Below are positions 1 to 32,102 of a stretch of 32,102 nucleotides of DNA, piece by piece. Source of the DNA: Bacillota bacterium. GTDB taxonomy: Bacteria > Bacillota > Clostridia > Christensenellales > Pumilibacteraceae. The number at the start of each line of letters is the position of its first letter. The stretch's first letter is position 1. The stretch is from positions 1 to 32,102 of the forward strand of contig DXHT01000043.1 in assembly GCA_019113265.1 (NCBI GenBank). The letters run 5' to 3'. Under the pieces are notes generated by a model. It saw only the letters and a program-made list of their open reading frames with translations, made no database searches and was not told the DNA's origin. Position numbers and translations under genes: made by a program.

Positions 1-2
1 AC

Positions 3-755
3 GGAACGGGCGGACAGGTGTACGAAAGGCTGGAATACGACGCGCCCACCGACGAAGAGATAAAATCGGCGGCGGAGTCCGATCTTTCGAGCTGGAAGCA
101 CGACAGCCTGACGAGCATAGAAGACGACGCCGCTCGCCGCATGCAGGACGCGGAAACTGCGCGTAAGGACAACGAGCGCGCTCTTTACGAAGCTGAATCG
201 GAAATAGGCGCGGAGTACGACGACGCGGTGCGCTCGTTCGGTAGCGACATGATAAAGCGCGGTCTCGCCCGTTCGAGCGTGGCTGCCGCGGGATCGGCGG
301 AGCTGGAAGAGAGCAGAGCGGCGGCGATAAGCGACGCGCGCGGCGCGGCGGCGGAGGAAGAAGCCCGCATAGACGAAGAGATAAAGGCTCTCGAAGCGGA
401 CAGGGAACGCGCGTTGCAGTCGTTCGACATCGAGTACGCCGTAAAGCTCACCGAGAAGATAGCCGAAAGAACGGAAGAACGCGAAAAGCGTCAGCAGGAG
501 GTCACGGAGTACAACAACAAACTGACCGAGCTGGAGCGCAAGGAACTTGCCGATTCCGGAAGCGGAGGCTCTTCCGTAAAAGTGCCCGATTCGCGCGTTT
601 CGGCATACAACCTCGAAAAGTACGAAACGGTGCGAAAGTACCTTTCGGGATTGGACGCGGACGAGGCGCGCGTCAGAGTGCGTAACGACCCCGTCGTCAG
701 AGACGCGCTCACCGACTACTATTACTATAAACTTTACGCCGAGTTCGGCAAGTGA
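3..755 (+). CDS. Coiled-coil protein of unknown function, 5' end outside window
   Basis: I do not recognise this protein. The frame is open to the window edge, and the GTG at 18 has no convincing ribosome-binding site, so the true start probably lies upstream. The visible part is about 250 residues, strongly acidic and basic, with long heptad-like stretches rich in Glu, Ala and Arg (roughly residues 50-180) that predict an extended coiled coil. A short Gly/Ser linker near residue 187 leads to a compact C-terminal segment ending in a Tyr-rich run (DYYYYKLYAEFGK). The stop lies 7 bases before the next gene, a holin-like membrane protein, so the two are probably co-transcribed. Long coiled-coil proteins next to holin-like proteins are common in phage structural or lysis regions, but no capsid, tail or portal gene is visible here, so phage origin is only a suggestion. 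Confidence 0.6.
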   Translation, partial: GTGGQVYERLEYDAPTDEEIKSAAESDLSSWKHDSLTSIEDDAARRMQDAETARKDNERALYEAESEIGAEYDDAVRSFGSDMIKRGLARSSVAAAGSAELEESRAAAISDARGAAAEEEARIDEEIKALEADRERALQSFDIEYAVKLTEKIAERTEEREKRQQEVTEYNNKLTELERKELADSGSGGSSVKVPDSRVSAYNLEKYETVRKYLSGLDADEARVRVRNDPVVRDALTDYYYYKLYAEFGK

Positions 756-762
756 GGTGGAC

Positions 763-1227
763 ATGAAAATAACCAAAAGGGCGATAATGGCGATGGCGTC
801 TTTCGTTCTGCTGCTCTTGCAGGCGTTCGGGCTTAAAATAGACGTTCCCGTGGTGAACGAGGTCATAAGCGCGCTTGCGGGAGTGCTGGTCATTCTGGGC
901 ATAATCTCGGACGGCAGCACCTCATCCGGAAAGGACACCGGCGGAAGCGGCGAGGACGAGACTTCTACCGGAATGACGGGCGGAAGAGGCGAGGACGAGA
1001 CTCCTACCGGAATGACGGGCGGAAGCGGCGCGGACGAGACCGCAAACGAAAATACCGACGACGGCGCCGACGAAACCTCGGCCGAACCTGCGGGCGGAAG
1101 CGGGAAAAGCCCCGAAGAACTGCCGCCGCTTTCGGACGCGGAAGGTGACGAAACGGATAAAAACGGCGCAATAAGCGGCGAAGAAGGCGAAAAGAGCGCG
1201 GAAAAAACGGACAACGGATTAAATTAA
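763..1227 (+). CDS. Holin-like small membrane protein with repetitive acidic tail
   Basis: A 154-residue protein. ATG 763 is preferred over the GTG at 757 because GAGG (754-757) sits five bases ahead of it. Residues 1-55 hold a short basic N-terminus and two hydrophobic segments (about 8-25 and 36-52) ending in LVILGIISDG. This resembles the N-terminal pattern of phi-LC3-type phage holins, which oligomerise in the cytoplasmic membrane. The rest is a hydrophilic, low-complexity tail of Gly, Ser, Thr, Glu and Asp, including three tandem 13-residue units of the type GGSGEDETSTGMT. Such a tail is not typical of working holins, so the protein may be a domesticated or decayed phage gene, or an unrelated small membrane protein. 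It follows the coiled-coil gene closely and is followed directly by the ilvC promoter, with no terminator visible between. Confidence 0.6.
   Translation: MKITKRAIMAMASFVLLLLQAFGLKIDVPVVNEVISALAGVLVILGIISDGSTSSGKDTGGSGEDETSTGMTGGRGEDETPTGMTGGSGADETANENTDDGADETSAEPAGGSGKSPEELPPLSDAEGDETDKNGAISGEEGEKSAEKTDNGLN
940..1056 (+). repeat. Three tandem 39-nt coding repeats
   Basis: Units at 940-978, 979-1017 and 1018-1056 inside the holin-like gene. The first two are nearly identical and the third is diverged in its second half. The 39-nt length keeps the reading frame and encodes 13-residue Gly/Glu/Asp/Thr units. Confidence 0.8.
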
Positions 1228-1228
1228 G

Positions 1229-1258
1229 TTGACAACGGGGAGCGAATGCGCGTATAAT
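1229..1258 (+). promoter_or_regulatory. Sigma-A type promoter of ilvC
   Basis: A perfect TTGACA (1229-1234) and a perfect TATAAT (1253-1258) are separated by 18 nt. The predicted start is near 1265, giving a leader of about 48 nt, too short for a T-box or leucine-type attenuator. Confidence 0.85.
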
Positions 1259-1261
1259 TGA

Positions 1262-2329
<1,068 letters not shown>

Positions 2330-2355
2330 TAAAAAGTTGCGGATAAGTCCGTTTG

Positions 2356-2393
2356 CCCGCCGCGTCGCTTGCAGCGACGCGGCGGGTTTTTGT
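2356..2393 (+). terminator. Rho-independent terminator after ilvC
   Basis: A perfect 14-bp stem (CCCGCCGCGTCGCT with its complement) around a TGC loop, followed by TTTTTGT. Confidence 0.95.
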
Positions 2394-2464
2394 CGCAAAA
2401 GCGAGCAGAAACGACGAAAAGCCTCTTTTTACGGTGCGAAAAACCGCGTGAGGCGGTAAAACGC

Positions 2465-2493
2465 TTGAAAAAACCGCGCGGTTATATTATACT
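2465..2493 (+). promoter_or_regulatory. Promoter of the 2539-4136 operon
   Basis: TTGAAA (2465-2470), a 17-nt spacer and TATACT (2488-2493). The leader is about 40 nt and carries a GGGAGAGG ribosome-binding site just before the ATG at 2539. Confidence 0.7.
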
Positions 2494-2538
2494 GTTCATA
2501 ACGATAACAGTGCCGTTAAAGCGGCGACGGGAGAGGTT

Positions 2539-3312
2539 ATGACGGATTTCGACGATTACGTCGACGGGAGCGACGAGGCGGTATACGAGTTCTGCGACGC
2601 GTGCCGCGCTCTTCCCGACGTAAAATTCATAATTGCGGAGCGCAAGATAAGCGAGTTGCTCATCATGATAGCGACGTCTGACAAGTTGCAGGCGATAGTC
2701 GCAAGCGCATGCTCGGGGTTCGATTTCGCGGACGCATTCGCAAAGTCACGCGTCAAAGCGGGAAAGAGATATTCTCTCATTCCGCCGTCGCGCCCGCGTG
2801 AGATGATAGCGTTCGCGGTCAATCTGCTTTACGAGTTCGACACGCGCGCCGTCTCGTTGCAGGACTTTCTCGGCGAATATTACTATTCGGGCAACGGGAT
2901 CAGTTTCGCGTTCGCCACGTTCGCGCGGCACATAGTCGTACCGCTTGCCGATTGCGTGGCGGGCGAGCTAAGGGCGTTCAGCGCGAGCGCGCGAGAGGAG
3001 TTGCCCGCCGCGGAAGAGACGGTCACCGAGACCGAACCCGTTATTCCCGACGAGGCCGTCGGCGACATAGTGGAGCGAATAGCGGACATGTGCGACATAG
3101 CGGAAAAGACGGGCGCTGGCAGCCGCGAGCTGGACGAGCTTTACGCCGTGTGCGGCGGGCTGGAAGAGTGCGTCAACAAGCGCGACACCCGCATGATGCG
3201 TACGCTTCTCGTCGGACTGCGGGGCGTGGTGAGCGCGTCTCCGCTCCTGCGCGGTGCTCTCGCCGAAAAAACGGATGAGCTGGATGAAACTTTCGGACAT
3301 TTCGGAGTGTGA
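2539..3312 (+). CDS. Hypothetical helical protein in operon with amino-acid kinase
   Basis: A 257-residue protein that I do not recognise. It has no signal peptide or clear membrane segment and looks cytoplasmic. The sequence is largely helical and acidic. A central tract rich in Glu, Thr and Val (about residues 155-170, EETVTETEPVIPDEAV) separates an N-terminal domain containing a conspicuous EYYYSGNG motif from a C-terminal helical domain. A good ribosome-binding site, GGGAGAGG, precedes ATG 2539. The stop at 3310-3312 lies immediately before the kinase gene, and a GTG start for the kinase would overlap it, so the two proteins are probably translationally coupled and may act together. There is no direct evidence for what the protein does. 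Confidence 0.85.
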   Translation: MTDFDDYVDGSDEAVYEFCDACRALPDVKFIIAERKISELLIMIATSDKLQAIVASACSGFDFADAFAKSRVKAGKRYSLIPPSRPREMIAFAVNLLYEFDTRAVSLQDFLGEYYYSGNGISFAFATFARHIVVPLADCVAGELRAFSASAREELPAAEETVTETEPVIPDEAVGDIVERIADMCDIAEKTGAGSRELDELYAVCGGLEECVNKRDTRMMRTLLVGLRGVVSASPLLRGALAEKTDELDETFGHFGV

Positions 3313-3317
3313 AGGGG

Positions 3318-4136
3318 ATGATAGAACTCGTAGGAAAAATAGGCTCGATGGCGCTCGTGGACGCAAAGCACGGCGACATAGACTATAACAAATTCGCAAT
3401 GATAGGTCACTGGCTGTCGCCCGGAACCGTGTGGGTGACGAGCGGCGCGGTGGAGATAGGCAGACTGGACTATATGCGCCGCAGCGGCGGTCAGCTCACG
3501 GGCAGCGACGAGGACGTAAAGGCGGACTACTCCGCGCAGGGTCAGGCGATACTCATGGAGACGTACAGGAGATTCGTCGATCCGCGTTACTCCGTCCGTC
3601 AGGTGCTCGTCGAGCACGCGCATTTCAACAACGACGTTTCGCGCGCGCACATACTCTCCCTGCTCGTTAGGGCGAGCGAGCAGAACGCAGTGCCCATAGT
3701 AAACTATAACGACGCGGTCGCCGTCGAGGAGCTGCGCAAGACGGAGCTTTCCAACCTCGCGCGCGAGGGGAAAGTGCCCGTCGAGCTGGTGGACAACGAC
3801 GAGACCGCCGCGCAGATAGCTTGTCTTACGGGCGCGAAACGACTGCTCATACTATCCACTCTGGACGGCGTGTATGCGGATATAAAGGATCCCGGATCGC
3901 TCATCCGCGAGATACGCGGCACGAAAGAGGAAGTGCTCGGAAAGATAGACGAGTACAAGAGCCGCTGTGTGGGCGCGAGCCGCAAGGGCGCGGGCGGAGC
4001 CGCCGCAAAACTGGAATACATAAAACCCTGCGTACGCGCGGGCATAGACGTCATTATCGGGTCTGCTTCCCACGACGTGCGCAACGTCCTTTCGGGCGCG
4101 GTGCCGAGAACGCACATCTCCGTCACGAACGGATGA
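3318..4136 (+). CDS. Amino-acid kinase family protein, glutamate 5-kinase-like, no PUA domain
   Basis: A 272-residue member of the amino-acid kinase fold, closest by eye to glutamate 5-kinase (ProB), which phosphorylates the gamma-carboxyl of glutamate for proline synthesis. The N-terminal KIGSMAL stands for the KxGSS phosphate loop. VTSGAVEIGR matches the SSGAVAxGR motif, PIVNYNDAVAVEE matches PIxNENDxV, DNDETAAQIACLTGAKRLL matches the DND segment, and GGAAAKLEYIKPCVRAGIDVIIG matches the C-terminal GGMxTKxxAAxxAxxxGxxxxI. The RNA-binding PUA domain of many ProB proteins is absent, and no proA is nearby, so a different carboxylate substrate is possible. ATG 3318 has GGAG ten bases upstream; the alternative GTG 3309 would overlap the upstream stop by four bases. 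It is the second gene of a two-gene operon closed by a terminator. Confidence 0.78.
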   Translation: MIELVGKIGSMALVDAKHGDIDYNKFAMIGHWLSPGTVWVTSGAVEIGRLDYMRRSGGQLTGSDEDVKADYSAQGQAILMETYRRFVDPRYSVRQVLVEHAHFNNDVSRAHILSLLVRASEQNAVPIVNYNDAVAVEELRKTELSNLAREGKVPVELVDNDETAAQIACLTGAKRLLILSTLDGVYADIKDPGSLIREIRGTKEEVLGKIDEYKSRCVGASRKGAGGAAAKLEYIKPCVRAGIDVIIGSASHDVRNVLSGAVPRTHISVTNG

Positions 4137-4193
4137 CGCCCGCCCGTCTGCGGTAACTTTGTACGGCAGTCGGTTGAAACGAGAGTAACGGAT

Positions 4194-4248
4194 AAGCCGC
4201 CTTCCCATGGCACTATCGCCGAAGGAAAGGGCGGCTTTTTATTTTTTG
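4194..4248 (+). terminator. Terminator of the 2539-4136 operon
   Basis: AAGCCGCC (4194-4201) pairs with GGCGGCTT (4230-4237). A further TTCC/GGAA pairing lies inside across a small bulge. A long T-rich run follows (TTTTTATTTTTT). Confidence 0.85.
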
Positions 4249-4267
4249 CGCGCTCGGCTCGATTTTG

Positions 4268-4421
4268 CGTTTTTAACGTCCGCGCCGCATTTAGTAACGC
4301 CCCTACATGCGCTTCGTTGTTTCCGAAAGCGCGTTTAGTAACGCCCCTACATGCGTTTCGTTGTTTCCGAAAACGCGTTTCATAACGCCCGAAAGCGCGT
4401 TTTATAACGCCCGAAAGCGCG
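4268..4421. repeat. Nested 44-nt and 22-nt tandem repeats
   Basis: The 380-nt gap between the kinase terminator and the esterase gene holds two 44-nt units (4290-4333 and 4334-4377, almost identical) followed by two 22-nt units (4378-4399 and 4400-4421). A decayed 22-nt unit may precede them at 4268-4289. Each 44-nt unit equals a 22-nt unit (about 13 + 9 nt) split by a 22-nt insert that contains TACATGCG and CGTTGTTTCC. No credible gene is present; ORF 4307-4498 only translates the repeat. Confidence 0.85.
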
Positions 4422-4467
4422 TTTTTATCAGTTTACGCTGTAAAAAGGGCATTTTGCGTCATTGCTA

Positions 4468-4496
4468 TGGACAAACGGGCGCGTGTATGGTAACAT
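4468..4496 (+). promoter_or_regulatory. Probable promoter of the esterase gene
   Basis: TGGACA (4468-4473), a 17-nt spacer and TAACAT (4491-4496). The same GGTAACATAA -10 context recurs at the rpmG promoter (21414-21423), which supports it. Confidence 0.5.
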
Positions 4497-4516
4497 AACG
4501 GGGAAAGGAGATGGCG

Positions 4517-5491
4517 ATGGCTAAATTAAAACGCATACTTGCTATACTGCTTATAATCATAGCGTTTCCCGTGGCGCTGTTTTTTGCCGCGTGTTCCAAA
4601 GGAAGCGAGCCGCCTCCCGACGGCGGCAACGTACTTCCCGACGAACAGAAGGGAGACGAAGAACCCGAACTTCTCGAAGGTTACGACATAAGCGGCGTAA
4701 GGCTGAGCGCGGAGGCGGGCAAGGCGGACATAGATTACGGCAACGTATCTTTCAAAGCCATGCAGTACACCGACGGCGACTTTTCCATGAAGTACCGCGT
4801 ACACGTCCCCGAAGTGACGGAGAACGCGCCCGTGGTCATGTTCTTCCACGGAGCGGGCGAGCGCGGCAGTGACAACAGCGCGCAGATAACGACGTACAAC
4901 GGGATAAAGACCGCGATAGAAAACAGCGATCGGCTCGAAGACGCGTTCATAATCGCGCCTCAGTGCCCCGGAACGGCGGGCAATTCCTCGCCCTCCGTCG
5001 GAATGAAGTGGGTGAACGTGGGTTCGTGGAGCGATTGCCAGTACTCGACGACGGAGATAGCGGAGTCCGAGCCTCTCGAAGCGGCTCTGAAACTGCTCAA
5101 AACGTACGACGGACTTTACGACATAGACAACGACTGCATATACGCGACCGGGCTTTCCATGGGCGGCTATGCGACGTGGGACATCGCGGTGCGCCATCCC
5201 GAACTGCTTGCGGCGGCGGCTCCCATATGCGGCGGTTGCGACACGAGCAAGTGGGAGGAACTCACCGATACCGCGATATACGCGTTCCACGGACTCAGCG
5301 ACACCATCGTTCCGCCGACGGGTACGCAGGCAATGGACTCGCATCTCTACTCTTACGGCAACATGGAATTCGTCGGATACGAGGGAGCGGGTCACGACAT
5401 ATGGAACGACGCGCTTTCGTCCGAAGGGCTGGACGGCAGGGATCTGTTCGACGACTGCCTGTTTGCGCACTCGCGCGATGAAAAAAATTGA
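4517..5491 (+). CDS. Lipoprotein alpha/beta-hydrolase (esterase family)
   Basis: A 324-residue secreted lipoprotein with an alpha/beta-hydrolase fold, probably a carboxylic-ester hydrolase acting outside the membrane. A basic start and hydrophobic stretch end in the lipobox LFFAAC (lipid-bearing Cys26), followed by an acidic Pro/Gly-rich linker. The hydrolase part shows the oxyanion segment MFFHGAGERG, the nucleophile elbow GLSMGGYATW (Ser214), Asp in HGLSDTIVPP (Asp262) and His in GAGHDIW (His293), so the triad is complete. The layout resembles the dienelactone-hydrolase and CE1-like esterases found in polysaccharide-degrading bacteria; the substrate cannot be told from sequence. ATG 4517 is preferred to ATG 4511, because AAAGGAG ends directly at 4510 and is correctly spaced only for 4517. 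The gene is monocistronic, with its own promoter and terminator. Confidence 0.88.
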   Translation: MAKLKRILAILLIIIAFPVALFFAACSKGSEPPPDGGNVLPDEQKGDEEPELLEGYDISGVRLSAEAGKADIDYGNVSFKAMQYTDGDFSMKYRVHVPEVTENAPVVMFFHGAGERGSDNSAQITTYNGIKTAIENSDRLEDAFIIAPQCPGTAGNSSPSVGMKWVNVGSWSDCQYSTTEIAESEPLEAALKLLKTYDGLYDIDNDCIYATGLSMGGYATWDIAVRHPELLAAAAPICGGCDTSKWEELTDTAIYAFHGLSDTIVPPTGTQAMDSHLYSYGNMEFVGYEGAGHDIWNDALSSEGLDGRDLFDDCLFAHSRDEKN

Positions 5492-5512
5492 ATATCCGGA
5501 TACGGACGTTTC

Positions 5513-5547
5513 CGCTCCGCGCATGTTATCCGCGCGGGGCGTTTTTT
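5513..5547 (+). terminator. Terminator after the esterase gene
   Basis: CGCTCCGCGC pairs with GCGCGGGGCG (one G-U pair), followed by TTTTTT. The rest of the gap to 5781 shows no gene or recognisable RNA. Confidence 0.85.
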
Positions 5548-5781
5548 ATCGGGGCGCAGACCGGGCTTCCGAGAAATGCGCGGGTATTCGTTTTTTACGT
5601 ACCGCATAGGATGACGAGATGCGTGCGGAGACGCTGCCGCGCGCTGTCCGATAGCGGTCCGCCGGTCGAAAAAAGACGTAAAGGTCCTGCTTCATGGAGG
5701 AAATTTATTTCGTTTTGTTTGCCGCAGAATAAAAAATCGCGTCAATGTCGCGCTAAATATGAGAAAATATGTGCAAAAAGA

Positions 5782-5810
5782 TTGTAATTGCATGAAAAGT
5801 ATGTTAAAAT
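5782..5810 (+). promoter_or_regulatory. Promoter of the amino-acid ABC importer operon
   Basis: TTGTAA (5782-5787), a 17-nt spacer and TAAAAT (5805-5810). A second TATAAT at 5834-5839, preceded by six G and lacking a good -35, may be an alternative start. The leader of about 95 nt contains a small GC-rich hairpin around 5861-5885 (GCGCGGG with CCCCGCGC) upstream of the AAGGAG site. Confidence 0.65.
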
Positions 5811-5910
5811 AGCGTTATCGTAAACGTGGGGGGTATAATCTCCGTACACGATTGCGGACGGCGCGGGAGACAGGTGCCCCGCGCGCGATCTTTACCTAAG
5901 GAGATGAAAA

Positions 5911-6735
5911 ATGAAGAAATTTTTAGCTGTTCTTCTTTCGGCTTGCGTGCTTGCCGGCTCGGCAATAGCGTTCTCCGCCTGCGGCGACGGCAGAGAAACG
6001 CTCACGGTATACACGAACGCGGCGTTCGCTCCGTGGGAATATCTCAACGAGTACGGCGAGGTAGCCGGCGTTGACGTCGATATTGCGTATGAACTCGGAG
6101 ATATCCTCGGATACAAAGTGGAAGTGCGCGACGTGTCTTTCGGTTCGATATTCACCAACGTGCAGAACGACGAAATGGCTATCGGCGCGGCGGGCATAAC
6201 GATCACGGACGAAAGACTCGAGTCGGGCATATTCTCGATAGAGTACGCGACGAGCACGCAGTACGCGATAATCCCCGAGTCCATGAACACGGACGCCAAC
6301 AAGACGGACGGCAAGCTCAATATGTCCGCTCTCGAAGGCAAGAAGATAGGCACGCAGGAGTCTACCACGGGCAATATCCTGATAACCGACGCCATCAACG
6401 GTACGGAAGACGAGGAAACGGGCGAGCACGTTAAGGGCGACCTCGAAGGCTCGGGAGCGAGCGTGGTCGCATATAAGAACGGCATACTCGCGGGCGAAAA
6501 CCTCGGCGGACAGATAGACGTTCTCGTTATCGACGAGCTTCCCGCCAAGTCGATAGGCGAAGGCAAAACCGGTTACGTCGTAGTCGAGCTCAACGCGGAG
6601 CCGGAGTCTTACGGCATATACATGAACAAGAACGCCACCACGCTTAAAAAGAAGATCGACGCGGCGCTTCAGGTCATGATAGACAAAGGCGTTATTGACT
6701 ATCTGATACTTAAACACAGCGGAGCGATAGTCTGA
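5911..6735 (+). CDS. Amino-acid ABC transporter substrate-binding lipoprotein
   Basis: A 274-residue extracellular solute-binding protein of family 3, which captures polar amino acids (or cystine or glutamine type ligands) for the permease encoded next. A Lys-rich start and hydrophobic core end in the lipobox FSAC at about residue 24. The mature part opens with LTVYTNAAFAPWEYLNEYGEVAGVDVDIAYELG, the typical entry strand and helix of the family. GAAGITITDERLESGIFSIEYA and KKIGTQESTTGNI match the ligand-binding and hinge segments. LKKKIDAALQVMIDKGVIDYLILKH matches the usual C-terminal helix. Start ATG 5911 has AAGGAG at 5898-5903. First gene of a three-gene importer operon; a terminator-like hairpin after it should make it more abundant than the membrane components. 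The exact ligand is not resolvable. Confidence 0.93.
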   Translation: MKKFLAVLLSACVLAGSAIAFSACGDGRETLTVYTNAAFAPWEYLNEYGEVAGVDVDIAYELGDILGYKVEVRDVSFGSIFTNVQNDEMAIGAAGITITDERLESGIFSIEYATSTQYAIIPESMNTDANKTDGKLNMSALEGKKIGTQESTTGNILITDAINGTEDEETGEHVKGDLEGSGASVVAYKNGILAGENLGGQIDVLVIDELPAKSIGEGKTGYVVVELNAEPESYGIYMNKNATTLKKKIDAALQVMIDKGVIDYLILKHSGAIV

Positions 6736-6753
6736 TAATCTTTTAGAGCAAAG

Positions 6754-6802
6754 AACGCAGACCGCATGAGCGCGTTACAGCCTCGTAAGGTCTGCGTTTT
6801 TT
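6754..6802 (+). terminator. Intercistronic terminator/attenuator between binding protein and permease
   Basis: AACGCAGACC (6754-6763) pairs perfectly with GGTCTGCGTT (6789-6798), followed by a T run to 6802. The loop is 25 nt. The hairpin ends only 20 nt before the permease ATG, with no new promoter between, so it likely acts as a partial terminator setting gene dosage. Confidence 0.75.
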
Positions 6803-6821
6803 GGAATCGGGAGGAGAAACA

Positions 6822-7538
6822 ATGGGAAATAACGGCGAAAGAAACGTGATCGAGCTGTTGTGGAGTTACCGCGGAATGTTCGGACACGCGCTTCTCGTAA
6901 CGCTTCTCATAGCGGTCGCTGCGATAGCGATCGGGCTTGTAGTAGGCGTTGTCTGCGCTTCCGTGCGCGTTGCGCCCAAGACGAATATCGTGATCCGCAT
7001 AATCGACAAGATCGTGCGGCTGTATATCACGATCATACGCGGAACGCCCACGCTGCTGCAACTGCTCATCATAGCGAACGTGGTGCTGCTGCCCATATAT
7101 AACGCGAGTACGAATATCCTCGTTCCCATGATAGCTTTCGGCGTGAACAGCGGCGCGTATATGGCGGAGATATTCCGAAGCGGGTTCAATTCTGTGGATC
7201 GCGGTCAGCTGGAAGCGGGGCGTTCGCTCGGGCTTAGCTGGCTTACGACGACGACTCGGATAATAATCCCGCAGGCGATCAAGACGATAATCCCCACCAT
7301 ATTCAACGAGATAATAATCCTCGTCAAGGAGACGTCCGTCGTCAGTTACATAGCGATATTCATGAGCGGAAAACAGGTGTACGATCTGCTCGGTTTGTCG
7401 GACAAGCTCGGACTCAGCACGGGCGAGTACCTCGCGTTCCTGATAACCGCCGCGCTTATATATCTCGTTATCGTCCTTATTCTCACGCTTGTGCAGAAGA
7501 TAATCGAAAGGAGGTTCAGCATAAGTGATCGACGTTAG
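6822..7538 (+). CDS. Amino-acid ABC transporter permease (HisM/GlnP type)
   Basis: A 238-residue inner-membrane permease of the polar amino-acid uptake family, which forms the channel in a homodimer with the neighbouring ATPase. Hydrophobic segments lie at about residues 22-50, 70-95, 105-120, 160-185 and 205-230. The EAA loop that docks on the ATPase is clear: [18 protein letters not shown] followed by [11 protein letters not shown]. The family signature [11 protein letters not shown] is also present. Start ATG 6822 is chosen because GGGAGGAG lies at 6809-6816; the ORF-track start at 6801 is a TTG inside the upstream hairpin region. The gene overlaps the start of the ATPase gene by 14 bases. 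Confidence 0.93.
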
Positions 7539-8454
7539 GAATTTATACAAGAATTTCGGCAAAGTCAAAGTGCTCAAAGCGGTGTCCGTAAAGATCGAAA
7601 AGGGCGAGAAAGTCGCTATCATCGGTCCGTCGGGCAGCGGCAAGAGCACTCTGCTGCGCTGCATGAACCTTCTCGAAGATCCGACTTACGGCGAGGTGTG
7701 GATAAACGGCAGGCTTATAACTCCCGTCGACCCGTATCTTCATCCGGATATAATCGTAAAGACGCGCACGTTCCGCCGCATATTCAGGTTGCGTTACGAC
7801 GCTGTCAGGTGCGGATACATGACGGAAAAGGAGCTGGAAAGAGAGGTCATAGCGGACATAAAGCGGCACGACTATCTGCGCCGCTTCGAGGGCGGGGAAT
7901 ACCGCAAGGCGATGCGCGCCCTTTCGCACAAGTTCGGCGAAAAGCCGGACAACGTGCGACGCGGTATAGGCATGGTTTTCCAGCATTTCAATCTTTTCAA
8001 TAACAAGACTGTATTGCAGAATCTCACGCTTGCGCCCGTGCTGCTCAAACTCAAAACGAAGCAGCAGGCGACGGAACAGGCAATGGCGTTGCTTCGCCGC
8101 ATAGGACTTGCGGATAAGGCGCACGTATATCCTTCCACGCTTTCGGGCGGGCAGAAACAGCGAATAGCCATTGTACGCGCGCTGTGCATGGACCCCGAAT
8201 ATATGCTGTTCGACGAGCCGACGAGCGCGCTCGACCCCGAAATGGTGGGCGAGGTACTGCAGCTTATGACGGAACTCGCAAAGGGCGGCATGACGATGGT
8301 CATCGTCACGCACGAAATGGGCTTTGCCCGCGAAGTGGCGACGCGCGTTCTGTTTATGGACGACGGCAGGATAGCCGAGGACGGCACGCCCGAACAGGTG
8401 TTCGGCGCTCCCAAAAACGCGCGGCTTAAAGACTTCCTTTCCAAGGTGCTTTAA
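7525..8454 (+). CDS. Amino-acid ABC transporter ATP-binding protein with ~75-residue insertion
   Basis: A 309-residue ATPase of the GlnQ/HisP family that powers the importer. Walker A is GPSGSGKST at residues 34-42, the Q-loop is in [10 protein letters not shown] (about 149-158), the signature is LSGGQKQR (206-213), Walker B is [13 protein letters not shown] (227-239) and the switch His is in VTHEMGF. The usual family length is about 240 residues. The difference is an insertion at about residues 67-143, between the first strands and the Q-loop, rich in Arg, Lys and Tyr ([30 protein letters not shown]). All catalytic motifs are intact. The GTG start at 7525 is supported by AAAGGAGG at 7507-7514 and by overlap with the permease gene. 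Last gene of the operon. Confidence 0.92.
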
Positions 8455-8478
8455 GACGAGAAAACTATCAAAAGAAAA

Positions 8479-8513
8479 AACGGCGGAGCGCAAAGCTCCG
8501 TCGTTTGTTTTTG
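8479..8513. terminator. Bidirectional terminator between convergent genes
   Basis: AACGGCGGAGC pairs with GCTCCGTCGTT around GCAAA (one G-U pair). The plus strand continues with TTTGTTTTT and the minus strand with TTTTTTCTTTT. It serves the ABC operon on the plus strand and the DUF1540 gene on the minus strand. Between it and 8671 I see only a short perfect inverted repeat, CCGTTTA-AGCG-TAAACGG (8611-8628). Confidence 0.85.
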
Positions 8514-8671
8514 CCGCGCTTTTTTGCGGGCGTATTGTCTTACCGTTCTCTTGTTTGCCGCGGCGTATGACGTCGTTTTCGCCTATTCGTCGCGCGTTAA
8601 AGTCACGCATCCGTTTAAGCGTAAACGGCATAAGCGGTTCTCGCTTTTCCGCGTTACGTCAACGCTCCGTT

Positions 8672-8974
8672 TTAATCGCGTATAAAGGTCAGGCACTTTG
8701 CGCTGTCCGCCGCGCCGCCCATTACGGTGATGCCCGTCGCCGTACAGCCTCCGTCCGAATTGTAGATACAGTTCGCGTCGCACTTTACGAGAGTGTCCAC
8801 GTTGTAATTGGCGGGGACAAAGTCGTTAGCGGCTTCAAACTCCACGCGGCGACGCCTGTCGTCGGGAGAGTACGTCGTGCAGTCCGTCCGACCGCTCACG
8901 GTAATGGACTTACTGCAACAGCAGTAACCCTTGTTGTACTTGCATTCTCTCAGTCCGCATTTGAGATCTTTCAT
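8672..8974 (-). CDS. DUF1540 family cysteine-rich protein (two domains)
   Basis: A 100-residue cytoplasmic Cys-rich protein with two DUF1540-like units. The first is LKCGLRECKYNKGYCCCSKSITVSG followed by DCTTY, the second VKCDANCIYNSDGGCTATGITV followed by AKCLTF. Each has the pattern C-x3/4-C-x-YN-x-C-xA/S-xx-I-x-V-x-G and a final Cys before an aromatic residue, suggesting a metal site, probably zinc. The family is common in Clostridia; its function is unknown. The start is ATG 8974, with GGAGGAG five bases ahead on the minus strand. The longer ORF-track start at 9019 has no ribosome-binding site. It lies alone between the ABC operon (convergent) and the fumarase terminator. CATAAT at 9029-9024 and TATAAC at 9013-9008 are weak -10 candidates for its promoter. 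Confidence 0.85.
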   Translation of the reverse strand: MKDLKCGLRECKYNKGYCCCSKSITVSGRTDCTTYSPDDRRRRVEFEAANDFVPANYNVDTLVKCDANCIYNSDGGCTATGITVMGGAADSAKCLTFIRD

Positions 8975-9087
8975 AAGCTCCTCCGTAATGCGCCGCTTTT
9001 TCGCAGCGTTATAGTACATGTTTATTATGTGCCGCGCGCGCGTTTAATATAACCCTCGTCGCAAAAATAGCGAACCTCTGAGCGCGT

Positions 9088-9120
9088 AAAAAAGCCGTAA
9101 CGCGGTTTTGCGTTACGGCT
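9088..9120 (-). terminator. Terminator of the fumarase operon (minus strand)
   Basis: A perfect 11-bp stem AGCCGTAACGC/GCGTTACGGCT (9093-9120). On the minus strand it runs straight into TTTTTT; on the plus strand no T run follows immediately. The 199 nt between it and the fumarase stop shows no gene. Confidence 0.85.
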
Positions 9121-9319
9121 CGTCGCTTTTAATGCGGCTTTATGCTTCTGACTTTATCGGCGTTTTTTCCCGCTCGGCTCGATCGGCGTTCGACGTCATG
9201 CGGGCTTTCGCTTTTACATTGCCGCGTTTGCGTCCGAATGCTTGCGCCGCATTCGTGCGGAGACGTACCGCGCCGGTCATACGCGGCCCTGCGGAGCAAA
9301 TGCCCGCGCGTCTGTCCCG

Positions 9320-9835
9320 TCAGCTGAGGATATTTCCGCCGTGACAGTCTATCGCCACTAAAAGGGGGAGCTTGTCGAACACCAGCCGACGCACCGCCTC
9401 GCATCCGAGATCGGGGTAGGCGACTTCCTCGCACTCCGTTATGCGGCTCTTTATGAGGGCGGCGGCTCCGCCGACGGCTATGAGGTATGCCGCGCCGTTA
9501 CGACGTATCGCGTCTATGACGGCGGGAGAGCGCTTGCCCTTTCCTATCATGAATTTGAGTCCCATGTCGAGCAGGCGGGGGGTGTAGTCGTCCATGCGCG
9601 CGCTGGTGGTAGGCCCGCACGAGCCTATGATCTCGCCGTCTCTGGCGGGAGTGGGACCCGCGTAATATATCGCCGCTCCGCGAATGTCGACGGGCAGGGG
9701 TTCGCCGCCGTCCGCCGCCTCGACGAAACGCTTGTGCGCCGCGTCGCGCGCGGTGTAGGCGACTCCCGAAAACAGCACTTCTTCGCCCGCGGTGAGCGTC
9801 GCGGGGTCGGTATGTTCGTCTATTATCCTTGCCAT
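9320..9835 (-). CDS. Fumarate hydratase class I, beta subunit
   Basis: A 171-residue C-terminal-domain subunit of a two-subunit class I (Fe-S) fumarase, interconverting fumarate and malate; the L-tartrate dehydratase beta subunit belongs to the same family. The core is well conserved: VLFSGVAYTARDAAHKR, IYYAGPTPARDGEIIGSCGPTTSARMD, LLDMGLKFMIGKGKRS, YLIAVGGAAALI and a C-terminal AIDCHGGN. The GPTTS segment and the KG motif belong to the active site. The start ATG (9835-9833) shares its A with the TGA of the alpha gene (TGATG), so translation is coupled. Part of this gene appears in the ORF track within a longer ORF starting at 10144, which is an upstream extension of the beta frame through the alpha gene. 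The operon ends at the terminator at 9088-9120. Confidence 0.93.
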   Translation of the reverse strand: MARIIDEHTDPATLTAGEEVLFSGVAYTARDAAHKRFVEAADGGEPLPVDIRGAAIYYAGPTPARDGEIIGSCGPTTSARMDDYTPRLLDMGLKFMIGKGKRSPAVIDAIRRNGAAYLIAVGGAAALIKSRITECEEVAYPDLGCEAVRRLVFDKLPLLVAIDCHGGNILS

Positions 9836-10674
9836 CACTCGTCCTCCGTAAAAATAATGTGCGCATGCCGCGCGCTGTGGCATTGCACCGTAACGGCGAC
9901 GGGCAGCATGCCTATATGCGCGGGGTACGTTTCGACTGCGCACGCGAGTGCGGTATGCGATCCGCCCAGACCCTGCGCGCCTATTCCGAGCGCGTTCACC
10001 GCGTCGAGAATGTCGCGTTCGAGCGCGGCGTCGTACTCGACGGGCGAGGGCGCGCCCGCGCGGCGCAATAGAGCGCGTTTGGACAGCTCGCACGCGAGGT
10101 CCGTCGTTCCGCCTATCCCCACGCCGAGAAGAACGGGAGGGCAAGGGTTCGCGCCCGCTTCTCTGACTATGTCCGTCACCGCCGCGATGACGCCCTCACG
10201 CCCCTTGGACGGGGTGAGCATCCTCAGTCCGCTCATGTTCTCGCTGCCTGCGCCTTTTGCGAGGAAGAACACTTCGAGACCCTTTCCCGCCGTGATCTCG
10301 TACCGCACGACGGGCGGGGTATTGTCCTTGGTATTGACGCGCATAAGCGGGTGCGCCACCATGGACTTGCGCGCGTCGCGGTAACCGCCGCGAACTCCGC
10401 GCACGAGCGCGTCGCCGAGGTCGCCGTCGAACTGCGCGTTGCAACCCATCCGCACGAAAAGCATGGCTATGCCCGTGTCCTGGCAGGGGTAGCAGTCGCC
10501 GCAGGCGGCTATGCGGGCGTTTTCGAGTATCTGTTCGAGCGCCCATGCCGCGCGCGGGTTCGTTTCCTCTTCCTTAGCCGCTTCAAGGAGCGCGACTACG
10601 TCTGGATCGATCTTTTTGAGTGCGCCGTCTATCTCGCGCGAGAGCGTGGCGGCTATTTTTTCACAACTGTACAT
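9835..10674 (-). CDS. Fumarate hydratase class I, alpha subunit
   Basis: A 279-residue N-terminal catalytic subunit carrying the [4Fe-4S] cluster of oxygen-sensitive class I fumarase, or of the related L-tartrate dehydratase. LENARIAACGDCYPCQDTGIAMLFV holds the conserved CQDTG motif, VNTKDNTPPVV follows, and LLGVGIGGTTDLACELSK and ALGIGAQGLGGSHTALAC match the cluster-binding and substrate segments. ATG 10674 (MYSCEKIA) is the only plausible start, because the alignment to the family begins there. The ORF-track start at 10710 lies inside the promoter. A consensus promoter ends six bases upstream, with no ribosome-binding site, so the mRNA is predicted to be leaderless. Encoded upstream of and coupled to the beta subunit, and divergent from walJ. 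Confidence 0.93.
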   Translation of the reverse strand: MYSCEKIAATLSREIDGALKKIDPDVVALLEAAKEEETNPRAAWALEQILENARIAACGDCYPCQDTGIAMLFVRMGCNAQFDGDLGDALVRGVRGGYRDARKSMVAHPLMRVNTKDNTPPVVRYEITAGKGLEVFFLAKGAGSENMSGLRMLTPSKGREGVIAAVTDIVREAGANPCPPVLLGVGIGGTTDLACELSKRALLRRAGAPSPVEYDAALERDILDAVNALGIGAQGLGGSHTALACAVETYPAHIGMLPVAVTVQCHSARHAHIIFTEDE

Positions 10675-10680
10675 ATAAGC

Positions 10681-10710
10681 ATTATACCACTGCGGGGCGG
10701 CTTTTGTCAA
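10681..10710 (-). promoter_or_regulatory. Promoter of the fumarase operon (predicted leaderless)
   Basis: On the minus strand, TTGACA (10710-10705), an 18-nt spacer and TATAAT (10686-10681), then six bases to the ATG at 10674. The expected transcription start, seven bases after the -10 box, is the A of the start codon. Confidence 0.88.
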
Positions 10711-10729
10711 CGAGCCCGCCCGCCGTCGA

Positions 10730-10758
10730 TTGACAAAACGCGCGCGTAAGTGTATAAT
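10730..10758 (+). promoter_or_regulatory. Promoter of the walJ operon (predicted leaderless)
   Basis: TTGACA (10730-10735), a 17-nt spacer and TATAAT (10753-10758), then TAAGTC and ATG at 10765. Both hexamers are perfect. The -35 boxes of this and the divergent fumarase promoter are only 19 nt apart. Confidence 0.9.
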
Positions 10759-10764
10759 TAAGTC

Positions 10765-11520
10765 ATGTCACTCAAAGTTTGCAGTCTTGCCAGCGGGAGC
10801 AAGGGAAATTGCATATTCGTGGGCAGCGAGAGAACGTCGCTTCTCATAGATGCGGGCGTGTCGCCGTCGCGCATAAAGGCGTCGCTTTGCAGTATAGGCG
10901 AGCAGATGCCGCGCGACGTTCTGGTCACTCACTCGCACACCGATCATTACAGGTACGTTCCCGCGCTCTGCGAAAAGGGCGTGACTCTTCACTATCCCAT
11001 GCTTGTGGGAAAATACATATCTCTCCCCGGCGACGCGGAGGCGTTTTCGGGCGACATATGCATAGGCGACATAACGGTGTCGCCCATACCCGTCAGTCAC
11101 GACGTGCCCTGCTACGGCTACTCGTTTTACAGCGAGGGGAGCAAAGTCACCGTCGTCACCGATCTCGGCTTCATGCCCGCGCCCGTTTTGCAGAACATGG
11201 CGGATTCGGACGCGGTGCTCATCGAATCAAACTACGACGAGAATATGCTCGCGCGCAATCCGCGCTATCCCGCATATCTTAAAGCGCGCATAAGCGGCAG
11301 GCGCGGGCATCTCTCCAACGACGAGTCGGCGGAGTGCGTCGCGTTTCTCGCGGGAAAGGGCGTGCGCCACATCATTCTCGGGCACCTGTCCGAGCAGAAC
11401 AACACGCCTCGTCTTGCGACGGACAGCGCGAATAACGCGCTTATAAAATACAATCTTAAAGGCGCGGCAACGGTGTTTGCCGCATTGCAGAACGAAGTTT
11501 CGGAGGTCGTTGAGGTATGA
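10765..11520 (+). CDS. walJ: WalJ/YycJ-type metallo-beta-lactamase-fold hydrolase
   Basis: A 251-residue cytoplasmic MBL-fold protein of the YycJ/WalJ group, a predicted metal-dependent 5'-exonuclease linked in Firmicutes to the WalRK cell-wall system and DNA repair. It opens with the family hallmark KVCSLASGSKGNC and shows the metal motif THSHTDHY (HxHxDH). A second ligand region is in PVSHDVPCYGYSF, DLGF is the bridging Asp segment, and LIESNYDENML, GRRGHLSND and HIILGHLSEQNN follow in family order. The start ATG 10765 matches the family N-terminus (MSLKVCSLASGS). It has no Shine-Dalgarno sequence and lies six bases after TATAAT, so the mRNA is predicted to be leaderless. It is followed, with a four-base overlap, by a CPBP protease gene and then rlmH; no walRKHI genes are in the window. 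Confidence 0.92.
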   Translation: MSLKVCSLASGSKGNCIFVGSERTSLLIDAGVSPSRIKASLCSIGEQMPRDVLVTHSHTDHYRYVPALCEKGVTLHYPMLVGKYISLPGDAEAFSGDICIGDITVSPIPVSHDVPCYGYSFYSEGSKVTVVTDLGFMPAPVLQNMADSDAVLIESNYDENMLARNPRYPAYLKARISGRRGHLSNDESAECVAFLAGKGVRHIILGHLSEQNNTPRLATDSANNALIKYNLKGAATVFAALQNEVSEVVEV

Positions 11521-12509
11521 CCGATCGTATGGTGCGCCGCGGGTCTGCGGTGGAAGGCGGTTTTTCGTACGGCGGCGCGGTAGTCGCCATGCTGATAATT
11601 TCCGTCGTAATGTCACTGCTCCCGTTTGAAAAAGGCAGTGCGGCGCGCGTCGCGGCGTCCTACATAGGAACGGTGCTCCTTCAACTGTGCTTTCTGCTCG
11701 CCGCAATCATTCCCTATAAGGGAACGCGCGCCCGCCCGAGGTACGGCTTTACCCGTCCGACGCCGTGCGCCGCGCTGATAGCTCCCGCGGTCGCCGCCAT
11801 AAGCATAGTCGCGTTTTACGGCATCGCCATGCTTTTCGGCAGCTTTCTGTCGTTTATAGGGTATGAGGGTAGCGGCGGAACGGACATGACCTCGCCCCTC
11901 GGGATAGTGATGGCGATAGTCATTTCTGTCATTCTCGCTCCCGTTTGTGAGGAGAGCCTGTTCCGCAGCAGTCATCTTTCCTCTCTCGGCGTCATGCTGG
12001 GACGGCGCAAGCTACTCTTCCGCACGCTCGCAATGACGGTCATCGGCGGCGCGGTGTTCGCTTTTATGCACTGCCGCCCCGAACAGACGGTATATCAGTT
12101 CTTTTTCGGCGGCGCGCTCGTTTACCTTACGATAAAGACGGGAACCGTGATCCCCGCCGTTATAGCCCATGCGACCAATAACATAATAGGCATCATTCTT
12201 GCCATACCCGCGGTAAGCGGCGGCGTTTCGGCGGCGGAGACGGCGGCTCTCGGCAGTGCGGCAGGCATAGCCGTAACAGTTATAGCGTCCGTCGCGCTCT
12301 GCGTCGCGGGGGTATTCGTGATACGCGTTATCGTGCGGCGAGTCGGAAAGTGCGACGCCGCGCCCTCGTTCACCACCGTCGATCTCGACGGCGGCGCGGG
12401 CTATTCGGACGACGGCGGCACGGTCGCGGGAGTGGTGTTTACCGTGCTTTCGCTTGCCGTGTGCGTCGCGCTGTGGACGATAACTCTCGTCGCGGGGATA
12501 GCTTCATGA
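11517..12509 (+). CDS. CPBP family intramembrane metalloprotease
   Basis: A 330-residue polytopic membrane protein of the CPBP (CAAX protease/bacteriocin-processing, Abi) family. The three catalytic motifs are present in order: APVCEESLFRSSHL (EExxxR), VFAFMHCRPEQ (FxxxH) and AVIAHATNNIIG (HxxxN). About eight hydrophobic segments are visible, the first at residues 20-38 and the last at about 302-326. A hydrophilic loop near residues 275-300 (TVDLDGGAGYSDDGG) precedes the last one. ATG 11517 overlaps the walJ stop by four bases and has GGAGG ten bases upstream. The protease sits between walJ and rlmH, where Bacillus has the HtrA-type serine protease YyxA/HtrC. The substrate is unknown. Confidence 0.88.
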   Translation: MTDRMVRRGSAVEGGFSYGGAVVAMLIISVVMSLLPFEKGSAARVAASYIGTVLLQLCFLLAAIIPYKGTRARPRYGFTRPTPCAALIAPAVAAISIVAFYGIAMLFGSFLSFIGYEGSGGTDMTSPLGIVMAIVISVILAPVCEESLFRSSHLSSLGVMLGRRKLLFRTLAMTVIGGAVFAFMHCRPEQTVYQFFFGGALVYLTIKTGTVIPAVIAHATNNIIGIILAIPAVSGGVSAAETAALGSAAGIAVTVIASVALCVAGVFVIRVIVRRVGKCDAAPSFTTVDLDGGAGYSDDGGTVAGVVFTVLSLAVCVALWTITLVAGIAS

Positions 12510-12955
12510 AGAGGTTGGAGCTTCTCTGCGTGGGGAAGATAAAAGAGGACTACCTTAACGCGGGGATAGCCGAATACGTCAAGCGGCTGGGCAGGTACTG
12601 CGACGTCGTCGTTACCGCGCTTCCCGATATGCCCGACTCGCCCACGGAGGCGGAGGAGGAGAGCAAAGCCCTTTCGGCGCGTTTTGACGGGTTCGTGATA
12701 CTCGCGGACATAGGCGGCAAGGCGGTGACGAGCGAGGAGTTTTCCGAGCTTATCGGGCGCGCGTATCTGACGCACCCCAAACTGCAGTTCGTCATAGGCG
12801 GTAGCCGCGGAGTTACGGACGAACTGCGGCGGCGGGCGGACGCGCGCGTGTCATTCGGCAGAGTGACGTACCCGCACAAGCTGATGCGCCTCATTGCCGC
12901 CGAGCAGCTTTACCGCGCGTTCACGATAGCGGAAGGACTGCCGTACCATAAGTAG
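12506..12955 (+). CDS. rlmH: 23S rRNA (pseudouridine1915-N3)-methyltransferase RlmH
   Basis: A 149-residue SPOUT methyltransferase that methylates pseudouridine 1915 in helix 69 of 23S rRNA on assembled ribosomes. The knotted SAM-binding site is seen in LQFVIGGSRGVTDELRRRA and in the conserved C-terminus YPHKLMRLIAAEQLYRAFTIAEGLPYHK. The N-terminus LLCVGKIKEDYLNAGIAEYVKRL is typical. The length is normal for the family. The ATG at 12506 overlaps the CPBP stop by four bases; the ORF-track start at 12350 is too far upstream. Last gene of the walJ operon, 35 bases before the M14 peptidase gene. Confidence 0.97.
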   Translation: MKRLELLCVGKIKEDYLNAGIAEYVKRLGRYCDVVVTALPDMPDSPTEAEEESKALSARFDGFVILADIGGKAVTSEEFSELIGRAYLTHPKLQFVIGGSRGVTDELRRRADARVSFGRVTYPHKLMRLIAAEQLYRAFTIAEGLPYHK

Positions 12956-12979
12956 AAATAAACGCGGAGCGCGTCGGCA

Positions 12980-12985
12980 TATAAT
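12980..12985 (+). promoter_or_regulatory. -10 box directly before the M14 peptidase gene
   Basis: TATAAT followed by ACGGT and the ATG at 12991. No good -35 hexamer lies 16-19 bases upstream, so the promoter is less certain than the others. If used, the transcript would start at or within one base of the start codon. Confidence 0.5.
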
Positions 12986-12990
12986 ACGGT

Positions 12991-13836
12991 ATGTACGATT
13001 ATAACGATCTGCGCCGCGACTGCTGCGCGCTGTGCAAGAGCGGCGCGGAGTGCGGCAGTATAGGCAAGACGGCGTTCGGCGCGCATATCATATGTTTTCA
13101 CGTCGGTCCGAACAGCGGCCCTCAGCTTATAGTTCAGGGCGGCATACACGCGCGCGAGTGGGTGACGAGCGTGCTCGTCGCCGAGCAGGCAAAGGCGATG
13201 CTTAGGGAAAAACTGCCGGCGGGCATTTATTTTCTCCCCATGACCAATCCCGACGGCGTGACTCTCGCGCTCCACGGCGCGGACTGCTTTCCGAACCGCG
13301 ACGAGCTTGTGCGCATAAACGGCGGCAGCCGCGACTTTTCCATGTGGAAAGCCAATGCTCGCGGAGTGGACGTAAACTGCAATTTCGACGCGCGTTGGGG
13401 CTTGGGCAATGGCAATCTGCGCTCGCCCGCACCCGCGTCGTACATAGGCGCGTCGGCGGAGAGCGAGGCGGAGACGGCGGCGCTTACGCGCTTTACCCGC
13501 AGAGTGCGCCCCGCGCTCACCGTCAGTTATCACGCCCTCGGGCGGGAGATATATTACGAATTTTCTCAGACGGGCGCGGCGCTTTCCCGCGACGAGGCGA
13601 TAGCGCGCGCGGCGGGCAAATTCCTCGGCTACCGAGTGGTAAGCGGGGATCTGGGCAGTGCGGGAGGCTATAAGGACTGGTGCGTGGATAAGCTGGGCAT
13701 TACCGCGCTGACCGTGGAGATAGTGGGCGAGGATCACCGCCACCCTCTGACCGAAAAGGATCTGGACGGCGAAGAAAAGAACGTATGGCTGCCTCTGCTT
13801 CTGGCGGAGCTCGTCGCGGAGGCGGACGGAGGATAA
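12991..13836 (+). CDS. M14 family zinc carboxypeptidase / gamma-D-glutamyl-peptidase-like
   Basis: A 281-residue M14 metallopeptidase without signal peptide, so probably cytoplasmic. Zinc ligands His53 and Glu56 are in QGGIHAREW, and MTNPDGV and ARGVDVNCNFDARWG are the usual substrate-binding strands. The third zinc ligand is in VSYHALGREIYYEF. The catalytic Glu lies in ITALTVEIVG, after YKDWCVDKLG. Small M14 enzymes of this kind in spore formers often cleave gamma-D-Glu-diaminopimelate bonds of peptidoglycan peptides, as sporulation endopeptidase I does, so a role in muropeptide recycling or sporulation is reasonable but unproven. The start has no Shine-Dalgarno sequence, and a TATAAT ends five bases before it. 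The stop is immediately followed by tadA. Confidence 0.88.
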   Translation: MYDYNDLRRDCCALCKSGAECGSIGKTAFGAHIICFHVGPNSGPQLIVQGGIHAREWVTSVLVAEQAKAMLREKLPAGIYFLPMTNPDGVTLALHGADCFPNRDELVRINGGSRDFSMWKANARGVDVNCNFDARWGLGNGNLRSPAPASYIGASAESEAETAALTRFTRRVRPALTVSYHALGREIYYEFSQTGAALSRDEAIARAAGKFLGYRVVSGDLGSAGGYKDWCVDKLGITALTVEIVGEDHRHPLTEKDLDGEEKNVWLPLLLAELVAEADGG

Positions 13837-14355
13837 ATGCAAAGCGAAGAAAAGTATATGCGCGCGGCTCTTGCCGAAGCGAGAAAGGCGGAGAAAAAGA
13901 GCGAAGTGCCCGTCGGCGCGGTGATAGTCGCGCCCGACGGCAGTATAGTCGCCCGCGCGCACAACGAGCGCACTACAAAGTGCGACCCGACCGCTCACGC
14001 CGAAATACTCGCGCTGAGAAAGGCGGGAAAGAAGCTCGGGCATTGGAACCTCGAAGGCTATGAGCTGTACGTCACCAAAGAGCCCTGCGTCATGTGCGCG
14101 GGGGCGATAGTACTGTCGCGGATAGCGCGCGTGCGCTACGGCGCGTTCGACAGGCGTTTCGGGTGCGCGGGAACGGTAAAGAGCCTTACCGACGACCCCG
14201 TGTTCAACCACAGGGCAAAGGCGGAGGGGGGACTGATGGAGTGCGAGTGCGCCAAAATGCTCACCGACTTCTTCAAAGCCCGCCGCGTCAAAAAGACAAA
14301 AGAAGGGGAAGGCAGCGATGAAAACCTCGATAAAAGCGGTGATAGCGGAAGATGA
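13837..14355 (+). CDS. tadA: tRNA-specific adenosine deaminase TadA
   Basis: A zinc deaminase that converts the wobble adenosine of tRNA-Arg(ACG) to inosine. The zinc and proton-transfer site is visible as PTAHAEILALRKAG (His and catalytic Glu) and PCVMCAGAIV (two Cys). EVPVGAVIV and the C-terminal GGLMECECAKMLTDFFKARR are family typical. The protein has 172 residues, slightly long. The extra C-terminal tail KTKEGEGSDENLDKSGDSGR is encoded by DNA that also encodes, in another frame, the start of a truncated response regulator. This suggests tadA was extended when its normal stop was lost. The ATG directly follows the TAA of the M14 gene, and GGAGG lies four bases before it. Confidence 0.95.
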   Translation: MQSEEKYMRAALAEARKAEKKSEVPVGAVIVAPDGSIVARAHNERTTKCDPTAHAEILALRKAGKKLGHWNLEGYELYVTKEPCVMCAGAIVLSRIARVRYGAFDRRFGCAGTVKSLTDDPVFNHRAKAEGGLMECECAKMLTDFFKARRVKKTKEGEGSDENLDKSGDSGR

Positions 14356-14491
14356 TCCTTCCGATGCCGCAAGATTGTGCGAATTTCTCGATCGGTACTC
14401 GAAAGAACACGGTACCGTTTTTTCCGTGCGCGTATATTCGGATGCCGTGTTCGGATTTTCGGAACGCGGGGAAGTTGTTTCAAACTTGTAA
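14318..14491 (+). pseudogene. Truncated response-regulator receiver domain (LytTR-type N-terminus)
   Basis: A 57-codon ORF, too short for the ORF track. It begins KAVIAEDDPSDAARLCEFLDRYSKEHG and continues VFSVRVYSDA, a good match to the first 40 or so residues of receiver domains of LytTR-type response regulators (acidic EDD pocket, helix 1, strand 2). After about residue 43 the similarity ends and the frame stops (FGFSERGEVVSNL). The phospho-acceptor Asp (normally near residue 54-60), the rest of the receiver and any output domain are missing. The ATG has a GAAGGGGAAGG ribosome-binding site and lies 38 bases inside tadA in another frame. It is most simply a remnant left by a deletion. A short functional peptide cannot be excluded. 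Confidence 0.6.
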
Positions 14492-14527
14492 CAAGTACGA
14501 TTTTACAAAATGTTTACAGCGGAGCGA

Positions 14528-14557
14528 TTGCGTTTGCGCTCTCTTTTTTGCTACACT
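14528..14557 (+). promoter_or_regulatory. Probable promoter of the beta-propeller surface protein
   Basis: TTGCGT (14528-14533), an 18-nt spacer and TACACT (14552-14557). A short leader carries AAAGGAGAGAG before the ATG at 14588. Confidence 0.5.
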
Positions 14558-14587
14558 TTGAGTAGTAAAGCAAAAGGAGAGAGTTAC

Positions 14588-16981
14588 ATGACAAAGTTCT
14601 GTAAGACGGCGGCAGCGATATTGATAGCCGCCATGGCGCTGTCGGCGGTTTTCGTCGGCGGCGCGACGGTGAGGGCGTCTGCGGCGGAACCGTCGGACGC
14701 GTTTTATCTGAACAAGATAGCGGAGTTTTCCGCCGGCATGTCCGATGCGGACGGCGGGATTGCGGAAATAGTCCGCTACAACACGGACAACGATAAGCTG
14801 TATCTCGTCAACGGCAAGACCAAAACGGTGGATATAGTCTCCGTATCGGAGTACGGCGACGGTGAATTGCAGACGGCGTTCGACGAGAGTGCTGACCGTA
14901 TCTCGTTCGGCGAGCTGGAATCCTCCGTGACGAGCGACGTCGGCTACGATTTCACGGTAGGCGATATAACGAGCGTGGACGTCAATACGGATCTTGACGT
15001 CATAGCGGTCGCGCTTCAGCATTCGGAATACGATAAGAAAGGCGCGGTCGCGCTGCTCGGTTACGATGGGAAATACATAAAAGCGTATGAAGCGGGAGTT
15101 CAGCCGGATATGATACTTTTCGCCGGTGACAAGGTTCTCACTGCGAACGAAGGCGAACCGCGCAAGGGCTATGTGGAAGGGACGGCAGACCCTGCGGGCA
15201 GCGTGACGGTGGTGGATCTGTCCGCCGGCGCGGAAAGCGGCGTCGTGAGCACCGTCGGATTCGAAGCTTTCGACGATCGGCGCGACGAGCTTGCCGAATC
15301 GGGCGTGATCATAAAGAAAGGCGCGGATCCCTCCGTCGATTTCGAGCCGGAATACATAGCCGTCGAGGGCAACGCGGCATACGTCGCGCTGCAGGAGGCG
15401 AACGCGATAGCGACGCTCGATCTCGAAAATAACGAATTCGTGTCCGTGCTGCCCCTCGGCTTTAAGGATTACGGCGCCCCCGGCAACGAGCTCGATCTCA
15501 TCGAGGACGGAAAGGCGGAACTAAAAACCGAAGCCGTGCTCGGCGCGTATATGCCGGACGGAATCGACACTTTCGTGCGCGGCGGAGAGACGTATATCGT
15601 GACGGCGAACGAGGGCGACGCGCGCGAGTGGGGCGACTACGAGGGCGTGGAAAAATACGAGATTTACGACGGCAATAAAATCGAAGTGCTCAAAAATTCG
15701 GAGTGGGACGGACTCGCTTCCGACAGATATTATCTTCTCGGCGGGCGTTCGTTCTCCGTGTTCAAAGCGTCCGACATGTCCCTCGTGTATGACAGCGGTT
15801 CTGCGATAGAGAGCGCGATAGCGGGCAGCGACGCGCACAAGGCGTACTTCAATTGCAGCAACGACGATACGGATATCGACAGCCGCTCCAAGAAGAAGGG
15901 TCCGGAACCGGAGGCGGTCAAAGTCGCGCCCTGCGGCGACGCGCTGTACGCTTACGTCGCGCTCGAACGTCAGGGCGGCATCATGGCGTTTGACATAACC
16001 GATCTGTCCGCCGTCGCTCTCGTGACTTACGAATCGACGCGCGACTATTCCGAAGCGATAAAAGGCGACGTTGCGCCCGAAAGCATAGATTACGTGCCGG
16101 CAGCTGACAATCCGTCCGGAAAGGATCTCGTCATAGCGGCGAACGAGGTGAGCGGCACCGTCGCGCTGTATGCGGCAGAGACCGAAAGAAAGACGTATGA
16201 AATGCACAAAAATTACGTTTCCGCTCCCGCGGAACAAGCGGACCACATGCTCATAAACAAGGTGTACGGCAGCGGCGGCAAGGCAGATCAGGTCGCATCC
16301 TCGCACGACTTCATATCGCTGCTAAATCCCACGGCGGAGAACGTGTCCGTAGAAGGCTGGACTCTCGAATACTCGGTGTCGGACGGCGGAGAACGCGAGT
16401 GGCAGACGCTGACGCTTGACGCGGTCATTCCCGCCGGCGGGGAATACGTCATACTCGGCGCGGCGTGCGATAACGAGGAAACCCCGTACATAACGTTCGG
16501 AGAAGGCGAGTACAACGTCGTGTGGGAAGGACTTTCGATAAACAACAAACACTACTCGCTGCGCCTTGTCGACGCCGACGGCGACGTCGCGGACGCGCTG
16601 GGCGTGATAAATACGGAAGAAGGCGAAACGGACGAATCGGGCGAGGGCAGTCCGCTCGACGACATAAGCAAAAACAAAGTGGCGTATCGCACGGGCGCGA
16701 CGGATACGGATGACAACGCAACCGATTTCGACACGCTCAAAATAGAGAGCGCGGCGGATGCTGCAAAATGCAAACCCGTTGCGTGCGTTCCCGTAAACGA
16801 TGCTCCCGTACAGCCCGACGACGAACAGGACGGAGAGCAGACCGAGACTCCCGCTGCGGGCGGCGGATGCGGCAGCGTCACGGCGGGCGGTACCGGTTAT
16901 ATGATGATCGGACTGTCCGTCGTAATTGCGGTTGCGTTCGCGGTAATGCTCGCAGCGCGCAGACGCGGCAAAGACAAATAA
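14588..16981 (+). CDS. Secreted choice-of-anchor I beta-propeller protein with lamin-tail domain and C-terminal anchor
   Basis: A 797-residue surface protein. A signal peptide (about residues 1-33, ending ASAAEPSD) is followed by a long beta-propeller of the choice-of-anchor I type. This is recognised from the segments YIAVEGNAAYVALQEANAIA, VTANEGDAREWGDYEG, YYLLGGRSFSVF and the KGPEPEAVKV region. From about residue 555 (MLINKVYGSGGKA) to 655 there is a lamin-tail-like domain (WTLEYSVSDG, VIPAGGEYVILG, NKHYSLRLVD). The C-terminus has an acidic linker, GGGCGSVTAGG, one membrane span and RRRGKDK. This tripartite Gly/Cys-span-basic tail resembles CTERM-type sorting or anchoring signals. ATG 14588 is chosen for its ribosome-binding site and signal peptide. 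Related proteins bind or process phosphorylated or extracellular ligands, but I cannot assign an activity. Monocistronic, with its own terminator. Confidence 0.88.
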   Translation: MTKFCKTAAAILIAAMALSAVFVGGATVRASAAEPSDAFYLNKIAEFSAGMSDADGGIAEIVRYNTDNDKLYLVNGKTKTVDIVSVSEYGDGELQTAFDESADRISFGELESSVTSDVGYDFTVGDITSVDVNTDLDVIAVALQHSEYDKKGAVALLGYDGKYIKAYEAGVQPDMILFAGDKVLTANEGEPRKGYVEGTADPAGSVTVVDLSAGAESGVVSTVGFEAFDDRRDELAESGVIIKKGADPSVDFEPEYIAVEGNAAYVALQEANAIATLDLENNEFVSVLPLGFKDYGAPGNELDLIEDGKAELKTEAVLGAYMPDGIDTFVRGGETYIVTANEGDAREWGDYEGVEKYEIYDGNKIEVLKNSEWDGLASDRYYLLGGRSFSVFKASDMSLVYDSGSAIESAIAGSDAHKAYFNCSNDDTDIDSRSKKKGPEPEAVKVAPCGDALYAYVALERQGGIMAFDITDLSAVALVTYESTRDYSEAIKGDVAPESIDYVPAADNPSGKDLVIAANEVSGTVALYAAETERKTYEMHKNYVSAPAEQADHMLINKVYGSGGKADQVASSHDFISLLNPTAENVSVEGWTLEYSVSDGGEREWQTLTLDAVIPAGGEYVILGAACDNEETPYITFGEGEYNVVWEGLSINNKHYSLRLVDADGDVADALGVINTEEGETDESGEGSPLDDISKNKVAYRTGATDTDDNATDFDTLKIESAADAAKCKPVACVPVNDAPVQPDDEQDGEQTETPAAGGGCGSVTAGGTGYMMIGLSVVIAVAFAVMLAARRRGKDK

Positions 16982-17000
16982 CCGTTCTGCGGCGGTTTCG

Positions 17001-17033
17001 CGGGACGCGCGTCATGACGCGCGTCCCGTTTTT
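17001..17033 (+). terminator. Terminator after the beta-propeller gene
   Basis: A perfect 28-nt palindrome (CGGGACGCGCGTCA and its complement) followed by TTTTT. Confidence 0.93.
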
Positions 17034-17121
17034 GCCGTTTCCCGCTCCTCCGCAGGAGAGAGCGCCGGTAAGCGGCAGACGAAAAGAAAGAGAGTATCGG
17101 GATATTCCGTCGGTTAAACCC

Positions 17122-17150
17122 TTGACTTTTTCCCGAGCGGAACATATAAT
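17122..17150 (+). promoter_or_regulatory. Promoter of the glmU-like/prs operon (predicted leaderless)
   Basis: TTGACT (17122-17127), a 17-nt spacer and TATAAT (17145-17150), then AATAAA and GTG at 17157. The expected start of transcription coincides with the GTG. Confidence 0.85.
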
Positions 17151-17156
17151 AATAAA

Positions 17157-18299
17157 GTGAATGATGATGTGAAGATAATAGTGCTCCGCACCGAAAGGGG
17201 CGAGGGCAAGCCGAACGCGGATTGTATGCTGTTCGGGCGTACGCTCGAACAGTGGGTCATATCCGGCGTGCGCGGCATGGAAACGGAGAGCGCGGACTAC
17301 GTCGAGGGCGAGGATATACTGCCCGTCGTGCGGCCGCTTTTGTCGGCGAGCCGTCCGATTACGGCGGTGCTGTATTCGGATACGCCGCTGCTGTCCTATT
17401 CCTCCGTAAGTAACAGTCTTTCGCGCTTTCGCACCGCCGGCATCAATGCATTGCGTCTGCCGCGAGGCTGGATACTGAAAACGGAGTATGCGCGCACCTG
17501 CGAGAAGATAGTCGCGGACAACATAATGACTCTGGGCGACGAGGATTTCGTCACCGTGTTCAACTACAATCAGCTTGCTTACGCGTCGGACATATTGCGT
17601 TCGCGCATAAACTACTACCACATGAATGCGGGCGTGCGGCTGGACGACCCCGCGACCACGGAGATAGACGCGTTCGTCGTCATCGAGCCGGGCGCGAGGA
17701 TAGGGGCGTTCTGCGCGATAAAGGGCAACAGCGTTATCCGCGCGGGAGCGGAGATAGGTGCGCGCTGCGACATATGCTCATCCGTTATCGAGCGGGGAGC
17801 GAAAGTGATTTCGAGCACTCTCGACGGCGCGTTGGTCGCCAAAAACGCGGAAGTAGGACCGTATGCGCGTCTGAGACCGGGTGCGAGGATAGGCGCGGGC
17901 GCAAAGATAGGCGATTTCGTGGAGATAAAGAACAGCCGCATAGGTGCGGGCAGTAAGGTCTGCCACCTCGCGTATGTGGGCGACGCAGACACGGGCGAGG
18001 ATTGCAACATAGGCGCGGGAACGGTGTTCGCCAACTACGACGGTAGCGTAAAGCACCGCTCGCGGCTGGGCAGGCGTGTATTTGTGGGCAGCAACTCCAC
18101 CATAGTCGCGCCCGTGGACATAGGCGACGGCGCGTTCATCGCGGCGGGTTCGGTAGTGACCGAGGACGTTCCCGGCGGCGCGCTTGCGATAGGCAGGGCG
18201 ATCACCAAGGTAAAGGAAAATTGGAAAAACAACGCATACACGCGCGTTGCGGAAGATAAAACGACAGCGCCCGAAGAGGACGCGAACAGCGGTTCGTAA
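17157..18299 (+). CDS. GlmU-like protein: intact acetyltransferase half, eroded uridyltransferase half
   Basis: A 380-residue GlmU homologue; bifunctional GlmU usually has about 455. GlmU acetylates GlcN-1-P and then couples it to UTP for UDP-GlcNAc, the precursor of the cell wall. The C-terminal left-handed beta-helix is well kept: GPYARLRPGARIG, DFVEIKNSRIG, VCHLAYVGDA (His270, equivalent to the catalytic His of E. coli GlmU), NIGAGTVFANYDG and VFVGSNSTIVAPV. The N-terminal half still aligns in patches (VLYSDTPLLSY, FNYNQLAYASDILRSRIN). The essential LAAGxGTRMxSxxPK nucleotide loop is replaced by VLRTERGEGKPNAD, and about 80 residues are missing, so pyrophosphorylase activity is very unlikely. 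GTG 17157 has no ribosome-binding site, and TATAAT ends six bases ahead. prs follows after 40 bases, as in the Bacillus glmU-prs pair. Confidence 0.85.
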   Translation: MNDDVKIIVLRTERGEGKPNADCMLFGRTLEQWVISGVRGMETESADYVEGEDILPVVRPLLSASRPITAVLYSDTPLLSYSSVSNSLSRFRTAGINALRLPRGWILKTEYARTCEKIVADNIMTLGDEDFVTVFNYNQLAYASDILRSRINYYHMNAGVRLDDPATTEIDAFVVIEPGARIGAFCAIKGNSVIRAGAEIGARCDICSSVIERGAKVISSTLDGALVAKNAEVGPYARLRPGARIGAGAKIGDFVEIKNSRIGAGSKVCHLAYVGDADTGEDCNIGAGTVFANYDGSVKHRSRLGRRVFVGSNSTIVAPVDIGDGAFIAAGSVVTEDVPGGALAIGRAITKVKENWKNNAYTRVAEDKTTAPEEDANSGS

Positions 18300-18339
18300 A
18301 AGCTGACCGCTACCAAACTCAAAGGAAAAGACTTATAAC

Positions 18340-19314
18340 ATGAACGTACACGGCAATCAGATCAAGATCTTTGCGGGCAACGGATGCCCGCGTCTTGCGA
18401 AAGAGATCGCGGACAACCTCGGTATGAGCCTCGGCAAGATCGAGATAGGCAAGTTCTCGGACGGCGAATGTTCCTGCCACATAGGTGAAACGGTAAGAGG
18501 AAGCGACGTATTTGTCGTACAGTCGACGTCCGCGCCCGTCAACGACAACCTCATGGAGCTGCTCGTTATAATAGACGCGCTCAAACGCGCGAGCGCGGGG
18601 CGCATTACCGCCGTGATACCATATTTCGGCTATGCCCGTCAGGACCGCAAGGCGCGTCCCCGCGATCCCATCACCGCCAAGCTCGTGGCGGATCTGATCA
18701 CCGTCGCGGGTGCGGACAGGCTCCTTACCATGGATCTGCACGCCAATCAGATACAGGGATTTTTCAATATCCCCGTCGATCACCTCATCGGTATACCCAT
18801 TCTGGGCAACGAGATAAAAAAGCAGGACTTTTTCAAGGAAGCCATGGAAAAGGACGAGCTGATAACCGTTTCTCCCGACGTCGGATCCGTCGCGCGCGCC
18901 CGTCGCATGGGTGAGAAGCTGGGCACTCCGCTTGCGATAGTGGACAAACGCCGTCCCAAGGCGAACGTCATGGAAGTCATGAACATAGTGGGCGACGTGC
19001 GCGGCAAGGTCTGCCTTATCGTGGACGACATGATAGACACCGCGGGAACGATAACGCAGGGCGCAAAGGCTCTCGTGGAAGTGGGCGGAGCGAAAAAGGT
19101 ATATGCCTGCTGCACGCACGGAGTGCTTTCGGGACCCGCGTGCGAGCGTCTGGAAAACTCGTACATCGACAAGCTGTTCATGCTCAACACCATAGAGCCG
19201 CCCGAGGGATTCCACCTCTCCAAGCTCGTGCCGCTGTCCGTCGCGCCCATATTCGCAAAGGGCATAAAGAGCATATTCAGCGACAGCCCGTTCAGCGTCA
19301 TCTACGACGGCTGA
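18340..19314 (+). CDS. prs: Ribose-phosphate pyrophosphokinase
   Basis: Makes PRPP from ribose-5-phosphate and ATP for purine, pyrimidine, NAD, His and Trp synthesis. The 324 residues fit class I PRPP synthetase. Motifs seen are KFSDGE and RGSDVFVVQST (N-terminal strands), YFGYARQDRKARPRDPITAK (flexible loop with catalytic Lys/Arg), TMDLHANQIQGFF (Mg-ATP site) and VDDMIDTAGTI (PRPP loop). It lies 40 bases after the GlmU-like gene and has a modest AAAGGA site. Two successive terminators follow. The glmU-prs order is conserved in Firmicutes and links the pathway precursors of wall and nucleotide synthesis. Confidence 0.97.
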   Translation: MNVHGNQIKIFAGNGCPRLAKEIADNLGMSLGKIEIGKFSDGECSCHIGETVRGSDVFVVQSTSAPVNDNLMELLVIIDALKRASAGRITAVIPYFGYARQDRKARPRDPITAKLVADLITVAGADRLLTMDLHANQIQGFFNIPVDHLIGIPILGNEIKKQDFFKEAMEKDELITVSPDVGSVARARRMGEKLGTPLAIVDKRRPKANVMEVMNIVGDVRGKVCLIVDDMIDTAGTITQGAKALVEVGGAKKVYACCTHGVLSGPACERLENSYIDKLFMLNTIEPPEGFHLSKLVPLSVAPIFAKGIKSIFSDSPFSVIYDG

Positions 19315-19389
19315 GAGCGAGGCAGATAAAGCGCGCGGCAGGCGGTAAAACGCCGCATGAAAAAGCCGCGACATTCAAGCGAAACTTTC

Positions 19390-19418
19390 GTCCCGAGGCG
19401 TTGCCTCGGGACTTTTTT
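19390..19418 (+). terminator. First terminator after prs
   Basis: A perfect 10-bp stem GTCCCGAGGC/GCCTCGGGAC around GTT, followed by TTTTTT. Confidence 0.93.
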
Positions 19419-19439
19419 ATTATTTATAATGTTTAAGCG

Positions 19440-19475
19440 CGCGGCGGGCGGAAATTCGCCCGTCGCGTTTTGTTT
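19440..19475 (+). terminator. Second, tandem terminator after prs
   Basis: CGCGGCGGGCG pairs with CGCCCGTCGCG (one G-U) around GAAATT, followed by TTTTGTTT. It insulates spoIIID from the prs transcript. Confidence 0.8.
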
Positions 19476-19524
19476 CCCGCCCGATGCGCGCCGTAAAACC
19501 TGAGCGACGGATTTTCCCGACGCG

Positions 19525-19554
19525 GTGATATAACGCCGCTACCCGTCATATATA
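19525..19554 (+). promoter_or_regulatory. Possible sigma-E-type promoter of spoIIID
   Basis: GTGATAT (19525-19531), a 15-nt spacer and CATATATA (19547-19554) are a partial match to the sporulation sigma-E pattern (KMATATT, 13-15 nt, CATACANT). The spacing to the ATG at 19560 is five bases. No sigma-A -35 box is seen at the matching distance. Confidence 0.45.
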
Positions 19555-19559
19555 AGATT

Positions 19560-19814
19560 ATGGATTATTTTGACGAGAGGGCGGTGATGCTGGGGAAATA
19601 TATCGCCGAAACGGGCGATACGGTGCGCGGCGCGGCTAAAAAGTTCGGCGTTGCGAAGTCTACGGTACATAAGGCGGTGACCGAGCGGCTCGCGCGTGTG
19701 AACGCGTCCCTTGCGCTTGCGGTGCAGGGCGTTCTTATGCGTAACCTCGCCGAGCGGCATTTAAGGGGCGGCGAGGCTACGCGTCTGCGCTACGCGCGCG
19801 GTGCGAACGGATAA
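19560..19814 (+). CDS. spoIIID: Sporulation transcriptional regulator SpoIIID
   Basis: An 84-residue helix-turn-helix DNA-binding protein of the sporulating mother cell, which activates and represses sigma-E genes and prepares the switch to sigma-K. The family sequence is clear: DERAVMLGKYIAETGDTVRGAAKKFGVAKSTVHKAVTERL with the HTH at about residues 22-42, and the conserved RHLRGGEATRLRY near the C-terminus. It is a little shorter than the Bacillus protein (93 residues), ending soon after the basic RGGEAT segment. The ATG matches the family N-terminus but has no Shine-Dalgarno sequence, and a -10-like CATATATA ends five bases upstream. This is the best single indicator that the organism forms spores. 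Confidence 0.95.
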   Translation: MDYFDERAVMLGKYIAETGDTVRGAAKKFGVAKSTVHKAVTERLARVNASLALAVQGVLMRNLAERHLRGGEATRLRYARGANG

Positions 19815-19952
19815 GACGCGGCGTGTCCGACTAAGCGCGGGCGGGTCGAGCTAACGCGCGGGAGGCGTGTAATGCGCGTAGGTCATGCGGAACGGCGCTT
19901 TTCGGCAGACATGGCGGCATATTATAATTCCGTTAATTTTCGGATAAAATAC

Positions 19953-19981
19953 TTGAAAATCGGGCGCGGGTGTAGTATAAT
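19953..19981 (+). promoter_or_regulatory. Promoter upstream of the degV gene
   Basis: TTGAAA (19953-19958), a 17-nt spacer and TATAAT (19976-19981). The predicted start is at 19988, exactly the ATG of a 19-codon ORF that precedes degV. The preceding stretch 19815-19952 shows nothing recognisable. Confidence 0.8.
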
Positions 19982-19987
19982 AAGTTT

Positions 19988-20047
19988 ATGAAAAGTTTAT
20001 TTCCGCGCACGGGTGGGGGTGCGATAAAGGATGAACGGATCAAATAA
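19988..20047 (+). CDS. Possible leaderless 19-residue leader peptide
   Basis: ATG six bases after TATAAT opens a frame of 19 codons (MKSLFPRTGGGAIKDERIK) ending with TAA at 20045-20047, 21 bases before the degV ATG. There is no ribosome-binding site, but the position equals that of the other predicted leaderless genes here. Two Arg, three Lys and a Gly-Gly-Gly run give no obvious attenuator amino-acid bias, and I see no terminator between it and degV. It may be a translated leader, or a chance ORF in the 5' untranslated region. Confidence 0.35.
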   Translation: MKSLFPRTGGGAIKDERIK

Positions 20048-20068
20048 ACGGACAAAGGAAGGGATTTT

Positions 20069-20944
20069 ATGTTCACTCTTACTACGGACAGCGCCGTGGA
20101 CGTTTTCCGCTCCGAGCTTGATCGGCTCGGCGTGTACTGGGTCCCCCTCACCTACACGATAGACGGGAATATTTATGCGGACGATTTCTCGGACGACGCG
20201 CGCTACAAGGAGTTTTACGACGAGATAAGAAAGGGCGCGCTCCCCGTGACAAGTCAGATAAACCCTTACGAACACGAGGAGTTCTGGGAAAAGGTCATCG
20301 AAAAGGCGGGTCACCGCGACATAGTGCATCTGACGCTTTCGAGCGGACTGAGCAAGACGTATGCGTCCGCATGCAACGCGGCGGCGAGCTTTATGGAAAA
20401 GCACCCCGATTGCCGCGTATACGTCGTGGACTCTCTCGGCGCGACTCAGGCGGAAATGCCCGTATTCGAAATGGCGCTTCGTCTGCGCGACGCGGGCGAG
20501 AGCGCGGCGGCGGCAGCGGAGGCTCTTCGCGCGTACAGCCACAGGATACAGGTATACATCATAGCGGACGATCTGTTCCACCTCAAACGCGGAGGGCGGG
20601 TGAGCGCGGCTGCCGCGGTGGTCGGATCGCTGCTCAAAATAAAGCCCGTCATAGTGTTCGACGATGCGGGCAGGTTGCAGGTATATAAAAAGCCCGCCGG
20701 CTGGAAAAAGGCGCTCAAAGTGGTGCTCGACCACATAGCCGAGTACTGCCCTCAGCCCGAGACCAAGAAGTTCTGGATAGCTCACGCGGACGCTCTCGAC
20801 AAGGCTGGGGAGGCAAAAGCCGCCATATTGCAGGCATACCCCGGCGCGACGGTGCAGATAGGCTGGATAGGTCCCGTTATAGGCGCGCACACGGGCGCGG
20901 GAACGATAGGCGTGCTCTTCGAGGCGAACAGCCGCCTCATGTGA
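20069..20944 (+). CDS. DegV family fatty-acid-binding protein
   Basis: A 291-residue DegV/FakB-type protein. Members bind one fatty acid and, with the FakA kinase, deliver acyl-phosphate for phospholipid synthesis. Family motifs are TDSAVD at the start, LPVTSQINPYE (TSQ loop), HLTLSSGLSKTYASA, YVVDSLGATQAEM (DS pair), DLFHLKRGGRVSAAAAVVGSLLKIKPVI and the C-terminal IGPVIGAHTGAGTIGVLF, where His and Gly close over the acyl carboxylate. The length is typical. AAGGAAGGG precedes the ATG at 20069. No fakA is nearby, and several DegV paralogues are usual in Firmicutes. Monocistronic except for the possible leader ORF. Confidence 0.93.
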   Translation: MFTLTTDSAVDVFRSELDRLGVYWVPLTYTIDGNIYADDFSDDARYKEFYDEIRKGALPVTSQINPYEHEEFWEKVIEKAGHRDIVHLTLSSGLSKTYASACNAAASFMEKHPDCRVYVVDSLGATQAEMPVFEMALRLRDAGESAAAAAEALRAYSHRIQVYIIADDLFHLKRGGRVSAAAAVVGSLLKIKPVIVFDDAGRLQVYKKPAGWKKALKVVLDHIAEYCPQPETKKFWIAHADALDKAGEAKAAILQAYPGATVQIGWIGPVIGAHTGAGTIGVLFEANSRLM

Positions 20945-21068
20945 CAAACGCTTCGCTTTTTTAGCGACGCTTGCCAAAGGCGCGCGAAAAAAGCGCGCCG
21001 CACGCCGTGCATTAAGTAATTTCGGCATAGCGAGGAATGCGCGCAAAACGTGACAAACGACTTATGGC

Positions 21069-21096
21069 AAAAACGCCCCTCAGCGGGCGTTTTTTC
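21069..21096 (+). terminator. Terminator after the degV gene
   Basis: AAAAACGCCC pairs with GGGCGTTTTT around CTCAGC, with T's continuing. A second hairpin GGCGCGC/GCGCGCC (20979-20999) lies upstream without a T run. Confidence 0.88.
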
Positions 21097-21122
21097 GTTT
21101 CCGTCCTCACATCGCTTTTTCC

Positions 21123-21188
21123 GTTTCCCGCGCGCTTGTTTCGCGTTTCCCGCGCGCTTGTTTCGCGTTTCCCGCGCGATCGTTATGC
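21123..21188. repeat. Three 22-nt tandem repeats
   Basis: Units at 21123-21144, 21145-21166 and 21167-21188, built on GTTTCCCGCGCGCTTG plus a TTTCGC-like end. The first two are identical and the third is diverged. The region to about 21340 stays rich in TTTCG/CGCG words and pyrimidines but has no credible gene. Confidence 0.8.
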
Positions 21189-21392
21189 GCTTTTGTGCGT
21201 TTTATCCCCGCGCGCCTCGCACATTGCTTTTTCGTTTCCCGTGCCCGCCTCGCGCTTTGCATTTTCGCGCCGTTCTTTTCGTACGCTCGTCTGCCGGCAC
21301 GTTTTACGCGCGTTTTTCGTCCGCACCCGCGTTTTTGCCGCAGAAAGGCGGGGAATAAGCAAAAAAATTTTTCACTAATGTCGTCAATTCGG

Positions 21393-21421
21393 TTGACTAT
21401 CCGTTTTGAATTTGGTAACAT
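21393..21421 (+). promoter_or_regulatory. Promoter of the rpmG-secE-nusG operon
   Basis: TTGACT (21393-21398), a 17-nt spacer and TAACAT (21416-21421). The predicted transcript starts near 21428. Confidence 0.6.
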
Positions 21422-21426
21422 AATAA

Positions 21427-21455
21427 AGCACCTTAAAGCAAGGGGTGCTATTTTT
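21427..21455 (+). promoter_or_regulatory. 5'-terminal hairpin with U-run in the rpmG leader
   Basis: AGCACC (21427-21432) pairs with GGTGCT (21444-21449), followed by ATTTTT. It lies at the very 5' end of the predicted mRNA. It could be a stabilising 5' hairpin or a weak attenuator; it does not match an RNA family I know. Confidence 0.4.
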
Positions 21456-21480
21456 GACTGTAAAATCAGCGGAGGAAGAC

Positions 21481-21645
21481 ATGGCTAAGAACACGAGCCG
21501 CAACAAGATTACTCTTGCGTGCACGGTCTGCAAGCAGAGGAATTACGATACCTACAAGAATAAGAAGAACGATCCCGATCGTATCGAGCTTAAAAAATAC
21601 TGCAAGTTCTGCAAGACGCACACCGTCCATAAAGAGACCAAATAA
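21481..21645 (+). CDS. rpmG: 50S ribosomal protein L33 (zinc form)
   Basis: A 54-residue ribosomal protein L33 of the large subunit. Two CxxC pairs, CTVC and CKFC, make it the zinc-binding C+ form. [19 protein letters not shown] and [18 protein letters not shown] are typical. The ATG at 21481 has GGAGG six bases ahead (21471-21475). First gene of the canonical rpmG-secE-nusG set, 11 bases before secE. Confidence 0.97.
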
Positions 21646-21656
21646 GGAGCCTTAAC

Positions 21657-22016
21657 ATGGCAGATAACAACAAGAGCGTCTCCGGCAAGAAGCAGGCGCC
21701 CAAGCAGAAAAAGCCCAACTTTTTCGTTGCGACGTTCAGCGAGCTGAAACAGGTCAGCTGGCCGACGTTCGGCGACACGATGAAACGCCTTGCCGCGGTC
21801 CTTGCGATCACGGTTATCTTCCTCGTAGTGCTGATGGCGATAGACATACTTCTGCAATGGATACACACGGAGCTGTTCGCCGTGCTCGAAGACGAGATGT
21901 ATCTCGATGCGGGTCAGATAGCCGCGCTCATAGTGAGCGGAGTGCTCGTCATAGCCGCGATAGCGGGCGTCATAGCCTATAAAGTGGTAAAGAGCAAGCA
22001 CGACAAACAGGCGTGA
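21657..22016 (+). CDS. secE: Preprotein translocase subunit SecE, with extra C-terminal membrane span
   Basis: The SecE clamp subunit of the SecYEG protein-export channel. A Lys-rich N-terminus precedes the conserved amphipathic helix FFVATFSELKQVSWPTFGDTMKR. The main membrane span is at residues 45-68. The protein has 119 residues, whereas most single-span Firmicute SecE proteins have about 60-75. The extra C-terminal part contains an acidic loop (LEDEMYLD) and a second hydrophobic span at about 86-110, ending in basic residues. The identity is supported by the KQVSWP motif and by position between rpmG and nusG. The ATG has AAGGAG eight bases upstream. Confidence 0.93.
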   Translation: MADNNKSVSGKKQAPKQKKPNFFVATFSELKQVSWPTFGDTMKRLAAVLAITVIFLVVLMAIDILLQWIHTELFAVLEDEMYLDAGQIAALIVSGVLVIAAIAGVIAYKVVKSKHDKQA

Positions 22017-22035
22017 CGCGAGGTAGCGCAGAGAA

Positions 22036-22572
22036 ATGGGTATAGAAAACGCCAAATGGTATGTACTTCACACCTATTCCGGGTATGAGAACCAGGTCGA
22101 AATGAACCTGAAAATGGTGTTCGAAAAGAACAACCTCATGGACAGGCTTTACGAGATCGTCATTCCCATGGAAGAGGTGATGGAGGAGAGAAACGGAAAG
22201 CAGAAGCTCGTCAAGCGCAAGAAGTTCCCGTGCTATGTCATGATCAAGATGGAATACGACAATGACAGCATGTGGCACATCATAACGAACACCAAGGGCG
22301 TGACGGGTTTTGTCGGACCGCACGGATACGCGCTTCCTCTTCCCGACGAAGAGGTGCGTCGCATGCATCTGGAAAAGGTCGTCGCAAAGACGGATTATGC
22401 CGCGGGCGACACGGTAAAGATCATAGGCGGGCCTCTCGAAGGATTCGTCGGCAAGATAGAGACCGTGGATCCCGAGAGCCAGAAGTGCCGCGTCGTGGTA
22501 TCCATGTTCGGAAGAGACACGCCGGTGGATCTCGAACTCTATCAGATAGAGCCGGTCACCGAAGACAAATAA
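22036..22572 (+). CDS. nusG: Transcription termination/antitermination protein NusG
   Basis: A 178-residue NusG that binds RNA polymerase and couples it to Rho or ribosomal protein S10. The NGN domain is seen in AKWYVLHTYSGYENQVEMNL, VIPMEEVMEERNGKQKLVKRKKFPCYVMIKM and TKGVTGFVG. The KOW domain is AGDTVKIIGGPLEGFVGKIETVDPESQKCRVVVSMFGRDTPVDLELYQIE. The start ATG 22036 lies 20 bases after secE. The ribosome-binding site is modest (GAGG at distance 13, or AGAGA closer). It is followed by an 82-nt gap containing the rplK leader. Confidence 0.97.
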   Translation: MGIENAKWYVLHTYSGYENQVEMNLKMVFEKNNLMDRLYEIVIPMEEVMEERNGKQKLVKRKKFPCYVMIKMEYDNDSMWHIITNTKGVTGFVGPHGYALPLPDEEVRRMHLEKVVAKTDYAAGDTVKIIGGPLEGFVGKIETVDPESQKCRVVVSMFGRDTPVDLELYQIEPVTEDK

Positions 22573-22577
22573 CAACG

Positions 22578-22654
22578 TATAATTCGGGAGAACGCGCGCG
22601 TCGCGTTCGCTATCACCGCGATTATATAATAAAAATTATATAAGGAGCAAAAAA
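22578..22654 (+). promoter_or_regulatory. rplK leader: possible promoter, hairpin and AT-rich initiation region
   Basis: TATAAT (22578-22583) has only a weak -35. A 7-bp hairpin GAACGCG-CGCGT-CGCGTTC (22590-22608) follows. The AT-rich stretch ATTATATAAT plus a repeated TTATATAA leads into AAGGAG. It may be the autogenous L1-binding leader, but a typical L1 target is not clear. Confidence 0.4.
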
Positions 22655-23080
22655 ATGGCAAAGAAATTGCAGGCTGTCGTTAAATTACAGCTTCCTGCGG
22701 GCAAAGCCACCCCGGGACCTCCCGTCGGTTCGTCTCTCGGCCCGCACGGCATCAACATCCCCGCTTTCACCAAGGAATTCAACGAGAAGACGAGGGATGA
22801 GGAAGGCATGATCATCCCCGTGGTGATCAGCATCTATTCGGACAGAAGCTTCACCTTCATCATGAAGACTCCTCCCGCACCCGTCCTTATCAAAAAGGAA
22901 CTGGGATTGCAGTCCGGTTCGGCTAAGCCCAACAAGGACAAGGTAGGCAAGCTCACGATGGCACAGGTAGAGAAGATCGCTAAGATAAAGCTCCCCGATC
23001 TCAATGCGGGCAGCCTCGAAGCGGCTATAAGCATGGTCAAGGGCACCGCGCGCTCCATGGGCGTTACGGTGGAAGAATAA
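22655..23080 (+). CDS. rplK: 50S ribosomal protein L11
   Basis: A 141-residue L11 of the GTPase-associated centre; binds 23S rRNA and is the target of thiopeptides and part of the RelA stringent signal. [31 protein letters not shown] is the conserved N-terminal domain. The C-terminal RNA-binding domain contains [23 protein letters not shown] and [17 protein letters not shown] precedes the ATG. Eleven bases separate it from rplA. Confidence 0.98.
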
Positions 23081-23091
23081 GGAGGGCGCTC

Positions 23092-23772
23092 ATGAAATAC
23101 GGTAAGAAATACGCGGCGTCGCTCTCCGAAGTGGACGTAAGAAAGGCATACGAGCCGGCAGCCGCCATCGGCAACGCGATAGCGACGGCAAAGGCAAAGT
23201 TCGACGAAACGATAGAGCTTCACGCGCGTCTGGGCGTCGATCCCCGTCAGGCGGATCAGCAGGTACGCGGCACCGTCGTCCTTCCCAACGGAACGGGTAA
23301 GAAGGTGAGAGTGCTCGTCATCGCCAAGGGCGATAAGGCGGACGCGGCGAAAGAGGCGGGAGCCGACATCGTTGGCGCGGAAGAGATCATTCAGAAGATC
23401 CTTTCGGAGAACTTCCTCGACTTTGACGTGTGCATCACGTCGCCCGACATGATGGGTCAGATGGGACGCGTCGCGCGTATCCTCGGACCCAAAGGTCTCA
23501 TGCCCTCGCCCAAGAGTGGTACGGTAACGCCGGACGTTGCGAAAGCGGTCCGCGATTCCAAAGCCGGTAAGGTGGAGTACAGACTGGACAAGACGGCTAT
23601 CATCCACTGCCCGATAGGCAAGAAGTCCTTCGGCGCGGATAAGCTGCTCGAAAACTACAACACGCTCATGGACGCTATCGTAAAGGCCAAGCCTGCGGCG
23701 GCTAAGGGCGTATACCTTAAAAGCGTGACCGTCGCTTCCACGATGGGTCCCGGCATCAAGGTGAAGGTCTGA
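23092..23772 (+). CDS. rplA: 50S ribosomal protein L1
   Basis: A 226-residue L1 of the ribosomal stalk that moves deacylated tRNA from the E site; in many bacteria it also represses its own operon. Conserved blocks are [66 protein letters not shown] and [28 protein letters not shown] precedes the ATG at 23092. It is followed by the L10 leader. Confidence 0.98.
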
Positions 23773-23945
23773 CGGGCCGATACAAAAAAACCGTAGAAAA
23801 CGAGTGACCGAAAGGTCTTAAATCCGCGCTTTTAGCGGGGCTGGTCGAGGCGAAAATATGGCAATTACGGCAAAAGCGCCGTATAGTTATTATTACGCCC
23901 CGCGCCCCGAATTACGGCGCGGGGCTTGAATTTTTCCATCCTGTC
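23773..23945 (+). ncRNA. Ribosomal protein L10 leader with attenuator
   Basis: The 210-nt gap between rplA and rplJ carries an L10-leader-like element: GAGTGACCGAAAGGTCTTAAATCC, then a small hairpin and GGTCGAGGCG. This resembles the kink-turn L10 binding site with its CUUAA and CCGAGG features. A hairpin TACGGC/GCCGTA (23866-23883) and a strong terminator GCCCCGCGCC/GGCGCGGGGC (23897-23925) with TTGAATTTTT follow. GCGCCGTA (23876-23883) can instead pair perfectly with TACGGCGC (23913-23920), which opens the terminator. The expected logic is that excess L10-(L7/L12) favours termination ahead of rplJ. Confidence 0.8.
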
Positions 23946-23982
23946 TTGCAAAAGCGAGGCAAAAGGAGGTAAAAAGAAGTTT

Positions 23983-24480
23983 ATGGCAAGTAAAGAGATC
24001 ATCGCACAGAAGGAACAGCTCGTATCCGAAGTCGCCGAGAAGATAAGCAAGGCAAAGAGCATAGTGCTCGTCAACCATTGCGGTCTTACCGTCGAGCAGG
24101 ATACCGCGCTTCGTGCGGAAATGAGAAAGGCAAACGTCGAATACAAGGTCATAAAGAACAGCGTGCTTTCCCGCGCGTTCGAGAAGGCGGGTCTTACGGG
24201 ACTCGAAAGCGTGTTCAACGGTCCGACGGCGGCTGCATTCTCGTATGACGATGCGGTAGCGGGCGCGAAGATAGTCGCGGATAACGGCGCAAAGACCAAG
24301 ATGCTCGAAATCAAGGGCGGCGTTATAGAGAATAAACCCGCATCGGCGGAAGATGTAAAGGTACTCGCAAGCATACCGCCCAAGCCCGTTCTTATCGGAC
24401 AGCTGCTCGGTCTGCTCACCAGCCCGATGCGCAGCCTTGCGGTCGCGGTCAGCGAAGTCGCAAAGAAACAGAGCGCCTGA
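23983..24480 (+). CDS. rplJ: 50S ribosomal protein L10
   Basis: A 165-residue L10, base of the L7/L12 stalk and the autoregulator of the leader upstream. KEQLVSEVAEKISKAKSIVLVNHCGLTVEQ and EYKVIKNSVLSRAFEKAGL are conserved. The C-terminal helix binds L7/L12 dimers (PMRSLAVAVSEVAKKQ). The ATG at 23983 follows AAAGGAGGT (23962-23970) at a somewhat long spacing of 12. The ORF-track start at 23926 lies in the attenuator and is not used. Confidence 0.97.
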   Translation: MASKEIIAQKEQLVSEVAEKISKAKSIVLVNHCGLTVEQDTALRAEMRKANVEYKVIKNSVLSRAFEKAGLTGLESVFNGPTAAAFSYDDAVAGAKIVADNGAKTKMLEIKGGVIENKPASAEDVKVLASIPPKPVLIGQLLGLLTSPMRSLAVAVSEVAKKQSA

Positions 24481-24543
24481 CGGCGCACCGCGCGCGATAT
24501 TGCGCGTAAATAAAATAACGAATTTATCAAGGAGTAAAATAAA

Positions 24544-24918
24544 ATGGCAGATATAGCTAAATTTGTCGAGGAAATCGAGAAGATGAGCGTTATGGAGCTT
24601 AACGAGCTCGTTAAGGCCATCGAGGAAAAGTTCGGCGTAAGCGCTGCGGCTATGGCTGTGGCGGCTCCCGCGGCGGGCGGTGCGGCCGCTCCCGCAGCCG
24701 AGGAAAAGACGGAGTTCGACGTCGTTCTTACGAACGCCGGCGCGAACAAGATCCCTTGCATCAAGGTCGTCCGCGAGATCACCGGTCTCGGACTCGGCGA
24801 GGCGAAGGCTCTCGTCGAAAAGACGCCCGCTACGATCAAGGAAGGCGTTTCCAAGGACGTTGCAAACGAACTCATCGCAAAGTTCAAGGAAGTCGGCGCA
24901 GTGGCGGAGATGAAATAA
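24544..24918 (+). CDS. rplL: 50S ribosomal protein L7/L12
   Basis: The 124-residue stalk protein that recruits translation factors to the ribosome. The N-terminal dimerisation helix ([25 protein letters not shown]), an Ala-rich hinge ([21 protein letters not shown]) and the C-terminal domain ([36 protein letters not shown]) are all in place. AAGGAG precedes the ATG. A strong terminator follows and rpoB does not, in contrast to the usual rplJL-rpoBC arrangement. Confidence 0.98.
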
Positions 24919-24948
24919 CGCACCGCGCCGCTTGAAAAGGCGCGGGCA

Positions 24949-24985
24949 AAAAAGGGCGGAAAGCTTTGGCTTTCCGCCCTTTTTG
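24949..24985 (+). terminator. Terminator after rplL
   Basis: A perfect 16-bp stem (AAAAAGGGCGGAAAGC and its complement) around TTTG, ending in TTTTT. Confidence 0.95.
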
Positions 24986-25004
24986 CGAGCACGGGTATGT
25001 ATTT

Positions 25005-25198
25005 GCAGGGGAAACCCCCTTCTTTGAAAAGAAGGGGGTTTCCCCTGCACCCCTTCCTCTAAGAAACTTAAAGTCCTTATATGTTGGGGGAGGGACGCCG
25101 CAGATTGTCAAGTTAAGTGCAACACTTTGTTGGCGGCTTTCCCTGCATCCCTTCCTCCGAGAAACTTAAAATCCTTATATGGGGAGGGTGCTGCCGTT
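25005..25198. repeat. Palindromic and duplicated repeat element with possible IS-end remnant
   Basis: A perfect 20-bp inverted repeat (25005-25024 with 25029-25048, loop TGAA) would form a long hairpin. Its right arm begins a roughly 45-60-nt segment (25039-25101) that is repeated, about 90 percent identical over its first 45 nt, at 25138-25198. Both copies share AGAAACTTAAA and TCCTTATATG followed by a G-rich run. Between them, ATTGTCAAGTTAAGTGCAACA (25104-25124) resembles, from memory, IS30-family terminal repeats. No transposase is present. The remainder of the gap to the promoter at 25356 shows no gene. Confidence 0.75.
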
Positions 25199-25355
25199 TC
25201 GATGTGAGTGGTGTGCCACAGCGTTAAACATGCTCCGCGGATTTTTGTCGCTTGGGCGGGCAATGCGGGGTTGAAAGTGCGTGCAAAAACCGTGACAGTT
25301 TTGTGAAATTGCCGATTTGTGTAAAAAATGCAATGTAAGTGTGTAAAAAACTCTA

Positions 25356-25385
25356 TTGATTTTTAGCGTAGGGGGGGGGTATAAT
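25356..25385 (+). promoter_or_regulatory. Promoter with nine-G spacer tract (possible phase-variable switch)
   Basis: TTGATT (25356-25361) and TATAAT (25380-25385) are separated by 18 nt, the last nine of which are G (25371-25379). Gain or loss of a G would change the spacer to 19 or 17 nt. It drives the lipoprotein-GH3 operon. Confidence 0.75.
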
Positions 25386-25439
25386 AAGAATAAGAACATT
25401 GCGTTACTCTAAATCGGCAATGAACTAAGGAGGAGTGTT

Positions 25440-27497
25440 ATGGGAACAGGAAAAAGAGCGATAGCCGCTTTATGCGTTGTTTTGCTCGCATTTTTCGTTA
25501 TACTGCCGTTTGCCGCTTGCGGTGATTCGCAAGATGACGGCGGTAGCGGCGGCGTCACGGAAAAACCTACGGGAAGCGTCGAGCAGGATCTCAGTATGTT
25601 CGATACGATCCCGCACTATGATGTGGAGCCGCATGTGGTATACACGCTTACGATAAGCGGTGACAACGCCACGTTTGCGGACGGATCGAAGAGCGTCAGT
25701 ATTGCGGAAGATTCGCTTCTTCCCAACATTGTTTGCACTAATGACGGCGAATATGTGATCGGGGTGAAATATGTCGGAACGGGCAAGGAAGTCAAAGATT
25801 ATCGCTTCCGCATGCCTGCCGAAAATACGACGATAGAGATCATCACAAGCAATGAGAAGCCGCCGTATTTTGCCGAGCTGAGTCCGGGTACGAACGGATT
25901 CGATTATAACAGTTCGGGTGACGATACGCTGTGGGAGGAAGTCGCGTTTAATATTGAAGCAAATTCTCCGTTTACGATGAACGCCGAATACGATATAGAA
26001 GTGATCAAAACGGGAACGGATATCGACGGTAACGGCAGCGACGACTTTTTGCGCGGCAATGTGCTGGAAATCAGCGGAGTTGCGGGCAATTTCGCACGAA
26101 TGCTTTCGAGCGCGGGCGATTTCGGCAGCGAAGAGGGCATCATCGCCGGAGAGACATATACTTTTACATATAACTTCGAAAACTTCGGCGAGAACGAGAT
26201 ATCTTTCCGCATGTATCAGACGCAGACGACGATCAGACTCGGGGTTACCGGCGACAAGGGCGCCGCAACGGCGGTGAATGCCGGCAGAACGATAACGCTG
26301 GGAGCGGGCGAATCCGCCTCTTACAATATATCGTTTACCGCCGACGCTGAAAATAACAACATAATTCCCGTTCTCGAACTGCGCTCGACGTTCAAAAAAG
26401 AAAAGCTCGGTATCGCGATCGCAAAAGAAAACAAAGATCTTTCCTGTACTCACGAAATCGCGAAGATCGATGCGGAAGACGGTGATTGCGGAAGAGCGGG
26501 TAACGTTGAATATTACGGGTGCGCGCTGTGCGGCGGTATGTGGTCGGACGCGGAGGGACAGAATCCCGTTGCCATGACGGACGTAACGGTCAAAAAGGAG
26601 CATACTACGGGCGAGCAATACGGAGGCATAGGTCAGGAAACGCACCGCGATAAGTGCAGCGTGTGCGGCGGCGTGGTCGGCGACGCCGCTAAGCATGAAC
26701 TTCGATATGTGGTAATCGAAGTGCCTACGCAGGAGTCCGACGGGCGCAGTGAGGAAAAATGCGTTAAATGCGGATATGCGACTGGAAATGAAATGACGCT
26801 GACATACGACGACTATTATAACATGGTCGGCGTTTACGGAACGGAAGTGTCCGTTGCCAATTCCATTGGAGCGGGACTTCCCGACGAAATTGCGGCGTTG
26901 CTGGACGACGAATTCTTCGATACCGAAACGATGACGGTATACACGAAGAGCGACTTTGCCATGCCGGATCGCGACGTAACGCTGCGCAATTTCGATGAGC
27001 CTGTCGGAACCGGGATATTGCATCTAGAAAAGAAAGGCGGCAGCGGTGACGCCGGACCTCATTGTTATGACGGTTGTAAGGCAGAGTTGAAAAGCCGTGA
27101 AGATACTGCCGTCGTTACAGAGGACGGACGTGCCGTAAAGGGCAGGGAATTGACGTTTACGAATCCGACGGGAGTTTTCCGCATAGACGCAAACTACACT
27201 CCCGATGCGCAGACTCTCGGCGTGGACGGTATGGTTTTCCACCTGACGATACAGAACAGGACGAATGCGACGATCACATTTGGTGTGGGGCAGGTAAACA
27301 GCGTTAGCAATAAGGTGGACGGTGCATACGTCGACGATGTAACGTTGAAGCACGGCGAAACAAAGACATTTACGCTTACGTTCCCGGACGGCAAAGGGTG
27401 GACAAATGCAAATGCGCTTACGTTGTTTGATTTTGCGGACGGAACGCCTTCCGAAGTGACGATAGCGATGGCGCTCTCTTACGAGCCCAAGGCATAG
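25440..27497 (+). CDS. Large surface lipoprotein with Cys-pair motifs and beta-sandwich modules
   Basis: A 685-residue exported lipoprotein, function unknown. The signal sequence ends in the lipobox PFAAC at about residue 27. An acidic Gly/Ser linker and a short beta-rich domain follow. A first beta-sandwich-like module lies at about 150-320 (containing FTYNFENFGENEISFRMY and GESASYNISF). A central part has three CxxC pairs in a repeated context (YGCALCGGMW, DKCSVCGGVVGD, EKCVKCGYATG). A C-terminal module at about 575-685 (FHLTIQNRTNATITFGVGQ, HGETKTFTLTF) resembles the first. The two sandwich modules look like carbohydrate-binding or adhesion domains, and their pairing with a GH3 enzyme in one operon supports a role at glycans. 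AAGGAGGAG precedes the ATG. First gene of the operon behind the poly-G promoter. Confidence 0.85.
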   Translation: MGTGKRAIAALCVVLLAFFVILPFAACGDSQDDGGSGGVTEKPTGSVEQDLSMFDTIPHYDVEPHVVYTLTISGDNATFADGSKSVSIAEDSLLPNIVCTNDGEYVIGVKYVGTGKEVKDYRFRMPAENTTIEIITSNEKPPYFAELSPGTNGFDYNSSGDDTLWEEVAFNIEANSPFTMNAEYDIEVIKTGTDIDGNGSDDFLRGNVLEISGVAGNFARMLSSAGDFGSEEGIIAGETYTFTYNFENFGENEISFRMYQTQTTIRLGVTGDKGAATAVNAGRTITLGAGESASYNISFTADAENNNIIPVLELRSTFKKEKLGIAIAKENKDLSCTHEIAKIDAEDGDCGRAGNVEYYGCALCGGMWSDAEGQNPVAMTDVTVKKEHTTGEQYGGIGQETHRDKCSVCGGVVGDAAKHELRYVVIEVPTQESDGRSEEKCVKCGYATGNEMTLTYDDYYNMVGVYGTEVSVANSIGAGLPDEIAALLDDEFFDTETMTVYTKSDFAMPDRDVTLRNFDEPVGTGILHLEKKGGSGDAGPHCYDGCKAELKSREDTAVVTEDGRAVKGRELTFTNPTGVFRIDANYTPDAQTLGVDGMVFHLTIQNRTNATITFGVGQVNSVSNKVDGAYVDDVTLKHGETKTFTLTFPDGKGWTNANALTLFDFADGTPSEVTIAMALSYEPKA

Positions 27498-27508
27498 GAG
27501 AAACGGCA

Positions 27509-27967
27509 ATGAACTTCATAAAGAGATATTTTGAAAACAGGAATACCGCGTTCTTCATTGCACTCGCGGTTGCGGCGGCGGCAATAATAACGTCGATAGT
27601 ATACGCCGCATTGTGGACGGACGGCATAAGATCGGTCGGAACACTGATCCTTATGATAGTCGGAGCGCTTGCTTTCGTCGGCTTATCCGCGGTCAATGCT
27701 CGGACGGGCGCCGCCGTAATGGCGGTATGCGACTGGGTGGCGTTGGGGCTGTACATATACTCGGTATACAACTATGTGTTCTCGCGCGCCATATCAGGGC
27801 TGGATTTTACCGATCCGACAATGCGTAAAATGATTGCGTTCGCGGTCGTTACGGTGGTATTGACCATACTTTCCAACGTATTCGCATGGACGCCGCTTTG
27901 CAAAAAGAATAAGAATGCCGTATCGGACGCGACGACGGCAACGGAGGCGAAAAATGGAAAAATCTGA
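27509..27967 (+). CDS. Small four-span membrane protein in the GH3 operon
   Basis: A 152-residue integral membrane protein with about four hydrophobic spans (roughly residues 13-33, 43-62, 68-92 and 110-130) and a short hydrophilic C-terminus rich in Lys, Asn and Thr. I recognise no catalytic motif. It starts 11 bases after the lipoprotein stop, with GGAG upstream, and overlaps the GH3 gene by 14 bases. It is therefore clearly part of this operon and translationally coupled to the enzyme. It may help place the enzyme in the membrane or pass on products, but this is inference from position only. Confidence 0.85.
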   Translation: MNFIKRYFENRNTAFFIALAVAAAAIITSIVYAALWTDGIRSVGTLILMIVGALAFVGLSAVNARTGAAVMAVCDWVALGLYIYSVYNYVFSRAISGLDFTDPTMRKMIAFAVVTVVLTILSNVFAWTPLCKKNKNAVSDATTATEAKNGKI

Positions 27968-30900
27968 TAAAACGGCAAAAATGTTTTTTATATCAAAAAT
28001 ATTGTTCAATATTTTTGCGGTATTGCTCATTCTCGTGAACGTGATCGGCGTAATATGCGGAAATATGGAAAGATTCATAACCGACATGGTGTTCGGGGGA
28101 TATCAGACGATAACGAAATTTTCCGAGGACAGCATTGTTTTCGATTCCGATTATAACAGCGTCAGACAGGTTAAGGCCGCGTCGCTCAACGTGTGTAACG
28201 CTTCGGCGAGCGAAGGCGCGGTGCTGCTTAAAAACGACGGAGTGCTTCCTCTCGCACAGGGCAGTAAGCTGAGCCTTTACAGCATATCATCCGTTCAGCC
28301 GCTTTACGGCGGCGGTGGCGGTGCGATCGTATGCAATTTCGTGGAACAGGATAAGGTGTATTTCACTGACGGACTGGAAGCCGCGGGACTTACATACAAC
28401 GAGGATCTGTATGACTGGTATGATAGACAGTGGGGAACTTTCGGCAGGAAGAACGCCGTCGGAAACGGAAAGGTCGCGACGATAGACGAAGTGCCTTGGA
28501 ACGTGATAGACGAGAGCGCAAAGACGCAGAAAGCGGACGTGGGTGTGTTCGTTCTCAGTCGTTCGGGCAGAGAAGCGATAGACCTCGAAGATTCGTATCT
28601 GCAACTGGACGAGAACGAAAAGTCGGTGCTCGAAGGCATGAAAGCCGAAAAGGAAAAGGGGACGTTCTCAAAGATACTGCTGCTGCTCAATACCGCGAAT
28701 CAGGTGGATCTCGATTTCCTCGAGGCGGACGATTACGGTATCGACGCGGTGCTCTGGATGGGACTTCCCGGAACGAGCGGCTTATACGGCATATGCGATA
28801 TGCTTGCGGGACACGTCACTCCTTCGGGGAAACTCCCCGACACATGGTATAACGACATTGCATACGATCCGTCAACGGCGAACTACGGCGACTTCAAACA
28901 TGCAAACGACGGACTTCCGTATGTCGTTTACCAAGAGGGCGTGTATCTCGGCTATCGCTACGCCGAAACGCGTTACGAAGACGTTGTGACGAAACGCCCT
29001 CGCGCGGGCGAGTTCGATTACGAGGCAAACGTGCAGTACCCGTTCGGTTACGGTCTGTCGTATACGACGTTTGAATATTCGGATTATTCCTACAAATACG
29101 AGCCGTCGACGGACGAATATGTCTTTAACGTGACGGTGAGAAACTCCGGCAGCGATTATTCCGGCAAGGAAGTCGTCGAACTGTATTTGCAGAAGCCGTA
29201 TACCGATTATTCCGAAGAGAACAACATAGAGGTCGCATCCGTCGAGCTTGTCGGCTTTGCAAAGACGAAAAAGCTCAAACCGGGCGAGACTCAGCCCGTC
29301 GAGATAAGAGTTCCCGGCAAGTCGCTTGCAGTATACGACGCCTACGGCGCGGGAACATACTATCTCGATGCGGGGGACTATTATTTCGCGCTCGGCAACG
29401 GATCGCACGACGCGGTAAACAACATTCTCGCGGCTAAGGGAAAAACGACGGCGGACGGCATGACCGAGGACGGAAACTCCGATTTCGCGATAAAGTATAC
29501 GGTGGAGGAGCCGTCGGCGACGCTTTATTCCACGGTAACGACGAACGGTGTTGAAACGGAAGTCCGCAACCTGTTCGATTACGGCGACATAAACCGACTT
29601 AATGACGGAGTCAATTCGGTCGAGTACTACTCCCGCAGCGACTGGCAGGGGACGTTGCCCGCGCTCGGTGAGGACGGCAAGTACTACGCTTCAATGCACG
29701 CTGTTATTAACGGTTCCGACAAAATAACCGAGCAGCATTCGACAGACCGGGGCAATGCCATTCTCAAAAAGGATGAAAACGGTAACGACAGGGTGTATAA
29801 GCTCGAAGAGGTAATGGACGACGGCAGGGAATATCCGAAATACAACGTTAAGAACGATATTCAATGGCAGGATATGCGGTGGAATGCGGAAACGGGCGAG
29901 CTTATCCCTTATGACGATCCGAAGTGGCAGGATTGCTTGGACCAGCTTTCCTGGGAACAGACCTGCACGATAGTCCTGAACGGCCTGCGCTCCACGGCAC
30001 TCGCCGAGAATGAGGAAACGGGATTCGTATATCCCGGAACTTACGATCCGAATGGCCCGACGGGAGTCATGCAGGAAGGCTGGGGCATATACGGCAACAC
30101 GCTCGGCACGAACGGTTTCGCGAACCTGTATGACGACCCCGATAAGAAAGAGAACATAGTGGGGTATCCTTGCCCGTCCATGACGGCAGCGACATTCAAT
30201 ACCGAACTATACGAGGCGGTAGGCCGCTCGATGGGCGAGGAAGCGCTGTGGGCGGGGATCAACGGCGTATACGCGTTCACCGTCAATCTTCACCGCAACG
30301 CTCTTCACGGCAGAGCCTGCGAATCGTTCAGCGAAGACAGCACTCTTTCGGGCATGGCTGCGGCATATATGTCCGCCGGATGCCGCGAAAAGGGTCTTAA
30401 CGTATATACCAAACACATAGTGCTCAACGAGCAGGAAACAAACAGGTGCGATCCCATTCCCCACGAATCGTGGATAAGCGAACAGGCCTTACGCGAAGTG
30501 TATCTTAAACCGTACGACATGGCGATCAGAATAGGCGGGGCGAGAAACGTGATGACGAGTCTTGCGCGTGTGGGCGCCGTATGGAGCGGTCACAGCCGCA
30601 ACCTTATGACGGACTGGCTGCGCGGAGAAGCGGGACTCGAAGGCAGCGCGATAACCGACTGGTTTATGAGCGCGTATATGAGCATAAAGGGCGGCATACT
30701 TTGCGGACAGGATTTTCCTGACGGCAACTGGCTGCAGGGCGAGCTTGACTTTGCGGAAGGCGGCGGCGCGTCCGCCGTGGCATGGGCAATGCGGGAAGCC
30801 GCGCACAGGATAATGTATTCTTCCGTACAAGGTAATCGCGTCAACGGTCTTGCCGCGGGCACCGCGATCGACATAACCGTGCTTACGCCCACATGGGTCA

Positions 30901-31022
30901 AGGTCAAGAACGGGATCATGATCGCGGCTAATATCCTCGGGTGCGCGGCAGTCGTATTCTTCGCTGTTTCCGCCGTGCTGTATGCGGTCAGGCGTTCGAA
31001 GAACGGCAAAAGCGTGAGTTAG
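27954..31022 (+). CDS. Circularly permuted, membrane-anchored GH3 family glycoside hydrolase
   Basis: A 1022-residue GH3-family enzyme (beta-glucosidase or related exo-glycosidase) with reversed domain order. After an N-terminal membrane span (about 10-34) comes the GH3 C-domain (ASEGAVLLKNDGVLPL, SGKLPDTWY, YPFGYGLSYTTFEYSDY) and a fibronectin-III-like module (GKEVVELYLQKPY, GFAKTKKLKPGETQPVEI). An insert follows, and then the TIM barrel (YPCPSMTAATFNTELYEAVG, HGRACESFSEDSTLSG, TKHIVLNEQETNR, MTSLARVGAVWSGH). The nucleophile Asp902 is in SAITDWF, which matches the family SDW motif. A second membrane span (about 980-1005) ends the protein. ATG 27954 has GGAGG six bases upstream; the ORF-track start at 27915 is not supported. 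Both anchors would hold the enzyme at the outer face of the membrane. Last gene of the operon. Confidence 0.92.
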   Translation: MEKSDKTAKMFFISKILFNIFAVLLILVNVIGVICGNMERFITDMVFGGYQTITKFSEDSIVFDSDYNSVRQVKAASLNVCNASASEGAVLLKNDGVLPLAQGSKLSLYSISSVQPLYGGGGGAIVCNFVEQDKVYFTDGLEAAGLTYNEDLYDWYDRQWGTFGRKNAVGNGKVATIDEVPWNVIDESAKTQKADVGVFVLSRSGREAIDLEDSYLQLDENEKSVLEGMKAEKEKGTFSKILLLLNTANQVDLDFLEADDYGIDAVLWMGLPGTSGLYGICDMLAGHVTPSGKLPDTWYNDIAYDPSTANYGDFKHANDGLPYVVYQEGVYLGYRYAETRYEDVVTKRPRAGEFDYEANVQYPFGYGLSYTTFEYSDYSYKYEPSTDEYVFNVTVRNSGSDYSGKEVVELYLQKPYTDYSEENNIEVASVELVGFAKTKKLKPGETQPVEIRVPGKSLAVYDAYGAGTYYLDAGDYYFALGNGSHDAVNNILAAKGKTTADGMTEDGNSDFAIKYTVEEPSATLYSTVTTNGVETEVRNLFDYGDINRLNDGVNSVEYYSRSDWQGTLPALGEDGKYYASMHAVINGSDKITEQHSTDRGNAILKKDENGNDRVYKLEEVMDDGREYPKYNVKNDIQWQDMRWNAETGELIPYDDPKWQDCLDQLSWEQTCTIVLNGLRSTALAENEETGFVYPGTYDPNGPTGVMQEGWGIYGNTLGTNGFANLYDDPDKKENIVGYPCPSMTAATFNTELYEAVGRSMGEEALWAGINGVYAFTVNLHRNALHGRACESFSEDSTLSGMAAAYMSAGCREKGLNVYTKHIVLNEQETNRCDPIPHESWISEQALREVYLKPYDMAIRIGGARNVMTSLARVGAVWSGHSRNLMTDWLRGEAGLEGSAITDWFMSAYMSIKGGILCGQDFPDGNWLQGELDFAEGGGASAVAWAMREAAHRIMYSSVQGNRVNGLAAGTAIDITVLTPTWVKVKNGIMIAANILGCAAVVFFAVSAVLYAVRRSKNGKSVS

Positions 31023-31095
31023 CCTAAAAAGCAGTCTCGCGGCATAATCATGACAATCCCATATAATCGGACCGTAAGGTCCGGACCCATCGTAA

Positions 31096-31134
31096 CCGTA
31101 CAGCCGCGCTTTATACGCGGCTGTACGGATTTTG
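31096..31134 (+). terminator. Terminator after the GH3 operon
   Basis: A perfect 13-bp stem CCGTACAGCCGCG/CGCGGCTGTACGG around CTTTATA, followed by ATTTTG. A smaller hairpin CGGACC-GTAA-GGTCCG (31068-31083) lies just upstream. Confidence 0.85.
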
Positions 31135-31143
31135 TCTGAAAAG

Positions 31144-31175
31144 GGAAAACGGAAAGCGTATGCTTTCCGTTTTCC
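31144..31175 (-). terminator. Terminator of the histone-like gene (minus strand)
   Basis: A perfect 14-bp stem GGAAAACGGAAAGC/GCTTTCCGTTTTCC around a 4-nt loop. The minus strand continues CTTTTC. It lies 35 bases after the stop at 31210. Confidence 0.7.
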
Positions 31176-31209
31176 GTGCGGCGTTGTGCCGCTTTGTCCG
31201 CAATAAAGG

Positions 31210-31458
31210 TTATTTACCGCGGACGGCTTTTGCGGTCGAGGATTTAGCCTTAGCCGCGCTCGTGCGAGCGGTGGACGCCTTTGCGGACGTCGTACGCGCC
31301 GCGGACTTTGCTCCGCAGCCGCGCGTGCTCTGTGCACTCTTGACGTTTGCGGCTTTGGTTGCGGACGTGCGCGACGAGCTTTTCGCACCGCACGCCTTTG
31401 CGCCGCACGACTTTACGCTCTTAACGCTGCGCGAAGTCTTGTCGGTAGCAGTTGCCAT
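31210..31458 (-). CDS. Small basic Ala/Lys/Ser-rich protein, histone H1-like
   Basis: An 82-residue, highly basic, low-complexity protein made almost only of Lys, Ala, Ser, Thr, Arg and Gly, with a single acidic residue (Asp6). It resembles the Lys/Ala-rich tails of histone H1-like and other nucleoid-binding proteins and probably binds DNA or RNA non-specifically. The motif CGAK occurs three times (Cys18, Cys23 and Cys48), which is unusual for such tails and might give metal binding or cross-linking. The ATG at 31458 has GGAGG eight bases ahead on the minus strand; the ORF-track start at 31467 is a GTG that overlaps this site. It has its own promoter and terminator and is divergent from the NifU-like gene. 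Confidence 0.75.
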   Translation of the reverse strand: MATATDKTSRSVKSVKSCGAKACGAKSSSRTSATKAANVKSAQSTRGCGAKSAARTTSAKASTARTSAAKAKSSTAKAVRGK

Positions 31459-31480
31459 GAATTTCACCTCCGTTATCTGT

Positions 31481-31509
31481 ATTATAGCCTGTATGCGCTT
31501 CCGTTACAC
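31481..31509 (-). promoter_or_regulatory. Promoter of the histone-like gene
   Basis: On the minus strand, TATAAT (31486-31481) is preceded after 17 nt by a weak -35 GTGTAA (31509-31504). The -35 lies within one arm of an inverted repeat. Confidence 0.55.
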
Positions 31510-31525
31510 GCGGCAATGCGTGTAA
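31504..31525. promoter_or_regulatory. Inverted repeat, possible operator between divergent genes
   Basis: TTACACGC-GGCAAT-GCGTGTAA, a perfect 8-bp inverted repeat with a 6-nt centre. One arm covers the -35 of the histone-like gene. The spacing fits a dimeric repressor site, but no cognate regulator is visible in the window. Confidence 0.5.
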
Positions 31526-31562
31526 ATATTTGTAAGCGTAAAGAAAAATGCTTAAAAAACCG

Positions 31563-31591
31563 TTGCGGTTTGCCGCGCGATGTGCTAAAAT
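31563..31591 (+). promoter_or_regulatory. Promoter of the NifU-like gene
   Basis: TTGCGG (31563-31568), a 17-nt spacer and TAAAAT (31586-31591), with TGC directly before the -10 (extended -10). Confidence 0.65.
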
Positions 31592-31664
31592 TAAAGTTGC
31601 GGGACGGGTTACGCCGCGCCGCACTGTCAACGAATGCGAAAACGAGATTTATATGGAGGATAGT

Positions 31665-32102
31665 ATGCAGTTTTCCAAAGAAGTAGAAAGAATGGTCTGC
31701 GTCGCAAAGGGTCCCAAGCACGGACCCGCGCCCATTCCCGAAGAGGGCAAGTGGGTACAGGCGTACAAGATCGAGGACATCAACGGCTATACGCACGGCG
31801 TAGGCTGGTGCGCACCTCAGCAGGGCGCTTGCAAACTCAGCCTCAACGTCAAGGGCGGCATAATCCGTGAAGCGCTCGTCGAAACGATAGGCTGCTCGGG
31901 TATGACTCACTCCGCGGCAATGGCGGGCGAGATCCTTCCCGGCAAGACCATACTCGAAGCGCTCAACACCGACCTCGTGTGCGATGCGATCAACACCGCA
32001 ATGCGCGAACTGTTCTTGCAGATCGTTTACGGCAGAACGCAGTCGGCGTTCTCGGACGACGGTCTTGTCATCGGCGCGGGACTGGAAGACCTCGGTAAAG
32101 GT
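31665..32102 (+). CDS. NifU/IscU-like iron-sulfur cluster assembly scaffold protein (3' end outside window)
   Basis: 146 codons of an ORF that runs off the window, so it is absent from the ORF track. The sequence matches the clostridial NifU-like scaffold family that assembles Fe-S clusters. VCVAKGPKHGPAPIPEEGKWVQ opens the protein, and GVGWCAPQQGACKLSLNVKGGIIREALVETIGCSGMTHSAAMAGEILPGKTILEALNTDLVCDAIN carries Cys residues placed like the scaffold ligands. LFLQIVYGRTQSAF and GAGLEDLGKG complete the visible part. Full-length members have about 230-240 residues, so roughly 60 percent is seen. GGAGG lies five bases before the ATG. A GGGtGRT-type partner gene is often found next to this family and could lie downstream. 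Confidence 0.92.
   Translation, partial: MQFSKEVERMVCVAKGPKHGPAPIPEEGKWVQAYKIEDINGYTHGVGWCAPQQGACKLSLNVKGGIIREALVETIGCSGMTHSAAMAGEILPGKTILEALNTDLVCDAINTAMRELFLQIVYGRTQSAFSDDGLVIGAGLEDLGKG

Follow-up and report, generated by a model that had tools for sequence, protein, structure and literature searches.

The window analysed here, a stretch of 32,102 nt, is contig C36 of a genome (G000) that comprises 1.54 Mb in 98 contigs. It carries an operon for a lipoprotein, a membrane protein and a GH3 enzyme, preceded by a promoter in which a run of nine G fills one half of the spacer between the -35 and -10 hexamers. The features of the locus are as follows.

24954..24984, + strand: hairpin plus T-run 3' of rplL, set between the ribosomal operon and the poly-G promoter (read from sequence)
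25356..25361, + strand: -35 hexamer TTGATT (read from sequence; promoter-site scoring)
25371..25379, + strand: G9 tract, the 3' half of the 18-nt spacer and putative slippage site (sequence; the orthologue in G011 has G10)
25380..25385, + strand: -10 hexamer TATAAT (sequence; promoter-site scoring)
25428..25436, + strand: ribosome-binding site aaggaggag (read from sequence)
25440..27497, + strand: gene 1, lipoprotein of 685 aa with lipobox ..LPFAAC-G, without Pfam family (ORF, Pfam)
27509..27967, + strand: gene 2, membrane protein of 152 aa, without Pfam family (ORF, Pfam)
27915..31022, + strand: gene 3, GH3 enzyme of 1035 aa with an N-terminal membrane anchor (ORF, Pfam)
31096..31128, + strand: terminator-like hairpin of 13 pairs ending the operon (hairpin search)

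The 18-nt spacer reads tttagcgta and then G9, which abuts TATAAT. An earlier note on this DNA had reported nine G beside TATAAT in an 18-nt spacer, and this was confirmed at 25356-25385. The promoter lies 55 nt upstream of the operon and, with a score of 10/12, is the top sigma-70-type site on either strand between 22000 and 32102; in the same type of scan, no other + strand site lies in the interval from rplL to the lipoprotein gene. Its tract is also the only run of eight or more G in the 32-kb window. Dinucleotide-shuffled versions of the window gave a mean of 0.59 8-mer matches, so under this null the G run is not extreme by itself.

Nested inverted repeats of 11 and 10 nt (25308-25336 and 25396-25421) flank the poly-G promoter of the window. 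They are the longest seen among 69 poly-G promoters and are not a general feature of these; an invertible promoter was considered as an explanation and set aside on the evidence of the repeats alone, since those of the window were not seen at the other promoters in this comparison of 69. Further upstream, at 25002-25083, there is a repeat-like element (AAGGGGGTTTCCCCTGCA...CTTCCTC) that recurs in this genome on contigs C23, C25 and C37.

Gene 3 meets the criterion for a GH3 glycoside hydrolase, as its GH3_C and GH3_N domains both exceed the Pfam cut-off. The domain order is GH3_C - Fn3 - GH3_N, a nucleophile-like TDW motif is found at residue 914, and the true start of the gene likely lies at about 27954. 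GH3 numbers are extreme in this genus, whose genomes span 1.1-1.8 Mb, with 35 GH3_C matches in the window's own genome, 46 in G001 and 42 in G013; G003 and G004, of the same genus, have just 2-4. The GH3 proteins of the genus that were examined are membrane-anchored and show the permuted domain order.

Recurrence of poly-G promoters

Runs of 8-11 G occur 16 times in the window's genome, and 10 of them sit between -35 and -10 boxes with at least 10/12 consensus matches, in every case with G on the sense strand. Same-genus background DNA (240 kb from two genomes) holds 460 runs of G4, 53 of G5, 2 of G6 and none of G7 or longer. As this background tops out at G6, the G9 tract cannot be put down to chance, and the genus background is a better null than the shuffled window.

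The genus was searched with the pattern TTGA-N(2-14)-G8-N(0-14)-TANNNT, with the reversed pattern serving as control. The pattern matched 108 times, at about 73 distinct tracts, and 12 of the 14 genomes had at least one match; the reversed pattern matched 4 times. Under a stricter pattern that required TTGAC and TATAAT boxes, 29 of the 74 family genomes and 52 of the 297 order genomes had matches, as did 19/41 and 44/151 genomes of two further families of the order, and the control count was 0 in each of these searches. Recurrence is therefore far over control. Beyond the order, merely 5 of 369 Clostridia gave a similar pattern. No poly-C spacer was seen among 82 tracts examined.

The criterion for promoters of the porA/tp0126 type, an uninterrupted homopolymer of at least eight bases between -35 and -10, is thus met. 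The same architecture occurs in the cultured isolates Pumilibacter muris CLA-AA-M08 (G049), which NCBI places in Pumilibacteraceae, Clostridia, and strain An564, and it is also borne by the complete genome of Treponema ruminis RU1. Contig C6 of G049, a genome of the window's family, agrees over its first 8000 bases with NZ_CALPCN010000006.1 of P. muris. Among the matches listed from an all-species scan, there are many MAGs of gut Clostridia and Bacilli, together with Candidatus Borkfalkia, Candidatus Ancillula, Saccharibacteria, Treponema ruminis and others. A Candidatus Ancillula MAG from termite gut (L057, L087, L103, L113, L144) has at least five poly-G promoters with 9-13 G. In family f14, genome G843 has 20 strict poly-G promoters, and most of these are near-identical copies (TTGACAAGCAG8TGGTATAAT), each of which has G8 and a 15-nt spacer.

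Tract-length differences

The orthologous promoter of a sister species (G011:C61), in which the lipoprotein is 93% identical, has G10 where the window has G9, and a -10 box of TAAAAT. Across 250 aligned upstream bases, the tract is the sole gap. The earlier note had held that a G9 length fixed across strains would refute phase variation, and at the species level we find the opposite. In the same comparison, about 170 bases 5' of the promoter (window 25121-25290) are identical or nearly so between the two species, as is the start of the lipoprotein gene, and the intervening leader differs. Judged from the alignment, this arrangement of conserved blocks around a divergent leader may possibly reflect recent recombination.

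Other pairs with conserved flanks differ in the same manner, with G8 versus G9 (G000:C19 and G006:C16), G8 versus G10 (G007:C155 and G012:C33) and G9 versus G11 (L070 and L118). Paralogous loci in a rabbit-gut MAG read TTGACACC-G8, G9, G9, G10-TAATATATAAT. Overall, 13 flank pairs were seen with more than one tract length, and the criterion that tract length should differ between related genomes with conserved flanks is met. The promoter TTGACAAAGTGCC-poly-G-TATAAT forms a natural length series, with G9 in L070, G11 in L118 and G10 in G820:C10, giving spacers of 16, 18 and 17 nt, respectively.

Most of the genomes are short-read MAGs, in which long runs of G are prone to error. The occurrence of contig ends close to tracts was considered as a general sign of length polymorphism, and this idea was rejected because most such ends lie in repeats: the end of G000:C93 lies inside a repeat, other contig ends overlap outside the tract, and only the pair C116/C143 of G009 survived. 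Here, the end of C143 (G8) and the start of C116 (G10) share identical 54 flanking nt, which we read as putatively a single locus whose tract has two lengths among the reads, although two separate loci are not fully excluded. This is the sole hint of variation within a population; it does not come from the species of the window, and it rests on assembled contigs without reads. Length change within populations is thus inferred.

These data bear on whether the tract might instead be an evolutionary tuning knob, whereby its length sets promoter strength between species or strains but changes too slowly for reversible cell-to-cell switching. All demonstrated length differences bar one do separate species or paralogues, and sets of paralogous copies of one promoter can hold a single length, as in G843, with about 12 copies at G8, and in G278, with four at G10. 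Slow tuning is harder to reconcile with the overlapping G8 and G10 contig ends of G009, seemingly one locus, with the within-isolate variation of poly-G runs of 9 in T. pallidum (PMC7864442), and with the length and unbroken state of the tracts, although substitutions would soon break a neutral run. We consider this explanation unlikely, though not to be dismissed.

Avoidance of 17-nt spacers

Ordinary TTGACA-TATAAT promoters in two genomes of the genus have a 17-nt spacer in 106 of 150 listed cases. When the distinct poly-G promoters from all searches were pooled (337 among the matches listed), the spacer was 15 nt in 42, 16 nt in 69, 17 nt in 26, 18 nt in 49, 19 nt in 66 and 20 nt in 35. The share with 17 nt is 8% for poly-G promoters versus 71% for ordinary ones (Fisher P about 1e-45), and among poly-G promoters 17 nt is less frequent than both neighbouring lengths (P = 3e-5). 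These P values assume independence, and paralogues and relatives are not fully independent. The dip at 17 is seen separately in the first order-wide set (158) and in the named set (119 among the matches listed), which partly overlap. It is also found inside single genera, with counts at 16, 17 and 18 nt of 5, 0 and 6 in g68 and of 8, 1 and 8 in g36, for which reason a mixture of lineages was rejected as the source of the bimodal spacing. The replicate set from the two further families, taken alone, shows 6 at 17 versus 13 and 11, which is in the same direction but not significant (P = 0.08).

At G9, the part of the spacer that is not G measures 7 nt (34 cases) or 9 nt (19 cases) and rarely 8 nt (2 cases), indicating that, with a tract of the usual length, the slower-evolving remainder of the spacer leaves the promoter 1-2 bases away from the optimum. 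Avoidance of 17 nt is what a mostly OFF promoter activated by slippage would show, and it would be hard to square with a fixed promoter. It is an inference that the tract length most often assembled corresponds to an OFF or weak promoter, as the optimum for a G-rich spacer may not be exactly 17 and the ON lengths in this clade are assumed.

A fixed spacer with a structural role could nevertheless be imagined, either in a non-optimal promoter that needs an activator, following MerR-like logic, or as a target for a protein that binds the G-tract. Activator-dependent promoters are known for non-optimal spacers, and the spacers here are likewise off 17; some lineages hold to a single spacing, which is 15 nt in both G163 and G843. 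However, the non-optimal lengths fall on either side of 17, the tract has no fixed place between the boxes, being flanked on each side by anything from 0 to about 10 other bases, orthologues differ in length, and the 69 promoters compared have no common flanking inverted repeat, all of which leaves a fixed or regulator-bound spacer very improbable. Chance or assembly artefact scarcely needs to be entertained: short-read assemblies do handle long G runs badly and the shuffled window permits about 0.6 G8 matches, but the reversed-pattern control for the strict boxes was 0 across hundreds of genomes, and the cultured isolates and the complete Treponema ruminis RU1 genome carry such tracts.

Genes behind poly-G promoters

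In the genus, 42 of 59 first genes behind poly-G promoters encode a hydrophobic segment at the N-terminus, versus 31 of 225 background genes; for a lipobox the counts are 21 of 59 and 2 of 225, respectively. These counts rely on simple heuristics, with background genes taken from two genomes. Pfam families found for genes behind the poly-G promoters of the genus include GH3 (9), Big_3 (5), ABC transporters (5), BspA-type LRR (4) and LytTR response regulators (4). With the export enrichment and the presence of GH3, Big_3 and BspA-LRR families, the criterion that such promoters control surface or host-interaction genes is met. The GH3 genes behind poly-G promoters are a minority of the genus's GH3 set.

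Proposed mechanism and relation to known systems

We propose a phase-variable sigma-70-type promoter with the G9 tract as its slippage site. When Gs are gained or lost in replication, the spacing between -35 and -10, now 18 nt, would shift, and this change would in turn alter transcription of the lipoprotein-membrane protein-GH3 operon, an effect that is inferred. Loss of one G would give the usual 17-nt optimum. The earlier note had likewise claimed that G8 gives the optimal spacer; the claim agrees with the literature on tp0126 and porA (PMC7864442), with the optimum in this clade being assumed. In T. pallidum, transcription of tp0126 is best when the poly-G brings spacing to 17, and the tprL tract ranges from 7 to 11 within isolates, being mostly 9 (PMC7864442). 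The poly-G of N. meningitidis porA lies between -35 and -10, and cutting the 17-nt spacing loses transcription (PMC7864442).

In the absence of reads, transcripts or reporter data, we have good though incomplete confidence that the element in the window is a phase-variable poly-G promoter, one of about 10 in its genome and part of a large set in the family and order. The best explanation is that this set mostly drives exported lipoproteins, membrane-anchored GH3 enzymes, LytTR response regulators and ABC transporters. Phase variation through the promoter spacer, as the earlier note had suggested for this locus, remains the best-supported reading and extends well past it, although cell-to-cell switching stays inferred. 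A bolder proposal is that of an order-wide, promoter-only poly-G phasome in which the usual G9 misses 17, such that populations would be mostly OFF at every locus while a few cells would be ON, and this would hold simultaneously for many exported lipoproteins, GH3 enzymes and LytTR regulators; on this we remain evenly divided.

The tp0126/tpr system of T. pallidum resembles the present one in that poly-G lies between (tp0126) or near the boxes of surface-protein genes, and the modal tprL length of 9 is that seen here. It differs in that its host is a pathogenic diderm spirochaete and its products are outer-membrane proteins, whereas here we have an uncultured member of the gut Clostridia, lipoproteins and GH3 enzymes, and switching that is inferred. 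The vlp genes of Mycoplasma similarly have a homopolymer in the promoter spacers of lipoprotein genes, but the tract is poly-A and the hosts are wall-less Mollicutes. In Neisseria, promoter-type tracts are few and coding tracts many, unlike in the window's genome, where 10/16 long G runs are promoter spacers. The porA promoter does share a spacer poly-G and expression dependent on spacer length (PMC7864442).

In the gut commensal Bifidobacterium breve UCC2003, G-tracts are also subject to slippage, but the tracts studied there, in pilus genes, are in coding sequence and act by frameshift, with promoter-spacer G-tracts mentioned in passing (PMC9187656). A homopolymer survey of 99 genomes treats coding genes (PMC2831843). 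The invertible promoters of C. difficile and Bacteroides likewise make surface and regulatory genes of gut bacteria phase-variable (PMC11868660), but they need a recombinase and inverted repeats, whereas the 69 poly-G promoters compared here share no flanking inverted repeat. In the passages found in that 2025 phase-variation review, Clostridia come up solely for C. difficile invertible DNA (PMC11868660). We found no description of a poly-G promoter system in Clostridia in the open-licence literature searched; the mechanism is known, but the host group, the scale and the avoidance of 17 nt appear to be undescribed in that literature.

Phase variation in gut Clostridia has so far mainly meant the invertible DNA of C. 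difficile. Avoidance of 17 nt provides a simple genome-wide test of phase-variable promoters in any lineage, and the idea can be put to the test in a cultured carrier, Pumilibacter muris. If the reading is true, a large and mostly uncultured order would have up to about 10 or more slippage promoters per genome, and cell- and strain-level differences in surface and glycan-degrading functions would escape both gene-content surveys and consensus assemblies.
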